A stretch of 64,000 nt of DNA, from contig JACCXN010000004.1 in the NCBI GenBank assembly GCA_013696965.1, forward strand, positions 1 to 64,000, read 5' to 3'. Of the stretch, positions 1 to 64,000 are shown in pieces. The notes below the pieces were generated by a model, which saw only the letters and a program-made list of their open reading frames with translations, was not told the DNA's origin and made no database searches. The position numbers were made by a program, and so were the translations under genes. Source of the DNA: Bacteroidota bacterium (GTDB taxonomy: Bacteria; Bacteroidota; Bacteroidia; JACCXN01). The number at the start of each line of letters is the position of its first letter. Position 1 is the stretch's first letter.

Positions 1-114
1 GACTGGCTCGTTTCATACACTCTTTAAAAGTCTATCATCTCTATAAAAGTTTTGTTACCTTGTCAAAGAACTTATCTTTGTACCCCGAGGTAACGCAGGA
101 CACACAACGCCCTA

Positions 115-243
115 TAACAGCACCTACAAAAAATTGGCGGTTCAGTGGTTAAATGAAGTTTTGTGCTTCGTATCAAGTTTTGTCGTGGCAGACAGTTTAG
201 TGCTTCGAAATCGCCAACTTCTTGTAGCTGCAAAACGTTAGCG
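115..243 (+). repeat. attC-like recombination site, copy 1
   Basis: This is the first of two copies that are identical over 125 bp (115-239 and 787-911). The ends are inverted: the left arm at about 119-141 pairs with the right arm at about 209-231 through an AGC, TACAA and TTGGCG core. The left arm carries unpaired bases, as extrahelical bases do in integron attC sites. It ends in GTTAGCG at 237-243, close to the attC R' consensus GTTRRRY. The interior holds a direct repeat of the form AGTTTnGTGCTTCG at 158-171 and 194-207. The length fits the long attC class, such as the Vibrio repeats. No integrase gene is visible in the window. Confidence 0.7.
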
Positions 244-909
244 GTCATTGTAAAGGACGACAGCGCAGCCTGATAATTTTGTGCGGACAGACAGATTGAA
301 AAAAAAAATTAACTTTGACTTTTACTGACAGTTTTTTACGACTGGTAGACAAAAATAAAAGTGGAGACCAGCAACCACTAAAAAAACGGGGCGACACCGA
401 AAAGCCAAACGAGTAGGACAATTTTAAAACAAAAAAATATGAAAACAATTTTGACAATTTGCTTGTTATTGACCGTTTTCGGTGCAATGAACGCTGTATT
501 AAATGGGACAGTTGGTAAAGACATTATCCAAATGGTAATGGGAGACGAAAGAACAATCGGGACAGATTTTTTGAGAATATTGATTGGACTTTCTGCAATT
601 ACTACTCTTGTTTGGGGACTTAAAAACCTCTATTCAAAAAAAGCATAAAATTAACCTGACAGTTTATCGTGACACTTACTGCAAAGAGAAAGGACGGATT
701 AGTTTAGTTTTGGCGAGAAGGCAAACCGACAACAACACAAACCGTGACAGTAACGGACAATGACGAAAAAAAAAACAACGAACCGCTAACAGCACCTACA
801 AAAAATTGGCGGTTCAGTGGTTAAATGAAGTTTTGTGCTTCGTATCAAGTTTTGTCGTGGCAGACAGTTTAGTGCTTCGAAATCGCCAACTTCTTGTAGC
901 TGCAAAACG
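238..909 (+). mobile_element. Integron-type gene cassette (672 bp), no integrase in view
   Basis: If strand exchange occurs after the G of the GTT triplet in each attC-like site, the excisable unit is 238-909. The 5' bases TTAGCG (238-243) joined to the G at 909 recreate GTTAGCG. This is exactly complementary to CGCTAAC at 784-790, the outer left arm of the downstream site, as expected for a circular cassette whose attC was split on insertion. The cassette carries one short gene (439-648), about 200 bp of leader and 140 bp of trailer. The preceding unit would end before base 115, and no complete third site is seen downstream. Confidence 0.65.
439..648 (+). CDS. Small two-helix membrane protein carried by the cassette
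   Basis: The product is 69 aa with two hydrophobic segments, roughly residues 3-24 and 44-61, joined by a short polar loop containing GDER. The pattern of an N-terminal helix with a G/N turn, then an RILIGLSA-like second helix and a lysine-rich tail, loosely resembles the small DUF378 membrane proteins. The tryptophan of their usual NWG signature is absent, so this is only a suggestion. An A-rich stretch precedes the ATG and there is no clear Shine-Dalgarno site. It is the only sense ORF in the cassette, which is typical of integron cassettes with a single promoterless gene. Its function is unknown. Confidence 0.6.
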   Translation: MKTILTICLLLTVFGAMNAVLNGTVGKDIIQMVMGDERTIGTDFLRILIGLSAITTLVWGLKNLYSKKA

Positions 910-916
910 TTGAGCG
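784..916 (+). repeat. attC-like recombination site, copy 2
   Basis: This copy is identical to copy 1 over 125 bp. The outer left arm is CGCTAAC (784-790) and the right end is GTTGAGC (909-915), an exact match to GTTRRRY. The right-end bases after GTT differ from copy 1, as expected because they belong to the next cassette. The left arm complements the start of the present cassette. The partner left arm of the next cassette (GCTCAAC) was not found downstream, so the array seems to end or decay here. Confidence 0.7.
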
Positions 917-1326
917 TAATGCGTGCATTCAAAAAAATCGGATTTGAAACCGTTATTACTTTCGAAAATTTTTTAGATTTTAGTTGATATTTCTAATATT
1001 CAATTCCTATTGATTAAGTCAAATCCTTGAATGTTTTGAATGACCAGACGGATTTTGGTTTTTGTTATGTTCTTCTTAATGCTTTTGGAATAATTCTATG
1101 TTTATCACAATCTAATTTCTTATGTTTAAAAACCAAAATCCTTGGAATCTTTTGGACGGTTATTCAGGATAGGATAAAAATTGAAATGTATCGAACTTCC
1201 GTGCATTAAATGTATCATAAGGAGTGATTACTTATTTGGAATACAACCAACTCATTGCAGAAAAAACAGGGAGTGAGAAATTAAATATAATTGATAAAAA
1301 TAAGTTTAATGAATTAAAAGACTATT
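917..1326. other. Gene-poor stretch after the cassette array, with a 14-bp inverted repeat
   Basis: No convincing gene is present. A perfect 14-bp inverted repeat, GGATTTTGGTTTTT at 1050-1063 and its complement at 1128-1141, encloses 64 bases. Similar direct repeats (AAATCCTTG...) lie outside it near 1021 and 1136. A 39-codon open frame from a GTG at 1224 to the stop at 1341-1343 overlaps the next small gene and could be the tail of a lost protein. Confidence 0.4.
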
Positions 1327-1473
1327 ATGATACCAGAAGATAAAATTGACCGCAGAAATAAAATTTTAGAAGGCTTGAAAAAGGCTTATGAAAAAATGTT
1401 AGAATTTAAAAAAGAGAGAAAAAGCGAACTTGTTGTTATTAGAGACAATAAAATCGTTAGAATAAAGCCATAA
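1327..1473 (+). CDS. Small conserved-looking basic protein, 48 aa
   Basis: The ATG at 1327 opens a 48-residue frame ending at TAA 1471-1473. The product is highly charged and probably one helix followed by a short strand: it begins MIPEDKIDRRNK, continues with a Lys/Glu-rich helix, and ends in SELVVIRDNKIVRIKP. The ending resembles small uncharacterised Bacteroidota proteins that I recognise by pattern only. The reading frame overlaps the end of a 39-codon frame from 1224, which could suggest a two-gene unit of toxin-antitoxin type, but no toxin is recognisable. The same frame stays open after the stop until 1632. Confidence 0.5.
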   Translation: MIPEDKIDRRNKILEGLKKAYEKMLEFKKERKSELVVIRDNKIVRIKP

Positions 1474-1494
1474 ATTAGCACTTCAGCCAACACT

Positions 1495-1527
1495 GGGAGC
1501 TTTCAACTAAAACTTCGCTCAGCAGAG
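1495..1527 (+). repeat. 33-bp dispersed repeat, copy 1
   Basis: The 33 bases beginning GGGAGCTTTCAACTAAAAC are identical to 3936-3968. Copy 1 lies inside an open frame without a start codon (1474-1632) that ends with a Cys-rich sequence containing ACDCYCKGG, possibly the remnant of a lost protein tail. Confidence 0.7.
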
Positions 1528-1879
1528 ATTGCCAGTCTGAGAAAATATACTTATCCAATTACGAGCCATAGAGGAGGTCCAGGGCAATCATCTTTTTTTA
1601 CAGCCTGTGATTGTTATTGCAAAGGCGGCTAAATAAATTATTTTTTTCATAATTGTTTTTTAAATTGTTAGAAACATTTTTGTTAGTCTTTTTTTAGGAA
1701 GAAATTGCATTGTAGCTAATGCGCTATTAAATGCGGTAATTGAATTTTTTGTTGATTTTCAACTATTTCTTGATCCAAAAAATTATGCCGAAAATTATAA
1801 CAAATACCAACAGGGAAACAACTTTATATCATAAAAATATTTGTGGAATTTGTTCTCGAATTTTCCCTACTGGAGTTGC

Positions 1880-2395
1880 TATCTACATTGGTAAATTGTT
1901 TTAGCAAATCACTTGGAGACAAAAAGAAGAGCATGGCCAATTGCTTCGCTGGATGAAAAAGTTGGGTTACAATACCAAAATTAAAACAGGAAAAGCCTAA
2001 TTTTTTATTAAACCGGTATCGTATGGCAAAAGAGAAAAAGGCAGAAAAACCAAATAGTCCAAATGATGGATTATTTGAAAATCTTCAATTAAAAAAGAGA
2101 GTGGCTGAACTGGAAAAACAATTAAAAGAAGCAGAACTTAAAGCCATAGTTTTTTCTACAATGGTTGATATTGCTGAAAAAGAATTTAAAATTCCAATCA
2201 GAAAAAAGCACAATATCAAACCACAGAAGCAATGGAAAAAGACTTTCCGCACATAGGAAATGCCAAATTATGTGGATGGTTAGTTATTACCAGGCAGCTT
2301 TCATATTTAAGTAAATATTTTGATATAATTGAGCATTGTACCCCAGGTCAATATTGTTTTCAAAGGCAACTACAGAATTGGTGGATAATTATTTC
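1880..2395 (+). pseudogene. Decayed IS3-family transposase (orfA end plus orfB start)
   Basis: The best-preserved part is 2023-2256 (77 aa). It has a leucine-zipper-like coiled coil (residues about 20-45), then KEFKIPIRKK, as at the C-terminal end of IS3-family OrfA proteins in Bacteroidota. Upstream, in another frame near 1925-2000, a WMKKLGY-like segment resembles the OrfA helix-turn-helix region. Downstream, near 2260-2305, LCGWLVITRQ resembles the OrfB start (LCxxFGITRQAYY), after which the frame degenerates. The full integrase core with its DDE residues is missing, so the element cannot be active. The family call rests on motif memory, not on a search. Confidence 0.5.
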
Positions 2396-2409
2396 TTAAA
2401 ACACTCTTC

Positions 2410-3048
2410 TTATTTGTAAAACCTGTAGCCAATAGTGGCCTGGTACCAAACATTTTTGTAATTAGGATTGGTAGATGTTCCATCGCCATTGTTTTTCTGG
2501 ATATCCCATCCTGCTCTTGCTCCAATTACCAAATGATTAATATTAATATCAGCCCCGGCAACAAAACCAAAAGTGTTTTTACGGAAATTGGTATTTTCTA
2601 TTTCTTTTTCCTGCTCATAACTTATGCTTCCATTAGAAAACACATCCTTTTGATGAAACAGATAAGAAACTTGAGGGCCGGCCAAAAGAGTTATAAATTC
2701 ACCTGGCTTTAATGTAATGAACAAGGGTAAGTCAATATAACTTGTGGTTCGCGTATGGTTATAAGGTGAACCAAGAAAACTGCCTGATGAGCTATACCCT
2801 TTTTGAGAAAGCAATACCTCGGGCTGAAGCCCTATGAATTTTGAAATAGGAATTGCTAAAAAAATTCCAGCTGCCAAACCTATTTTTGAATTGGCATAAA
2901 ATTCTTCACCTTGAGAATCATAAACATTTGAATAATTCAGTCCCGCTTTTGCTCCGAAAATAACCCTTTCTCGCAAATCATTTGTTTGGGCTTTACCACT
3001 TTGAACTATAAGGAAAAACATTGCTATAATTAATATTGATTGTTTCAT
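2410..3048 (-). CDS. PorT-like outer-membrane beta-barrel protein
   Basis: The product is 212 aa and starts with a Sec signal peptide (about residues 1-20, cut after GKA). The mature part begins with a GAKAGLNYSN motif and alternates aromatic and polar residues in strands. It ends with an aromatic C-terminus (YRFYK), the usual layout of the Bacteroidota outer membrane beta-barrel (OMP_b-brl_2/PorT-like) family. These proteins sit in the outer membrane as small 8-stranded barrels and mostly lack an assigned function. It stands alone, and the neighbouring DNA is repeats and a dead transposase. A paralogue of similar size lies at 28040-28696. The family is clear; the specific role is not. Confidence 0.85.
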   Translation of the reverse strand: MKQSILIIAMFFLIVQSGKAQTNDLRERVIFGAKAGLNYSNVYDSQGEEFYANSKIGLAAGIFLAIPISKFIGLQPEVLLSQKGYSSSGSFLGSPYNHTRTTSYIDLPLFITLKPGEFITLLAGPQVSYLFHQKDVFSNGSISYEQEKEIENTNFRKNTFGFVAGADININHLVIGARAGWDIQKNNGDGTSTNPNYKNVWYQATIGYRFYK

Positions 3049-3398
3049 ACTATTTAAGTTTTAGATTAAAAATTTGTTTACTGTTGAGTTCCTGTATTAT
3101 TAATTTATTTTTAACTGAAAAAATTACTGAAAGCCTGTCTTAATTCTTCCAAAATTTACTTTTATTGTTTAATAAACATTTAAAACATTTCTCTTATACA
3201 AAGGTGAGTTGCTTATTTCCTTTTATTGTTACACAACTTATTAAAGTTGTTACATTATTCACACTTTTTGCAACCCTCTACTATAGTAAATTCATTTACC
3301 TTCCCCTCAATTTAAACAACGTTGGCCAGGTAACATGTAATGATGCAATCAGCGTTCAGAAAATAATGATCAGTAAATAAGCTTCTCCTTCTCTTAAT

Positions 3399-3445
3399 TA
3401 AAAAAGCACCCAGCAAATTGCGCAAATTGCTGCGGTGCTTTTTTT
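3399..3445 (+). terminator. Strong Rho-independent terminator, probably bidirectional
   Basis: GCACC pairs with GGTGC and an inner CAGCAAATT arm pairs with AATTGCTG, giving a long GC-capped stem. It is preceded by an A run and followed by seven or more T. It lies 20 bp after the stop of a doubtful 71-codon frame, so the terminated transcript is unknown: that frame, a small RNA, or readthrough. Confidence 0.75.
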
Positions 3446-3473
3446 AAAAACTCCTGCATTATTCCAAGCTACA

Positions 3474-3566
3474 TCCTAAAAGAAGATAGTTTTCAGTAAT
3501 CTTATATTCTAAGGGGATATGAAAGTAAAGAAGGTGTTGATCCTAAAAGAAGGTAGTTTTCAGTAA
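3474..3566. repeat. Two direct repeats of 26 bp
   Basis: TCCTAAAAGAAGATAGTTTT... at 3474-3499 recurs at 3541-3566 with one base changed, at a period of 67 bp. Confidence 0.6.
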
Positions 3567-3571
3567 CCCGT

Positions 3572-3617
3572 AATCTTCGGTTTTTGTCCAACACAGTACT
3601 ATTAAATCCAGAGGGAT
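3572..3617 (-). pseudogene. Short duplicated fragment of the mscS coding region
   Basis: About 44 bases match the interior of the mscS gene at 6894-6935 (TCTTCGGTTTTTGTCCAACA, then a three-base difference, then TACTATTAAATCCAG). In the channel gene this part encodes the conserved C-terminal beta-domain strand around DLIVRCWTKTEDF. It is a stray scrap, too short to be functional. Confidence 0.6.
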
Positions 3618-3861
3618 ATTATTACTTGCTTTTCTACCCCTCTGTTCTTCCCGTTGGTTTTATCTTTTAGAGTAATTGTTAATAACCCGCCTCTGAACGC
3701 TTATATTAAACACTTCGTTCTTTACATGCCAACCTTAGCAGCAGGTTTTTTGGTAATTTGCTGTAAACCTTTTACTTAACCCACTTATAACAAAAACTCA
3801 TTTTTGGATGAAAAAGGACATCTAAATTTTATGATTTTATTACTTTATGGAAACTGCATGT

Positions 3862-3968
3862 GTAGCTAAAAGCTACCTTATTTTCGGACGTAGTTTAAAA
3901 CTACGCCTAGCTTCTAACTAAAACTATGCACAGCAGGGAGCTTTCAACTAAAACTTCGCTCAGCAGAG
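3862..3968. repeat. Palindrome and direct-repeat cluster
   Basis: GTAGCT-AAA-AGCTAC at 3862-3876 and CGTAGTTT-A-AAACTACG at 3889-3905 are perfect palindromes. They are followed by two direct copies of an AACTAAAACT...CAGCAG unit (3916-3936 and 3945-3965). The second lies in the 33-bp repeat shared with 1495-1527; the 20 bases at 3914-3933 recur at 6578-6597. Confidence 0.6.
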
Positions 3969-4174
3969 GCGTTTTTTGTTTTTATTACTTAAATTCTTAA
4001 TCATAAATTCCAAATAAACAGTCCTAATGAATTAGTTTGAATTAGCAGCAGCAGCAAAAGTCAGAAAATCACTTAAAAGGTCGCTAATACATACAATATC
4101 AGTAACACCAAAAATTCGTTCTTTAAACAGTATAGGATTTCGTTTTTTAATGACTTGTTTTTTACTTAACTTCA

Positions 4175-6328
4175 ATGGAAATAAAAATCATTACAATGAA
4201 AGAAAACGGAGAAGAAAAAAAAGAAGCTAATCAAAATCTGACAAGTGACCAGGGAGTAAGAATAAATCATACAGATGATTCTTTAAAGGCTGGTTTAAGA
4301 GGACCAACATTAATGGAAGATTTTCACTTCCGTGAAAAAATCACTCATTTTGATCACGAAAGAATCCCAGAAAGAGTTGTACATGCAAGAGGGTCAGCAG
4401 CACATGGCTATTTCCAGTCTTATGTGCCAATAAAAGGGTTAACAAAAGCATTGTTTTTAAATGACACTTCAGTAAAAACACCTGTATTTGTGCGTTTTTC
4501 TACAGTTGTAGGATTTCGAGGTTCAGCTGACACTGTAAGGGATGTAAGAGGATTTGCGACAAAGTTTTATACTAAAGAGGGTAATTTCGACTTAGTGGGT
4601 AATAACATTCCTGTATTCTTTATCCAGGATGGCATTAAATTCCCTGATTTAGTCCATGCAATTAAACCAGAACCTCATAATGAAATGCCTCAAGCATCCG
4701 CTGCACACGATAATTTTTGGGATTTCACCTCCTTGATGCCTGAGACCATGCATATGATCATGTGGGTTCTGTCTGACAGGGCTTTACCTAGAAGCTATGC
4801 AATGATGGAGGGTTTTGGAGTGCATACATTCCGAATGATTAATGAAGAGGGGAAATCAACATTTGTAAAGTTCCATTGGAAGCCACTTTTGGGAATGCAT
4901 TCCCTTGCATGGGATGAGGTTCAAAAACTAGCTGGAAAGGACCCGGATTTTAATCGAAGGGATTTATGGGATAGAATAGAAAAAGGAGATTATCCTGAAT
5001 ATGAATTAGGGGTTCAAATAGTAGAAGAAGACAACGAGTTTGATTTTGCATTTGATTTACTCGATGCTACCAAAATCATTCCTGAGGAACTTGTGCCTGT
5101 TCAAAAAATAGGAAGAATGGTGCTTGACAGGAACCCGGACAATTTTTTTGCAGAAACAGAGCAGGTAGCATTTCACCCGGGAAACCTTGTGCCAGGGATT
5201 GATGTAACTAATGACCCATTGCTACAAGGAAGATTATTCTCTTATTTAGATACCCAACTAAACCGTTTTAGCAGTGCTAATTTCACAGAAATTCCAATTA
5301 ACAGGCCCCATGCTGATGTTACAAATAATCAGCGGGATGGTTTTATGAGGCAAACAGTAAACAAGGGAAGGGTAAATTACACTCCCAACTCCCTTGCTAA
5401 AGGTTGCCCTTACATGTCCTCATTTAGTGAAGGAGGGTATGTGCATCATCCCCAACATGTAGAGGGAAATAAAGTAAGGGAAAGAAGCAACAGTTTTAAA
5501 GATTTTTTCAGTCAGGCAACCATGTTCTATAACAGCATGTCTGAAGCAGAGAAAAAACACATCATCAGTGCATTCCATTTTGAATTAGGAAAAGTAAATA
5601 CCATGGAAATAAGGGAAAGGATGGTTAATATGTTGACGAATGTTGACCTTAAATTATCACAAGAAGTTGCAAAGGGTATTGGATTAAAAGAACCTATGGA
5701 AATGGTTAAAGTTAAGGGTGTAGATTATGAAGTGATAGAGAAACTAAAAGAAGAATGGAAACATAAAAAAAGCGTTATCAGCTCCCCTGCTTTAAGTATG
5801 GAAAGCACAATAAAGGATACCATTAAAACCAGAAAAATAGCCATTCTGGTAGAAGATGGATTTGATTATAAAAGCCTGAAAGAGGTAAAGGAGTTTTTAA
5901 TGAAGGAAGGAGCTACTATTGAAATAGTATCAGAGACATTTGGCGAGAAAAAAAGTATGGACGGACAAATGATTGATACAGATAAAAGCCACCTTACTAC
6001 TGCCTCTATTATGTATGATGCGGTATTAATTCCAGCCGGTCAGGAATGCCTGGAAAATTTACAAAAGCAAGGCGATGCAATTCATTTTATCAATGAAGCT
6101 TTCAAACATTGTAAACCAATAGGCGCCATATCCGAAGGGGTAGGGCTGTTAAAAAAATCAGACATCCCGGACATGTACATTAATTCAAACAATGTTGTAA
6201 ATACCCAAATGGGTATAATATCCATGAATGGAAGTGGAAATTATGAACTGTTTAAGTCAGAATTTAAGACCGCAATAGCTCAGCACCGTCATTGGAGCAG
6301 AGAACAAATGGAAATGGTTCCTGCATAA
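4175..6328 (+). CDS. katE: Large-subunit (clade 2) catalase, HPII/KatE type
   Basis: The 717-aa product decomposes hydrogen peroxide to water and oxygen. The catalase core covers about residues 25-510: the distal histidine lies in RVVHARGSAAHG (His70), the distal asparagine in NNIPVFFIQDG, and the proximal heme tyrosine in RLFSYLDTQ (about residue 356). A C-terminal flavodoxin-like DJ-1/PfpI domain follows (about 550-690), the hallmark of the large HPII subfamily (E. coli KatE is 753 aa). The conserved GPTLMEDF lies near residue 43. A second ATG at 4196 is an alternative start. There is no signal peptide, so it is cytoplasmic. It stands alone with its own terminator downstream, and its promoter is not evident. 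Confidence 0.96.
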   Translation: MEIKIITMKENGEEKKEANQNLTSDQGVRINHTDDSLKAGLRGPTLMEDFHFREKITHFDHERIPERVVHARGSAAHGYFQSYVPIKGLTKALFLNDTSVKTPVFVRFSTVVGFRGSADTVRDVRGFATKFYTKEGNFDLVGNNIPVFFIQDGIKFPDLVHAIKPEPHNEMPQASAAHDNFWDFTSLMPETMHMIMWVLSDRALPRSYAMMEGFGVHTFRMINEEGKSTFVKFHWKPLLGMHSLAWDEVQKLAGKDPDFNRRDLWDRIEKGDYPEYELGVQIVEEDNEFDFAFDLLDATKIIPEELVPVQKIGRMVLDRNPDNFFAETEQVAFHPGNLVPGIDVTNDPLLQGRLFSYLDTQLNRFSSANFTEIPINRPHADVTNNQRDGFMRQTVNKGRVNYTPNSLAKGCPYMSSFSEGGYVHHPQHVEGNKVRERSNSFKDFFSQATMFYNSMSEAEKKHIISAFHFELGKVNTMEIRERMVNMLTNVDLKLSQEVAKGIGLKEPMEMVKVKGVDYEVIEKLKEEWKHKKSVISSPALSMESTIKDTIKTRKIAILVEDGFDYKSLKEVKEFLMKEGATIEIVSETFGEKKSMDGQMIDTDKSHLTTASIMYDAVLIPAGQECLENLQKQGDAIHFINEAFKHCKPIGAISEGVGLLKKSDIPDMYINSNNVVNTQMGIISMNGSGNYELFKSEFKTAIAQHRHWSREQMEMVPA

Positions 6329-6341
6329 GTGGGATCCACAA

Positions 6342-6386
6342 AAAAAAAGCTTCCTGAGATTTTATCACCTTAGGAAGCTTTTTTAT
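6342..6386 (+). terminator. Rho-independent terminator of katE
   Basis: AAAAAAAGCTTCCT pairs with AGGAAGCTTTTTT around a 15-base loop, starting 14 bases after the katE stop. Confidence 0.8.
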
Positions 6387-6738
6387 TTACAATAATCCAG
6401 GTTATTTGCACTATTATAGACTTTTTATGTTTTTTCATGTCCCAGGCTATTGCCTGAAGGCCTGTAGAGTACAGGTTTGTTGTTTTCTGTTTTCCAAATA
6501 TCATTCTTCAGGTGTTTTTGGATATAAAAGTCTAAACGAGTTTGAAAAAGCTTGATGCATTATTGTTACATATCCAGCTAACTAAAACTATGCACAGATG
6601 GGAGTGCAAATAAAAATCCACAAAATTCTTAGCGCCCTTTGCGTAAATCTCTTTGCGACTTTGCGTGAAACTCCAGGTATCTGTTTTTGGAATAAGAATG
6701 TAAGCTTGCCTTTAATATCAAATAAAAAAATACTTGTT
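6387..6738. other. Intergenic region with short dispersed repeats
   Basis: No gene is seen. It contains the 20-base repeat at 6578-6597 (also 3914-3933) and a TTTGCG-rich repeat at 6626-6674 of the kind found at 37673-37855 and 41671-41705. Confidence 0.5.
6626..6674. repeat. TTTGCG-type dispersed repeat
   Basis: Several CTTTGCG units at roughly 10-20 base spacing (GCCCTTTGCGTAAATCTC, then CTTTGCGACTTTGCGTG). The same words recur at 37673-37855 and, inverted, at 41671-41705. Such repeats are common between genes in Bacteroidota. Confidence 0.6.
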
Positions 6739-7629
6739 TTATTTAAGTGCAATTCCTTCTTTAGGCTTTATTACCTTAGAAACGGTATCATGATGGAACA
6801 TGTGTACATCTCTTTGAGGAAAAGGAATTTGAATATGATGTTCTTCAAGAGCTTCTTTTAATGTTTCCATGTTGTCGAAATAAACTGGCCAGAAATCTTC
6901 GGTTTTTGTCCAACATCTTACTATTAAATCCAGGGAACTATCTCCAAAAGATTTAAAATGAACTAATGATTCAGGATCCTCGATAATTCGCACATCTTTT
7001 TTTAGAGCTTCCAAAATTACTTTTCTTGTTTTTTTAAGATCTGTTCCATAAGCAACTCCCACACTCATTTCCACTCTGCGAATTGGTTTGGCAGTAAGGT
7101 TGCTAATATTGGAATTGGCTAAGGTACCATTTGGAATAACAACCACTTTATTATCCAGGTTTCTAACTTTTGTATATAAAATATCAATCCCTTCAACTTC
7201 TCCTAAAGTGTTTTGAGCATCTATAATATCTCCAACTTTAAATGGTTTGAAAATCAAAATCAATACTCCACCCGCAAAATTTGCAAGAGAACCTTGTAAA
7301 GCCAAACCTACAGCCAAACCAGCTGCACCCAAAACAGCAAGAAAGGAAGTAGCTTGAATTCCCAGGGTTTGCGCAAGGGCCAGAAAGAGCATTACATATA
7401 GAAAAACTTTTAGGAAACTGGAAAGAAAAATAGCCAGTGAAGACTCTAACTCATATTTTGTAAAAATTTTCTTTATTGATTTTACAAGTAATCTTATAAT
7501 GAAAGTGCCAATAAAATAAGTAATTAACGCAAGTAAAACCTTAGGCACAATAACAAAGCCAAGATCTATTGCCTGAGTAATCAGCTTATCAAGGGTCTTC
7601 ATATCCATTTCCATATTCATTATTTTCAT
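6739..7629 (-). CDS. Small-conductance mechanosensitive channel, MscS family
   Basis: The 296-aa product has three N-terminal transmembrane segments (about 20-45, 65-85, 90-120). The third is the Gly/Ala-rich pore helix (LGAAGLAVGLALQGSLANFAG). A beta domain follows (FKVGDIIDAQNTLGEVEGID) and then the C-terminal alpha/beta cage with an IPFPQRDVH motif. MscS channels sit in the inner membrane and release solutes on hypo-osmotic shock. Several Met codons crowd the N-terminus, so the start could be up to 10 codons later. A second MscS with the same layout is at 41755-42657, and a scrap of this gene lies at 3572-3617. Confidence 0.93.
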   Translation of the reverse strand: MKIMNMEMDMKTLDKLITQAIDLGFVIVPKVLLALITYFIGTFIIRLLVKSIKKIFTKYELESSLAIFLSSFLKVFLYVMLFLALAQTLGIQATSFLAVLGAAGLAVGLALQGSLANFAGGVLILIFKPFKVGDIIDAQNTLGEVEGIDILYTKVRNLDNKVVVIPNGTLANSNISNLTAKPIRRVEMSVGVAYGTDLKKTRKVILEALKKDVRIIEDPESLVHFKSFGDSSLDLIVRCWTKTEDFWPVYFDNMETLKEALEEHHIQIPFPQRDVHMFHHDTVSKVIKPKEGIALK

Positions 7630-8132
7630 CGCAGGTAAGTTTATTTCTTGATTTATTATTCAGGGAATTATTGCAAAATACGCATTATATCCTGTATTAA
7701 CAGCAATTGCACATTAATAGTGGGTTATAACAATTTATTTTCTTGAATTTTTTTCTTTTTACCTATAATGAAAAACAGTTTTGGAAGAACTATTTATTTT
7801 AACTTTTATTGACATTCTTTTCAAAAATGAGCTGTTCTGTTTTTGAAAATAGATAAAAACAAAGAAAACCACACATCAAAAAACAAAGAAAATTTAACTA
7901 AATTCCACTGAAAAATCTATTTTAAAAAATTAGAAATTTCAACTGTTTTTTTGTGAAACAAAGATTACAAGTTCAACCAAAGGTTCTATTAATTACAACA
8001 ATAACCGGAGCTTTTAATCCCTTTTAAAAAATTAAATATTTGCTTAGACACAACCAAAAAAATTAAATTTTTATTTCTGTTCTAATTATTAACCCAAGCG
8101 TTTTATTAAACGACTAAGGTTCATTTAAACAA
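7630..8132. other. AT-rich intergenic region, nothing recognised
   Basis: About 500 bases of very AT-rich sequence lie between two minus-strand genes. A weak hairpin (CGTTT-TATT-AAACG at 8099-8112) lies just past the 3' end of the 86-aa gene and may act as its terminator. No ORF or RNA gene is recognised. Confidence 0.4.
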
Positions 8133-8393
8133 TTAGATATGATTTATCAAATAGAGGTCTTTTTTATTTTTCTCCATTAGGTATTTATTTAACAATTCTT
8201 TAAGGGTATCAAGGTAGGAAGCCAACGACCTGTAATTTACCTGTGGATTCTCCTGTAATTTCTGAGGATCTTCCTCTCCTCCGGTATAATAATTATATTC
8301 CTCAAGCTCATAAAGAAGTTCAGGATATTTTTCCTGAATTACTGTACTTATTTCTACAATCTTCTTTATTAATTCTCTTTCTTCAGGTTTCAT
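8133..8393 (-). CDS. Small acidic helical protein of unknown function, 86 aa
   Basis: The product is mostly helical and rich in Glu, Lys, Leu and Tyr (MKPEERELIKKIVEIS at the start, then EYNYYTGGEEDP, then a Leu-rich helix). It has no signal peptide, no Cys and no catalytic motif that I recognise. The start codon sits at the end of a roughly 97-bp leader (8388-8484) also found upstream of the GNAT gene at 12116, where it ends at the same place relative to the ATG. This makes the ATG at 8391-8393 credible. The function is unknown. Confidence 0.55.
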   Translation of the reverse strand: MKPEERELIKKIVEISTVIQEKYPELLYELEEYNYYTGGEEDPQKLQENPQVNYRSLASYLDTLKELLNKYLMEKNKKDLYLINHI

Positions 8394-8484
8394 ATGTATA
8401 TAATTTGATTTTTAGTTGTCATATGGTATTGCCATGTTAAACTCATTAGCGTTTGTGAACGGTTTGGTGAATGGCTATTTCATA
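8388..8484 (-). repeat. Shared upstream leader repeat, copy A
   Basis: It shares with copy B (12111-12215) the block ATATGTATATAATTTG, then TTTTTAGTTGTCAT, GCCATGTTA, TCATTAG, and ATGGCTATTTCATA (as read on the plus strand). Copy A lacks the CCCGAT palindrome present in B and C. It ends at the ATGAAA start of the 86-aa gene. Confidence 0.7.
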
Positions 8485-8587
8485 GGATGATTTGTTGGAT
8501 TAATGCAATTTAATGTTCAATTTTAATACCTTAATTTTTCAACTATTCTCTCAAAGAAATACAAATTCAATACCTAAAAAACAAGTA

Positions 8588-10033
8588 ATGACTGACCGGA
8601 TAAAAGAACTTCAGAAGGAATCTCAAGCACTAGAGCCGCTTGCTCCAATAAGAAACAAGGTAAGGGAAAGTGTAGTAAATTATACCGAAAATTTTCTTGA
8701 TACCTTAAAACATCAAAAAGCATTTACTATGGAGGAGAGCAAAGGAGAAGATATTTATTCTTTTGCTCCCTCAGAAGAATCTTTAAAAATGGATACATTA
8801 ATCGATGTTTTGAAAAAAAATGTTGATTATCCCTCATTAAACCCTGCATCTGCCGGACATCTTGGCTACATCCCCGGTGGTGGCTTATATTATTCTGCCC
8901 TTGGAGATTACATTGCAGATATTACCAACCGTTATGCCGGTGTTTTCTTTGCTTCGCCAGGAGCTGTACGTATGGAAAACATGCTTCTTAGATGGATGGC
9001 AGAGCTTATGGGTTATCCACTTGAATCTGGGGGGAATCTTACCTCAGGAGGAAGTATAGGCAATTTAACTGCTATTGTAACCGCTCGTGATTCCTTTAAT
9101 TTAAAAGGCAGAGACCTTGTCAAAAGTGTAATTTATTTTACAAAACAGGTTCATCATAGTATTGACAAAGCAATACGCATTGCAGGGCTTGGGGAATGCA
9201 TAATTCGTTATGTTCCGGTTGATTTAAAATTCAGGATGAATGCAAAAAAGTTAGAACAAGCAATAAAAGAAGATAAATTAAAAGGTTTAAGCCCCTGGCT
9301 AATAATTGGATCTGTAGGCACTACGGACACAGGAGCAGTTGATCCGGCACTTGAAATAAGTGCAATTGCCAAAAAGTACCATCTTTGGTTTCACCTTGAT
9401 GGCGCATACGGAGCATTTTTTAATTTATGCGATGAAGGCAAAAAGGCTTTAAAAGGTGTAGCTGAATCTGATTCTATTGTAATGGATCCGCACAAAAGCT
9501 TATTTCTTCCTTATGGATCAGGGGCGGTTTTGATTAAGAACAGAGACCAAATGGCCAAATCGCACCAATATTCGGCAAATTATATGCAGGATACAATTTC
9601 CTCAATGAATGAATTTTCCCCTGCTGACTTATCCCCTGAATTATCTAAACATTTCAGAGGACTAAGACTTTGGCTTCCATTAAAACTTATTGGTTTAAAG
9701 CCTTTCCGATCCGCGCTTGAAGAAAAAATATTACTTGCACGATATTTTTACGAAAAAATTGGTGAAATTAAGGGTTTTGAACTTGGGAATTACCCTGATT
9801 TGTCTATAGTTACTTATCGTTATATTCCTAAAAAAGGGGATGTAAATGAATTTAATAAAAAGCTGGTAGAAGAAATTCAAAAAGACGGAAGAGTATTTAT
9901 TTCCTCAACAATTTTGAATGGAAATTTCATGCTAAGACTAGCTGTTCTTTCATTTAGAACACATCTTGACACTATTGATTTAGCCCTAGAATTATTAAAA
10001 GAAAAGGCTCAAATGATAGAGAAAGAATTGTGA
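8588..10033 (+). CDS. Group II PLP-dependent decarboxylase (aromatic-amino-acid/glutamate type)
   Basis: The enzyme removes the alpha-carboxyl of an amino acid using pyridoxal phosphate. The motifs are a Gly-rich ligand loop (LTSGGSIGNLTAI), the PLP aspartate in FHLDGAYGAFF, and the Schiff-base lysine in DPHKSLFLPYGSG, encoded at 9494-9496. The product is about 481 aa from the ATG at 8588. An in-frame ATG at 8513 would add 25 residues with no family resemblance, so the internal start is preferred. The family covers aromatic L-amino-acid, glutamate and tyrosine decarboxylases, and the substrate cannot be decided here. It converges on the aldehyde dehydrogenase gene with a 61-bp gap. Confidence 0.88.
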   Translation: MTDRIKELQKESQALEPLAPIRNKVRESVVNYTENFLDTLKHQKAFTMEESKGEDIYSFAPSEESLKMDTLIDVLKKNVDYPSLNPASAGHLGYIPGGGLYYSALGDYIADITNRYAGVFFASPGAVRMENMLLRWMAELMGYPLESGGNLTSGGSIGNLTAIVTARDSFNLKGRDLVKSVIYFTKQVHHSIDKAIRIAGLGECIIRYVPVDLKFRMNAKKLEQAIKEDKLKGLSPWLIIGSVGTTDTGAVDPALEISAIAKKYHLWFHLDGAYGAFFNLCDEGKKALKGVAESDSIVMDPHKSLFLPYGSGAVLIKNRDQMAKSHQYSANYMQDTISSMNEFSPADLSPELSKHFRGLRLWLPLKLIGLKPFRSALEEKILLARYFYEKIGEIKGFELGNYPDLSIVTYRYIPKKGDVNEFNKKLVEEIQKDGRVFISSTILNGNFMLRLAVLSFRTHLDTIDLALELLKEKAQMIEKEL

Positions 10034-10094
10034 ATACTGCTTATTATCTTGGTTTAAAACTCCTGGGATTAATAATTTATAACCACCAATCTTC

Positions 10095-11537
10095 TTAAAG
10101 CTTAATGCAAACATTTTTAGGTTCGGTAAAAAACTCAAGTGCTTCAAATCCTCCTTCACGGCCAACTCCTGAATTTTTAACACCTCCAAAAGGGGTACGT
10201 AAATCACGAAGTAACCAGCAATTAATCCAAACAATACCAGAATGCAGCTTATTGGCCAGGCGGTGAGCACGTGAAAGATTTTCTGTCCAAAGAACTGCTG
10301 CAAGTCCATACTGAGTACTATTTGCAGCGTTTAGCACCTCTTCTTCGGTATCAAAAGGCATAATGGTAACAACTGGACCAAAAATTTCTTCCTGGTTGGT
10401 ACGGCAGTTATAGGCCAAACCTTCAATAACAGTAGGTTGAATGTACCAACCATCCTTACATTCCCCCTCTAAAATAACACGCTGCCCACCTGAAATCACT
10501 TTACCTCCTTCTTCCTTAGCCAGCTTAATGTAGGATAGCACTTTTTCCATATGGGATTTTGAAACCACAGCTCCTAACTTACTGCTCTCCTCCATTGGGT
10601 TGCCTACTTTCATGGTTTTTACCTTTTCCACAAAAGCATCACGGAATTTTTCATATAAGGGCCTTTCTATAAATATTCTCGATCCGCAAAGGCAAATTTG
10701 TCCCTGATTTGCAAATGATGATTGAAGAGTAGTATGCAAAGCCTTTTCAAAATTACAGTCTGCAAAAATTATATTTGGATTTTTACCTCCAAGTTCAAGT
10801 GAAAGTTTTTTAAACATGGGGGCAGCAACCCTGGCAATTTCAGCTCCGGTTTGAGTTCCTCCGGTAAAAGAAATCAGAGGAACATCGGGATTTGCTGTAA
10901 TAGCAGCACCAACCTTATGACCATAACCATGCACAATATTCAAAACTCCTTTTGGCAAGCCTGCTTCAATACATATTTTTGATAAAAGATAAGCTGTCAT
11001 AGGGGTAATTTCAGAAGGTTTGGCAACAACACAATTTCCTGCAGCCAAAGCTGGTGCTATTTTCCAACTAAACAAATACAACGGAAGGTTCCAGGGTGAA
11101 ATACAACCCGCTACTCCAACAGGAGTTCTGAGCGTATAATTAAGTGCAGTTTCTTCCATTGCATGAGCACTGGAGGCAAAATGAAGAATGGCTGTGGCAT
11201 AAAAATGAAAATTACTTGAAGCTCGTGGAATATCAACCATTTTAGCAAGCCACAAGGGTTTTCCATTATCTATTGATTCAGCAAGAGCAAGATTATCCAG
11301 GTTTTCTGTTATTAATTCAGAAATCCTGATTAAAATTTCAGATCTCTTTTCTTTTGAAGTTAATGACCAGGATGCAAATGCACCTTTTGCAGCTTTAACC
11401 GCATCTTGAACATCTTCTCCATCAGAGTCGGGTATCAGGGAATAAATTTTCCCGGTAGCAGGATTGTAATTGTCTATAAAAGAATTGCTATGAGGCCCAA
11501 CTAATTGACCATTAATATAGTTTTCTATTTTTTGCAT
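10095..11537 (-). CDS. NAD-dependent aldehyde dehydrogenase, muconic-semialdehyde-like
   Basis: The 480-aa product has the complete aldehyde dehydrogenase signature set: the oxyanion-hole region ISPWNLPLYLFSWK, the nucleotide loop FTGGTQTGAEIA, the general-base glutamate in LELGGKNPN, the nucleophilic cysteine in NQGQICLCGSR (about residue 277), and EEIFGPV. The sequence feel (YINGQLVGP at the start, SGIVWINCWLLRDLRTPFGG near the end) matches the 2-aminomuconic/2-hydroxymuconic semialdehyde dehydrogenase branch. That would place it in tryptophan-kynurenine or catechol breakdown, but no other gene of those pathways is nearby. A GNAT gene lies 27 bp upstream on the same strand, so the two are probably co-transcribed. 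Confidence 0.9.
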   Translation of the reverse strand: MQKIENYINGQLVGPHSNSFIDNYNPATGKIYSLIPDSDGEDVQDAVKAAKGAFASWSLTSKEKRSEILIRISELITENLDNLALAESIDNGKPLWLAKMVDIPRASSNFHFYATAILHFASSAHAMEETALNYTLRTPVGVAGCISPWNLPLYLFSWKIAPALAAGNCVVAKPSEITPMTAYLLSKICIEAGLPKGVLNIVHGYGHKVGAAITANPDVPLISFTGGTQTGAEIARVAAPMFKKLSLELGGKNPNIIFADCNFEKALHTTLQSSFANQGQICLCGSRIFIERPLYEKFRDAFVEKVKTMKVGNPMEESSKLGAVVSKSHMEKVLSYIKLAKEEGGKVISGGQRVILEGECKDGWYIQPTVIEGLAYNCRTNQEEIFGPVVTIMPFDTEEEVLNAANSTQYGLAAVLWTENLSRAHRLANKLHSGIVWINCWLLRDLRTPFGGVKNSGVGREGGFEALEFFTEPKNVCIKL

Positions 11538-11564
11538 TGGTATATAGTGTGGTTTTATTTCTAT

Positions 11565-12116
11565 TTATTTCAGTGCTAAAGTCATTGTAATATTATCAAA
11601 ATAGCTATTCTTTTGGTTCTTGAAAAACTTTTCCTGAACTCCATTTTCCTTAAATCCTGCTTTTTTATACAATGAAATTCCGGCACTATTATTTCCATAA
11701 ACCTGTAGCCATAACAATTCTAACAGTGAATTTTGTTTTGCCCAATTAATACTGCAATCCATTAATGCTGTCCCCAATCCCGTGTTTCGCCATTCTTTGA
11801 GCATACCCATTCCTATTGCAGCAGTATGCTTTAAGGCTCGTCTTTGATTCCCTTTTAGGTCAATATTCCCAATTATTTGTTTTCCATAAATGGCAATCAG
11901 AAAAAGTGAATTGTCGTTTTCAATAAATGATTGTATCCACTGACTTTCCTGATCAATGCTTGGATTAAACTCATCTGGTTCAAGAGGTACACATTCACTA
12001 TCAGAAAGATATTCTTTAATCGTTTTAATTAATCCTTCAGCATCTTCACAACAGCATTCTCTAATAGAAACAACTTTATTGTTTTTCAACCTTTTTTCTA
12101 TCTGCTGAAATTTCAT
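11565..12116 (-). CDS. GNAT-family N-acetyltransferase
   Basis: From the ATG at 12114-12116 the product is 183 aa and has the GNAT fold. Strands around LFLIAIYGKQIIGNIDL are followed by the acetyl-CoA loop GMGMLKEWRNTGLGTALM (a Q/RxxGxG/A-type signature) and a C-terminal LLWLQVYGNNSAGISLYKK motif, as in RimI/RimJ-like enzymes. The substrate is unknown. An upstream ATG at 12144-12146 adds ten residues, but these lie inside the shared leader repeat that also precedes the 86-aa gene. There the ATG is at the internal position, so the shorter start is preferred. It probably forms an operon with the aldehyde dehydrogenase. Confidence 0.85.
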   Translation of the reverse strand: MKFQQIEKRLKNNKVVSIRECCCEDAEGLIKTIKEYLSDSECVPLEPDEFNPSIDQESQWIQSFIENDNSLFLIAIYGKQIIGNIDLKGNQRRALKHTAAIGMGMLKEWRNTGLGTALMDCSINWAKQNSLLELLWLQVYGNNSAGISLYKKAGFKENGVQEKFFKNQKNSYFDNITMTLALK

Positions 12117-12215
12117 ATGTATATAATTTGTTTTTTTAGTTGTCATCCCGATTTATCGGGACGCCATGTTATATTCATTAGTGTTTGCGCACTTTTGGTG
12201 CATGGCTATTTCATA
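12111..12215 (-). repeat. Shared upstream leader repeat, copy B
   Basis: This is the homologue of copy A (8388-8484). It carries an extra palindrome, ATCCCGATTTATCGGGA, at about 12145-12161. It ends at the start codon of the GNAT gene. Confidence 0.7.
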
Positions 12216-12270
12216 AATATAATTTATACTTTATTTAATTATTCCTCTAGGGAACTCATGAATGCTAAAG

Positions 12271-12352
12271 CATTTGTTTTTTAATTGTCATCCCGATTTT
12301 TCGGGTATCATGTTCTATTTCATTCCTGTTTGTGCAGATGGTTATTTCATAA
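12271..12352 (-). repeat. Shared upstream leader repeat, copy C
   Basis: A more diverged copy lies 55 bp from copy B. It keeps TTGTTTTTTAATTGTCAT, the palindrome CCCGATTTTTCGGG, ATCATGTT and GGTTATTTCATA. It has no gene attached. Confidence 0.55.
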
Positions 12353-12368
12353 AGAAACGCAAATAAAC

Positions 12369-12420
12369 AAAAAAACAGCCAATGACGCACATTGTGCAGT
12401 CAAAGACTGTTTTCTTTTAA
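12369..12420 (-). terminator. Terminator after the DUF1573 gene
   Basis: A bipartite stem (TGACGCAC-ATT-GTGCAGTCA inside AAAACAG...CTGTTTT) follows the minus-strand stop at 12435. Read on the minus strand it ends in a run of seven T. Confidence 0.75.
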
Positions 12421-12434
12421 TACTTATTTATTAA

Positions 12435-12989
12435 TTATTTAACAGGAACTTCTTCAACGTTTGCTGAAATGGTCAGCATAGTTTGTTTTGGCTCAGTGTT
12501 AGCAGTAATAGTAACAGTTTTTGATTGTGCCCCTTGTTGTTTTCCAGGACTGTATTCCACAGTAATCTCGCCTTGGGCCCCTGGAGCGATTGGCTCTTTA
12601 GGATATTCAGGAACTGTACAACCGCAAGATCCCGTAGCATTTTCAATGATCAAAGGATTATTCCCGGTATTAGTGAATTTGAATTTAAAGGTGTTTTTAG
12701 TGTCTTGCTTTATTTTTCCGAAATCATGTGCTGATTTTGCAAAAGCAACACCAGTTACAGGACCGGTATTTACTTCGGTAGCCTGGGGGGTTTCAGTGTT
12801 AAAAGGATTTTTTTCTCCATGATCATGCCCTGTATGGTCGCCTCCATCATTTGGATTATGAGCCGTTGCAGCCGTTGCTGTTTGGTTTTTTGAGGATTCG
12901 GATATTGAACCTTTGTTTTGCAAAACAGTATGAGCAACTAATGTTACTGCAATTACCGCTAATAATCCGATTTTTAAATTTTCTTTCAT
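12435..12989 (-). CDS. DUF1573 (HYDIN-like) exported protein with His-rich linker
   Basis: The 184-aa product begins with a hydrophobic N-terminal segment (about residues 5-23, signal peptide or anchor). A low-complexity linker with DGGDHTGHDHGEKN (about 48-62) follows. The C-terminal DUF1573 domain (about 80-180) shows the typical SAHDFGKI, the FKFTNTGNNPL strand and the conserved GSCGCTVPEYP. The domain is an immunoglobulin-like module common in exported Bacteroidota proteins, of unknown function. The His/Asp linker may bind metal, which is an inference. The protease gene at 13046 lies 56 bp upstream on the same strand, but a good promoter (13031-13062) suggests separate expression. Confidence 0.88.
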   Translation of the reverse strand: MKENLKIGLLAVIAVTLVAHTVLQNKGSISESSKNQTATAATAHNPNDGGDHTGHDHGEKNPFNTETPQATEVNTGPVTGVAFAKSAHDFGKIKQDTKNTFKFKFTNTGNNPLIIENATGSCGCTVPEYPKEPIAPGAQGEITVEYSPGKQQGAQSKTVTITANTEPKQTMLTISANVEEVPVK

Positions 12990-13030
12990 CTTTCTAATAT
13001 TATTTATAATATATAATTCTACAAACGGGG

Positions 13031-13062
13031 CAAAATTATAAATTATTATTTTGATAATCCAA
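13031..13062 (-). promoter_or_regulatory. Candidate Bacteroidota-type promoter for the DUF1573 gene
   Basis: Read on the minus strand, TTG (13060-13062), a 21-base spacer and TAATTTTG (13031-13038) fit the -33/-7 pattern TTG...TAnnTTTG. The start of transcription would lie about 35 bases upstream of the ATG. The -33 part overlaps the end of the protease gene. Confidence 0.45.
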
Positions 13063-14662
13063 GATAATTCAGTTTCATTTTTTCAAAGGAATCATCTTGT
13101 ATTACTTTCACGGCTTTAATCAATGCTTCATTAGATTCATTCATTACTTCATAATAGGCGTTAGTTTGCCAGAAATTTCGAGCAATAAGCGCTTTTATCT
13201 GCTCGCGAATGATCTTTTCAGACAATAAAAATTCATTCTCAACCTTTGGAACTCCTTCTTTCTCGGCATATTTTAAAAACCCATTCATTAACTCTTCATC
13301 AACTATAAAATCAGCTTTGAACTTTTCAAGAGTAGGGTATTTTGAAGAAAAGCCTTTTCTGTTTTTGTCAATATAGTTTAAAACATATTGATTTAATACA
13401 TTTTTTCTTATTAAATCAATATAGTAATCAGTAGCAAAAGTAGTATCAACCGGAACAAAAATATCTGGCATAATTCCACCCCCACCGTAAACCACACGGC
13501 CTTGGGGAGTATAGAATTTCAAAGAATCATCCATTTTTATACTGTCAAGATGATAGAATTCTCCATGTTCACGCCTTTTGAATAATTCTTTATTGTATTC
13601 ATCCGTTCCATTGTCATATGGTTTTTGGATAGACCGTCCTGTTGGAGTAAAATAACGTGCAGTAGTAAGCCGCATAGCAGATCCATCAGGCAAAGGGAAA
13701 GGCTTCTGTACAAGGCCTTTTCCAAAAGATCTTCTGCCGATAATAAGGCCTCTGTCCCAATCCTGAACCGCTCCAGAAACAATTTCACTAGCAGATGCGG
13801 ATGCTTCATCAATTAACACAACCAGTTTTCCTTTTTGAAATTTCCCCCGGGAGGATGAATAGTTTTCCTGTTTAGGCTGACGAAGCCCTTCTGTATAGAC
13901 TATCAGTTTTCTTTCTGTCAAAAATTCATCAGCAAGGGCAATAGCAACATGTAGATAACCTCCGCCATTACCCCTTAAATCCAACACAAGGTCTTTCATT
14001 CCCTTTTTCTGAAGTTCGTCAAGGGCTTTATGAAATTCATCCATGGTATTTTGGGCAAATCGGTTAAGTTTAATATAACCTATTTCAGGAGCGGCCATGT
14101 AGGAGGCATCAAGACTATAAATAGGAATTTTATCACGTGTAATGTTATAATCAATTAATTTATCAGAATCTCTTCGCATAATTGATACCAATACCTTTGT
14201 GCCTTTATCGCCTCTTAGTTTTGACATAACATCACTGTTCTTTATTCCAATTCCTGCCACAGTAACTTTTTCGATCATCACTATTTTATCTCCTGATTGA
14301 ATGCCTAATTTTTCTGAAGGCCCCCCTGGAATGGCGGCAATAACCATGATTGTATCATTGAGTATTTGAAATTGAATTCCTACACCATCAAAATTACCTA
14401 CCAAAGGTTCATTCATTTCCTTTAATTCTTCTTTGGAAATATAAACAGAATGTGGGTCTAGCTCCTTAAGCATACCTATAATGGCGTATTCAACCAGCTT
14501 TTCCTCATCCACCTTATCAACATAACCCATAGAAACAGTTGCAAGGGCAGCCTTATACTTTTCAGAAGACTTTAATATATCCTGGGCAAAAAGCCCCGAT
14601 GAGAAAAAAAATGTTAAAAAAAGGAGAAACAGGTTCATCCTGAAATTATTCTTATGAATCAT
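13046..14662 (-). CDS. Carboxy-terminal processing protease, S41 family
   Basis: The 538-aa exported serine protease has a signal peptide (residues 1-26), a PDZ domain (about 75-165, with GVGIQFQILND and GIKNSDVMSKLRG), and the S41 catalytic core. The core has LDLRGNGGGYL, the nucleophile serine in DEASASASEIVSG (about residue 290) and the general-base lysine in GRRSFGKGLVQ about 25 residues later. CtpA/Prc proteases trim or degrade envelope proteins from their C-termini in the periplasm. A C-terminal helical extension (about 400-538) is usual in Bacteroidota versions. The DUF1573 gene lies directly downstream. Confidence 0.93.
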   Translation of the reverse strand: MIHKNNFRMNLFLLFLTFFFSSGLFAQDILKSSEKYKAALATVSMGYVDKVDEEKLVEYAIIGMLKELDPHSVYISKEELKEMNEPLVGNFDGVGIQFQILNDTIMVIAAIPGGPSEKLGIQSGDKIVMIEKVTVAGIGIKNSDVMSKLRGDKGTKVLVSIMRRDSDKLIDYNITRDKIPIYSLDASYMAAPEIGYIKLNRFAQNTMDEFHKALDELQKKGMKDLVLDLRGNGGGYLHVAIALADEFLTERKLIVYTEGLRQPKQENYSSSRGKFQKGKLVVLIDEASASASEIVSGAVQDWDRGLIIGRRSFGKGLVQKPFPLPDGSAMRLTTARYFTPTGRSIQKPYDNGTDEYNKELFKRREHGEFYHLDSIKMDDSLKFYTPQGRVVYGGGGIMPDIFVPVDTTFATDYYIDLIRKNVLNQYVLNYIDKNRKGFSSKYPTLEKFKADFIVDEELMNGFLKYAEKEGVPKVENEFLLSEKIIREQIKALIARNFWQTNAYYEVMNESNEALIKAVKVIQDDSFEKMKLNYLGLSK

Positions 14663-15016
14663 ACAATTTTATTTAATAGAGATTAAATATACTAGCTTTT
14701 TGCTAACGTTTATATCAATGATATGGTATAATTGTTACGATTATTGATTTCAAAATGTGTTCCAATTTTTTATCCTTAAATGAAACCTTTATAATTAGGA
14801 GGTTTGGTGGATTTTTTGTTTTTGAACCGGAAAAAATTATTTATCCATAAAGTTATGCTTTAATTAATAAAAACATCTCAATTTATACTTCATTTGCTGT
14901 TTCTTATATACGAATTGAATCCATAGTGCTTTTCCCTTCTCTTGAATCTATTGATAAGGCTCAATTCCTTGTAATTTTCGGATATTAAATATTACTTTTG
15001 TTAAAAATCAAATCAA
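14663..15016. other. Divergent intergenic region
   Basis: A 354-bp AT-rich region between divergent genes. The only element recognised is the candidate promoter at 14969-15000 for the rightward gene. Confidence 0.4.
14969..15000 (+). promoter_or_regulatory. Candidate Bacteroidota-type promoter
   Basis: TTG (14969-14971), a 21-base spacer and TACTTTTG (14993-15000) match TTG...TAnnTTTG. The ATG of the next gene lies 17 bases further, implying a very short leader. Confidence 0.5.
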
Positions 15017-15478
15017 ATGGGACTTCCTTTGTCAACACTTATCATCATTGGTATTGCAGTTATTGCATTTGTAATTTTTATTCTGTATGTTGTTTTTAGT
15101 GAAAAGCCAGAAATTTCTCAGGAAAAAGAAGATGAAAACGATGAACTGATTTTTGATCCTGTAACAGGAAATTATGTAACCGTGGAGCAACTGGTAGAAA
15201 ATCACAAACTGGATTACCTTGATGAACAAAAATGCCAGAGGGTATATGATGCTTTATCACAAGAAATAAAAAATGAACTTACTTTTAAAGATGTTGAAAC
15301 TATAATGGAATTTCATTATCAGGTACAGGCTACAGTTACGGATGAAGATGAAAAGAATGAAGAGGAAAGCGTATTTGTTTTTTTAGCCGATACTTTTGAA
15401 AAAAAAGGAAGATCCATAAGCAAGAACGCAATTGAAAAAGTAATTGAAATTGCCAAAAATAAATCATTCACAAATTGA
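15017..15478 (+). CDS. Single-pass membrane protein of unknown function
   Basis: The 153-aa product has an N-terminal transmembrane helix (about residues 5-28, STLIIIGIAVIAFVIFILYV) followed by an acidic cytoplasmic or periplasmic domain rich in Glu and Asp. The domain includes EEDENDELIFDPVTGNYVT-like sequence and two amphipathic helices at the end. No catalytic motif is recognised. A good promoter lies just upstream, so it is probably expressed alone. Its last 15 bases overlap the end of the convergent gene at 15464-16219. Confidence 0.7.
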   Translation: MGLPLSTLIIIGIAVIAFVIFILYVVFSEKPEISQEKEDENDELIFDPVTGNYVTVEQLVENHKLDYLDEQKCQRVYDALSQEIKNELTFKDVETIMEFHYQVQATVTDEDEKNEEESVFVFLADTFEKKGRSISKNAIEKVIEIAKNKSFTN

Positions 15479-16219
15479 CCAATCTTTAGATCTGTGTATC
15501 CTGAATTTTTTTGTTTTTGGAAAAAACATAAGATTTAACATTGCATAATGATAGCCGAGTTTTCTTATTTGTGTTTGTTGATTATTAACCCCAGTTGATG
15601 CCAACGCTCCGCTACCAACTGTTGCCTTATAATTAATCTGTTTTATTGGATTTATATTGTATGTTAAATTAAGATGGAAAATATTTTTTTTTAGTTTTTT
15701 AATTATTCCTAATCCTGCAAAAAATTCCGGTTGAATATAATTGGCTGGAATAAGGGAGCTTTTATATGAAAAAGAATTTGAATCCGTTTTTATGGAGGAA
15801 AAATTTTGACTATTTATGTTTAATCCAAGGATAATTTTCCCGGTATGAACATTTCCCCTGTATGTAAAAGGAAAGGATTTGTTATAGCTAAAACCTCCGC
15901 TAAGGAATGAATAATTAAATGTACCGGTATACTGAGTGCCAAAATCCATGTAATGAAAATGAAGGCGGTGATAATTAAATCCTGAATTAACAATAATCTG
16001 GGAATGGTTATTTGGCTGAAAAAGCAAGGCAAAGCCTGAGGAAACACCATATTCTCCATGTGGCTTTTCATTGGGAGACTCAAACAAGGAACCTGAACCT
16101 GTAAAAGGGAAATAAGTAGCCCCTAGATATGCACCAATGCGGAGACCGTTTTGTGAGTATACATTCTGTAAAAAACAATTAAGAATGAATATCAACAAGA
16201 ACAAAGGCTTTAATTCCAT
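15464..16219 (-). CDS. Exported beta-strand-rich protein, putative outer-membrane barrel
   Basis: The 251-aa product has a signal peptide (residues 1-22, ending NVYSQ), then GLRIGAYLGATYFPF. Repeated strands of alternating aromatic and polar residues follow (YHRLHFHYMDFG, TFNYSFLSGGFSY), like small Bacteroidota outer-membrane barrels. The C-terminal 20 residues are basic, not the usual aromatic end, so the last strand may end earlier (about residue 235). It converges on, and overlaps by 15 bp, the 153-aa membrane-protein gene. The specific function is unknown. Confidence 0.72.
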   Translation of the reverse strand: MELKPLFLLIFILNCFLQNVYSQNGLRIGAYLGATYFPFTGSGSLFESPNEKPHGEYGVSSGFALLFQPNNHSQIIVNSGFNYHRLHFHYMDFGTQYTGTFNYSFLSGGFSYNKSFPFTYRGNVHTGKIILGLNINSQNFSSIKTDSNSFSYKSSLIPANYIQPEFFAGLGIIKKLKKNIFHLNLTYNINPIKQINYKATVGSGALASTGVNNQQTQIRKLGYHYAMLNLMFFPKTKKFRIHRSKDWSICE

Positions 16220-16346
16220 TCCACAAATTTAACAAATCAAAAAAAATAAAATTCTGCTATTAAACTTGTAATAAACAATAAATATTTCGGTTTACTGATA
16301 TCATTGGATTGTTTTTTTTTTTACTTTGCGTATCCATCGGTTGAAA

Positions 16347-19300
16347 ATGCGAAAACTTCTACATTTAGTTATCTTCTTTATTTTGCTCTTTGGCTTTAAT
16401 GTCAATGCCCAAAATAACAGCATCAAATTTATTAATCTTTCTATTAAGGAAGGTCTTTCTCAAAGTTCGGTTAATTATGTTTTGCAGGACAAAAGTGGAT
16501 TTATGTGGTTTGGCACCCAAGACGGGCTCAATAGATACGATGGATATAACTTCACGGTTTTAAAATTTAATCCTTCTGATAGTTTTTCCATTTCAGACAA
16601 CTTTATTAACACCATTTTTGAAGATAAAAACGGTATTCTTTGGATTGGTACTGAAGGGGGCTTAAATAAATTTAATCCTGAAACACAAAAATTCACTGCT
16701 TATAAAACTAATTTTACAAATAAAAACAGTCTGAGTAACAATTCTGTATTATCAATAGCTGAAGATACTAAAGGGTATTTATGGATAGGTACAGAATCGG
16801 GTTTAAATAAATTTGATCCAAAAACAGAAAAATTCACGCAGTACTTTCACAATGCTTCGAATATAAATTCTATTAGCAATAACAGAATTAAGGTTTTGTA
16901 TTTGGATAAATCAGGAGATTTATGGGTTGGTACTAACAATGGACTTAATGTTTATGACAGTCGGAACAATAAATTTATTACTTACCTGAATAACCCACTC
17001 AATCCTACAACTCTGAGCAATAATTCCATTTTATCAGTTATTGAAGACAGGCAGGGTTTTATGTGGATTGGTACGAATGATGGATTAAATAGGCTGACTA
17101 AAAACAAAGGGAATTTCAAACGTTATTATTCAGAGGAAAATAAATTAAATAGTCCCTCTCACAATGTAATTAATACCTTATTTGAGGACAAATCAGGCGT
17201 TTTGTGGATTGGAACTAGTGGAGGAGGCTTAAACCGATTTAAAAAAGAGGAAGAGCAATTCACTCGGTTTCAGTATCATTCCAATATTCCAAGCAGTCTT
17301 GTAAATGATATTATTTATTCTATTTATGAAGATCGAACCGGTACTTTATGGATTGGCACCAACGGGGGAATAAGTAAATTTGATCACAACAAACAAAATT
17401 TTCATCATTACAGGAACATTCCCGGATCTTTCAATTCCATTAACAGCAATGTTGTATGGTCTCTTTTCGAAGAAAAAAATGGTGTTTTATGGATAGGTAC
17501 AGACAGGGGACTAAATCGTTTTAGCAGATTAAACAATACGGTTAAAACATACCTGCATAAATCTTCAGACCATAGCCGGAATTTTAATGAAAGTGTTTAT
17601 TCCGTATACAAAGATAAATCCGGCATATTGTGGGTAGGAACCGATGCAGGCATTTACAGTTTTAATCAGACTACAGAAACCTTTACTGTTTTTAAACCAA
17701 AGAACAATCGTGATTTAGGTCTTAAATCACTACGTGTTTATACTATTTTTGAAGATAATGAACAAAATCTTTGGCTAGGATCAAAAGAGGGGCTTTTTTT
17801 TATTGACAAGGCAAGGGAGCAAGTAAAAGCATATCGTTCCGATCTTTTAATTCCAGGAACAATTACCCATAATGTAATCCGAAATATTTTGCAGGATTCC
17901 CATGGAAATATTTGGGTAGGAACTAATGGAGGAGGTTTAAATAAAGTAATTAAACATTCCAAAGACTCCGTTTCATTTGAATATTTCATGAGCAACGAAA
18001 AATCAGAGAGCTCAATAAATAACAATATTATTTTATCCTTAAATGAAGATCACGATGGATTTATTTGGATTGGCACATATGGAGGGGGTTTAAACAGGTT
18101 TAATCCTGCTACTGAAAAGTTCATCAATTTTACAGAAGAAAATGGCCTGTCCAATAATGTCATTTATGGTGTATTAAGCGATAAAAATCACAATTTATGG
18201 ATGAGTACCAATAAAGGTGTTTCTAAGTTTAATTCCCAAACAGAAAAGTTCCAGAATTATTTCGAAAATGATGGACTACAAAGCAACGAATTTAACATCG
18301 GTGCATTTTTTGCCAGTAATTCAGGTGAATTGTTTTTTGGGGGTATTAATGGTTTCAATGCCTTTTTTCCAGAAAATATTCATATTAATAAAGTTCCGCC
18401 TCAGGTTATACTCACCAATTTATTGATCTTTAACAAAGAGGTAATTGTTGGAGAAAAAAACGCTCCTCTAAGTAAAGCATTTCATGAAACATCTGAAATT
18501 GAATTAAGCTATAAACAATCCGTCATTACTATTGAATTTGCTGCACTGCATTATTCTTCTCCTGATAAAAACAATTATGCCTTTATTATGGAGGGTTTTG
18601 ATGAAGAGTGGAATTATGTGGGGCAAAGAAGACAGGCTACCTATACTAATCTTGATCCGGGTGAATATGTTTTCCGTGTAAAAGCATCAAATAGTGATGG
18701 TATTTGGAATGAAGAAGGAGTATCGGTAATTGTTACCATACTTCCACCTTTTTGGAAAACTTGGTGGTTTAGGCTCCTTGCCAGTGTTTTTATTGTAGGT
18801 TGTTTCTTAGCCATATATAAATCAAGAATAAAAATAATTGAAGCCCAAAACAGGCATTTGGAACGCCTGGTTAAAGAAAGAACCACTGAAATTTTAAATC
18901 AGTCCAGGAAAATAGAGGCACAAAAAGAAATGCTGGAAAAGGAGAAGGATAAGGTTGAAAAACTCCTTTTAAACATGCTCCCGCAGGAAATGGTTGAAGA
19001 GCTTAAAAACAAAGGAAAAGCATCAGCCAGACATTACCGGATGGCCTCAATCATGTTTACCGATTTTAAAGGATTTACACAAATTGCAGAGTCGCTTCGG
19101 CCTAAAGATCTTATTGCTGAATTGGATAGGTGTTTTGTAAAATTTGATGAGGTAATCGAAAAATATGGACTGGAAAAAATAAAAACCATAGGTGATTCAT
19201 ATATGTGTGCTGGCGGATTGCCCATTCGAAATAAAAGCAATCCAGTTGATATTGTGCTAGCCGGATTAGAAATTCAACGCTTTATTCAGGAACTCAGAAG

Positions 19301-20282
19301 AGAGAAAATTCAAAATGGCCAACAATTTTGGGAATTAAGAATAGGAATAAATACAGGTGAGCTTATTGCTGGGGTGGTTGGAATAAAGCGCTTTGCTTAT
19401 GATATATGGGGTGATTCTGTAAACATTGCCAGCAGAATGGAAATGCATGGTGAGGTTGGAAAAGTAAATATATCAGGTAAGACCTATGAACACATTAAAG
19501 ATTATTTTGATTGTACATACAGGGGAAAGGTTTTAGCTAAAAACAAAGGTGAAATCGACATGTATTATGTGGACAGGATAAAGCCTGAATTATCTGAAAA
19601 CAATGAAGGAATTATACCGAATGAGATTTTCAAAAGCAACCTGGCCACAATTTTATTTTACAAAATAAATTATAAAAAAGCAGAGCAGTTTATTATGAAA
19701 AAGCTCGAAGATGAGTTGCCTGAGGATTTATTTTACCACGCAATTAGTCATACCATTGATGTTAGAGATAATGCGGAGAAAATCGGGGAAATAGAAGGTG
19801 TGGAAGGAGAAGATATGATGGTTCTTAAAACTGCTGCAATGTATCACGATGCAGGATTCACTAAACAGTATTTTAAAAATGAACCTATTGGAGTTGCAAT
19901 GGCAAAAGAGATATTACCAAATTTTGGTTATAGTCCTGAACAAATTGAAATGATCGAAAAAATGATCATGGCAACACAAGTTCCCCAAACTGCCACAACC
20001 CTTCTTGAAAAAATACTTTGTGATGCAGACCTTGATTATTTAGGCCGTAATGATTTTTATCCAATTGGCAATAAGCTAAAGAAAGAATTAATGGCAAGAG
20101 ACATTGTAAAGGGTGATAAGCAATGGGATGAATTACAAATCTCCTTCCTTCAAAAACACAAATACTTTACTGATTCCTCTAAAAATATAAGAGAACCCGA
20201 GAAGCTAAAGCGTTTAGAAGAAATTAAAATTCGCCTGGCTGAGAACAAATACAAGGAAAATAAACCCGAACAGATTTCCTGA
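16347..20282 (+). CDS. Two-propeller periplasmic receptor fused to adenylate cyclase and HD domain
   Basis: The 1311-aa protein starts at the ATG 16347, which gives a clean signal peptide (1-22, ending NVNAQ); a TTG 21 bp upstream is also in frame. About 14 Reg_prop repeats (WIGTxxGLNRF type) form two seven-bladed propellers (30-690). A Y_Y_Y domain (about 700-790), one transmembrane helix (about 806-828) and a coiled coil (835-895) follow. The class III nucleotide cyclase has metal aspartates D906 and D950, adenine-type K946 and D1019, and transition-state N1026 and R1030. A C-terminal HD domain (about 1120-1270) has H1167-D1168 and D1226. It probably senses an external ligand and makes, and perhaps degrades, cAMP. 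In related hybrid sensors the output is a histidine kinase. Confidence 0.92.
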   Translation: MRKLLHLVIFFILLFGFNVNAQNNSIKFINLSIKEGLSQSSVNYVLQDKSGFMWFGTQDGLNRYDGYNFTVLKFNPSDSFSISDNFINTIFEDKNGILWIGTEGGLNKFNPETQKFTAYKTNFTNKNSLSNNSVLSIAEDTKGYLWIGTESGLNKFDPKTEKFTQYFHNASNINSISNNRIKVLYLDKSGDLWVGTNNGLNVYDSRNNKFITYLNNPLNPTTLSNNSILSVIEDRQGFMWIGTNDGLNRLTKNKGNFKRYYSEENKLNSPSHNVINTLFEDKSGVLWIGTSGGGLNRFKKEEEQFTRFQYHSNIPSSLVNDIIYSIYEDRTGTLWIGTNGGISKFDHNKQNFHHYRNIPGSFNSINSNVVWSLFEEKNGVLWIGTDRGLNRFSRLNNTVKTYLHKSSDHSRNFNESVYSVYKDKSGILWVGTDAGIYSFNQTTETFTVFKPKNNRDLGLKSLRVYTIFEDNEQNLWLGSKEGLFFIDKAREQVKAYRSDLLIPGTITHNVIRNILQDSHGNIWVGTNGGGLNKVIKHSKDSVSFEYFMSNEKSESSINNNIILSLNEDHDGFIWIGTYGGGLNRFNPATEKFINFTEENGLSNNVIYGVLSDKNHNLWMSTNKGVSKFNSQTEKFQNYFENDGLQSNEFNIGAFFASNSGELFFGGINGFNAFFPENIHINKVPPQVILTNLLIFNKEVIVGEKNAPLSKAFHETSEIELSYKQSVITIEFAALHYSSPDKNNYAFIMEGFDEEWNYVGQRRQATYTNLDPGEYVFRVKASNSDGIWNEEGVSVIVTILPPFWKTWWFRLLASVFIVGCFLAIYKSRIKIIEAQNRHLERLVKERTTEILNQSRKIEAQKEMLEKEKDKVEKLLLNMLPQEMVEELKNKGKASARHYRMASIMFTDFKGFTQIAESLRPKDLIAELDRCFVKFDEVIEKYGLEKIKTIGDSYMCAGGLPIRNKSNPVDIVLAGLEIQRFIQELRREKIQNGQQFWELRIGINTGELIAGVVGIKRFAYDIWGDSVNIASRMEMHGEVGKVNISGKTYEHIKDYFDCTYRGKVLAKNKGEIDMYYVDRIKPELSENNEGIIPNEIFKSNLATILFYKINYKKAEQFIMKKLEDELPEDLFYHAISHTIDVRDNAEKIGEIEGVEGEDMMVLKTAAMYHDAGFTKQYFKNEPIGVAMAKEILPNFGYSPEQIEMIEKMIMATQVPQTATTLLEKILCDADLDYLGRNDFYPIGNKLKKELMARDIVKGDKQWDELQISFLQKHKYFTDSSKNIREPEKLKRLEEIKIRLAENKYKENKPEQIS

Positions 20283-20442
20283 TTTTTCTCCTGATAATAT
20301 AAAATAAAAGCACTTCTTAAACAGGATCATTCAAAAAAGAATGAGGATGAATGTATTTGCCCACGCTTTTCTGATCTGTTTCTGTGCCTTTATTTTAAAA
20401 AACAAGCTCGCTTTGGCATGAGTTTAACCCTTTAAAATAAAT

Positions 20443-20472
20443 AAATCCCGATTACCGGTAGTAATCGGGATT
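20443..20472. terminator. Bidirectional terminator between convergent genes
   Basis: AATCCCGATTA pairs with TAATCGGGATT around a CCGGTAG-type loop, flanked by A/T runs. It lies between the cyclase and uspA gene ends. Confidence 0.65.
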
Positions 20473-20509
20473 ATTAAAAGCTGTCAAAAAATTTCTTTGT
20501 TCTATATAA

Positions 20510-21343
20510 TTAAGATCCTAAAATCCCACTACTAACGGTGGTCTGGGCAGGGTTAATACACAAAACAGGAATCTGAAATTCATTGGTGATTATTTGCTGT
20601 TCATCGGCACTGGCTAAAAAATCAGGCAATACAGATCCATCCGGAGAATTTACTATTGCAATTAAATCCGCATCAATTGAATGAGCATATTTAACAACTT
20701 GCTTCACGAAACTACCTTTCTCATCAGCCTGTTTTACAGAAAAGGGAACGCGTTGTTCAGCAAGATAATTTTTAGCGAATGCAAGGTTTCTATTTACTGT
20801 ATTGCTTAGGAATTCATCATCTTCTTTTGGAGCGATAATAAACACTTTTGATTTAAAATATTTGGCAAGGTTTACAGTGGCAGAAAGTTTTTGTTTTGTT
20901 TCTCTGGATAAACTCAACGGAAGAACAATTTCATTATACCCGTTCTTGATTGATTTTTCTTGTACAACAATAAAAGGAACCGAGGAATTAGTAATTACTT
21001 TTAGTGCATGGCTTCCTGTTATATGCTGAAAACCCTTAACTCCATGAGTTCCCATAATAATTAATCCAGCTCCTATTTCCGCTGCAACATCTCCAATATC
21101 TTCAAAAATATTACCAATTCGGATAATAATATTCGTTTTTACACCACTTTTGTTTGTTATATCTTCTGCTAAGGTTTCTAATTTTTCTTTTACTGATTCA
21201 ACTTGAACTTGTTTTGCAACAACATGCAGCAGACTTATTTCTCCTACTTGCGTTTTAGCAATTTCAATGGCATGTTCAATCGCACAATCAGCTACTTTTG
21301 TAAAGTCTGTTGGTACCAGTATTATATTACTTCTGGTTTTCAT
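20510..21343 (-). CDS. Universal stress protein, tandem UspA domains
   Basis: The 277-aa cytoplasmic protein has two UspA folds. The first (about 1-145) is intact: it starts NIILVPTDFT and ends with the ATP-loop pattern GTHGVKGFQHITGSHALKV, followed by SVPFIVV. The second (about 150-270) keeps the strand order (LPVLCINP-like end, here FQIPVLCINP) but lacks a clear glycine-rich ATP loop, so it is probably degenerate. Such tandem Usp proteins support survival under stress. It is monocistronic and faces the response-regulator gene across a divergent 230-bp region. Confidence 0.92.
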   Translation of the reverse strand: MKTRSNIILVPTDFTKVADCAIEHAIEIAKTQVGEISLLHVVAKQVQVESVKEKLETLAEDITNKSGVKTNIIIRIGNIFEDIGDVAAEIGAGLIIMGTHGVKGFQHITGSHALKVITNSSVPFIVVQEKSIKNGYNEIVLPLSLSRETKQKLSATVNLAKYFKSKVFIIAPKEDDEFLSNTVNRNLAFAKNYLAEQRVPFSVKQADEKGSFVKQVVKYAHSIDADLIAIVNSPDGSVLPDFLASADEQQIITNEFQIPVLCINPAQTTVSSGILGS

Positions 21344-21573
21344 AGTATAAAATTTTATAAATCTTTTGGTGTTTTATTTAATTAATGACAAAATTATTAA
21401 AAAACAAGCACAAAACTATCCAATTGCAAAAAATATTATTTCCTTTATATGTTGAATATCAGCGATTTTATTATTTTAAATGAAATAACAAAGATTAAGT
21501 TTTCGTTTTAATCAAGTCATATATCCTAAAAACGAATTCAACAAGTGTAAGGTGTTTTACAACAAAAAATAGC

Positions 21574-21948
21574 ATGGCTCAATTAAATGCATTAATTATT
21601 GATGATGAGAATGACATCCGTTTTCTTATGCAGATTCTTCTGAAATCATTGAATTTTCAACCTTTAAGTAGTGGCTTAATAAGCCAGGGCATAGAGTTGG
21701 TTAAATCTTTTGATTTTTCTGTGGTTTTCATGGACATTCATTTACCGGATGGCTCTGGGCTTGATGCAATTGAAAAAATAAAAAAAGCAAGTATTGGAAA
21801 TCCTGTAATTATTATGATAAGCGCTAATGATGGGGCTGCCGAAAGGAAAACTGCAAAACAAAGGGGCGCAAATTTTTTTATAGGAAAACCCTTAACTAAG
21901 GAAAAAATAATAGCCGCACTTGTTGCAACTAATTTATTAAAGAGATAA
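21574..21948 (+). CDS. Single-domain response regulator (CheY-like)
   Basis: The 124-aa protein consists of a receiver domain alone. It has an acidic pair near the N-terminus (Asp10/Asp11), the phospho-acceptor Asp54 in VFMDIHLPDGSG, the Ser/Thr switch in IMISANDG and the conserved lysine in FIGKPL. With no output domain it must act through protein contacts or in a phosphorelay. It ends 11 bp from the convergent DUF748 gene. Candidate partners in the window are the kinases at 26060 and 35813, which is inferred from proximity only. Confidence 0.92.
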   Translation: MAQLNALIIDDENDIRFLMQILLKSLNFQPLSSGLISQGIELVKSFDFSVVFMDIHLPDGSGLDAIEKIKKASIGNPVIIMISANDGAAERKTAKQRGANFFIGKPLTKEKIIAALVATNLLKR

Positions 21949-21958
21949 TCAATAGAAT

Positions 21959-23107
21959 TTATTTTTGCTGTTTTTTATCTTTATCACCCGGGTTATTATC
22001 CTTCCTTTCTTCTTGTTTTACTTCCTCCACATCTCCAATGGCAATAGAATTGTCTATTGAAGGCACTAATGCCTGAATAAAGGCATTTCGGAGCAAGAAT
22101 GCAACAGCAGTCCAAACTTTAACATTCGGATCAACGAGTTTTCCTTCCAGCGGAATTCTTGTACCAACCTGGTCCTTTTCCGGTTCGCGACTCTCCAGTA
22201 TATTTGCAATAACTGCAACTCCGGCCTCATACAATCTTTGAAGCAAGCCCCTTTGCTGATTTTCAAGTGGCGCCACTTTTAGATCATTCACAAGAGGTTT
22301 TGCATAGCCCACAAAATAACCCTCTTTGGCTGCAATTTCAGTATGCAAATTAAAGGTGCCGGCCTCAACATTTATATTTCCATATTTCCTTATAAAATCA
22401 TTTAATGCTTTTAGTTGTAATTTTTTTAAATCCATATTTAAATCAAAAGTGGGAACCTTATTCAGGGGATCAAGTTTCATATGTATGTACAGCCTTCCTT
22501 GTCCTGTTGTATTGGCAAAGCCTACAACTTTCGATGGCAAAAGAGTATCAGGTGTAGGTAGACTGGTAAGATTGCTAGCTTCAATATCTATATTATAAGC
22601 CTGTAAATCAATGTTTGGTTGGGTAGTAAAATCTATGAATCTAATTTTTCCATTGGTAACATTTAACTTATTTATTCTCACAGGCATGAACTGATTTATT
22701 GTTTCTGCCAAATCTTCTTCCACCTCTTGTCTGGATTCTTCTTTTGTGGGTCCTGCAACAAAATTAATTTCAGGCTTAACAATTTCGATACTGCCCACTA
22801 TTTTTCCTTTAAATAATGAACCATAATCAAGTTTAAACCATACTTCATCTATAGTTAAAAGCGGTTCTCTTATCTGGCTGTCAACCTCATCTATACTAAT
22901 ATCCCTAATACTGTATTTTCCAGCTAGTATAGCTAATTTCAAATCACCTATTTTTCCTTCATAATCAGAATTTTTATCAAGTTCATTGTTTACGTACTTA
23001 AGCAGAATTACAGGCAATAACAACCTTACAGCAACAATCAATACAATAAAAAGCACTAAAAGAGCCCAAATCCATCGCCTATTGTTTTTGTTGTTCTGCT
23101 TTTTCAT
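21959..23107 (-). CDS. DUF748/AsmA-like envelope protein
   Basis: The 382-aa product has a basic N-terminus, one transmembrane helix (about residues 12-34) and a large periplasmic region made of beta strands. The region includes GKYSIRDISIDE, the repeated IRFIDF and LKLDPLNKVPTFDLNMDL segments, and GVAVIANILESREPEKDQVGTRIPLEG. These fit the DUF748/AsmA-type proteins proposed to bridge the periplasm in lipid transport. The C-terminal tail is polar and Lys-rich. A 38-aa membrane gene lies 11 bp upstream and is probably co-transcribed. The family call is fairly sure; the exact role is not. Confidence 0.8.
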   Translation of the reverse strand: MKKQNNKNNRRWIWALLVLFIVLIVAVRLLLPVILLKYVNNELDKNSDYEGKIGDLKLAILAGKYSIRDISIDEVDSQIREPLLTIDEVWFKLDYGSLFKGKIVGSIEIVKPEINFVAGPTKEESRQEVEEDLAETINQFMPVRINKLNVTNGKIRFIDFTTQPNIDLQAYNIDIEASNLTSLPTPDTLLPSKVVGFANTTGQGRLYIHMKLDPLNKVPTFDLNMDLKKLQLKALNDFIRKYGNINVEAGTFNLHTEIAAKEGYFVGYAKPLVNDLKVAPLENQQRGLLQRLYEAGVAVIANILESREPEKDQVGTRIPLEGKLVDPNVKVWTAVAFLLRNAFIQALVPSIDNSIAIGDVEEVKQEERKDNNPGDKDKKQQK

Positions 23108-23118
23108 TCACAATTATA

Positions 23119-23235
23119 TTATTGAGGGAATACCAGTTTAAAGATGGGTACTAATACGCGGAGCAGAATGGCAATTCCTATTATTATGCCAACAATAAGC
23201 CAAACTCTTTTCTTTGTTTTTTCCTTTTTTCCCAT
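23119..23235 (-). CDS. 38-aa single-helix membrane protein
   Basis: The ATG at 23233-23235 opens a 38-codon frame ending at 23119. It encodes a Lys-rich head (MGKKEKTKKRVW), one hydrophobic helix (LIVGIIIGIAILLRVLVPIF) and a short tail. The layout mirrors the N-terminus of the DUF748 protein encoded just downstream (Lys/Asn-rich head, WALLVLFIVLIVAVRLLLPV), suggesting a partner or a duplicated anchor. It is easily missed because of its size. The function is unknown. Confidence 0.5.
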   Translation of the reverse strand: MGKKEKTKKRVWLIVGIIIGIAILLRVLVPIFKLVFPQ

Positions 23236-23447
23236 GCTATGTTTCTCTTAATAAATTTAAGTAAAACTTTAATAAAAAGAAACAGCAGGCATTCCCCCTG
23301 TTTTTGGTTTTCTTTAATCCCGTTTAAGAGATATTAATTTAATAATCAGATGCTTGATTAATGAATTTATTAAAAAAGTATGTCATCATCTATTTCTTTG
23401 GATTGAAATTTGCCTTATAACTCTCTTCCAATCAAATTCTCATTGAG

Positions 23448-24362
23448 TTGAAAAAATACATACTCTCAAGGTATACCATTATAAAAGAAACATTCCAGGC
23501 ATTTATTGGGAATAACGGACCAAAATATAGTGCCGCCTTGGCATATTATACTATTTTTTCCCTTGCACCTATGATGATAATAATCATTTGGGTAGGAGGC
23601 CGCTTTTTGGGTGAGGCTGCAATTGAAGGGAAAATTTATGATGAGATTAAGGATTTTATTGGTCCAAGTGCCGCCCTTCAAATACAGGAGATGATTAAAA
23701 ATGTTTCTATTTATGAGGATGACACTTTTGCAACGGCAATCGGCTTTGGAACCCTTTTTGTTGGTGCAACCATTGTATTCACCGAGATACAAGACACTTT
23801 GAATATAATTTGGGGAATCAAGGCAAAACCAAAAAGAGGACTTTTGAAATTTCTTACAAACAGGCTGATTTCCTTTTCCATGGTAATTGGAATCGGTTTT
23901 TTGATGTTGGTTTCTTTGGGTGTAAACGCTTTAATTTCAATATTCAGTGAATTTATTAAAGGTTACATTGGACAATCCTATTTACCCTTGTTTCACATCC
24001 TCAATTTCCTGCTTACATTCTTTATAATAACGGTATTGATTATTTTTATTTTTAAGTTTTTGCCGGATGCAAAAATCCGCTGGAAAGATGTTACAGCGGG
24101 AGCCATAGCAACCTCACTATTGTTTATGGTGGGTAAATTCGCAATTGGCCTGTATTTGTCTCACACTGATATTGCATCTGCATATGGTGCGGCTGGATCA
24201 TTAATTTTGGTCCTTGTTTGGGTATATTACTCCTCTATTATCTTATTTTTTGGGGCAGAATTTACCCAGGTATATTCAAGGCATTATGGGACAAAAATAA
24301 TTCCAAGAGAGTATGCTGTTTTAATTGAAAAAAAAGAAATAGAAATAGAAAATAGTGAATAA
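23448..24362 (+). CDS. YihY/BrkB-family inner-membrane protein
   Basis: The 304-aa product has six hydrophobic segments and the family landmarks: NNGPKYSAALAYYTIFSLAPMM near residue 22, GSLILVLVWVYYSSIILFFGAEF near the end, and a charged C-terminal tail. The start codon is TTG (23448). No ATG start exists before the conserved region. YihY/BrkB proteins are polytopic membrane proteins of uncertain function, once annotated as ribonuclease BN and proposed to be transporters. The sigma-54 activator gene begins 78 bp downstream on the same strand. Confidence 0.9.
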   Translation: MKKYILSRYTIIKETFQAFIGNNGPKYSAALAYYTIFSLAPMMIIIIWVGGRFLGEAAIEGKIYDEIKDFIGPSAALQIQEMIKNVSIYEDDTFATAIGFGTLFVGATIVFTEIQDTLNIIWGIKAKPKRGLLKFLTNRLISFSMVIGIGFLMLVSLGVNALISIFSEFIKGYIGQSYLPLFHILNFLLTFFIITVLIIFIFKFLPDAKIRWKDVTAGAIATSLLFMVGKFAIGLYLSHTDIASAYGAAGSLILVLVWVYYSSIILFFGAEFTQVYSRHYGTKIIPREYAVLIEKKEIEIENSE

Positions 24363-24440
24363 AAAATACTTTTTGTTATTTGTAATAAAATCTTAACTTT
24401 ATATTAATCTTTGTGATCGAAACCGAAAAAAAATTATCCT

Positions 24441-25814
24441 ATGAAAAAAATTCTAGTAATTGATGACGATGTTGATATTTGTTTATTGCTTTCCCGGTTT
24501 TTAACAAAAAATGCATTTTCTGTAAGCACCGCACACAGTGGTGCAAAAGCATTGGAGATATTGAAAAAAGAGACCTTCGATTTAGTCCTTTGTGATTTTA
24601 GGTTAGGGGATACCGATGGAACCGAAATCCTCACTAAAATCAAAGAAATAAATCCTGCCATTGCAGTTATTATAATAACCGGATATCTTGATATTAAAAT
24701 AGCAGTAAAAGTTATTAAACTCGGTGCATTTGATTATGTTACCAAGCCTTTGTTTCCAGAGGAAATTCTATTGACCGTAAAAAAAGCCTTGGAATCCCTG
24801 GAAAACAAAAACAGCAATGAAGCTGTAAGGGCAAAACTTGATGTAACTGATTCAGATTTCATATTTGGAGAGAGTTCACAATCCAAAGAACTTTACAGGC
24901 AAATCGACCTTGTAGCCCCTACCAGTTACAGTGTTATTATTTATGGAGAAAGCGGGACCGGTAAAGAATCAGTGGCTCAAACAATCCACAACAAAAGCCC
25001 TAGAAAAAACAAACCATTTATTGCAATGGATTGCGGTTCATTATCTAAGGAATTGGCAGGAAGTGAATTGTTCGGGCATGAAAAAGGCTCCTTCACTGGC
25101 GCCCTTACTTCAAAAATAGGGCATTTTGAACTCGCAAATGGCGGAACTTTATTTCTTGATGAGGTTTCTAATCTTTCCTATGATATTCAGGCATCCCTTT
25201 TAAGGGTACTTCAGGAAAGAAAGGCCAAAAGAATTGGTGGGCTTAAAGAAATCGATCTTGATGTACGTATAATTGTGGCAACAAATGAAAATCTATACGA
25301 TGCAGCAAGCAAGGGAGAATTCAGGGAGGATTTATACCATCGTTTCAATGAATTTGGAATAAATATTCCATCTTTAAGAGAACGTGACAAGGATATTATG
25401 GCCTTTGCCAATCATTTTTTAAAGCTTGCGAATAAGGAATTACAAAAAGATATAAAAGGGTTTAGTGAGGATGTGACAAATTCTTTTAAAAATTACCAAT
25501 GGCCTGGAAACCTTAGGGAATTAAAGAATGTCATTAGAAGATCGGCCTTGTTGACCGATGAGGAGTTTGTTCAAAAAAAGGTTCTTCCTCCCGAAATATA
25601 TAACTTCAACAATTCCTTTTTGGAAAAAAAGCAAGGATTTATGTTGCACCAGGTTTCCTCTGCTCCCAATTTGAAAAACGTAGCTCATGAGGCAGAATAT
25701 GAAACAATTACAAGTGTTCTGGAACAGGTTAATTACAACAAAAGCAAGGCTGCAAAAATACTTAACATCGATAGGAAAACCTTATACAATAAAATGAAAG
25801 CTTTTAACATCTAA
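24441..25814 (+). CDS. Sigma-54-dependent response regulator (NtrC/AtoC family)
   Basis: The 457-aa transcription activator has a receiver domain (1-120, phospho-acceptor Asp52 in VLCDFRLGD). An AAA+ domain follows (about 145-375) with Walker A GESGTGKE (about 169-176), the sigma-54 contact loop GSFTGA (usually GAFTGA) near 217, and Walker B GGTLFLDEV. A Fis-type helix-turn-helix (about 410-455, NYNKSKAAKILNIDRKTLYNKM) ends the protein. It drives transcription from sigma-54 promoters when phosphorylated. The downstream soluble histidine kinase (26060) is the likely partner. A near-match -7 box (AATCTTTG at 24406-24413) precedes it. Confidence 0.95.
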   Translation: MKKILVIDDDVDICLLLSRFLTKNAFSVSTAHSGAKALEILKKETFDLVLCDFRLGDTDGTEILTKIKEINPAIAVIIITGYLDIKIAVKVIKLGAFDYVTKPLFPEEILLTVKKALESLENKNSNEAVRAKLDVTDSDFIFGESSQSKELYRQIDLVAPTSYSVIIYGESGTGKESVAQTIHNKSPRKNKPFIAMDCGSLSKELAGSELFGHEKGSFTGALTSKIGHFELANGGTLFLDEVSNLSYDIQASLLRVLQERKAKRIGGLKEIDLDVRIIVATNENLYDAASKGEFREDLYHRFNEFGINIPSLRERDKDIMAFANHFLKLANKELQKDIKGFSEDVTNSFKNYQWPGNLRELKNVIRRSALLTDEEFVQKKVLPPEIYNFNNSFLEKKQGFMLHQVSSAPNLKNVAHEAEYETITSVLEQVNYNKSKAAKILNIDRKTLYNKMKAFNI

Positions 25815-25923
25815 TGACTGAACATTTTTGTTTCCTTTTGTGTTTTTATTCTCTGATTTGCAATAAAAACAAGTTAAATGAAAGGATTAAAAATAAAGAA
25901 AAGTAAAATTTATTGAATCTGAA

Positions 25924-25974
25924 TTAACAATTCAAAAGGATTTGGTTTGTAATTAAATTCTTTTGAATTGTTAA
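25924..25974. terminator. Perfect 15-bp stem hairpin after the sigma-54 activator
   Basis: TTAACAATTCAAAAG (25924-25938) and its exact complement (25960-25974) enclose a 21-base loop. The stem is AT-rich, with no GC clamp or T tract, so it may be a processing or regulatory hairpin and not a terminator. Confidence 0.45.
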
Positions 25975-26059
25975 ATTAAATGAAAGGCTATCCCATATTT
26001 TGGACGTAAAAGCTCTATAAACCTTTTCATTTAAGATAGCCAACATAAAAAACAAGAAG

Positions 26060-26776
26060 ATGAGTGATATATTAAAAAAGAATGATCTTTCAGAAGCAGA
26101 GCTGATTAATTCCTATAGGATTTTATTGACTGAAAAAATCGCAAGAAACATTGCACATGAAATAAGAAATCCGCTTACAAACGTGATGCTTGGTTTAGAC
26201 CAGTTAAAAAATGAATTTACCAGTGAAAAAAATGAACCATTTGCGCTTTATTTTAATATTATAAAAAGAAATTGCGATCGCATAAACGAACTTATTTCCT
26301 CGCTCGTTGATGCAGCCAAACCACTTAGTCTGACAATTTCAGATCATTCGGTAAACAAACTACTTGATGAGGTTTTAGCCGGAGTTGATGAAAAGATAAA
26401 ATCAGGAAAAATAAAAATTCAAAAAAAATACACCTTAAAAACTTCACCTATTGCACTTGATGGAGAAAAAATAAAATCTGCGTTTTTAAATGTTATTTTA
26501 AATGCAATTCAGTCTATGGAAGGAAAAACCGGCCTTTTAGAAATACAAACTGAGTTTAAGGATAAAAAATGCACCATAAAATTTACTGACAACGGCATTG
26601 GGATTAGCAAGGAAAACCTTCCCCTTATCTTCGATCCCTTTTTTAGAATAAGATCATCAGGCAAAGGCCTGGGATTAACCACAGCTCAAAACATAATTCA
26701 CAACCATAAAGGGAATATAAGAGCTGAGAGTCAACCTGGCATTGGTAGCACCTTTACAATAAACCTTTCTGTTTAA
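26060..26776 (+). CDS. Soluble sensor-less histidine kinase
   Basis: The 238-aa kinase lacks any transmembrane or sensor domain. A short N-terminal helix leads into the H-box IARNIAHEIRNPLTNV (phospho-acceptor His33). The N-box is in FLNVILNAIQS, the G1 box is DNGIGIS, F is FDPFFR, and G2 is SGKGLGLTT. It resembles the kinase halves of NtrB-type partners of sigma-54 activators and follows such a gene by 245 bp, so pairing with the 24441 regulator is likely. The input signal must come from a protein partner. Confidence 0.92.
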   Translation: MSDILKKNDLSEAELINSYRILLTEKIARNIAHEIRNPLTNVMLGLDQLKNEFTSEKNEPFALYFNIIKRNCDRINELISSLVDAAKPLSLTISDHSVNKLLDEVLAGVDEKIKSGKIKIQKKYTLKTSPIALDGEKIKSAFLNVILNAIQSMEGKTGLLEIQTEFKDKKCTIKFTDNGIGISKENLPLIFDPFFRIRSSGKGLGLTTAQNIIHNHKGNIRAESQPGIGSTFTINLSV

Positions 26777-26959
26777 GCCTTTTGATTTCTTTTTTGGCTC
26801 AAATGTTTCACAAAATGTGGAAGGGGTTTCTACACTTTTGAAGAAAAATACCATCCTGAACTTTTTAACCTGTGTAAAATCTTAAACACTAGCATTCTAT
26901 AATTTTGGGAACGCTCTGGCAGGAAAATTTCATTAGCATTTGGAAAACAGAAAACCCAG

Positions 26960-27700
26960 ATGAGAAAACATTTTACCATAGAAAAAATCACTTTTGGGGC
27001 ATTTATTTTAACCCTTTTTCTTTTACTAATAGCTGCATTTATTTTTTACAAAAACTCCTTGCACTTACAAGAAATAAAACGAAAGGAAAATGCAGAGAAA
27101 AAAAATGAGTCGGCAATTAAATTGACGGATTCCTTTTCCACAAATACCATCTTTCCGGATTCAAGAGAGATTTTTAGGCCGGAAATATTACATACCAACC
27201 CCGTGGCAGGTTTACAACTCTCAATTGCAGAATACATGGTTGCAATATATATTCTGAATCTATACCATGAAAAGGATAACAAGGCCACGCCATTTCGTAA
27301 AAAGAAAACTAAACATTTGGTAACAGGAATAGAAAACTATCAGTTAACTGCTAACAATTACGGCAATCTTTTAATAATCCTGATTTTTTCAATTGTAACT
27401 TTAATACAACTCTGCCTTTATCATATGATAAATAAAAAAGTTCCGGTTAAGGAAAAAAAACAGGCAACGGAAAAATTTATAGCAAAATTTGAAATGAATA
27501 CTTTCCAAAGGTTTAACTACTCCAAAAAGATTAAAAGCATTTTTATTTATAGCTTTTTTGGTTTTAATTTTAAGCCCTTATTAATTTTTAAAAACCCGTT
27601 TGTTAACCCCGAAAAAAGTACCAAGAACGGTATTAAATTAAAAATTGAATCCAACAGAATATGGATGAAAAAACCTATTGACAAAACCAAAATAAAATGA
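26960..27700 (+). CDS. Two-helix membrane protein of unknown function
   Basis: The 246-aa product has a transmembrane helix at about 8-30 (FGAFILTLFLLLIAAFIFY), an extracytoplasmic segment of about 100 residues, a second helix at about 132-155 (LLIILIFSIVTLIQLCLYHMI), and a very basic tail. The first helix and following sequence resemble the start of membrane histidine kinases, but no kinase domain follows. The tail is rich in Lys and Phe, so it may be a degenerate or truncated sensor. It is not recognised further. Confidence 0.45.
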   Translation: MRKHFTIEKITFGAFILTLFLLLIAAFIFYKNSLHLQEIKRKENAEKKNESAIKLTDSFSTNTIFPDSREIFRPEILHTNPVAGLQLSIAEYMVAIYILNLYHEKDNKATPFRKKKTKHLVTGIENYQLTANNYGNLLIILIFSIVTLIQLCLYHMINKKVPVKEKKQATEKFIAKFEMNTFQRFNYSKKIKSIFIYSFFGFNFKPLLIFKNPFVNPEKSTKNGIKLKIESNRIWMKKPIDKTKIK

Positions 27701-28039
27701 ATTGGTATTTGGAAAATAAAATAAAAAGTCATGCCCTGAAATTTTCCTTTTTTTGAAAAGGAATTAAAAAACCAGATTAAAATTGAAAATTCAGGCTGTT
27801 AAATGAATCTTTTTAGAATGGATTTAAAAAAAATTTACGCAAAATATCCTTTTTGCTGTTTAGATAAAAAACATGCTTCCAATTATGGGAATTAATTTCC
27901 AAATATAACCTGGTTTTAACAAAGGCTGTTTTTTTAATCCTGCTTTTACACCCCTGAATTCAAGCTGATTAAGTGCAAATCTATTGGTGGCAGGAAATTA
28001 TGGGCATGAATACAAAGAATGAATTTAAAAATTACGATA
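27701..28039. other. AT-rich intergenic region, nothing recognised
   Basis: No ORF, hairpin with a T tract or repeat was found in this 340-bp stretch. Confidence 0.4.
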
Positions 28040-28696
28040 ATGAAAATCAATAAGAAATTAACATTCATGCTTATTTTTTTATTTCCTTTTGCAATGATAG
28101 CTCAAATACTACCCCAGGAAAGGAACTATAAAATAGGGATTAAAACAGGATTAAACTTCTCTACCCTAAATGTTTCCGGGGTAATTAATGAAAGAACGCG
28201 AACAGGATTAAATTTGGGAATTTTTTTTAAGCAGCAAATAACCGATCAATTCGCTGTACAGCCCGAGCTATTATTCTCAGCCAAAGGTTCTGAACTACGC
28301 TTTAATGAGCGAAATTTTCTTGGGACAGCAAAAGTAAATTTAAACTATCTCGATTTGCCTGTATTATTGGTATACAATCCAACTTCCTTTTTTAATGTTC
28401 ACCTTGGTCCATATTTAGGAGTTCTTTTGTGGACAAATGTAAAAACAGTAAATCAACCAATACCAGAGGAGCCATTTTTTGATTTGGGAGAGCAAATAAC
28501 AGGAAGGAGTTTTGGCACATTTGATGTTGGTATTGCAGCGGGAATGGGAATAGAAATAGGTGTATTTAATGCGGGAATGCGCTATAATTTCGGACTGGCT
28601 GATATAGGGCAAAGAACAATTGTATTTGGAAGGAATTATGGTTTCCCTGATGCAAAAAATCACCTGGCACAACTGTATGTAGGAGTAGCATTTTAA
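28040..28696 (+). CDS. PorT-like outer-membrane beta-barrel protein
   Basis: From the ATG at 28040 the product is 218 aa with a clean signal peptide (MKINKKL, a hydrophobic core, AMIAQ). An ATG seven codons earlier (28019) gives a poorer signal. The mature protein starts with the IGIKTGLNFSTLN motif of the outer-membrane beta-barrel/PorT-like family, then QPELLFSAKGSEL, YLDLPVLL and LGPYLGVLL, as in the paralogue at 2410. The C-terminus is hydrophobic (YVGVAF), as barrel proteins end. Its function beyond being a small outer-membrane barrel is unknown. A DUF4199 gene follows after 63 bp. Confidence 0.85.
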   Translation: MKINKKLTFMLIFLFPFAMIAQILPQERNYKIGIKTGLNFSTLNVSGVINERTRTGLNLGIFFKQQITDQFAVQPELLFSAKGSELRFNERNFLGTAKVNLNYLDLPVLLVYNPTSFFNVHLGPYLGVLLWTNVKTVNQPIPEEPFFDLGEQITGRSFGTFDVGIAAGMGIEIGVFNAGMRYNFGLADIGQRTIVFGRNYGFPDAKNHLAQLYVGVAF

Positions 28697-28759
28697 TGCA
28701 CAAAATAAAACCAAAGAAAAAATTAGAATTACAAATCAAGCTTTTTAAAATAAAAAAAA

Positions 28760-29242
28760 ATGGATCCTGAAAAAACACATTCCGATCAATACCAATTCAA
28801 CCTTGTAATGAAATATGGGCTTTTAGCAACTGCAGGCTATGTTGTTGTTTTTTTTATAATGAGTTTGCTAAACCTGCACATTATCCCTGAATTAAGAGGA
28901 TTAAACTATCTAATACTTCTTATTACTGCCTCTGTTGCCATAAATACTTTTAAAAAGCAAAGTCAGAATCAAATGAGTTATCTGAAAGGGTTTTTAACCG
29001 GCCTTTTTGTAGCAATATTAAGTTTCGCTTTTTTTGCTCTATTAATGTATATTTATCTTAAATTTCTTGACCCCGAGTTTTTACAATTCATTGTTGATTA
29101 TTCCCCAATGGGAATAACATTAACCCCACTTAGTGCAGCCTTACTCCTGTTTATGGAAGGCCAGGCAGTAGGTATTGTTTCTGCTTTAATTCTAATGCAG
29201 TTTTTTAAGAAAAACATTAATAAAATCAGCAAAACCATCTAA
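28760..29242 (+). CDS. DUF4199-type four-helix membrane protein
   Basis: The 160-aa product has four hydrophobic segments (about 18-40, 47-65, 75-102, 125-152) with short loops. The sequence between helices 2 and 3 (FKKQSQNQMSYLKGFLTG) and the overall layout resemble the DUF4199 family, which is widespread in Bacteroidota and has no known function. No catalytic residues are apparent. It follows the PorT-like gene on the same strand, and co-transcription is plausible. Confidence 0.75.
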   Translation: MDPEKTHSDQYQFNLVMKYGLLATAGYVVVFFIMSLLNLHIIPELRGLNYLILLITASVAINTFKKQSQNQMSYLKGFLTGLFVAILSFAFFALLMYIYLKFLDPEFLQFIVDYSPMGITLTPLSAALLLFMEGQAVGIVSALILMQFFKKNINKISKTI

Positions 29243-29493
29243 TTCCAGGCTTTACTTTGGCTTTTCAAAAAAAGCAAAAATGGCTGAAAAAGCTTCCTGA
29301 CAATGTGGATACTAACCACCTGAAATTACAATGAAATAAACGTTTTTTTCTTGTCCTTCTCCTTTATTGAGTAGACGATTGAAAATCTCAAATCAAGTAT
29401 TTTCCTTTTAAAACTGGCAAGATATTTAATTGATTTCTTACAATAAGCACATTTTTTAAGCAACCATTTGTATTATTTAACCACGCAAATTTA

Positions 29494-29700
29494 ATGATGA
29501 AAAAACAAGAAAAACATCCTTTAACAAGGAAAGAGACAGATTTAAAAACAAAATCAGGAAAAAAAGAAAAAGAAATTGCTGTAACTGCTGAAAATGAACC
29601 CAAGCTTACTAAAACTGGCGGCACACAAGGAAACAATCCAAAAACGGACCATACAAAATCAAATAAAATGAAGGCAGGCAAGCCTTACAAAGAACAGTAA
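29494..29700 (+). CDS. Small Lys-rich hydrophilic protein, 68 aa
   Basis: The product is almost entirely polar, with about a quarter Lys, many Thr, Glu and Gly, and no hydrophobic core (KKQEKHPLTRKETDLKTK at the start, KAGKPYKEQ at the end). It is probably disordered. It ends 7 bp before the POTRA/barrel gene, so it could be translated from the same message. Composition resembles small stress-related hydrophilic proteins, but no family is recognised and it may not be a real gene. Confidence 0.4.
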   Translation: MMKKQEKHPLTRKETDLKTKSGKKEKEIAVTAENEPKLTKTGGTQGNNPKTDHTKSNKMKAGKPYKEQ

Positions 29701-29707
29701 TATATTA

Positions 29708-31420
29708 ATGAAGATCGGAAGTTTATATTTCCTCTGTTTTATTATTCTTGCCTACACTTTGGAGAATACTTCTGCCCAGAACAGGAGAATTCTCCAAAGC
29801 GTTGACATAAGCACTGATGCAATTATTGATAAAACAGAACGATATACGCAATACCAAGGAACTGAAATAAGAAAAATAAATATTGTTGTACTAGAACCAT
29901 TCGGAAAACCATCTCAAATAGATACCTTAGAAAATTACACCGTATTTATTGGTAAAACAATAAATACACTACATATTAAAACGCGTAAAAAAGTTATTGA
30001 AAATTTAATGCTCCTGAAAGAAGGAGAATCTTTTGATGCTCTTGCAGTACGTGAAACTGAAAGACTTATCAGATCAGGTGTTTATAATAAGGATTCCAGA
30101 GTAATTGTTTCAGAAACAGGTAGCAACCAAGTAGATGTTACCTTTATTATTTATGACAAATGGACAATTAACATCGAGGCAATACCTTCTAAAGAACCTC
30201 TTGAGTTTCGTTTTTATGAAAATAATTTTCTGGGGCTTGCTCATCAGTTGGATCATACTTTTTCCTATGATCTTCAAAAAAACACCTATACACCACTTTC
30301 GGCAAGCTATACAATTCCTTATATTCACAATACTTTCACCTCCATTACTGCTCATTATGGTGAAACTCCTTTAAGTAAGGCAAAGGCACTTATAATAAAC
30401 AGGCCATTTTATTCCATTGTAACTAAATGGGCAGGCGGAATTGCCTTGAAAGAAAATTTTTCTTCCCTTGAACCTGTTCCTGCAAATGGAACAATTCCCT
30501 ACCAAATAAAATCTATGGATCAGGACTACTGGCTGGGTAAAAATTTCCAGATAAAAGGCCATAAAAGGGAGTCCGGGTTGGGAATTGCCGTAGGGGTTAA
30601 TTATTTAAATTACAGTTTAAAACCACAGCAAACAGACTCTCTCAACTTTTATCAAAATAGCCTTTTTGTATTGGGAACTGTAGCCTATACTTTCAGAAAA
30701 TATTATATCATTAGAAATGTATATCGATTTGGAGTAACAGAAGATGTTCCTACTGGCATTATCCTTGCTTTTACTGGCGGGTACCAACAAAAAGAGCTTT
30801 TTGCACGTCCTTATTTTAGAACCAGGATTGCATTTGGTGAACATTTCACAAGATTGGGAAACATCTCTACGGGTATTGATTTTGGGGCCTTTATCCATAA
30901 GGGTAAAGCGGAACAGGGAAGTTTCAATTATACTATTTCCTATTTCAGTGATATGTTTTTGTTTGGAAAATGGGGAATCAGGCAGTTTGTGTATTCACTT
31001 TCTTCCATTGGAATTAACCGTTTACCCAATGAAAGTATAAGTTTAAATTCAGATAATGAATTATTTGGATTCCCTGAAGAATTGACAGGAACAAAAAAAA
31101 TTGCACTTAATTTCCAGAGTGTTTTTTATGCACCATTTTCGATTATTGGATTTCGTTTTGCGCCTGTTCTACTAATTGGTTTTGGATTACTCGGAGATAA
31201 TGAAAATCCATTGTTTGGAGGTCCAATTTATCAGAGTTATGGAGCAGGAATTTTGATTAGAAATGAAAACTTTCTCTTCCAAACCTTTCAATTGTCTTTT
31301 GCACTATATCCCTATTTAAACAATCTTAGCATCCCTAATTATAGCATTAATCCACTAGGCACTTTTGATTTAAGGTATCCGAATTATTTTATGGATAAAC
31401 CAAGCCAGGCACCCTATTAA
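29708..31420 (+). CDS. Outer-membrane barrel protein with POTRA-like domain (BamA/TamA-like)
   Basis: The 570-aa product has a signal peptide (1-23, ending NTSAQ). A region resembling a POTRA repeat follows (about 95-160: GESFDALAVRETERLIRSGVY, then VIVSETGSNQVDVTFIIYDKW), the classic layout of BamA/TamA proteins. About 400 residues of amphipathic strands come next, with FYENNFLGLAHQLDHTF at the junction, as in Omp85 relatives. The C-terminus is short and Tyr-rich. It probably sits in the outer membrane. It has only one clear POTRA, so it is not BamA itself (which has five), and its substrate is unknown. Confidence 0.7.
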   Translation: MKIGSLYFLCFIILAYTLENTSAQNRRILQSVDISTDAIIDKTERYTQYQGTEIRKINIVVLEPFGKPSQIDTLENYTVFIGKTINTLHIKTRKKVIENLMLLKEGESFDALAVRETERLIRSGVYNKDSRVIVSETGSNQVDVTFIIYDKWTINIEAIPSKEPLEFRFYENNFLGLAHQLDHTFSYDLQKNTYTPLSASYTIPYIHNTFTSITAHYGETPLSKAKALIINRPFYSIVTKWAGGIALKENFSSLEPVPANGTIPYQIKSMDQDYWLGKNFQIKGHKRESGLGIAVGVNYLNYSLKPQQTDSLNFYQNSLFVLGTVAYTFRKYYIIRNVYRFGVTEDVPTGIILAFTGGYQQKELFARPYFRTRIAFGEHFTRLGNISTGIDFGAFIHKGKAEQGSFNYTISYFSDMFLFGKWGIRQFVYSLSSIGINRLPNESISLNSDNELFGFPEELTGTKKIALNFQSVFYAPFSIIGFRFAPVLLIGFGLLGDNENPLFGGPIYQSYGAGILIRNENFLFQTFQLSFALYPYLNNLSIPNYSINPLGTFDLRYPNYFMDKPSQAPY

Positions 31421-31482
31421 TAGAATAAAGCAAATTGGTATTTTTTAAATTCAAACAAATTTGAAACTTCAGCACTTTTTTG

Positions 31483-32520
31483 CTAACGTATTGACCATGT
31501 ATTTTTTCCAGCCAGCAAAGAATCAAGATCGCCTTTCCCTTTCTTGTTTAGAGCGTCCATGGTTTGAGCAGCAAGTGCCTCTTCATAACTATATCTTTCT
31601 TCTCTGTAAAAAACACCGAAAGGCCTGGGAAGGCGCTCTGTTTGGGTTTGATCGCTAAAAAACCTTACAAGCATTGCAGCTTTTACGCGGTCTGTTTCAT
31701 CATGTACCCATAAATCATTAGCCGATTCCTGGTTCAGGTTAACCACCACTGGCTTAAATCCATCCAGTTTAATTCCTTTATCCTTATTTTGTCCGAAAAT
31801 TAAAGGCTGTGCCTGTTCTATAAAAATAGTTTCATCTGCTTTAGTACCCTTTTCCGTAAACACTTCAAAAGCCCCGTCATTAAAAACATTGCAATTCTGG
31901 TAAATTTCCACAAGGGAAGTTCCTTTGTGATTGTTGGCTCTTAATAAAATTTCTCTTAAATGTTTTGGATCCCTATCCATTGATCTGGCTATAAATGTGC
32001 CTTCAGCACCTAGAGAAACAGCAAGGGGATTAAAAGGATGATCTAAACTACCCATTGGTGTTGACTTTGTAATCTGCCCTTTAGGTGATGTGGGAGAATA
32101 TTGGCCTTTTGTTAAGCCATATATTTCATTGTTAAACAAAAGAATATTTACATTGAAATTTCTTCTCAAAAGATGAATGAAATGATTGCCCCCAATAGAA
32201 AGAGCATCTCCGTCTCCAGTGATTATCCACACACTTAAGTCGGGTCGGGTTGCTTTTAGCCCACTGGCAATTGCTGTAGCCCTGCCATGAATACTATGCA
32301 TCCCGTAGGTGTTCATGTAATAAGGGAACCTGGAAGAACAGCCAATACCAGAAATAAATACTACATCCTCTCTCTTTACGCCTATTTCTGGCAGAATGCT
32401 TTGCACTTGCTTTAAAATAGAATAATCCCCACAGCCCGGACACCAGCGCACATCCTGGTCCGTAGCAAAATCCTTAGCCGATAATTGTTTTTCCTTTATG
32501 TTTTCTGATGTATTATTCAT
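31483..32520 (-). CDS. korB: 2-oxoacid:ferredoxin oxidoreductase, beta subunit
   Basis: The 345-aa subunit binds thiamine pyrophosphate. It has the CPGCG motif (Cys27, Cys30), the TPP/Mg motif ITGDGDALSIGGNHFIHLLRRN with NNEIYGLTKGQYSPTS, and a C-terminal region typical of two-subunit enzymes. With the alpha subunit it decarboxylates a 2-oxoacid, most likely 2-oxoglutarate by this subunit layout, to the acyl-CoA while reducing ferredoxin. It overlaps the alpha gene by 8 bp, indicating coupled translation. The exact substrate cannot be told from sequence alone. Confidence 0.92.
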   Translation of the reverse strand: MNNTSENIKEKQLSAKDFATDQDVRWCPGCGDYSILKQVQSILPEIGVKREDVVFISGIGCSSRFPYYMNTYGMHSIHGRATAIASGLKATRPDLSVWIITGDGDALSIGGNHFIHLLRRNFNVNILLFNNEIYGLTKGQYSPTSPKGQITKSTPMGSLDHPFNPLAVSLGAEGTFIARSMDRDPKHLREILLRANNHKGTSLVEIYQNCNVFNDGAFEVFTEKGTKADETIFIEQAQPLIFGQNKDKGIKLDGFKPVVVNLNQESANDLWVHDETDRVKAAMLVRFFSDQTQTERLPRPFGVFYREERYSYEEALAAQTMDALNKKGKGDLDSLLAGKNTWSIR

Positions 32521-34372
32521 TGGTATTAAGCATTTCCCGGATTTTAACTTTTATTTCATCTACAGTAAAAGGCAAGCCTTTAATTTTATTCAGCCCTTTT
32601 GCATCTTTCAAATAAGCCGCTCTAAGTATCTGTAATAATTGGCCATTGTTCATTTCGGGGATGAGAATGTTTTCAAAATTATTCAAAAGTTGCTCAAGAT
32701 TTTTTGGAAGGGGATTCAGATAGCGCAAATGCAAATGAGAAACTTCAATTCCCTCATTTTTTAACTCATGCACGGCAGTTTTAATTGCCCCATAGGTTGA
32801 ACCCCAGCCAATAACTAGTAATTTTCCGGAATCATTTCCTGAATCAATTTTTTGCAAAGGAATATAATTAGCAATGCGCTGCACTTTTTCTTCCCTTAGC
32901 TTAACCATAAACTCATGGTTATCGGGATCATAAGAGATGTTGCCGGTTTCGTTTTCCTTTTCCAATCCGCCAATTCGGTGCTCCAGGCCTTTTGTTCCAG
33001 GGATGGCCCAGGGACGGGATAATTTTTCATCCCTTTTATAGGGCTTAAAATTTTCCTTATCCACATCAGATGCATCAATAAAAGGAGGAACTATAGCTTT
33101 AATATCCTTTGTTTGAGGAAACTTCCATGGCTCTGCCCCGTTTGCAATATATCCGTCAGAGAGAAAGATAACAGGAATCATGTGTTCAATTGAAATGCGG
33201 CAGGCCTCAAAAACGGCTTCAAAACAATCAGATGGAGATGATGCAGCAATAACAGGAAGTGGCGATTCACCATTTCTTCCGTAAAGTGCCTGGAACAAAT
33301 CGGCTTGTTCAGTTTTTGTGGGCAAACCTGTTGAAGGCCCTCCTCTTTGAACATTAATAACTAACAGTGGAAGTTCAAGCATCAATGCAAGTCCCAATGC
33401 TTCACCTTTAAGAGCAATGCCGGGACCAGAAGAAGCAGTAACTCCAAAACTGCCTCCAAAGCTTGCGCCTATAGCCGAACAAATAGCAGCAATTTCATCC
33501 TCAGCCTGGAAAGTTTTTATGTTGAAATTTTTGTGTTTTGAAAGTTCATGTAAAATATCAGAAGCAGGTGTTATGGGATATGAACCATAAAACAATTCAA
33601 GACCTGATTTTTGTGCAGCGGCTATTAAACCTATTGCTGTAGCCTGATTACCCATAATGTTTCGATAATTTCCGGCAGGCAATTGGGCTGCTTTAACTTC
33701 ATAATTTGAAGTAAATACTTCACTGGTTTCCCCATAATGAAAACCTGATTTTAAGGTCTTCACATTTGCATCAATTAATTCAGGGCTTTTTTTGAACTTT
33801 TCTTTTAGAAAATTGATCGTTTTATCCAGTTCCCTGTTATACATCCAGTATATAAGCCCAAGCACAAACATGTTTTTAGACCTGTCCATATCCTTAGTGC
33901 CTAATCCTGATTCTTTAAGGCATTCCCGGTTAAGCTTTGTGATATCAAGCTGAATAAGTTTGAATTTATCCAATGAATGGTCAGTAAGCGGGTTTACGCC
34001 CTCAGGATATTTAGAAAGTCTTAAATTTTTTGAATCAAATCCATCCGTATTGGCAATAATTGTCCCGTTTGGTTTTAGTTGTTTCAAGTTTGCCTTAAGG
34101 GCAGCAGCATTCATAACTACCAGCACATCACAATTATCTCCGGGAGTAAAAAGCTCAACACTTCCAAAATGTAACTGAAAACCAGAAACACCCGCCAGGG
34201 TTCCTTGTGGGGCTCTTATTTCGGCAGGGAAATTAGGAAAAGTGCTTATATCATTTCCATAAGCAGCGGCTGTATTGGTAAATTCTGAACCGGTTAACTG
34301 GATTCCATCTCCAGAATCTCCTGCAAAAAGAATGGTAACCGATTCTTTTTCTTCTTTAATACTATTTTTCAT
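32513..34372 (-). CDS. korA: 2-oxoacid:ferredoxin oxidoreductase, fused gamma-alpha subunit
   Basis: The 619-aa subunit (from the ATG at 34372; an ATG 24 bp upstream is possible) carries the gamma domain at the N-terminus (about 1-190, FAGDSGDGIQLTGSEF), fused to the alpha pyrimidine-binding domain (about 210-610). The alpha part has GNQATAIGLIAAAQKSG, YPITPASDILHELS, FQAEDEIAA and GPGIALKGEALGLA. This is the usual two-gene KorAB layout of aerobes and many Bacteroidota. It pairs with the beta subunit encoded downstream with an 8-bp overlap. It provides low-potential electrons to ferredoxin, in contrast to the NAD-linked SucAB complex at 48536-52570. Confidence 0.92.
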   Translation of the reverse strand: MKNSIKEEKESVTILFAGDSGDGIQLTGSEFTNTAAAYGNDISTFPNFPAEIRAPQGTLAGVSGFQLHFGSVELFTPGDNCDVLVVMNAAALKANLKQLKPNGTIIANTDGFDSKNLRLSKYPEGVNPLTDHSLDKFKLIQLDITKLNRECLKESGLGTKDMDRSKNMFVLGLIYWMYNRELDKTINFLKEKFKKSPELIDANVKTLKSGFHYGETSEVFTSNYEVKAAQLPAGNYRNIMGNQATAIGLIAAAQKSGLELFYGSYPITPASDILHELSKHKNFNIKTFQAEDEIAAICSAIGASFGGSFGVTASSGPGIALKGEALGLALMLELPLLVINVQRGGPSTGLPTKTEQADLFQALYGRNGESPLPVIAASSPSDCFEAVFEACRISIEHMIPVIFLSDGYIANGAEPWKFPQTKDIKAIVPPFIDASDVDKENFKPYKRDEKLSRPWAIPGTKGLEHRIGGLEKENETGNISYDPDNHEFMVKLREEKVQRIANYIPLQKIDSGNDSGKLLVIGWGSTYGAIKTAVHELKNEGIEVSHLHLRYLNPLPKNLEQLLNNFENILIPEMNNGQLLQILRAAYLKDAKGLNKIKGLPFTVDEIKVKIREMLNTNE

Positions 34373-34396
34373 CACTAATTTATCACAAATACTCAA

Positions 34397-34686
34397 TTGC
34401 AGTTGTAAATTAAGAATCGTTTAGATATCCCAATTGAAAAACTGCCACAAAGTTATACTATTTATACATCTTTTTATGATATATGTCAGATATTAAGAAC
34501 GCTTATTAACCGATTTTGTTTTTTTAGTAAATGAATAATAATTGAGTAACAACAGGCTATAAGTGAGAAAATAATTAATTTCGCTTCCATTGATAATAAT
34601 GCTCAAATGTTTATTTAGCAATAATAATTTTATAAAGGGCGTTTATTTTCAGGTTTAAATCCATACTTCAAGATTAAAAAACATTC
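34397..34686. other. Divergent intergenic region, nothing recognised
   Basis: This AT-rich spacer between divergent korA and the TPR gene holds no clear promoter match or repeat. Confidence 0.4.
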
Positions 34687-35613
34687 GTGAAAATGATAAA
34701 GACCTACAAGTTAATGATATTGTTACTGTTTATTGCACCACCTGTTTTTTCACAAAAATCAGCACAGGAATATTTTATTATAGGAAACGACTTTTTTAAA
34801 AAAGGCGATATTGATATCTCTATAAGAGCATACAACAAGGCTATTGGTCTTGACAGTACCAATGCTGATTATTATTTTTCCCGGGCAGTTGCAAAAACAT
34901 ATTTTCATGAATATTATGATGCACTTCCTGATTATAACAGAGCTATAAGTCTTGATTCACTTAATGCATTTTTTTATTATAACCGTGGGCATGCTCATTT
35001 TGACAGAAGTGAATATTCACCCGCATTTGATGACTATTACCGGGCTACCTTATTAGATCCGGGTGTTGCGGAATATTTTTTCAGCAGTGCAATGGCAAGG
35101 GCAAAGTTAGAGGATACCGAAAGGGCTTTGGAAGATTTTAATTCCGCAATATTATTGGATTCAACACGAAAAGAATATTACCTGAACAGGGGCCTTACCC
35201 TTTACAATTTGGATATGAAAGAACAGGCAATGGAAAATTACCTTCAGGCAACCCGAATAGACCCTTATTACACTGATGCAGTTTTTTACAGAGGATTATA
35301 CTATCACCTGGATAGGAAAGATTATGAGGCTGCCATTAAAGATTTTACTTTTTTAATCAGGAAGAACCCTTACGATTTTGGAATGTACTTAAACCGTGGC
35401 AATGTAAAATACGACAAGGGTGATTTTAATGGTGCTATCAATGATTACTCCATTGCCATTGCCAATGACAAAGACGATGGTTATTTGTTTTATGTAAGAG
35501 GACTGGCAAAACTGGCAATGGGAAAAACAAAATCAGCTTGTGCAGATATTCGTAAAGCCAACACCCTTAATTATGAATTTGCTGCAGATAAATTAATGGA
35601 AGTTTGTCAGTAA
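34687..35613 (+). CDS. Exported tetratricopeptide-repeat protein
   Basis: The 308-aa product has a signal peptide (1-22, PPVFSQ) followed by about eight TPR units spanning 28-290, each with the A-L-G-Y-A-P pattern (for example YNKAIGLDSTNADYYFSRAV and DYNRAISLDSLNAFFYYNRG). It ends with a Cys-containing AMGKTKSACADIRKANTL unit. TPR proteins are periplasmic scaffolds for protein complexes, and the partner is unknown. It stands alone, divergent from korA. Confidence 0.88.
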   Translation: MKMIKTYKLMILLLFIAPPVFSQKSAQEYFIIGNDFFKKGDIDISIRAYNKAIGLDSTNADYYFSRAVAKTYFHEYYDALPDYNRAISLDSLNAFFYYNRGHAHFDRSEYSPAFDDYYRATLLDPGVAEYFFSSAMARAKLEDTERALEDFNSAILLDSTRKEYYLNRGLTLYNLDMKEQAMENYLQATRIDPYYTDAVFYRGLYYHLDRKDYEAAIKDFTFLIRKNPYDFGMYLNRGNVKYDKGDFNGAINDYSIAIANDKDDGYLFYVRGLAKLAMGKTKSACADIRKANTLNYEFAADKLMEVCQ

Positions 35614-35812
35614 TTTTTTTGTCTTTTTTACCAGGTTAAAACCAAAAATCACAGCTTGATCAACACATTAAATTGCGATACATTTATTATCGGCTCTAGT
35701 CAAGTATGACTCTTTATCCAGGACTTAAACAGAAACCCGCGCCTGGCATTAAACCTCAGCATTGTGTATAAAAGTAAAATTTAAAACCCAATAAAAATTT
35801 AAGGTTCTCGGA

Positions 35813-37336
35813 TTATAGATCACCCCTAGGAATTGTAAAAATAAATAGACTTCCTTTCCCAAGTTCGCTTTCAACAGTTATTGTTCCATTGTGTTTTTCA
35901 ATAAATTCCTTAACCAATTCCAGTCCCATCCCAGTCTTTTTTGATTTTTCACCGCTCATTGGTAATTTTTCCTTAAACAGGCTTTCTTTTACTTCTTCTG
36001 ACATTCCTATTCCAGTATCCTTAATCCTTATTTCAACCATTTCACCCATTTCCTTAGCATCAATAGTTACAATACCTGATGCAGGAGTAAATTTAATGGA
36101 ATTGGTTACTAAATTTTGAATGATAGAACGGAACATAATTTTATCTGCATTTATAAAAAGAGCAGAAGACACCTTGTTTTCTAATTTAACATCGTTTTGG
36201 TCTGCCAAGTCTTCCAGTAATTGAAGAGATTCATTTATTGCTTCCCATAAATTAAGTTTTAAAGGATTAAAAATTTTGCTTACTCTTTTATTTTTTGCCC
36301 ATTCAACAAGTTCATTCAATTGAGTCATAACCTTTACAGAAGCCTTGTTAATAATTCTGGCAAATTGGCTAAGTTCTTCTTTATCTGTTTTTTCATTTTT
36401 ATTGATATCAATCAAAGCCTCTGAAGAAGCTAAAATTGTAGAAATAGGATTGCGAAGATCATGAGAAATAACTGAAATAAATTTATCCTTGGCAAGGCTA
36501 AGTTTTTTAAGTTCCGAATTGTATAAGGAAATTTCCCTGTTTGCATCTTCAAGTTCTGTTGTTCGATCTGCTATTTTATTTTCCAAGTCCTGGTTTAATT
36601 TTTCCAGTTCATCTTGTGCTTTTACTTTTTCCAATCTTTCTATTTTTAAAGCCAAATAATCCCTGGTTAGGCCTTTATAGATTTTCAGAATAAAATAGCT
36701 GTTTATTAAAAGAATTAAAATAACAGCAGCAATGGCAATATTGCCCATTAGCCTTGTTCTATTAACTTTTTCAACTGCTTCTGTAATTTCATATTCTGCA
36801 TCATTTACAACCAGCGTTGTTAGTTTCTGAATAGCAGAAAAATATTCTTCGAAAAAAAACCTTGTTTCCGATTCCTCATTTTTAAATTGTTCCGAATTCT
36901 GTAAAGGAGTTGGGCTTGCAATAATTTCTTCAATCTTTTTAATGTATGATTTTCTCACCCTTAAAACATAATTCAGGTATTGTTGGGTTTCGCCTTCCTT
37001 AATAAGGCTTATAAGCTGTTCAAACAATAGATTGTTTTGTTCTGTTTTCTCGTTTAATTTTTTTAATCGAAATTGTTTTTCTTCTGAAAGATCAGAGTAT
37101 AAAAATTGAAGAATATCACTTTGGTTTACACCTGTATTTAGGGAAATTTCTCCTATTAATGCAAGTTTTCTAATTACTGAACCTTTAATGTTCCTTATGC
37201 TTTCATCGTAACTTTTTATTGTTTGGTAATTAAAGAATCCAAATCCTAATATAATTATGGCAAATGCCACGAACAATATTATTACCTGCTTTTTAATTGA
37301 AAAATGTGCAAGATTTAATTTCATTTTTTTTACCAC
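35813..37336 (-). CDS. Membrane-bound sensor histidine kinase
   Basis: The 507-aa kinase has a first transmembrane helix (about 15-38), a periplasmic helical sensor (40-190), a second helix (about 197-217) and a coiled-coil linker. The dimerisation domain follows with FISVISHDLRNPIST (phospho-acceptor His about 293), and the ATPase domain has N-box FRSIIQNLVTNSIKF, DTGIGMS and TGMGLELVKEFI. A second ATG four codons in is an alternative start. No response regulator adjoins it, so it is an orphan that might act on the single-domain regulator at 21574. Confidence 0.93.
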   Translation of the reverse strand: MVKKMKLNLAHFSIKKQVIILFVAFAIIILGFGFFNYQTIKSYDESIRNIKGSVIRKLALIGEISLNTGVNQSDILQFLYSDLSEEKQFRLKKLNEKTEQNNLLFEQLISLIKEGETQQYLNYVLRVRKSYIKKIEEIIASPTPLQNSEQFKNEESETRFFFEEYFSAIQKLTTLVVNDAEYEITEAVEKVNRTRLMGNIAIAAVILILLINSYFILKIYKGLTRDYLALKIERLEKVKAQDELEKLNQDLENKIADRTTELEDANREISLYNSELKKLSLAKDKFISVISHDLRNPISTILASSEALIDINKNEKTDKEELSQFARIINKASVKVMTQLNELVEWAKNKRVSKIFNPLKLNLWEAINESLQLLEDLADQNDVKLENKVSSALFINADKIMFRSIIQNLVTNSIKFTPASGIVTIDAKEMGEMVEIRIKDTGIGMSEEVKESLFKEKLPMSGEKSKKTGMGLELVKEFIEKHNGTITVESELGKGSLFIFTIPRGDL

Positions 37337-37569
37337 TTTAGAATCCGGAAAATTTTATTAGTCGTATATGAAAAGCAAAATTTCTGCATTTAATATAAAT
37401 GTTTTTCTGATTTTTAATCACAGCAAAACGCAGCCAAAAATTTGTATCCGAAAACACTTTGAAACTAAACCGATTGAAGATATAGGAGAAAATGCAAAAA
37501 GCAAATTGCGCATTTTTTTACTCAAAAAAGGGTGTTTTGCGAATTTATTAATTTGATATTCCCATTAGG

Positions 37570-37612
37570 CCTTAGGCTGAAGGGCAGGTTTGAGTGAAGG
37601 GCTTAGTGTACT
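37570..37612 (+). repeat. Partial RAYT-associated repeat E0
   Basis: A fragment (CCTTAGGCTGAAGGGCAGG..., then GAAGGGCTTAGTGTA) corresponds to the outer half of the E repeats found at 37863, 38601, 40081, 41434 and 41555. Confidence 0.55.
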
Positions 37613-37672
37613 TACTGTGATTTGGCTATAATATAATTAGGTGTGGATTAAAGCTCCTCACTCTTTGATTTT

Positions 37673-37855
37673 TTTGCGCCCTTTGCGAGAAACTTTGCGC
37701 TCTTTGCTTGAAAATGATATTTCTCTTTTTAAAATTCACGCAAAGGCGCAAAGAGGTTTACGCAAAGGACGCTAAGGGTTTTTGGGGGTTTTTTAATTGC
37801 AGTTCTTTGTTTTTTGTGCCCTTTGATAAAAACTTTGCGCTCTCTGCGTGAAAAT
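37673..37855. repeat. TTTGCG-type repeats, inverted pair plus a third copy
   Basis: Units reading TTTGCGCCCTTTGCG (37674-) face inverted units reading CGCAAAGGCGCAAAGAGG (37739-37777), followed by a direct copy at 37815-37850. The inverted pair can form a hairpin of about 35 bp. No gene is present between 37337 and 37973 apart from these repeats; a 62-codon frame at 37368 has no recognisable features. Confidence 0.6.
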
Positions 37856-37862
37856 GGTATTT

Positions 37863-37948
37863 CCCCGTACGCTAAGCTGAAGGGCAAGTTCAAGGGAAGG
37901 GGCTTAGTGTGTACCTATCAGGTAACTTGCAGTTACCCTTGCAGCGAA
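37863..37948 (+). repeat. RAYT-associated repeat E1 (3' side of the transposase)
   Basis: It contains an outer stem (GCTAAGC with GGCTTAG) and an inner hairpin GTAACT-TGC-AGTTAC, followed by CTTGCAGCGAAC. It abuts the transposase 3' end. Confidence 0.7.
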
Positions 37949-37973
37949 CAATAATTTCAGAAAAAGTGCTTTT

Positions 37974-38507
37974 TTAAATCCTTTCATTTAATTTTATTTG
38001 ACTTTGTTCATTTGCGCTGCTCAATCTCCATTCATATGGATAATTTACAAATCCAGCATTAACAGGATTGAAATGAATATAATCCACTTTTTGTTGGATC
38101 ATTTTATTGCTGTATAAATAAAAGGGATGGTTATCATGTTTCCAGAACTGCATGGTTTGTTTCTGTGGACTCATTTTTCCATAATACTTGAATTGATTCA
38201 ACAGGAATTCCTTTCGACTTTCCTGAGGATTTTCTTTAATCGCATTTATTAGCTGCTTTGCAGTATAGGCCTTCAAATCCCTAAGAATGTCTGACAATTC
38301 TTTATTCTCTGAATAGCTTATAAAATGAACATGACTTGGCATTATGCAATAACAATAAATTTTCAGATTCTTGTTTAACTGACAATATGAAATAATGTCG
38401 GTTAAAATATCCTGGTATTCTCTTCTGGTAAATACATCCAGCCATCCTACAACACTAAAACTTACAAAGTATAATCCTTTACTGTCTGTTTTATATTTCT
38501 CTGACAT
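37974..38507 (-). CDS. REP-associated tyrosine transposase (Y1, IS200-like domain)
   Basis: The 177-aa protein has the Y1 single-strand transposase fold. It starts GLYFVSFSVVGW, has the metal-binding His-x-His pair in CIMPSHVHFI (His59, His61), and the catalytic tyrosine in QQKVDYIHFNPVNAGFV (Tyr143). The IHFNPVxAG motif is diagnostic of the RAYT branch, distinct from IS200/IS605 proper. All key residues are present, so the protein may be active. The gene is flanked by inverted E repeats, its presumed targets. Truncated relatives of its 3' end lie at 40200-40347 and 41618-41672. Confidence 0.9.
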   Translation of the reverse strand: MSEKYKTDSKGLYFVSFSVVGWLDVFTRREYQDILTDIISYCQLNKNLKIYCYCIMPSHVHFISYSENKELSDILRDLKAYTAKQLINAIKENPQESRKEFLLNQFKYYGKMSPQKQTMQFWKHDNHPFYLYSNKMIQQKVDYIHFNPVNAGFVNYPYEWRLSSANEQSQIKLNERI

Positions 38508-38973
38508 AATTTTTTTTAAAATAGATCAAAAAGATATGCGAAATTTTTGAATTATCTAAAAATACAGTATGTTTATTAAAAAATTGATTTTTTTGATCCT
38601 GCTAGTGTAACTATAAGTTACCCGATAGGTACACACTAAGCCCTTCCCAATAGCTTACCCTTTTAGCTTAGCGTACGTGGAATTGTGATATATTTCTCCA
38701 AAGGACTATTATTCTTCTTATTATCAAATGCATTAAAGTCCTTAGCTTTTGTATTTCCTAAATGATTTAAATGGTCTATCTCTATTTTTGACTATCTAAG
38801 AGTGGCAAAATCAGGTAATTTTACCTCTTGTGAGGATAAAGAATAGATATATGTTTGTTCCCTAATAATTTAGGTTTGTTAAAAAGACTTTTTACGGTGT
38901 TGATTGTTATTCTCAATTTTAGTTGACCTTATTAATTAAAATTACAATGTAAACCTCTTTAAAAAAAATTAAA
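38508..38973. other. Intergenic region with inverted E repeat and a possible gene scrap
   Basis: It contains the inverted E repeat (38601-38682). On the minus strand, about 38690-38795 reads as a short open stretch containing DHLNHLGNTKAKDF and NKKNNSPLEKY. This faintly resembles the C-terminal LGNL motif of DUF262/DUF1524 HNH proteins and could be a remnant, but the evidence is weak. Confidence 0.3.
38601..38682 (-). repeat. RAYT-associated repeat, inverted copy (5' side of the transposase)
   Basis: Its reverse complement matches E1 at about 80 percent by eye, including GTACGCTAAGCT, GGGCTTAGTGTGTACCTATC and GGTAACTTATAGTTAC. Confidence 0.7.
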
Positions 38974-39828
38974 ATGAAAAGATCGCTCTTAATAATAATG
39001 CTTTTTTTTAATGCATCCTATTTACTTTCTCAGGAATTATATTTTGAATTAATAATAGAAGATGCAACTGGAACCCGAGATACTTTAATATTAGGTTATG
39101 ATTTAAATGCAACGGATAGTATTGATAATTCATTTGGTGAAATTAATATAAAACCTATTCCTTTTGGCAATTTATTTGAAGCACGTATTACCGATTATGA
39201 TTATTCAGACATTAGTCAGCTGATTTATGATCCAACTACATTTCATTTAAAAAAACAAATAAAAAAGAAAGATTGTAATAGTAATGGTTTCCCGTTTGTA
39301 TCTGCTATAGTATTGAGTAATCCTGTTTATCCAATCACGGTGAATTGGAATAAAGTTCTATTTAATGATTTTTGCTTAGAGAAAAGCTTTATTACCGATT
39401 GGCATCCTGGTGGATGGTTTGATGCTTTTCATGGAGGCGAACAAGGGCCTTTTACTTTAAGAGAAACTGAAAATACTATGTTTATTAATACAACACATTC
39501 TTATATAACAGTTTCAAATGACACAGTTGATGTTTTATTTATTTGTCTTGCCTCTATAAACAATTTTACTACAAACATTTATACAATTGCTAATTCAACA
39601 AATATAAAAATTACCCCTAATCCTACTCTTGATTATTTAAAAATTAATTTAATTGATCAAGAAATTGAAAATGTAAAAATTTATAATTTTAAAGGCCAAG
39701 AACAAGTAGTAAAAATGGACAATAATGTAGTTAATATTAGTGATTTCCCAACTGGAGTTTATTTTTTGCAATTAATATTTACGAATGGCGAAACTGAATT
39801 TAATAAAATAATCAAAAGTACACCTTAA
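38974..39828 (+). CDS. Secreted protein with type IX secretion C-terminal sorting domain
   Basis: The 284-aa product has a signal peptide (1-20, YLLSQ), a mature domain of unknown type (about 22-205) and a T9SS type A sorting domain (about 212-284). The sorting domain contains ITPNPTLDYLKINL, VKIYNFKGQE, DFPTGVYFLQLIF and a basic end (NKIIKSTP). Such cargo crosses the outer membrane by the PorSS/T9SS machinery and is released or attached to the cell surface. No enzyme motif is visible in the mature domain. A truncated secreted-protein gene follows after 37 bp. Confidence 0.85.
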   Translation: MKRSLLIIMLFFNASYLLSQELYFELIIEDATGTRDTLILGYDLNATDSIDNSFGEINIKPIPFGNLFEARITDYDYSDISQLIYDPTTFHLKKQIKKKDCNSNGFPFVSAIVLSNPVYPITVNWNKVLFNDFCLEKSFITDWHPGGWFDAFHGGEQGPFTLRETENTMFINTTHSYITVSNDTVDVLFICLASINNFTTNIYTIANSTNIKITPNPTLDYLKINLIDQEIENVKIYNFKGQEQVVKMDNNVVNISDFPTGVYFLQLIFTNGETEFNKIIKSTP

Positions 39829-39865
39829 AAAATCATTTTTCAAACCACTATAATTTTTATTTATT

Positions 39866-40042
39866 ATGAGAATATCCTGTTTATGTTTTTTAATTTTATT
39901 CCTAAATAATTCGATTTATGCTCAAATAGTAAATACTTGTTATTTCACGGAGCCAATAGACTCTTTGGTTTTACCATTAGCAACAAGTTGCAACCGAAAC
40001 TCAAACACCTTCCTATCCAAATATAATCTACCTACAACCTAA
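39866..40042 (+). pseudogene. 5' remnant of a secreted-protein gene
   Basis: The ATG at 39866 opens a 58-codon frame with a good signal peptide (MRISCLCFLILFLNNSIYAQ) and about 38 mature residues including YFTEPIDSLVLP and SNTFLSKYNLPTT, then a stop. The end abuts the E2 repeat at 40081 with a RAYT remnant behind it, so the rest of the gene was probably lost when that element inserted or recombined. The original family cannot be identified. Confidence 0.5.
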
Positions 40043-40080
40043 ATTCCTAATGCTAATTCATTATGTAAAACAATAAAATT

Positions 40081-40165
40081 CCCCGTACGGCTAAGCTGAA
40101 GGGCAGGTTTGAGGGAAGGGCTTAGTGTGTGCCTATCGGGTAACTTGAAGTTACACTTGCACGGA
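40081..40165 (+). repeat. RAYT-associated repeat E2
   Basis: This is a close match to E1 (CCCCGTACGGCTAAGCTGAA, GGGCTTAGTGTGTGCC, TATCGGGTAACTTGAAGTTA), placed directly before a truncated RAYT 3' end, as E1 is before the intact gene. Confidence 0.7.
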
Positions 40166-40199
40166 CCATAAAAATCAGTTTTCAGAAAAAGTATTTTAA

Positions 40200-40347
40200 T
40201 ATATTCTTTAATTTTATTTGACTTTGATCCTTTGCGCTGCTCAATCTCCAGGATAATTTACAAAACCAGGCTCAATAGGATTGAAATGAATATAATCTAC
40301 TTTTTGCTCTTATGTAAATAAAAAGGATGGTTATCAAGCTTCCAAAT
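40200..40347 (-). pseudogene. Truncated RAYT transposase remnant
   Basis: The sequence matches the 3' part of the intact RAYT gene (TTTATTTGACTTTG, TTTGCGCTGCTCAATCTCCA, AGGATTGAAATGAATATAAT, AAAAGGATGGTTATCA) but has internal deletions and stops about 150 bp in, next to the OmpA gene end. It keeps the tyrosine-containing VDYIHFNP region but is not functional. Confidence 0.7.
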
Positions 40348-40355
40348 TATTTTGT

Positions 40356-41225
40356 TCAACCTTTATTAAGTAGTTTCATTATCTCATCCAATTTAGGAGA
40401 AAGAATAATTTCAGTTCTACGGTTGCTTGCTCTACTCTCTGTTGTTGCATTGTTAGCCTTTGGTGCAAATTCACCTTTGCCTGAGGCAGTAAGACGTGTT
40501 GGAGTAATTTTATAATCATCAGTCAATACACGAACTATTGCAGTTGCTCGTGCAACACTAAGATCCCAGTTATCGCGATAAACATCAGTTTTAATTGGAA
40601 CATTATCTGTATGCCCTTCAATTAATATAGCAATATCTGAATTCTTTTCAAGCACGTCAGCTAAAACCTTTAATGCTTCTTTGCCTTTGGTTTCCACAGC
40701 AGCACTTCCTGACTTAAACAATAATTTATCTGACATGGAAACATAAACTTTTCCGTTTTTTATCTCAATTGAAAGCTCTTCAGAATTAAATCCTAACAAG
40801 GCATTCCTCAAATTATCATTCAAGTGTTTTGTAATTGAATCCTGGCGGGAAATTATTCTTTGCAAATCAACCAATGATTTTTCTCTTTCTAAAAGAAGTT
40901 TTTCTTTTCCTATTAACTCATCTGATTTTTGTTTCATAGCAGAATTAAATTGATCTGCTTGAGATAGTTTATCACTGTTCAGATTACTGTTCAGTTTTTT
41001 AACTTCCGAAATTTTATTGTTTAATTCCGAAACATCCTCTTTAAGACCTGATATTTCGGCATCTCTGGTTTTTACTGTTGAGCAAAGATCATCACGTTCA
41101 TCCACTACAGTTTGAACTCTTGCCGAGTATTTTTTGTCCAACTTGGGTTGTCCGCACTGGTATATAGGCTTGCATGAGTAAAAAGCCAAAGCAGTGACTG
41201 TGCTTAAAAGAATTATTTTTTTCAT
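40356..41225 (-). CDS. OmpA-family lipoprotein
   Basis: The 289-aa product has a lipoprotein signal (MKKIILLSTV..., lipobox AFYSC, lipidated Cys18), a coiled coil (about 35-130), and a C-terminal OmpA peptidoglycan-binding domain (about 150-280). The domain has VYVSMSDKLLFKSGSA, LIEGHTDNVPI and the ASGKGEFAPKANN...SRASNRRTEI signature. It anchors the outer membrane to peptidoglycan through diaminopimelate. It stands alone, and RAYT debris lies just past its 3' end. Confidence 0.92.
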   Translation of the reverse strand: MKKIILLSTVTALAFYSCKPIYQCGQPKLDKKYSARVQTVVDERDDLCSTVKTRDAEISGLKEDVSELNNKISEVKKLNSNLNSDKLSQADQFNSAMKQKSDELIGKEKLLLEREKSLVDLQRIISRQDSITKHLNDNLRNALLGFNSEELSIEIKNGKVYVSMSDKLLFKSGSAAVETKGKEALKVLADVLEKNSDIAILIEGHTDNVPIKTDVYRDNWDLSVARATAIVRVLTDDYKITPTRLTASGKGEFAPKANNATTESRASNRRTEIILSPKLDEIMKLLNKG

Positions 41226-41433
41226 AAACTAAATTTTTGTTTAATAAATTCCCAGAAAGCCGGGTTTGTTATAACTTTTCAATACACAAAAGTGCACAGC
41301 TTTCTCAAACTCTGTGTTACACATTATTTATAAGTAATTACATAATTCACAGATTGAATTTTGCAACAGGGGTATGGCAGATTTTTAATTAATTTCTATA
41401 AGATTAAGCTATAGGGGCTGGTTTGAGGGACAT

Positions 41434-41505
41434 GGCAACTTAAAGTTACTCGATAAGTACACGCGAAACCCAGTCCAATAGCTAACCCTTCAGCTCAATG
41501 CCAAT
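41434..41505 (-). repeat. RAYT-associated repeat E4, inverted and diverged
   Basis: The reverse complement shows GAGCTGAAGGGTTAGC, GTGTACTTATCGAGTAACTT, in the same order as E1 but more diverged. Confidence 0.5.
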
Positions 41506-41549
41506 GAGGGTTTAATCCATTTGAAAAAATATTGATGCTTATTGAGGAT

Positions 41550-41600
41550 TGCTGCAAGTAACTTGAAGTTACACTTGCAGCGAACCATAAAAATCAGTTT
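41550..41600 (+). repeat. RAYT-associated repeat E3, inner hairpin half
   Basis: CTGCAAGTAACT-TGA-AGTTACACTTGCAG forms a near-perfect hairpin and corresponds to the inner end of E1 and E2. Confidence 0.65.
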
Positions 41601-41617
41601 TCAATAAAAGTAGTTTT

Positions 41618-41672
41618 TAAATTCTTTCATTTTATTTGACTTTGTTCATTTGCGCTGCTCAATCTCCATTGC
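41618..41672 (-). pseudogene. RAYT transposase 3' scrap
   Basis: About 50 bases equal the last codons of the intact RAYT gene (TTTATTTGACTTTGTTCATT, TGCGCTGCTCAATCTCCATT), then run straight into a TTTGCG-type repeat. Confidence 0.6.
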
Positions 41673-41705
41673 AAAGAGATTTACGCAAAGGACACGAAGA
41701 GATTT
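41671..41705. repeat. TTTGCG-type repeat (inverted)
   Basis: GCAAAGAGATTTACGCAAAG followed by GACACGAAGAG is the complement-type unit seen at 37739-37777. Confidence 0.55.
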
Positions 41706-41754
41706 GGGAATTAGGCAGAAAGAGTTATAATCCTTTTGATACAGATTAAAAGTA

Positions 41755-42657
41755 CTAATCCTTTTTGTCCTGCAAAGGCTGCTCTTCTGGTTTATCAAAA
41801 CCTGATATAAGATGCAAATCACGCTGTGGATAAGGAATTCTAATCTTATGTTCCTTAAATTTTTCAAAAATAGAATAATACAACTGGCTCTTTAAAACAT
41901 TTGGATTATCGCTGTAGCTAGAGGTCCAAACTCTGAGGATGAAATTTAATGAGCTTTCACCAAAAGAATCAAATAGCACATCGGGTTTGGGAACCTTCTG
42001 AACACCCGGGTTTTCATCTACCACATCAAGGAGTATTTTTTTAATTCTTTCAGGATCTTCGGTATATGCAACCCCCACCGGAAAATTAAACCTAACATTC
42101 CTGTCGTTAAGTGTCCAGTTAATTACTTTTGCATTTATGAATTCGGAATTAGGTACTACAATTGCAATATTATCATTTGAAATAACTGTTGTTGCCCTTG
42201 CGGCTATTTTAATAATAATTCCTGTTACTTCTCCAACATCAACTCTGTCACCAACTTTTACAGGTCTTTCGAACAGAATTATAATTCCACTGATAAAATT
42301 ATTTGTAATTCCCTGCAAGCCGAAACCAATACCAACACCAAGGGCACCTGCAATTAAACCCAATGTGCTTAAATTAAAGCCCGTTGATTCCACAATTACC
42401 ATCAGCCCAATAACTACAATGGTGTATTTTACTATAGTAGCAATGGATTGCCTAACTCCAAGTATAATGTTGTATTTTACTAAAATACGCCTTGTTAACA
42501 ATACACGTAGTTTCTCTGAAATATAAAAAAGCAGAAAAAGACTCAGGATAAGGTAAAAGATGGTTCCAAGGGTAAATGGAGTATCTCCTAATTGAAAAAG
42601 TTTATATCCCAGAGCCGGCCTTAATATTTCCTCTAAGTCCTTAAACCATTGTTTCAT
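41755..42657 (-). CDS. Small-conductance mechanosensitive channel, MscS family (second)
   Basis: The 300-aa product has an N-terminal hydrophobic helix (about 27-47), a second (about 70-90) and the pore helix with LGLIAGALGVGIGFGLQGITNN. The beta domain with RPVKVGDRVDVGEVTG and the cage domain ending RIPYPQRDLHLI follow. The layout equals the MscS at 6739 but the sequences are clearly diverged, so they are paralogues, perhaps with different gating thresholds. The N-terminus (MKQWFKDLEEILRP) extends further into the cytoplasm. It is the last gene before the divergent heme operon. Confidence 0.93.
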   Translation of the reverse strand: MKQWFKDLEEILRPALGYKLFQLGDTPFTLGTIFYLILSLFLLFYISEKLRVLLTRRILVKYNIILGVRQSIATIVKYTIVVIGLMVIVESTGFNLSTLGLIAGALGVGIGFGLQGITNNFISGIIILFERPVKVGDRVDVGEVTGIIIKIAARATTVISNDNIAIVVPNSEFINAKVINWTLNDRNVRFNFPVGVAYTEDPERIKKILLDVVDENPGVQKVPKPDVLFDSFGESSLNFILRVWTSSYSDNPNVLKSQLYYSIFEKFKEHKIRIPYPQRDLHLISGFDKPEEQPLQDKKD

Positions 42658-43050
42658 TAAAAAAATTTCTTACAATTTAAGCAATTTCTGCTGTTTGTCA
42701 ATGATAAAAAAACAATGTGCCTGAGTAAGGAATCATAATTATTGTTCAAACTTATTTAGGATAAATGCTTGATACCAATCAATTAATACCTCTTTCACCG
42801 TTTTGATTATTTTGATTTCACCCTTTTAAACCCGGCTTATAAATACTTTTTCTGTTTCTGCGTTTAAATGCAGTTGATCTCTCTTCCTCTTTAATAACCT
42901 GATTGAAAAATCAAAAAAAACAGTATTTATGTGTGTTTTCGGAGCTTGTGAGCCAAATAAACATGACAATTATCATACGGCCTATGACAATTCTATGACA
43001 ATAATAAGAGTTGGAATTCCGAGTTTTGCATCATATTAAGGATTTGAGCA
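42658..43050. other. Divergent spacer upstream of the heme operon
   Basis: There is no gene in this 390-bp AT-rich spacer. The notable element is the phased direct-repeat block at 42962-43001. Confidence 0.5.
42962..43001 (+). promoter_or_regulatory. Phased ATGACAAT direct repeats upstream of hemA
   Basis: ATGACAAT occurs three times, at 42962, 42983 and 42994. The spacings of 21 and 11 bp place all three on about the same face of the helix. The block lies 50-89 bp before the hemA start codon, a plausible operator. The regulator is unknown. Confidence 0.4.
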
Positions 43051-44322
43051 TTGAATAAGTTTAAAATTATAGCATTTACCCATAAAGTTGCAGAACTTAA
43101 TGAAATTGGAAGATTTCATCTGGGCTCCGACCAACTGGAAGATTCTTTGGTTTCACTTAAGAAAATCATGGAAATCGATGAGCTCATGTATCTTTCAACC
43201 TGCAACAGGGTGGAGTTTTTAATTGTTACTTCAAAAGAAATCAACAAAACTTTTTTAACTTCCTTTTTCAGCAAATTTAATGCTTCTTTTACAAGCAATG
43301 AAATCAATAATGCTGTTGAAAAAGCTTTGGTTTTTGAAGGGGAAGATGCATTAAACCATCTTTTTAGTGTAGCGAGTTCTGTGGATTCACTTGTTGTAGG
43401 TGAACGAGAAATTATTACTCAGGTTAGAGCTTCTTATGAGACTTGTTCTAAACTTAGACTTTGTGGAGATGTAATTCGAATTGTAATTAAAAAAACAATT
43501 GAAACAGCAAAGCAGGTTTACACCCAAACTCAAATAGCAGGAAAGCCCGTTTCAGTGGTTTCACTTGCATATAGAAGACTAAAGGAACTTAAAGTGCAGC
43601 CAGATGCTCGTTTTTTGATACTTGGAGCGGGAAAAACAAACACTTTAATGGCCCAGTATTTAAAGAAACATAAATTTGGAAATTTCACCGTTTTTAACCG
43701 TACGCTTGCAAATGCAGAAAAATTAGCTGCCGAACTAAAAGGCAAAGCACTTCCATTGACAGAATTATCAAATTTCACTGCTGGTTTTGATGTAATTATT
43801 TCTTGTACAGGATCAACTGATCCGATAATAACCAAAGAAATTTATGCTTTATTAATAGGAACTGATTCCACTAAAAAAGTAGTTGTTGATTTGGCTTTGC
43901 CCAATGATATAGATCCGGGGGTTATCGAAAATTATCCGGTAAACTATATAGAAATTGAAACACTAAAGGCTATAGCTTTAGAAAATCTTAAGGAACGCCA
44001 GAAAGAGCTGAAGGCTTGTGAGCTTATCATTTTAAATGCAATTGAAGAATTCAGGCTGGTTTTTAAAACCCGGATGGTGGAAAATGTCATGAAAGATATT
44101 CCTTTAAAGGTAAAGGAAATAAGAGAAATGGCCATGTCCACAGTTTTTGCAAAAGAATTAAGCGGGCTTGATGGGCAATCCAAGGAAGTACTGGATAAAA
44201 TACTTTCCTACATGGAAAAAAAATACATTAGTGTACCTATGAAAATGGCAAAAGATATTTTCATGGATTCCCAAGCCAGTCAAGAAAAATCCATTAAACA
44301 AACTAATTCCAATCCTTTATAA
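43051..44322 (+). CDS. hemA: Glutamyl-tRNA reductase
   Basis: The 423-aa enzyme reduces glutamyl-tRNA(Glu) to glutamate-1-semialdehyde, the first committed step of C5-pathway heme synthesis. The catalytic cysteine is Cys51 in LSTCNRVEF. The substrate-binding signature is SSVDSLVVGEREIITQVRAS, and the NADPH domain (FLILGAGKTNTLMAQYL) spans about 175-310, followed by the helical dimerisation domain. The start is TTG (43051), giving the expected NKFKIIAFTHK beginning with no upstream ATG. The hemC/hemD fusion gene follows after 16 bp and hemB after that, forming a compact heme operon. Confidence 0.95.
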   Translation: MNKFKIIAFTHKVAELNEIGRFHLGSDQLEDSLVSLKKIMEIDELMYLSTCNRVEFLIVTSKEINKTFLTSFFSKFNASFTSNEINNAVEKALVFEGEDALNHLFSVASSVDSLVVGEREIITQVRASYETCSKLRLCGDVIRIVIKKTIETAKQVYTQTQIAGKPVSVVSLAYRRLKELKVQPDARFLILGAGKTNTLMAQYLKKHKFGNFTVFNRTLANAEKLAAELKGKALPLTELSNFTAGFDVIISCTGSTDPIITKEIYALLIGTDSTKKVVVDLALPNDIDPGVIENYPVNYIEIETLKAIALENLKERQKELKACELIILNAIEEFRLVFKTRMVENVMKDIPLKVKEIREMAMSTVFAKELSGLDGQSKEVLDKILSYMEKKYISVPMKMAKDIFMDSQASQEKSIKQTNSNPL

Positions 44323-44323
44323 A

Positions 44324-44329
44324 AAGGAG
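44324..44329 (+). promoter_or_regulatory. Shine-Dalgarno site of hemC-hemD
   Basis: AAGGAG, nine bases before the TTG start at 44339, supports that non-ATG start. Such a clear site is uncommon in this window. Confidence 0.6.
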
Positions 44330-44338
44330 CTTTCACAT

Positions 44339-45907
44339 TTGAAAAGAAAATTAATAATAGGTTCTAGAGGCAGCGGACTTGCATTGTGGCAAGCCAACTA
44401 TGTACAAGCCATGCTAAAGGATATCGGAGTAAAATCTGAAATAAAAATAATAAAAACCCAGGGAGACAAAATCCAGCATTTGAGTTTTGATAAACTCGAG
44501 GGTAAAGGATTCTTTACAAAAGAAATTGAGGATGCACTTATTTCAGGTGAAACTGATCTTGCAGTTCATTCACATAAAGACCTTCCAACCACTTCGCCCA
44601 TAGGCCTTATTGTTGCTGCTGTTTCCATTCGTGGCAATCCTTCGGAACTCATTATTATCAACAAAAATGCGGTTGATTATTCCCTTAAATATTCTATAAA
44701 AAAAGGAGCTGTTATTGGTACTTCTTCTGCAAGAAGAAAATGTCAATTGCTGGCCCATCGTGATGATTTACAAATAAAAGACATAAGGGGAAATGTTCCA
44801 ACCCGGATTGATAAATTAAGATCGGGGGAATTTGATGCAATTCTTATTGCTGCAGCAGGTGTTGAAAGACTTGAGCTGGATCTTAATGAATTTACTGTGG
44901 AAAGGCCTTCTCCAAGGGAATTTATTCCTGCCCCTGCCCAAGGGGTATTGGCAATACAGGTAAGGGAGCAAGACAAGGAATTAATCGAAAAGTTAAGTGA
45001 AATAAATGTTCCATTTGTACAGGAATGCATTGCAGTTGAAAGAAAAATACTCAACCTCTTTGATGGTGGTTGCCAATTACCACTTGGATCATATTGCTTT
45101 AAGGAAGATGGTATTTACAAAGTTTTTTCTGCAAAAGCCGATAACTGGAGCACTCCGCCAAAAAGAATTTATGCCCAAGCTTCCTCAACAGAAGGTCTTG
45201 CAGAATTAATAGTTGAAAAGATCAGAAATTTTAAACCCTGTCAGGTTTTTATTACCAGGGATCTTGATGAAGATAATTATTTGCTAAAATCCCTTACTTC
45301 AAATCGCTACCAGGTTACAGGAATTTCACTTATTGATGTTAAACCCATTCGCTTTTCATCTATCCCTGATACGGATTGGATCTTTTTTTCCAGCAGCCAT
45401 GCGGTTAAAGAATTTTTTAATCAAAATCCTCTTGTAAAGCCGGGGATTAAATATGCCGTAATAGGAAAAGGCACGGAAACAACCTTGAATACAAAAGGAA
45501 TAAAAGCTGATTTTGTTGGCTTATCTTCTGATACAAGCCTTGTAGGAAAAGAATTTGCAAAAATTGCAAATGAAAAAACCGTTTTATTTCCACAAGCTAA
45601 AGATTCATTAAGAAGTGTTCAGAAACAATTGTCTTTCCAGACAAAGATTTACGATCTTTTTGTTTATAAATCTACTCCGAAAAATAATATCTCTATTCCC
45701 CAATCAGATGTTGTGGTATTTACCAGTCCATCAAACGTTGAGGCATATTTTAAATTCTCTGATTTAAGCAATGTTCAACGTGTAATCTGCATTGGTAGTG
45801 CTACTGCTGAAAAGCTTAAGACACATGGATTTAATGAGTCTGTTATTCCAGAATATCCAGATGAAGCCGGGTTATTACAAGCAATTTTTGGATTAAGTTT
45901 CGAATAA
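44339..45907 (+). CDS. hemC-hemD: Fused porphobilinogen deaminase / uroporphyrinogen-III synthase
   Basis: The 522-aa product joins two consecutive heme enzymes. Residues 1-295 are hydroxymethylbilane synthase: IGSRGSGLALWQANY, the DLAVHSHKDLPT active-site loop, GTSSARRKCQLLAHR, and the dipyrromethane-anchoring Cys245 in FDGGCQLPLGSY. Residues 298-522 are a uroporphyrinogen-III synthase domain (VFITRDLDEDNYLL, WIFFSSSHAVKEFF, VVVFTSPSNVEAYF, CIGSATAEKL). It turns four porphobilinogens into uroporphyrinogen III. The start is TTG with a good AAGGAG site 9 bases before it. Confidence 0.93.
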   Translation: MKRKLIIGSRGSGLALWQANYVQAMLKDIGVKSEIKIIKTQGDKIQHLSFDKLEGKGFFTKEIEDALISGETDLAVHSHKDLPTTSPIGLIVAAVSIRGNPSELIIINKNAVDYSLKYSIKKGAVIGTSSARRKCQLLAHRDDLQIKDIRGNVPTRIDKLRSGEFDAILIAAAGVERLELDLNEFTVERPSPREFIPAPAQGVLAIQVREQDKELIEKLSEINVPFVQECIAVERKILNLFDGGCQLPLGSYCFKEDGIYKVFSAKADNWSTPPKRIYAQASSTEGLAELIVEKIRNFKPCQVFITRDLDEDNYLLKSLTSNRYQVTGISLIDVKPIRFSSIPDTDWIFFSSSHAVKEFFNQNPLVKPGIKYAVIGKGTETTLNTKGIKADFVGLSSDTSLVGKEFAKIANEKTVLFPQAKDSLRSVQKQLSFQTKIYDLFVYKSTPKNNISIPQSDVVVFTSPSNVEAYFKFSDLSNVQRVICIGSATAEKLKTHGFNESVIPEYPDEAGLLQAIFGLSFE

Positions 45908-45917
45908 AAATAAAAGC

Positions 45918-46889
45918 ATGATTGTTCAACGTCCACGCAGAAATCGCAAATCCCAGGTAATCCGTGACATGGTTCAGGAAACAGAATTATCTGTAAAGGA
46001 TTTTATCTATCCTGTTTTTTTAACCCAGGGAAATAACAAATCCATTGAAATAAAATCAATGCCGGGAATTTCTAGGCTTTCTTTGGATTATTTGCTTAAA
46101 GAGTTGGAAATATGCATGAATAATGGAGTTAAATCCTTTGCGGTATTTCCTCAAATTGAAGAATCTCTGAAAGATAAATACGCAAAAGAAAGTTACCGCG
46201 AGGGAAGCCTGTATTTAAAAGCAATAGCTGAAATTAAAAAACAGTTTCCTGAAGCATGTTTGGTTTCGGATGTTGCAATGGATCCATACAGTTCCGATGG
46301 GCATGATGGAATTGTAGAAAATGGTGAAATAATTAATGATCTTACTTTGGAGGTTTTAGGCAAAATGGCCATTGCACAAGCTCGTGCAGGAGCTGATATT
46401 GTTGCTCCTTCCGATATGATGGACGGGCGTGTTGGATACCTGCGCAAGGCTTTAGACAGAGAAGGTTTCTTTAATGTATCTATAATGTCATATTCTGCCA
46501 AATATGCAAGCGCTTTTTACGGGCCTTTTCGTGATGCACTTGAATCTGCCCCTAAAGCAGGGGATAAAAAAACCTACCAAATGAACCCGGCAAATCAGCG
46601 AGAAGCTTTGATTGAAGCAGAACTTGATTTTGCTGAAGGCGCAGATATACTTATGGTTAAACCAGCACTTGCTTACCTTGATGTAATTAAATTGCTGAAA
46701 GATAATTTTGATTTGCCTATTGCAGCTTACAATGTTAGCGGTGAATATGCCATGATAAAAGCCGCAAGCCTAAATGGCTGGATTGATGGAGAAAAAGCAA
46801 TGCTGGAAAGCCTTATATCTATAAAAAGGGCTGGTGCAAAAATTATTTTATCCTATTTTGCAAAGGAATATGCTTTATTGGGTCGATAG
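45918..46889 (+). CDS. hemB: Delta-aminolevulinic acid dehydratase (porphobilinogen synthase)
   Basis: The 323-aa enzyme condenses two 5-aminolevulinates to porphobilinogen. The two active-site lysines are Lys195 in SYSAKYASAFYGPF and Lys248 in MVKPALAYLDV. YQMNPANQREAL and VAPSDMMDGRVG are also typical. The metal-site region reads DVAMDPYSSDGHDG, with Asp and Ser where zinc enzymes have cysteines, which suggests the Mg-dependent, zinc-independent type. It lies 10 bp after the hemC-hemD gene and completes the operon. Confidence 0.95.
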   Translation: MIVQRPRRNRKSQVIRDMVQETELSVKDFIYPVFLTQGNNKSIEIKSMPGISRLSLDYLLKELEICMNNGVKSFAVFPQIEESLKDKYAKESYREGSLYLKAIAEIKKQFPEACLVSDVAMDPYSSDGHDGIVENGEIINDLTLEVLGKMAIAQARAGADIVAPSDMMDGRVGYLRKALDREGFFNVSIMSYSAKYASAFYGPFRDALESAPKAGDKKTYQMNPANQREALIEAELDFAEGADILMVKPALAYLDVIKLLKDNFDLPIAAYNVSGEYAMIKAASLNGWIDGEKAMLESLISIKRAGAKIILSYFAKEYALLGR

Positions 46890-47053
46890 TTAAATTATTC
46901 TTAGAATTTTAAAGAATAAAAGTTCTTTCCGCCAATAAATCCTGTATTCGTGCAACACAACAAGATCGTTTTTATTTTTCGTGCAAAATTTATCAAATTC
47001 TTCGCCTGTATGATTTATAACATAAAATAAAAAAACTGTAATTATTAAAAACA

Positions 47054-48508
47054 ATGCAGAAACAATTAAATATCGTTTTCGTCCTGTTAACTGCCACCGT
47101 GTTCCTGTTTTTACTGGTCCCTAATATTTATCAGGAAGGACTGTTTATGGATGGTTTGATATACAGTACCACCGGCTTGAACTTAGCCAACGGAATTGGG
47201 ACTTTCTGGAATCTCACATTTACCAAAACGGTAATCAGTAATTTTGATGGGCATCCTCCACTTGCTATGTATTTTCAAAACATCTTTTTTAAACTCCTTG
47301 GAGAAAGCCATTCTGTAGAAAAAATTTATTCCTCTTTCACTGCGGTTATTACAGTATTATTACTAATTGTTACTTGGAATTTTTTTCAAAAGGAAAAACA
47401 AACAAACTCATTGTATTGGATTCCCATTTTGTTATGGATTACTATTCCCGTTTGTTTTTGGTCTTATCAAAACAATGTTTTGGAAAACACTATGGGCATT
47501 TTTACCCTGGCCGCTTGTTTATGTTCTCTTTATGCAATATATAAAACAGGTTATTTGAAGTATGCTCTATTATTCTTTGCCTCAGTTTTTATTGTTTTAG
47601 GATTTTTAAGCAAAGGATTCCCTGCATTTTTTCCTCTTGCTGTTTTTGGCCTTCATTTTATCGTTTATAAAAAAGAATCTATTGTTCAGGGAATTACCAG
47701 TACCGTTTTCACCCTCTTTACCTGTGCATTTATTCTCAGCTTGATTTTTTGGGATGAAACGGCAAGAAAATTTATTTTCCATTATCTGGATATTCAGGTA
47801 ATGGAAAGCCTTAAAGGAAATCAGGTTGTTGATCCCAGGTCCTTTATTTTAATTCGACTGTTACGCGAATTGATGGCCCCCTTTCTTTTATTGGTAATAC
47901 TATTCTTATTTGCGTTTTTTAAACACAAAGCAAAAACCCTTTTCTCAGTATATTCCAAAGAGCAGATGAAAGATTCTTGGTTCCTTTTTTTAATCGGGTT
48001 ATCCGCATCATTGCCCATAATGATTTCACCAAAACAAATGGGTTATTATCTGCTTCCTGCACTACCGTTTTTTGTATTGGCAATATCAAATCTAATTGCC
48101 CCATTAATGGTAAAGGTATGTGCTAAAAAAACAAGCATTCGCTTTTTCTATTCAAGCTATTTAGTCTTTTTTGCAGCATTAATTTCTATTTTTATTTATG
48201 CTCAAATTAATTCTGTAAATCCAACAAGGGATAAAGATCTGATAAATGATGTGAAAACAATTGGAAACTATTTAGAAAAGGATATTACAATTGGAATAAA
48301 AGAGTCATTGCTTGTAAAATGGTCTCTTATTGCCTATTTACAGCGGTATTATTTTATCAATGTTGAAACTTTTGATAAGCACAAATATGTTGTTACCGAA
48401 AAAATTTCACCTTTGGAAAACCCAAACTATGTATTGGTATTGGAGGCAAAAGGCTTTCTGTTGTATGTTAATCAAGGAATTGAAAACAAACAAGGTTCAT
48501 TCAACTAA
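47054..48508 (+). CDS. GT39/ArnT-like membrane glycosyltransferase
   Basis: The 484-aa product is polytopic with about ten to twelve transmembrane helices. The first extracytoplasmic loop (MDGLIYSTTGLNLANGIG, then FDGHPPLAMYFQNIFFK) contains the acidic residue and HPPL motif typical of the GT39/PMT-type dolichol/undecaprenyl-phosphate sugar transferases, including ArnT. A C-terminal soluble part (about 390-484) follows. It probably transfers a lipid-linked sugar to an envelope acceptor, which is unknown. It stands alone between the heme operon and convergent sucB. Confidence 0.82.
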   Translation: MQKQLNIVFVLLTATVFLFLLVPNIYQEGLFMDGLIYSTTGLNLANGIGTFWNLTFTKTVISNFDGHPPLAMYFQNIFFKLLGESHSVEKIYSSFTAVITVLLLIVTWNFFQKEKQTNSLYWIPILLWITIPVCFWSYQNNVLENTMGIFTLAACLCSLYAIYKTGYLKYALLFFASVFIVLGFLSKGFPAFFPLAVFGLHFIVYKKESIVQGITSTVFTLFTCAFILSLIFWDETARKFIFHYLDIQVMESLKGNQVVDPRSFILIRLLRELMAPFLLLVILFLFAFFKHKAKTLFSVYSKEQMKDSWFLFLIGLSASLPIMISPKQMGYYLLPALPFFVLAISNLIAPLMVKVCAKKTSIRFFYSSYLVFFAALISIFIYAQINSVNPTRDKDLINDVKTIGNYLEKDITIGIKESLLVKWSLIAYLQRYYFINVETFDKHKYVVTEKISPLENPNYVLVLEAKGFLLYVNQGIENKQGSFN

Positions 48509-48535
48509 TCTCGCTCAGGATATTTACCTAAACAT

Positions 48536-49786
48536 TTACAATCCCAATAAAACCTCAACAGGATCCTTGGCTCCAAAAAGTAATTTAGTAGGATTTTCAA
48601 TCATTTCCTTCACTTTTACAAGGAAAGAAACAGATTCTTTTCCATCTATTATTCTATGGTCATAAGAAAGGGCAATGTACATCATTGGACGTATTACAAC
48701 TTGTCCGTTTACCGCCATAGGGCGTTCAACTATATTGTGCATACCTAAAATAGCACTTTGAGGAGGGTTTATTATTGGAGTGGATAACAACGATCCAAAT
48801 ACTCCTCCATTTGTTATTGTAAAAGTACCTCCTGTCATTTCATCCACAGAAATTTTTCCTTCCCTTGCTTTTTTAGCAAGCTCTCCAATTTTTCCTTCAA
48901 TTTCTGCCAGAGACATTTGTTCAGCATTGCGTATTACAGGCACCATTAACCCTTTTGGGGCACTAACGGCAATACCGATATCGGCATAATTATGATATAC
49001 TATTTCATCTCCATCAATCATTGCATTAACAGTTGGAAATAAATTCAATGCCTCGGTAACTGCTTTGGTGAAAAAAGACATGAACCCAAGTCCTACTCCA
49101 TGGGTTTCTTTGAATTTATCCTTGTATTTACCTCTAAGCGCCATTACATTGCTCATATCTACTTCATTAAAAGTAGTTAGCATTGCAGTTTCATTTTTAA
49201 CGGCAACCAACCTTTGAGCTATCTTTTTACGCAGAGATGACATTTTCTGACTATCAACATCTCTTGTTCCACCCCAGCCACTTGCTGCTTCCTTGTTGAA
49301 ACCTGCTGAAAGTGCCTTTAAAACATCTTCCTTTGTGATTCTTCCTGCCACACCTGATCCAGGGACTTTAGAAACCGGAATTCCATTTTCATCCATTAAT
49401 TTTTTTGCAGCTACTGAAGGAAGTCCATTTGCATAGGATGATTTGCTAGAAGCAGAAACAGGTACAGCCTTTAGCTCTTCCTTTACAACTGGTTTAACCA
49501 TTGCCTGAGCTGTTTCTTTTTTCTCTGCCTTTGGTTTACTTTCACCCTTTACAGCAGTATCAATTTTACACACAACATCTCCCACCTTTACGGTTTCCCC
49601 TGCCTTTACCAATATTTTAAGTGCACCTGATTCCTCTGCATTTAAGGTTAATGTGGCTTTGTCAGAATCTACCTCACATATTTCTTCATCCTTTTCTACA
49701 TAATCCCCGTCTGATTTTAGCCAGTTTGCTATTTCAACTTCAGTAATCGATTCTCCCGGGCTGGGAACTTTCATTTCTATAATCAT
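48536..49786 (-). CDS. sucB: Dihydrolipoyllysine-residue succinyltransferase (2-oxoglutarate dehydrogenase E2)
   Basis: The 416-aa E2 component has a lipoyl domain (1-80; lipoyl Lys in [14 protein letters not shown]), an Ala/Pro/Lys-rich linker, a peripheral subunit-binding domain (about 120-158, [15 protein letters not shown] and [11 protein letters not shown]), and the catalytic domain (about 185-416). The catalytic motif is [16 protein letters not shown] with the active-site His and Asp. It transfers the succinyl group to CoA. The E1 gene lies 45 bp upstream on the same strand, so the pair is an operon. No E3 gene (lipoamide dehydrogenase) is present in the window. Confidence 0.95.
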
Positions 49787-49831
49787 GTTTTCTATAATAA
49801 AATCTGTTTTTAAATCTATTATGATGTTTAA

Positions 49832-52570
49832 TTATTTTTCTATAAGTACATTTTCAAAAACCTGATCCACAATTGATTTTTGTTGTAAAAGGTGTGTTTT
49901 ACTGTATCCTGTGGCTGGTGTTGAATTCTCAGGTCTTGAAACAACTTTTAATCCAGGGGTAAGTGGTCCGAATTTTCTTAAAATAAATGACCAGGCTCCC
50001 ATGTTTTCCGGTTCTTCCTGAACCCAAAGCCATTCTTTTGCATTACTGTATTTTTGCAACACTCCTTTCAGTTGTTCAATTGGCAATGGATAAAGTTGTT
50101 CAAGCCTTATCAATGCACAATTCGTGATTCCATCTTTTTCTTTTTGCTCAAGCAAATCATAAAAAATCTTTCCGCTGCAAAAAGCAATCTTTGTAATTAC
50201 ATCCGGGTTTGCCGTTTGATCATCAATTACCTCCAGGAATCCCCCTGAAGTAAAATCTTTTAATGAGGACACACACTTTGGGTATCTTAAAAGACTTTTG
50301 GGTGTAAAAACCACAAGAGGTTTTCTAAATGGCCTATGCAATTGCCTTCTTAAAAGATGGAAAAAATTTGCAGGAGTTGTACAATTTGTAATCTGCATAT
50401 TGTTGTATGCACACATTTGTAAAAAACGCTCTATCCTGGCACTTGAATGCTCTGGTCCCATTCCTTCATATCCGTGCGGAAGAAGCATCACCAGTCCATT
50501 CATCCTTCTCCATTTATATTCTGCACAACTTATAAATTGATCTATAATGATTTGTGCTCCATTGAAAAAATCTCCGAACTGAGCCTCCCAAATAGTCAGC
50601 GTATGCGGAGAGGCCATGGCATAACCAAATTCAAAACCAAGAACACCGTATTCCGAAAGAAGGGAATTGTAAATCTCTAATTTTGCCTGGGTTCCACTAA
50701 AATTATTCAAGGGAACGTATTCTTCTTCTGAATCCTCAATTTTAATTACTGCATGGCGGTGTGAAAACGTTCCCCTTTCAACATCCTGTCCGCTAAACCT
50801 TACTGCGCTTCCCTCGTTAAGTAAGGAGGCATAAGCCATTAACTCGCCCATTCCCCAGTCATAACTATCGTTCTTTATCATATCCATACGGTCTTTAAAC
50901 AACTTTTTGGTTTTATTAAAGAAGTTTTTTCCTTCTGGAAGAGTTGCTATTTTCTTTGCAATTTCAAGAAAACTTTTTTCATCAACGGCTGTAACTGGAG
51001 ATGAATTAAAATCTTCATTTGTGGCCATTTTCAATCCCTTCCAGGCACCATCCAGAAAGGAGCTTATCCTGGCTTTTTCTGTTTGTTTGGCCTCAGTTAG
51101 CATTTCCTGAAGCATATTTTTAAAGCTTTCTTCCATTTCTTTGGCAAGACCAGATTCAACAGAGCCCTGTTTTAAAAGCTTATTGTTATATAGTTCTCTT
51201 GGATTTGGGTGATTAGCAATTGCTTTATATAAAATAGGCTGAGTAAAGCGCGGTTCATCTCCTTCATTGTGCCCGTATTTACGGTAGCAAAGGATGTCCA
51301 CAAAAACATCACGTTGAAACTTCTGTCTAAATTCCATTGCCAATTGGCAAACATATACCAAAGCTTCAACATCATCACCATTTACATGGAAAACCGGAGA
51401 AAGTACTACTTTAGCTACATCCGTGCAATAAGTGCTGGAGCGGGCATCATGATAATTGGTAGTAAATCCTACCTGGTTATTCACAACAATATGAATTGTC
51501 CCCCCGGTTTTATAGCCTTCTAGCTGTGACATTTGAATTACTTCATATACTATACCCTGACCTGCAATTGCAGCATCACCATGAATTATTATAGAGGCTG
51601 CTTTTGAAAAATCATTTTTGTGGAATGTATCTATTTTAGCCCTGGTTATACCTTCCACAACTGGCCCAACTGCTTCAAGATGGGATGGGTTGGGAGTTAA
51701 ACTAAGGTGGATTTTTTTACCTTTATTGGTGAATTGATCACTTGAATAACCTAAATGGTATTTCACATCTCCGTCAAAAAGTGAATCTTCAGCTCCACGT
51801 CCTTCAAATTCTGTAAATATATCTTTATAGGTCTTGTTTAAAATATTGGCCAAAACATTTAAACGGCCACGGTGAGACATTCCAATTACGAAATCATCGA
51901 TTCCTAGTTCTGCTCCTTTTTCAACTACAGTATCAAGTGCAGGAATAAGGGTTTCTGCGCCCTCAAGAGAAAATCTTTTTTGACCAACAAATTTAGTATG
52001 AAGGAAATTTTCAAAAACTACAGCCTGGTTAAGTTTATTTAAAATTGTTTTCTTTTCATCAATTCCAAAATCAGGTGTGTTTTTACAGCCCTCCATTTTG
52101 CTCTTAAGCCATTCGTGCATTTCCTGATTCCGAATGTACATAAATTCAACTCCTATTGACTGGCAATAGGTCTGTTCAAGGTGCGCTACAATGTCTTTTA
52201 ATTTTGCAGGACCTATGCCTATTTGTGTTCCTGCCTGAAAAACTACTTCAAGATCTTTTGCCTCAAGGTCGAAATTTTCAATTGCAAGGCTTGGGGAATA
52301 TTGCCTTCTTTCTCTTACAGGGTTTGTTTTGGTAAAAAGATGTCCTCTGGTTCTATAACCTGTAATAAGGTTAATCACATTAAATTCTTTCCTTACGTTT
52401 TCTGGCACTTCCGAACCAGAAACCTCTGTATAATTTGCCTTAGCAAAATCAAAGCCTTCAAAAAATTTTTTCCAGGAAATATCTAATTCATCCGGATTGG
52501 TTTTAAATTGTTTGTATAATTCATCTATAGATGAAACATCAGCATTGCTTAGATAGGAGTATTTATCCAT
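49832..52570 (-). CDS. sucA: 2-oxoglutarate dehydrogenase E1 component
   Basis: The 912-aa E1 decarboxylates 2-oxoglutarate with thiamine pyrophosphate and reductively succinylates E2. It has the N-terminal E2-binding segment (about 1-40, YLSNADVSSIDELYKQF), the TPP-binding region (HGDAAIAGQGIVYE and VNNQVGFTT), the conserved GMSHRGRLNVLANI, and the C-terminal transketolase-like domain with LPHGYEGMGPEHSSARIERF. It is the first gene of the sucA-sucB operon. A -7-like box TACTTTTG lies at 52600-52607 on the minus strand. Confidence 0.96.
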   Translation of the reverse strand: MDKYSYLSNADVSSIDELYKQFKTNPDELDISWKKFFEGFDFAKANYTEVSGSEVPENVRKEFNVINLITGYRTRGHLFTKTNPVRERRQYSPSLAIENFDLEAKDLEVVFQAGTQIGIGPAKLKDIVAHLEQTYCQSIGVEFMYIRNQEMHEWLKSKMEGCKNTPDFGIDEKKTILNKLNQAVVFENFLHTKFVGQKRFSLEGAETLIPALDTVVEKGAELGIDDFVIGMSHRGRLNVLANILNKTYKDIFTEFEGRGAEDSLFDGDVKYHLGYSSDQFTNKGKKIHLSLTPNPSHLEAVGPVVEGITRAKIDTFHKNDFSKAASIIIHGDAAIAGQGIVYEVIQMSQLEGYKTGGTIHIVVNNQVGFTTNYHDARSSTYCTDVAKVVLSPVFHVNGDDVEALVYVCQLAMEFRQKFQRDVFVDILCYRKYGHNEGDEPRFTQPILYKAIANHPNPRELYNNKLLKQGSVESGLAKEMEESFKNMLQEMLTEAKQTEKARISSFLDGAWKGLKMATNEDFNSSPVTAVDEKSFLEIAKKIATLPEGKNFFNKTKKLFKDRMDMIKNDSYDWGMGELMAYASLLNEGSAVRFSGQDVERGTFSHRHAVIKIEDSEEEYVPLNNFSGTQAKLEIYNSLLSEYGVLGFEFGYAMASPHTLTIWEAQFGDFFNGAQIIIDQFISCAEYKWRRMNGLVMLLPHGYEGMGPEHSSARIERFLQMCAYNNMQITNCTTPANFFHLLRRQLHRPFRKPLVVFTPKSLLRYPKCVSSLKDFTSGGFLEVIDDQTANPDVITKIAFCSGKIFYDLLEQKEKDGITNCALIRLEQLYPLPIEQLKGVLQKYSNAKEWLWVQEEPENMGAWSFILRKFGPLTPGLKVVSRPENSTPATGYSKTHLLQQKSIVDQVFENVLIEK

Positions 52571-52599
52571 TTTACTGTTTAAATATTTTTTAGAACTAG

Positions 52600-52607
52600 C
52601 AAAAGTA
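52600..52607 (-). promoter_or_regulatory. Candidate -7 box of the sucAB promoter
   Basis: Read on the minus strand this is TACTTTTG, identical to the -7 box at 14993. It lies about 30 bases before the sucA ATG. No good -33 TTG is visible at the usual distance. Confidence 0.4.
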
Positions 52608-52664
52608 CAATTTTTGTAAGATTCCAGTTAAAATATTAATTAAAAGAGACGAATTATATTGTTC

Positions 52665-53018
52665 TTAATGTTGCTTTTTATAAAAATTTCTGCTAATTGT
52701 TTTCTGTAATTCCCGCTTTACAACTAGTACAGCCACTTCTTTAAGTAAATCCTTACCCGGTTTTTCAATCGCATTATTCAACATTTTTTCACTTATATCA
52801 ATTTTATACATGAGTGCCTGAAACAACTGATGTTTATTGTGGTAGAGGTTTTCCAAAACAGGACATAAGGCGTTAATCAATGTTTCAAAAGTTGGTTCAT
52901 TTTGCTCGGCTATAATTTCCTGTTCACCAATTTGCATAAAACCCCTGTTTATTCCAGCTAAAGTTTGCTGAAGTATTTCCTTTTGATTTATATATTTTGA
53001 AATATCAGGTAATTCCAT
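52665..53018 (-). CDS. Helical cytoplasmic protein of unknown function, 117 aa
   Basis: The product is mostly amphipathic helices (residues about 10-30, 45-75, 80-112), with no signal peptide, Cys or metal motif. It contains NALCPVLENLYHNKHQLFQALMYKI and ends RNFYKKQH. It starts MELPDISKYINQKEIL. It lies upstream of sucA on the same strand with a 94-bp gap, so it may or may not share its transcript. I do not recognise a family. Confidence 0.6.
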   Translation of the reverse strand: MELPDISKYINQKEILQQTLAGINRGFMQIGEQEIIAEQNEPTFETLINALCPVLENLYHNKHQLFQALMYKIDISEKMLNNAIEKPGKDLLKEVAVLVVKRELQKTISRNFYKKQH

Positions 53019-53163
53019 TTGCCTTGTTTGTATTGTGAAGGTACGAATTCAAAATTGACTGTATCATAAAAAGTCCTAGAATCATACTTCCTTTTTAAAA
53101 AAAACTCTACCTTAGAAAAATAAATCGAAAAGCATAGTAAGAACACTTAAAATGAGAAGTAAA

Positions 53164-54594
53164 ATGGTAACTAAATTGGAGCAAAAGAGAGAACATAGTT
53201 TTTTTGGTGATGTAAGCAGATATTTTGACAATGCTGTAAAATTCCTTGACTATCCTAAAGGATTACTTGACCAGATAAAATGCTGCAACAGTGTTTATCA
53301 AATAAATTTCCCGTTAAAAGTAGGAAATGAAATTCAGGTAATCCAGGCATTCAGGGTAGAGCATAGTCATCATAAACAACCAACCAAGGGAGGAATACGA
53401 TTTTCAGAAAACGTATCACAGGATGAAGTAATGGCCCTTGCGGCATTAATGACCTACAAATGTGCCATTGTAGATGTTCCTTTTGGGGGTGCTAAAGGAG
53501 GAATAAAAATAAATCCACGGAAATATACAGAAGAACAACTCGAAAAAGTAACACGGAGGTATGCTTCTGAGCTAATTAAAAAGAATTTTATTGGTCCTGG
53601 CACCGATGTTCCTGCTCCTGATTACGGAACCGGAGAAAAGGAAATGTCATGGATTGTTGATACTTATACTGCTTTTTTTCCTGGCAACCTGGATGCAATG
53701 GCTTGTGTTACCGGCAAACCTATTAGCCAAGGAGGAATAGAGGGAAGAAAAGAAGCAACAGGCTTGGGGGTTTACTTTGGAATGCGCGAGGTTTGCAGTT
53801 TTAAGGAAGATATGGATAAACTTGGATTATCAACTGGAATTGAAAACAAAACCGTGGTTATTCAAGGACTTGGTAATGTTGGCTATCACGCGGCAAAGTT
53901 CTTTTATGAGGGTGGCGCCAAAATAATAGCAATTGCAGAATACGAAGGAGCAATTATGAATTCCGAAGGGTTAAATTATCAGGAAGTATTTGAGCACAGA
54001 AGAAAAACAGGTTCACTATTAAATTTCCCTGGTGCTGTAAATATTGAAAAATCATCTGATGCACTTGAATTAGAATGCGATATTTTAATTCCTGCTGCAC
54101 TTGAAAACCAAGTACATCATAAAAATGCGGACCAAATTAAGGCTAAAATTATTGGAGAGGCAGCAAATGGTCCAATTACACCGGAGGCAGAAATAATACT
54201 CAATGCAAAAGGCGTATTAATTATTCCAGACATTTTCCTAAATGCTGGCGGGGTTACTGTTTCCTATTTCGAATGGCTTAAAAACCTTTCCCATGTTAGA
54301 TTTGGAAGACTAGGAAAAAGATTTGACGAGAATATGAATAACCAAATGCTGTCTGCCATTGAAACCATTACAGGAAAGCCTTTTACCGCCTTGCATCGCA
54401 AACAAATTGGAAGAGGAGCTGATGAACTTGATTTTGTATATTCAGGTTTGGAAGAGACCATGATAGAGGCATACAGGGATATAAGGACCGAATATAAAAA
54501 CGGAAAAGGCATTCCTGATCTACGTACTGCTGCTTTTGTAGTTGCTATTAGAAAAATTGCCGGTTCTTATGAATCTCTTGGTATTTTCCCATGA
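53164..54594 (+). CDS. gdhA: NAD(P)-dependent glutamate dehydrogenase
   Basis: The 476-aa enzyme (start at the second ATG, 53164; an ATG at 53152 adds four residues) interconverts glutamate and 2-oxoglutarate plus ammonia. The glutamate-binding and catalytic parts are [14 protein letters not shown] and the active-site lysine in [14 protein letters not shown], with [14 protein letters not shown]. The Rossmann domain starts at [17 protein letters not shown], and the second contact is [11 protein letters not shown]. The insert and length fit the GDH subfamily of about 480 aa in Bacteroidota. It overlaps the next gene by 4 bp (ATGA), so the two are translationally coupled. Confidence 0.95.
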
Positions 54595-55511
54595 TTAACT
54601 CCACTGTTTCAACCGTTCTTATTACCGGAGGAACTGGTTTTATAGGATCCCAGCTTACAAAACTTTTACAAACAGAAGGTTTTCGTGTTACTCACCTAAG
54701 CAGGTCTGTAAGTGGAAAAGAAAAAGTGAAGACTTATGCCTGGGATATAGAGAATGGATATATTGAAAACGGAGCAGTGGAACAAGCTGATTATATTATA
54801 CATCTTGCAGGAGCCAACATTGCCCAAAAGAGATGGACAAAAGAAAGAAAGAAAATAATTATTGACAGCAGGGTTAAATCTGCTGAACTTATCTACAACA
54901 AAGCCTCTAAATCCACAGGAAAATTAAATGCCTTTATTTCTGCCTCAGGTGTAGGTTATTATGGCACTATAACTTCAGAAAAAATATTTAATGAGGATGA
55001 TTCTGCCGGTTCTGATTTTACAGCCTATACATGTAAATTGTGGGAAGAAGCAGCCCTTAGATTTTCAAATCTCGGTATTCGAACAGTTCGGGTAAGAACG
55101 GCAATTGTTTTTGGCACAAATGGTGGTGCTCTACAAAAATTAGCAAATCCTATTAACAATTTCCTGGGAGCTCCTTTAGGCTCGGGAAATCAATATTTCC
55201 CCTGGATACACATTAACGATTTGTGCCGGATTTATTTAAAAGCAATTCAGGATCAAACAATGCAGGGAGTTTATAACGCTGCAGCTCCTTATCATGTAAC
55301 CAATAAGGATTTGACAAAAACTATTGCAAAAGTGCTTCACAAACCTCTAATTTTGCCCAATGTGCCCGCTATTGCCATAAAAATAGTAATGGGAGAATTG
55401 GGTGATGCCATTTTAAAAGGAAGCCGGATATCTTCTGAAAAAATCAGGAAAGCAGGTTTTCATTTTAATTTTCCCGATATAAAAATTGCCTTAGAGGATT
55501 GTTTGAAATAA
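54591..55511 (+). CDS. TIGR01777-family NAD-dependent epimerase (SDR)
   Basis: The 306-aa protein is an extended short-chain dehydrogenase. It has the Rossmann loop [16 protein letters not shown] near the N-terminus, [17 protein letters not shown] (the family signature), SASGVGYYG with the catalytic tyrosine, and [15 protein letters not shown]. The TIGR01777/YfcH group has no firmly established substrate; some members are linked to cell division or sugar metabolism. Its start codon overlaps the end of the glutamate dehydrogenase gene by 4 bp. Confidence 0.9.
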
Positions 55512-55604
55512 TGGCGTTTTTTCTAAAATAGGCAGACAATTTATTCAAAAACAAAAACAGCTCCCATTACTTTGGCTGGGTATTCAATAAAGTCTTTTAA
55601 ACAG

Positions 55605-56585
55605 TTAAATCTCTCTTGCCATTAGGCTTTCAGCCAAATTAAAAAGATGTTGTTTTTTGCTTTTATCTACTTTTACAGCCTCAAGATTGCTTATTGCTTT
55701 TTGAAAATACTTTTCCATTTCAAATTGTGCAGCTTCTTTAACCTTATATTTTTGAAAAACTTCTAATACCCAGGTAATCTTTTCCATTGAATTTGACGGA
55801 ATGGTAGAAAATAAATATTTAAGCTGCTGCTTGTCCTTTTCATTTGCTTGTTCCAAAGCCTTCAAATAAAGGAAAGTTTTTTTATTTGCAATAATATCTC
55901 CGGCTATTTGTTTTCCGAATTTTTCGGGATCTCCGTATGAATCCAGAATATCATCCTGTAACTGAAAAGCAATACCGATGTTTTTTCCAAATTCCCAAAG
56001 TAGCAAAGCGTCTTGTTCAGGGGCATGAGCTACAATAGCGCCCATTTTTAAACTGGTTCCAAGTAAAACAGCCGTTTTTAATTCTATCATTTTAAGATAC
56101 TCCTCAATATTTGCCTGACTGGTTTCATAATTCATATCCAGTTGTTGGCCTTCACAAACCTCAAGGGCAGTTTTGTTGAATACAGAAAGTAGTTGGTGCA
56201 ATATTTCAGGCTTGTAATGCAACAATAGTTGGTAGGACTTAATCATCATAGCATCGCCTGCTAAAATGGCAACATTAACATTCCATTTCTTATGAACAGT
56301 TTCTTTTTTTCTTCTTATTGGAGCATTATCCATAATATCATCATGGATTAAAGTAAAATTATGCAAAACCTCAACAGCAATGGCAGCATTTATAGCCGAT
56401 TCAACAGGTTTGTCAAATAAATCGCAGGCTAAAAGCACAAGGAGCGGCCGCATTCTTTTCCCACCTAATTTCAACATGTAGGAAAGAGGCTCATATAATT
56501 CACATGGAATTCCATTCAAATTATTGGCATAAAAAACAATTCGCTCCTCTATTTCCAGCTGTAAATTTTGTATTGCCTGTGACAT
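55605..56585 (-). CDS. Polyprenyl diphosphate synthase
   Basis: The 326-aa trans-prenyltransferase elongates allylic diphosphates with isopentenyl diphosphate. The first aspartate-rich motif is in LIHDDIMDNAPIRR (DDxxD), the second in FQLQDDILDSYGD, with GGKRMRPLLVLLA before it and AGDAMMIKSYQLL between them. The product chain length (geranyl/farnesyl to octaprenyl) cannot be told safely; the gene may supply quinone side chains or undecaprenyl precursors. It ends the minus-strand run that starts with MMPL and rfbA, 8 bp after the epimerase gene. Confidence 0.9.
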   Translation of the reverse strand: MSQAIQNLQLEIEERIVFYANNLNGIPCELYEPLSYMLKLGGKRMRPLLVLLACDLFDKPVESAINAAIAVEVLHNFTLIHDDIMDNAPIRRKKETVHKKWNVNVAILAGDAMMIKSYQLLLHYKPEILHQLLSVFNKTALEVCEGQQLDMNYETSQANIEEYLKMIELKTAVLLGTSLKMGAIVAHAPEQDALLLWEFGKNIGIAFQLQDDILDSYGDPEKFGKQIAGDIIANKKTFLYLKALEQANEKDKQQLKYLFSTIPSNSMEKITWVLEVFQKYKVKEAAQFEMEKYFQKAISNLEAVKVDKSKKQHLFNLAESLMAREI

Positions 56586-56593
56586 AGGAAATT

Positions 56594-57529
56594 TCAGAGA
56601 ATATAAGAGGTGTTTTCAATTATTTTTTTCAAACCCTCTTCAAGAGAAACAGGTTCTCTTTTTAATAGAAGTTTCATTTTACTGATATCTGGCTGCCTGC
56701 GAGTCATATCTCCTTCATCAAGAGGATCAAGATGGACAATGCGGGAGGAGGAATTAGCAACTTTAATAATCGTATTTGCCAAATTCAAAATGGTAATTTC
56801 TTTTTCACCACCAACATTTACAACATCATTAATAAATTTATTTTCAACAAATGCATTAATACAAGAATCAATATTGTCATTTATGTAACAAAATGTACGT
56901 GTTTGCATTCCATTGCCATATATGGTAATATCCTTGTTTTTAAGTGCTGCGGCAATAAATTTTGAAACAACAAAGTCTTTGCTTTGCTTTGGCCCATAGG
57001 TATTAAAAAACCTAAAAATGGTATAATCAAGGTTGTATTCTGTTTTGTACGATTTAAGGTAAGCCTCGCCTACATTTTTCACAATGGCATATGGAAGCCG
57101 GGAATTCAAAGGGGTAGTATGTTCATTTTGCGGAAACTCTACAGGTTCGCCATATACTTCTGAAGAAGAGGAATAAAAAACTCTTTTTACTCCGGTGTTT
57201 TTTGATAAATGCAATACGTTTTTTATCCCTGTAATATCATTTAAAACCTTTACCGGATTACTTAAAGTCCTTTTAACGCCAACTAATGCAGCATAATGAA
57301 AAACATAATCAAATTGCCAGGCATAAAAAACTCCTGAAATATCAGTCCACTCATTTATATCGCATTTTATAAAGCGAATATTGCCATGTTCCGAAACGGG
57401 TATTTTATCAATGCTTCCAGTAACAAGGTTATCGGCAATTATTATGAAATTAGCAGGATCCTGTGCTAATTTCTCCGCCAGTGCACTTGGAATAAAACCA
57501 GCCCCGCCTGTAATTAATATTTTAGCCAT
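56594..57529 (-). CDS. NAD-dependent nucleotide-sugar epimerase/dehydratase
   Basis: From the ATG at 57529, which starts MAKILITGGAGFIPSALAEK, the product is 311 aa. A longer frame beginning at 57574 overlaps rfbA and is unlikely. The Rossmann loop has GGAGFIPS, where most relatives have GFIGS. The catalytic SSSEVYG, the tyrosine-lysine pair in LPYAIVKNVGEAYLKSY (YxxxK), and FRFFNTYGPKQ are extended-SDR features. It probably converts an NDP-sugar, for example a dTDP or UDP hexose, for envelope polysaccharide. It follows rfbA by 10 bp, so a shared pathway is likely. Confidence 0.88.
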   Translation of the reverse strand: MAKILITGGAGFIPSALAEKLAQDPANFIIIADNLVTGSIDKIPVSEHGNIRFIKCDINEWTDISGVFYAWQFDYVFHYAALVGVKRTLSNPVKVLNDITGIKNVLHLSKNTGVKRVFYSSSSEVYGEPVEFPQNEHTTPLNSRLPYAIVKNVGEAYLKSYKTEYNLDYTIFRFFNTYGPKQSKDFVVSKFIAAALKNKDITIYGNGMQTRTFCYINDNIDSCINAFVENKFINDVVNVGGEKEITILNLANTIIKVANSSSRIVHLDPLDEGDMTRRQPDISKMKLLLKREPVSLEEGLKKIIENTSYIL

Positions 57530-57539
57530 AATGTATGGA

Positions 57540-58397
57540 TTAAGGCAAATTAAGTAAATAATTGCCATAGCCACTTTTCAGAAGTGGTTGTGCCAGGTTT
57601 AAAAGTTGTTTTTTATTGATAAAATTCATCCTATAGGCTACCTCTTCAATACATCCTATTTTCAGTCCTTGTCTTTCTTCTATTACCTGAACATACTGGC
57701 CTGCTTGCATTAAGGAATGAAAGGTTCCAGTATCAAGCCAGGCTGTCCCCCTGTCTAAAATGGCAACTTTTAAATTGTTGTTTTTTAGGTAATGTTTATT
57801 GACATCCGTTATCTCATACTCCCCTCTGGAACTAGGTTCTAATTTTTTTGCAATTTCAATAACCGAATTATCATAAAAATACAATCCCGGAACAGCAAAA
57901 TTCGATTTAGGTTTTTGTGGTTTTTCTTCAATAGAAATAGCTTTGTTATTTTTATCAAACTCAACTACTCCATATCTTTCAGGATCTGAAACATGGTATG
58001 CAAACACAACTCCGCCATCCGGTTTGGTTATTGATTGAAGCAAAACCGACATTCCTGAACCATAAAAAATATTATCTCCAAGAATTAAGGCAACATTATC
58101 TTTTCCAATAAATTTTTCACCTATAACAAATGCCTGTGCAAGTCCATTGGGTACTTCCTGAACTGCATAAGAAAACTGGCATCCCAAATTTTTTCCATCT
58201 CCCAATAGCTTTTCAAAATTAGGTAAATCTGAAGGTGTAGAAATAATAAGAATTTCATTAATACCAGCCATCATTAAAGTAGAAAGCGGATAATAAATCA
58301 TAGGTTTATCGTAAACCGGCATTAATTGTTTGCTTACAGCTAAGGTTAATGGGTGAAGTCGAGTGCCAGAGCCTCCAGCAAGAATTATTCCTTTCAT
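57540..58397 (-). CDS. rfbA: Glucose-1-phosphate thymidylyltransferase
   Basis: The 285-aa enzyme makes dTDP-glucose from glucose-1-phosphate and dTTP. It has [21 protein letters not shown] at the N-terminus, [27 protein letters not shown], the [21 protein letters not shown] segment, and [14 protein letters not shown]. The length fits RfbA/RmlA (about 290 aa). It is the first sugar gene in the minus-strand run and is followed by an epimerase. No rfbB, C or D is present in this window. Confidence 0.94.
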
Positions 58398-58458
58398 TTA
58401 TTGATTTAATGTAAGTTACAGACAGTTATAATGAGAAAATGAGTAAACATTATTGATT

Positions 58459-60870
58459 CTAAAACACTTTTGGGACATTTGGATCACTGGTATCTCCAAT
58501 AACCAAATCTTTGAGTTCAATATCTTCCTCCTCGTCAATAATTTGTACTAATGGTTCCTTAAAAGCCTTAGTAGTTAAGGATTTTTCCAATGAAAGCAAC
58601 AAACAAGGCAAAACAATAAGATTTGAAAGCATAGCAACAAAAAGGGTAACTGCTACAAGGATACCAAGGGCTACTGTTCCACCAAAATTAGAAACGGAAA
58701 ATATGCCAAAACCGAAAAACAAAACAATAGAGGTATAGATCATACTAACTCCTGATTCCCTTAAGGCAGCAATAACGGAATCTTTAATATTCCATTTCAA
58801 CACTTTAAGCTCCTGCCGGTATTTGGCCAGGTAATGTATTGTATCATCCACAGAAATTCCAAAAGCAATACTGAAAACCAAAATAGTTGAAGGTTTTATT
58901 GCTATTCCAAAATATCCCATAAGTCCTGCGGTAACCAATAAAGGTATAAAGTTAGGCACAAGTGAAACAAAAACCATTCGATAGGATGAAAACAAAAAGG
59001 CCATAAGAATAGAAATGACTACAATTGCCAGTGCCAAACTTGTAAAAAGATTTTTAACCAAAAAATTTGTGCCTTTCAAAAACACGATACTGTTACCAGT
59101 TAACACAACATCGAATTTTTCAGGATCAAAAATAGAATCAATGCGTGGTTTTATATCATTCTTAATCACCTGCATTTTTTTTGTGCCAATATCCGCCATT
59201 TGAACGCTAACGCGGGTATAGCGTTTTGTAGAGTCAATAAATGTTCTTAATATATTTTCTTTTGCACCCGTTTTTGCAGTAAAATAAGGGGCTAAAAAGC
59301 TTTTTTCCATATCACTTGGTAAGCTGTATCTATCAGGGCTTCCATTGTAATAGGCCTGTTTGGAAAATTTAACAACTTCTGCCATTGAAACAGGCTTAGA
59401 AAATTCAGGATAAGATGAAATAAGATCCTGTAACTGGTCAATTTTTTTTAGTGTGGATATTTGACTTGCCGCTCCTGGTTTTTTAGCATCAATTGATATC
59501 TCAAAGGGCATTACTCCGCTAAAATTTTCCTGGAAAAACATTAGATCAACAACAATTGGATCGTGTATAGGAAGGTCATCCACAATGTTTCCTGTTGTTT
59601 GAATTTTTGTTATTCCATTTATTGCTAAAGCAATGGCTATAGCAGATACTATGTAAACAGTTTTACGGTATCCAGTTACAATCACAACAAACCGTTCAAC
59701 AAGATTGAAAATTAATTTGTTTTCAAGGTGTTTGGTATTCTTCTCGTTTGGGGGAGGAAAATAACTGAATATGATTGGTATAAGCAACAATGACAATACA
59801 AAAACACACAGTATGTTAATGGAGGCTACAATTCCGAATTCCTGCAGAATTCGGCTGTTAGTAACAATAAATGCAGCAAATCCAAGGGCTGTTGTTGTAT
59901 TAGTAAGTAAAGTAGCTCCTCCAATTTTTTGGATAGATCGAATTAGCGCTTTGGCCTGATTTCCGTGTATTTTATATTCCCTGTGGTACTTGTTTAACAT
60001 AAAAATGCAATTGGGAATACCAATAACAATAATTAAAGGAGGGATAAGGGCAAGAAGTATGGTAATTCTAAAATCAAAAATAGCTACAGTCCCGAGGGAA
60101 TAAATTACACCAATGGCAACTACCATCATGGAAAAAAGAGTAATTTTAATTGAGCGGAAAAACAGAAATAGAATAAAAGCGGTCACAAAAATTGCAAGAA
60201 GGATAAACAATTTTAATTCGGCCGCAACTTTTGTTGTCATGTTGCTGCGAATGTATGGCAAGCCAGAGTAGTGAAGATCCAAACCGGCAGCTGTTGCTTC
60301 CTGATGAATAATCTCTTTTAACTCAAGCATGAACTTATCTCTTTGAGCAGAATTAACTATTTTTTTATCAATTGAAACCGCCATTAAGGTTGCTCCTGAG
60401 GATTCATTATAAATCCTACCATTGTAAAACGGAAGCGAGAAAATAATTTCTTTCAGGCTGTCTAATTCCTCTTGTGTTGTTGGTGCTTGTTTTACAACGG
60501 GTAAAAAATCAAATTTCTTTATTGAATCATTTTTACTGAGATTGTAAATATGAGCAAGGGATATAACTTCATCTACTCCCTCTATTGCTTTTAATCGATT
60601 TCCAAGATTATACCAGGAAATGAATTTATCCAGTTTAAAGAGATCAGGTTCTTTAAGGCCAATGGCAAGGATATTTCCATCTTCACCAAAGCGGTTTTTA
60701 AAGTCCTCGTAATCAATTAGGGTTGGATCATCCGAAGGTAAAAGCTTTAGAAATTCATAGTCCATTCTTACTGTTGATGCCTTATAGGCCATAAAACCTG
60801 TAAAAAGACCCAAGAGAATCAGAATAGAAACTCTGTTACGTAAAATTAAACTACAAATCGTTCCCCACAT
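58459..60870 (-). CDS. MMPL/RND-family transporter
   Basis: The 803-aa inner-membrane protein has an N-terminal helix (about 12-30), a large periplasmic loop (30-215), and five helices with an SSD-like region (about 215-375: GGATLLTNTTTALGFAAF). A central soluble-loop helix (about 400), a second periplasmic loop (about 425-600) and a second five-helix block (605-760, SIAFGISVDDTIHYLAKY) follow. These are the signatures of the MMPL branch of RND transporters, which export lipids or hopanoid/carotenoid-like molecules. The substrate is unknown. It lies 61 bp upstream of rfbA on the same strand. Confidence 0.9.
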   Translation of the reverse strand: MWGTICSLILRNRVSILILLGLFTGFMAYKASTVRMDYEFLKLLPSDDPTLIDYEDFKNRFGEDGNILAIGLKEPDLFKLDKFISWYNLGNRLKAIEGVDEVISLAHIYNLSKNDSIKKFDFLPVVKQAPTTQEELDSLKEIIFSLPFYNGRIYNESSGATLMAVSIDKKIVNSAQRDKFMLELKEIIHQEATAAGLDLHYSGLPYIRSNMTTKVAAELKLFILLAIFVTAFILFLFFRSIKITLFSMMVVAIGVIYSLGTVAIFDFRITILLALIPPLIIVIGIPNCIFMLNKYHREYKIHGNQAKALIRSIQKIGGATLLTNTTTALGFAAFIVTNSRILQEFGIVASINILCVFVLSLLLIPIIFSYFPPPNEKNTKHLENKLIFNLVERFVVIVTGYRKTVYIVSAIAIALAINGITKIQTTGNIVDDLPIHDPIVVDLMFFQENFSGVMPFEISIDAKKPGAASQISTLKKIDQLQDLISSYPEFSKPVSMAEVVKFSKQAYYNGSPDRYSLPSDMEKSFLAPYFTAKTGAKENILRTFIDSTKRYTRVSVQMADIGTKKMQVIKNDIKPRIDSIFDPEKFDVVLTGNSIVFLKGTNFLVKNLFTSLALAIVVISILMAFLFSSYRMVFVSLVPNFIPLLVTAGLMGYFGIAIKPSTILVFSIAFGISVDDTIHYLAKYRQELKVLKWNIKDSVIAALRESGVSMIYTSIVLFFGFGIFSVSNFGGTVALGILVAVTLFVAMLSNLIVLPCLLLSLEKSLTTKAFKEPLVQIIDEEEDIELKDLVIGDTSDPNVPKVF

Positions 60871-61065
60871 AAAGTATTAGTATCAAAAACAATTGTCGAA
60901 ATTATGAACTTATTAAGGAATATCAAAATAAAACAATGACAGCCAGTACTAAAAAAGGTGTAAAATAAAGACGCTTTAACCGACTATGCTTTTTATCAAA
61001 ATAAAAAAACAAACGCAAAAGGACTGATAATAGTACAAGTACGGCCGTTTTATAAAAATTAATTG

Positions 61066-61073
61066 TATTTTTG
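61066..61073 (+). promoter_or_regulatory. Candidate -7 box
   Basis: TATTTTTG matches TAnnTTTG. It lies only 2 bases before an ATG at 61076 but 38 bases before the ATG at 61112, which favours the latter as the start of the gene. No clear -33 is seen. Confidence 0.35.
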
Positions 61074-61111
61074 GAATGAGATTTGTAAAACCCCTGGTCA
61101 AAACAATTTTT

Positions 61112-62401
61112 ATGAATAATTTTATTTTTAGTTCCGCTAAAAGCCTTTTTGTACCTTCTAATAGCTGCAAACAAATAAACTCAGTAACCTGTTTTCCAGG
61201 CAAACATTTTAGAAAAGCCACCACTGGTTTTAATTCAGCATTCGTTGTTTTAATGCTAATGCTGTCATTTTCTTCTTGCATATCATCCAAAAAACACATG
61301 GACAGAGGGCAATATGATATAGCAATTACAAAGTCTGTAAAAAAATTAAAGAAAAACCGGAATAATGAGAAACACATGCTGATTCTGGAAAAATCATATA
61401 ACCTGGCCAATGAAAGGGATAAGGAAAGGGTAGGGTTTCTGAAGCTGGAAGGCAATCCAGATATTTGGGATGATGTTTACCAATCCTTTTTAAGCTTAAA
61501 AGGAAGACAGGCAAGAGTAAAACCAGTTATGCCACTAAAAGTGCCTAGTACGGGTAGAGTAATTTCATTTGATTTTGTTAATTATGATGAAGAAATAATA
61601 AATGCAAAAAGGAAAGCTGCGGAATTTTACTACGTTCGTGGCACTTTGCTCCTGGAAAATGGCAGCAAGGAAAATGCCAGGTCTGCTTATAATGATTTCA
61701 AAAACGTACAGAAATTTTTTTCTGATTATAAAGATTTGAACCAGCAAATAAATAAGGCCCTGGATATAGGAACAAGTCATGTGGCCTTTAAAATGCAAAA
61801 TGCAAGCGGTATTCCTTTGCCCTTAGCTTTTGAAGAAGATTTAACAAAAATAAGCCTTAATGATTTAAATGGGCAATGGGTGAAATTTCATACCATTATT
61901 GAAAAAAACGCCTTCTACGATTATACTGTAAAGGTAAATATAAGAATGATTGATATTAGTCCGGAGGGATTAAAGGAAGTTCATTTTATTGAGACAAAAG
62001 ATGTGCAAGATGGATTTCAATACCTTTTGGATAAAAATGGAAATGTAATGAAAGACAGCCTGGGCAATGATATGAAGGCACCAAAATATAAAACCATAAC
62101 GTGCAACCTTATTGAAACACAACAGAAAAAAACAGCAAGAATAGCAGGAACAATTGATTTTATAGATAACCATACCGGACAATTATTAAAAAGCGATCCA
62201 ATTGCTTCCGATGTCTTTTTTGACCATATCTCACTAATAGCAATTGGAGACCTAAATGCACTAAAGCCAGAAACAAAAAAAATGATTGGAATAAAACCAA
62301 TGCCTTTCCCTCCAAACCCTGAAATGATAATGCAATGCGGAAATATTATGAAGGGGATGACAAAAAATATTTTGGTGAACAACCAGAGGCTTTTAAATTA
62401 A
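61112..62401 (+). CDS. Putative exported lipoprotein of unknown function
   Basis: From the ATG at 61112 the product is 429 aa. An unusual 40-residue hydrophilic lead precedes a hydrophobic stretch ending in a lipobox (FSSC, Cys56), so the real start may be elsewhere. The mature part is basic and helical near the N-terminus (DIAITKSVKKLKKNRNNEKHMLILEKSYNLA, TPR-like), then beta-rich. A hydrophobic C-terminal region with FFDHISLIAIGDLNAL follows. It is likely surface- or periplasm-exposed. An in-frame ATG at 61076 gives 441 aa but lies within the candidate promoter. Family unknown. Confidence 0.7.
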   Translation: MNNFIFSSAKSLFVPSNSCKQINSVTCFPGKHFRKATTGFNSAFVVLMLMLSFSSCISSKKHMDRGQYDIAITKSVKKLKKNRNNEKHMLILEKSYNLANERDKERVGFLKLEGNPDIWDDVYQSFLSLKGRQARVKPVMPLKVPSTGRVISFDFVNYDEEIINAKRKAAEFYYVRGTLLLENGSKENARSAYNDFKNVQKFFSDYKDLNQQINKALDIGTSHVAFKMQNASGIPLPLAFEEDLTKISLNDLNGQWVKFHTIIEKNAFYDYTVKVNIRMIDISPEGLKEVHFIETKDVQDGFQYLLDKNGNVMKDSLGNDMKAPKYKTITCNLIETQQKKTARIAGTIDFIDNHTGQLLKSDPIASDVFFDHISLIAIGDLNALKPETKKMIGIKPMPFPPNPEMIMQCGNIMKGMTKNILVNNQRLLN

Positions 62402-62535
62402 TTTATGTTTGTATTTGGGCAAAAACAATGAAGGAACTTTTAAATTTACAGGACGCTTTTAACTTATAAAATAACCAGCGCAGATTTAATTTAAGAAAAG
62501 CAAACTTTTTAAAAAAATTATTTTGCCTTGGTTTT

Positions 62536-62565
62536 TTTGGTCGATTAAATTAATCCTTACATTTG
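62536..62565 (+). promoter_or_regulatory. Candidate Bacteroidota-type promoter
   Basis: TTTG (62536-62539), an 18-base spacer and TACATTTG (62558-62565) match the -33/-7 consensus. The ATG of the lipoprotein gene lies 31 bases downstream. Confidence 0.55.
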
Positions 62566-62595
62566 AGGTAATAATTCATTTATCTCCCAAATATT

Positions 62596-63489
62596 ATGAA
62601 ACTTAAATTTAGAACCATCCTAATTCTTCATTTTAGCTTTTTGATTTTATTGGTAAATAGTTGCAAGACGGAAGTACCGGACACTTCAGCTGATTCTGAA
62701 TCTATTGTTACAGAGGAAGTAGAGACTGATAATACAGGAAGTATTTTTTATTCAATTCCATCTCCAATGGAGTTGGGGGCTTTGTTGCATCGTGCAGGAG
62801 TATCATACAATAGTGAGTTATTAAATCCTACCGACAAGGCATCTCAATATATTGGCACATCAAGCAAGGCACTTAATTTAGGTGTATATGTAGCTGATTT
62901 AAGTTATACAACAGCATCAAACAAGATGCAAGAATCCATGAATTATTTAAACAGTGCACGAATTCTTTCTGAAGAACTTGGATTAAAATCATTTTCTGGA
63001 GAAATGATGCTGGAAATAGAAAAAAACCTGGACAAAAAAGATGAATTAATAAAATTGGTTTCAGAGGCATATCAATCCTCGAATGAAACACTTACTGAAA
63101 ATGACAGGGAAACGATTTCTATTTTGGCAATTACAGGGGGCTGGATTGAAGGAATTTATATAGGAACCCAAATTGCAAAAACAAATGCAAACAATTCGGG
63201 AATTATTAAAATGATAGCCGAACAAAGAACAACCTTGGATAATCTTATTTCACAAATGAAACCCCACAAATCCAATTTAGCAATAGGGTCATTATTAAAC
63301 TCCCTAAATGATTTAAAGAAAATTTATGATGAAACACCTGTTGGCGAAGCCAGTGCAGAGATAGACGTAAGGGAAGGCTCTAACCAAATCACCATTGGCG
63401 GGACTTCCGGTTTTTCACTTTCTGATGATCAATTTTCAAGAATAACAAAAACGGTTGATGAAATAAGAACGAGTATTGTTAAAATATAA
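62596..63489 (+). CDS. Lipoprotein of unknown function, helical
   Basis: The 297-aa product has a lipoprotein signal peptide with lipobox LVNSC (Cys23) and an acidic Ser/Thr-rich stalk (about 25-50). An all-helical domain follows (SPMELGALLHRAGVSYNSE, LNLGVYVADLSYTTASNKM, GGWIEGIYIGTQIAK), with a second helical bundle to the end. It is probably anchored in the outer membrane, facing the periplasm. A good promoter lies upstream, and the next small secreted-protein gene starts 28 bp after its stop. Family not recognised. Confidence 0.8.
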   Translation: MKLKFRTILILHFSFLILLVNSCKTEVPDTSADSESIVTEEVETDNTGSIFYSIPSPMELGALLHRAGVSYNSELLNPTDKASQYIGTSSKALNLGVYVADLSYTTASNKMQESMNYLNSARILSEELGLKSFSGEMMLEIEKNLDKKDELIKLVSEAYQSSNETLTENDRETISILAITGGWIEGIYIGTQIAKTNANNSGIIKMIAEQRTTLDNLISQMKPHKSNLAIGSLLNSLNDLKKIYDETPVGEASAEIDVREGSNQITIGGTSGFSLSDDQFSRITKTVDEIRTSIVKI

Positions 63490-63517
63490 GCCCAATAACC
63501 TAATAATAAATCAAAAC

Positions 63518-63958
63518 ATGAAAACAACCCTCACCTTTAAAAAAAGTATAATTGTACTTCTGTTTGCATTGCCTTTATCGGTATTTGCCCAATGCAATTC
63601 GTTTATGAAACTTAAATGCAATCCTATTTTAAAACCCTATTTGAGTAGCGGACAAGTTTTTAATTCCACTTTATTATCAGAAGACAAAGCTAAACTTCTT
63701 CTTACTTTTTATGAAGGAATGAATTATAGAATAGTTGTATGCAGCCAACCCGAACTTGGAAATGTTCAAATGAGGCTTAAGGACGGAAAAAACAAAATTG
63801 TTTTCACAGGTTCTGTTCAAGAATCAAATTTTTGGGATCTAAAAGTTGATGCTACACAGGTTATGACTATTGAAGTATTGACACCAGTCCTGGAAAATAC
63901 TGAAAGTATGGTAAAAAGCGGTTGTGTTTCACTTATGGTAGGTTTTAAGCCCTACTAA
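63518..63958 (+). CDS. Small secreted protein of unknown function
   Basis: From the ATG at 63518 (AAAACATGAAAACAACC context) the product is 146 aa with a signal peptide ending VFAQ. An earlier in-frame ATG at 63476 overlaps the previous gene and adds a poor N-terminus. The mature part has three or four cysteines (CNSFMKLKC near the start, VVCSQPELG, SGCVSLMVG near the end), probably disulfide-bonded, and strand-like segments. It may form an operon with the lipoprotein gene 28 bp upstream. Family not recognised. Confidence 0.75.
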   Translation: MKTTLTFKKSIIVLLFALPLSVFAQCNSFMKLKCNPILKPYLSSGQVFNSTLLSEDKAKLLLTFYEGMNYRIVVCSQPELGNVQMRLKDGKNKIVFTGSVQESNFWDLKVDATQVMTIEVLTPVLENTESMVKSGCVSLMVGFKPY

Positions 63959-64000
63959 TTAAATTGCTTGAAATAAATCATGTGCTTTTTCACGAATGTT

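Follow-up and report, generated by a model that had tools for sequence, protein, structure and literature searches.

The window analysed here, 64,000 nucleotides at the start of contig C4 from a Bacteroidota bacterium assembled into 106 contigs, very probably carries the end part of a chromosomal integron belonging to a Bacteroidota lineage, with the recombinase encoded elsewhere in the genome. This reading is built on features visible in the sequence itself: the sites, the cassette boundaries, covariation, the position of attI, gene order and the relationship of the integrase. A wider conclusion also appears likely, namely that a second integron lineage is widespread in Bacteroidota, and that its IntI-like recombinase never had, or has lost, a domain regarded as "essential" and recognizes folded attC by other means. 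The lineage would be discarded by screens filtering on this domain, and tet(X2) would be among its resistance cassettes.

attC sites and cassettes at the array end

As the initial annotation of the window had noted, two repeats of 125 nt (115-239 and 787-911) are 100% identical over their whole length; their spacing is 672 nt, and the match is far beyond chance. The inverted ends it described are also present, as L arms (GCACCTACAAAAAATTGGCG and CGCCAACTTCTTGTAGCTGC) and G^TT ends. As for the GTTRRRY-type 3' ends, site 2 (GTTGAGC) agrees with the pattern, and site 1 (GTTAGCG) does not follow it strictly. At an integron attC, the final G belongs to one cassette and the TT behind it to the next. 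The R boxes at one site therefore need not match, whereas those of one circular cassette must. The 672-bp cassette recognized between the repeats (cassette B, 238-909) behaves in this way, as its R boxes pair exactly once it is circularized (Table 1). An Rfam search of the window gave no match to an attC family.

Table 1. Features at the start of the window, with coordinates in window positions.
Feature	Position	Strand	Remarks
Cassette A, 3' part	1..237	+	Truncated at base 1, the start of C4
R'' box of cassette A, CGCCCTATAAC	108..118	+	Equals R'' of the first cassette on C14
attC site 1, AAC to GTT, 124 nt	116..239	+	Crossover G237^T238; covariance model (CM) R1 146.7 bits, E 1.3e-42, site in the R1 training set
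R' of cassette B, GTTAGCGGT	237..245	+	Complementary to 782-790, 9 contiguous matches
Cassette B, complete, 672 bp	238..909	+	Repeat spacing and R-box pairing
DUF805 RNA motif (RF03081), cassette B leader	356..423	+	87.2 bits, E 4.6e-16
ORF of 69 aa, DUF378 family	439..648	+	Pfam PF04070 29.1 bits, cutoff 25
R'' box of cassette B, ACCGCTAAC	782..790	+	Exact complement of GTTAGCGGT
attC site 2, 124 nt	788..911	+	Crossover G909^T910; CM R1 146.7 bits, site in the R1 training set
Cassette C (segment X), truncated	910..1245 (about)	+	Own attC missing here

Copies of the window site at 92-97% identity are found on C14, C88 (two) and C34 of the same genome, and sites resembling it occur in 47 of 99 relatives. 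C4 starts 115 bp left of attC site 1, and since base 1 is a contig end in an assembly of 106 contigs, a larger array may indeed reach further to the left, as had been suggested. The first 105 bp of the window are 100% identical to the start of another contig, C96 (L148 23-127). This shared stretch precedes two different cassette ends, and is perhaps the end of a mobile element or a common cassette tail.

A relative of cassette B with 85% identity over 375 bp is present in another genome (G034), where it is flanked by two attC sites. Matches to cassette B occur in 65 of the 295 genomes of the class, mostly via the DUF805 RNA motif, which in the window lies 117 bp 3' of attC site 1. An attC is located 45-225 bp upstream on the same strand in five of the 20 top-ranked DUF805 loci, and the motif was found in none of eight array loci checked. 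On these counts (5/20 and 0/8), the idea that the RNA is a general cassette leader was rejected.

Segment X is ORF-poor and is found in five places in the source genome (window 910-1245, L018, L131, L136 and L143). Where its start is present, it follows a G^TT. On C68, where the contig end removes the start of the segment, the copy runs to the R'' box TACGCTCAAC and an attC after it, and TACGCTCAAC is the complement of GTTGAGCGTA at the start of segment X in the window. In the window the attC of segment X is absent, and this point is thus taken as the end of the array.

R-box pairing and the attC stem

R'' and R' pair at all six variable positions in 142 of 170 cassettes, where about 5 are expected; the 170 are the sum of two sets with an overlap of about 14 (loci L187 and L191 repeat L092 and L093). 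In the first set, from the source genome and related genomes, 52 of 67 cassettes pair perfectly (mean 2.5 and maximum 9 in 2000 shuffles), and in the second, from named genomes, 90 of 103 do so (2.4 on shuffling, maximum 8). Pairing is imperfect in the other 28 of the 170, some perhaps via missed sites.

In a nearly gap-free alignment of 38 sites, the stem consists of 20 pairs plus the AAC/GTT ends, with 91% of cells paired. Fifteen of the 23 pairs are altered on both sides, and there are 152 compensated cells versus 52 after shuffling. When the partner is shifted by one to three columns, the covariation is lost. When the joined sites of 157 cassettes were refolded as DNA, 139 gave a more stable structure with the bottom strand than with the top, and the folded bottom strand would be the substrate of recombination. 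Compared with shuffled DNA, the folding of a single window site is not significant (z = -1.6 for the bottom strand, 0 for the top). Thus, it is covariation and cassette-level pairing, not single-site folding, that make the case for attC, and on these sequence characters the two window repeats are genuine integron attC sites, in agreement with the initial annotation.

The extrahelical bases that had been read into the repeats are not seen as bulges. Four or five pairs into the stem, 33 of the 38 sites have one unpaired position, and a G.T pair is conserved in 36 of 38. These mismatches may be the counterpart of the extrahelical bases in canonical attC. Site length is 124 nt and near-constant in the commonest families. 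Hybrid attC sites, in which the left half and the right half derive from different site families, were also observed (L099:3753-3876, L081:1502-1625 and L082:1502-1625).

Recombinases and attI-like sites in the source genome

None of the tyrosine recombinase (PF00589) matches of the genome is on C4, in line with the lack of an integrase noted for the window. About 40 attC sites are spread over roughly 25 contigs of the source genome, and several contigs end exactly at an attC. Thus, the array appears to have been fragmented by assembly, with loss of linkage. On C14 (minus strand), a recombinase of 375 aa is followed by an attI-like G^TT 89 bp past its stop, a cassette with a 364-aa ORF, an attC, a glyoxalase-family cassette, a further attC and segment X. 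A second, related recombinase of 646 aa is encoded on C44, with an attI-like site at 138 bp and, downstream of the gene, an attC at the contig end. A search for intI elsewhere in the genome, as the initial annotation had proposed, therefore ends in the recombinases on C14 and C44, and an integrase is not missing. Recombinases on C51, C25, C89 and C91, and the Xer-like ones on C57 and C93, were set aside, as none is linked to sites.

In the assembly, C4 is not physically joined to C14 or C44. A cluster of attC sites with no integrase of its own (CALIN), either decayed or mobilized in trans, would account for a contig without recombinase, and for a truncated last cassette without attC, as expected where an array decays. 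However, the same genome has two recombinases that match, each accompanied by an attI-like site and a downstream attC, so that action in trans need not be invoked, and contigs that stop exactly at attC repeats indicate that linkage has simply been lost. The integrase-free reading is thus rather unlikely, and a chromosomal integron is preferred, with the array in the window probably belonging to the recombinase of C14 or C44. In such an integron, the tyrosine recombinase from C14 and/or C44, the gene of which points to an attI-like site some 100 bp past its stop, would act on these attC sites. Mobile cassettes, each ending in an attC, would be inserted at the attI-like site successively and in one direction. 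Recombination at G^TT would free a cassette as a circle, in which R'' and R' then pair, and the freed cassette could insert at attI or at another attC.

Relationship of the integrases to IntI

The distance from KDR to HxLRHS is 68-69 residues in all 32 Bacteroidota relatives, versus 110 in canonical IntI, and the IntI-specific additional domain (I2 helix / patch III) is absent from all 32. Most of the integrases carry an N-terminal extension of about 95 residues that is weakly DUF5710-like. Scores are 195.9 bits with NCBIfam TIGR02249, below its cutoff of 265, and 217.8 bits with the NCBIfam archaeal XerA model (cutoff 220). In a quick tree, with poorly filled columns dropped, the Bacteroidota integrases adjoin IntI and are separate from Xer. 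SH-aLRT support is 94 for the join with IntI and 99 for IntI. Of the 32 Bacteroidota rows, 31 group together with a support of 90 and all of them with 71, and the placement of the C44 protein is not firm. From the alignment and tree, the Bacteroidota integrases are a sister lineage of IntI, with moderate support. A fold search with the predicted integrase gives about equal matches to XerA and IntI (2a3v), and adds little, the model having a pTM of 0.47.

The XerA score just short of the cutoff, together with nested inverted repeats in the attI-like region, would suit an Xer/dif-type module system, in which cassettes are exchanged as double-stranded DNA at dif-like sites. A dif site is double-stranded and about 28 bp long. 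The cassette sites here are unlike it, being about 124 nt in length with a covarying stem of 20 pairs and a strand bias in folding, and the tree splits the integrases from Xer and sets them beside IntI, which makes such a system very improbable.

One point against an integron is that these integrases lack a domain that IntI is reported to need for its activity (Messier and Roy 2001, as cited in PMC9668308 and PMC9176274). This additional domain serves to define integron integrases or to screen for them, and a published screen picks integrases by it (PMC9176274). Because the Bacteroidota integrases lack the domain selected for, a screen of this kind would miss them. An 'integron-like' subgroup of simple tyrosine recombinases has been described, with integron function tied to the insertion (PMC8138268); in contrast, the Bacteroidota proteins without the insertion sit at complete attI-attC arrays. 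A standing question becomes testable, namely whether folded sites can recombine only with the additional domain of IntI or whether this domain is one solution of two.

Distribution in Bacteroidota

Covariance model R2, which like R1 was trained on sites from genomes searched here, finds attC matches (E <= 1e-4) in 206 of the 295 genomes of the class, versus a canonical IntI above the curated cutoff in one of the 295 (locus L161, G141:C40). If the reading is correct, integrons are a common feature of one major phylum and no rarity. The statement in the initial annotation that attC sites are rarely described in Bacteroidota holds for the literature found, but not for the genomes. No earlier description of this integron lineage was found in the open-access literature, with bioRxiv outside the scope of the search. 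On six proteobacterial plasmids with canonical integron integrases, about 1.9 Mb in all, R2 had no match; the model is thus specific, yet blind to canonical attC. The window site had no match in a phage collection.

The best 80 integrase relatives in a contig search are all from Bacteroidota records, many of them Flavobacterium species, and integrase-attI-array units are found in named Flavobacterium genomes. Around the 80 named integrases, all 186 sites share the strand of the integrase, and among the best 150 of these, 147 are downstream of the integrase and three upstream. No downstream site is among the best 150 at 36 of the 80 named loci, and 20 of the 80 have less than 800 bp after the gene. 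Of the 44 named loci with a downstream site, 27 have an attI-like G^TT that matches the first detected attC within 200 bp past the integrase stop (26 at 89-104 bp, one at 67 bp), and the corresponding distance is 89-101 bp in seven of the loci examined first. The attI-like G^TT is preceded by inverted repeats, for example CGAAACAAACCTTCG...CGAAGGTTTGTTTCG and then TATATACAAG^TT. Near-identical copies across many genomes and short inverted repeats could also come from a REP/MITE-like hairpin repeat that a transposase has dispersed, and not from an integron. Such a repeat would hardly lie without exception on the strand of the integrase and mostly downstream of it, nor have boundary bases that change together with the far end of the neighbouring gene unit (142/170 cassettes), and this reading can be practically dismissed.

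The cassette bodies are diverse, with two similar pairs among 164 compared, one of which has 97% identity over 1314 bp between two different families of the class. Thus, the same site does not recur around unvaried genes, a pattern that the initial annotation had held to speak against attC. ORFs lie in the direction of the array in 140 of 163 cases. Pfam assignments for the cargo (90 proteins) include methylases, TPR proteins, MerT, a beta-lactamase, an AbiEii-type AAA domain and short-chain dehydrogenases. Group II introns are found inside a Chryseobacterium plasmid array (L151 22695-29498).

Comparison with known integrons

The Bacteroidota system resembles chromosomal (sedentary) integrons in its G^TT crossover, R''/R' pairing in the circular cassette, a covarying stem that favours the bottom strand, attI beside the integrase and an array of diverse cassettes. 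It differs from them in its integrase, which lacks the IntI-specific domain and in most cases carries additional N-terminal sequence, in near-constant 124-nt sites in the commonest families, and in an attI with nested inverted repeats about 100 bp past the integrase stop. The chromosomal integrons of Treponema have the same-direction layout in common with it, a likeness of layout (PMC3607928). With IntegronFinder 2.0, Salinibacter ruber M1 was the only complete integron reported in Bacteroidetes (PMC9024848). It also belongs to the Bacteroidetes/Chlorobi group, and the lineage described here is unreported in that study.

Resistance cassettes on plasmids

Plasmid p63039 of Myroides odoratimimus carries a site 75.8% identical to that of the window, as part of an array. 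An attC closely follows each of its OXA, MYO-1 and GNAT genes, and that of tet(X2) lies 20 bp past the stop, with R boxes on either side that match at 10 contiguous positions. Judged by the R boxes, the complete cassettes on this plasmid are those of tet(X2) and GNAT alone, MYO-1 being off at one position and OXA having no match. The tet(X2) attC is present at 98-100% identity on 13 plasmids, p63039 included, from Myroides, Bacteroides, Riemerella, Empedobacter, Sphingobacterium and Proteus, and had no match in E. coli genomes. The lineage would thus provide a recombination-site context for resistance genes of Flavobacteriia and Bacteroides, such as tet(X2) on p63039. In locus L183 (NZ_CP013691.1 41000-61000), pairs of an IS91-family transposase and a tyrosine recombinase repeatedly flank the resistance cassettes.
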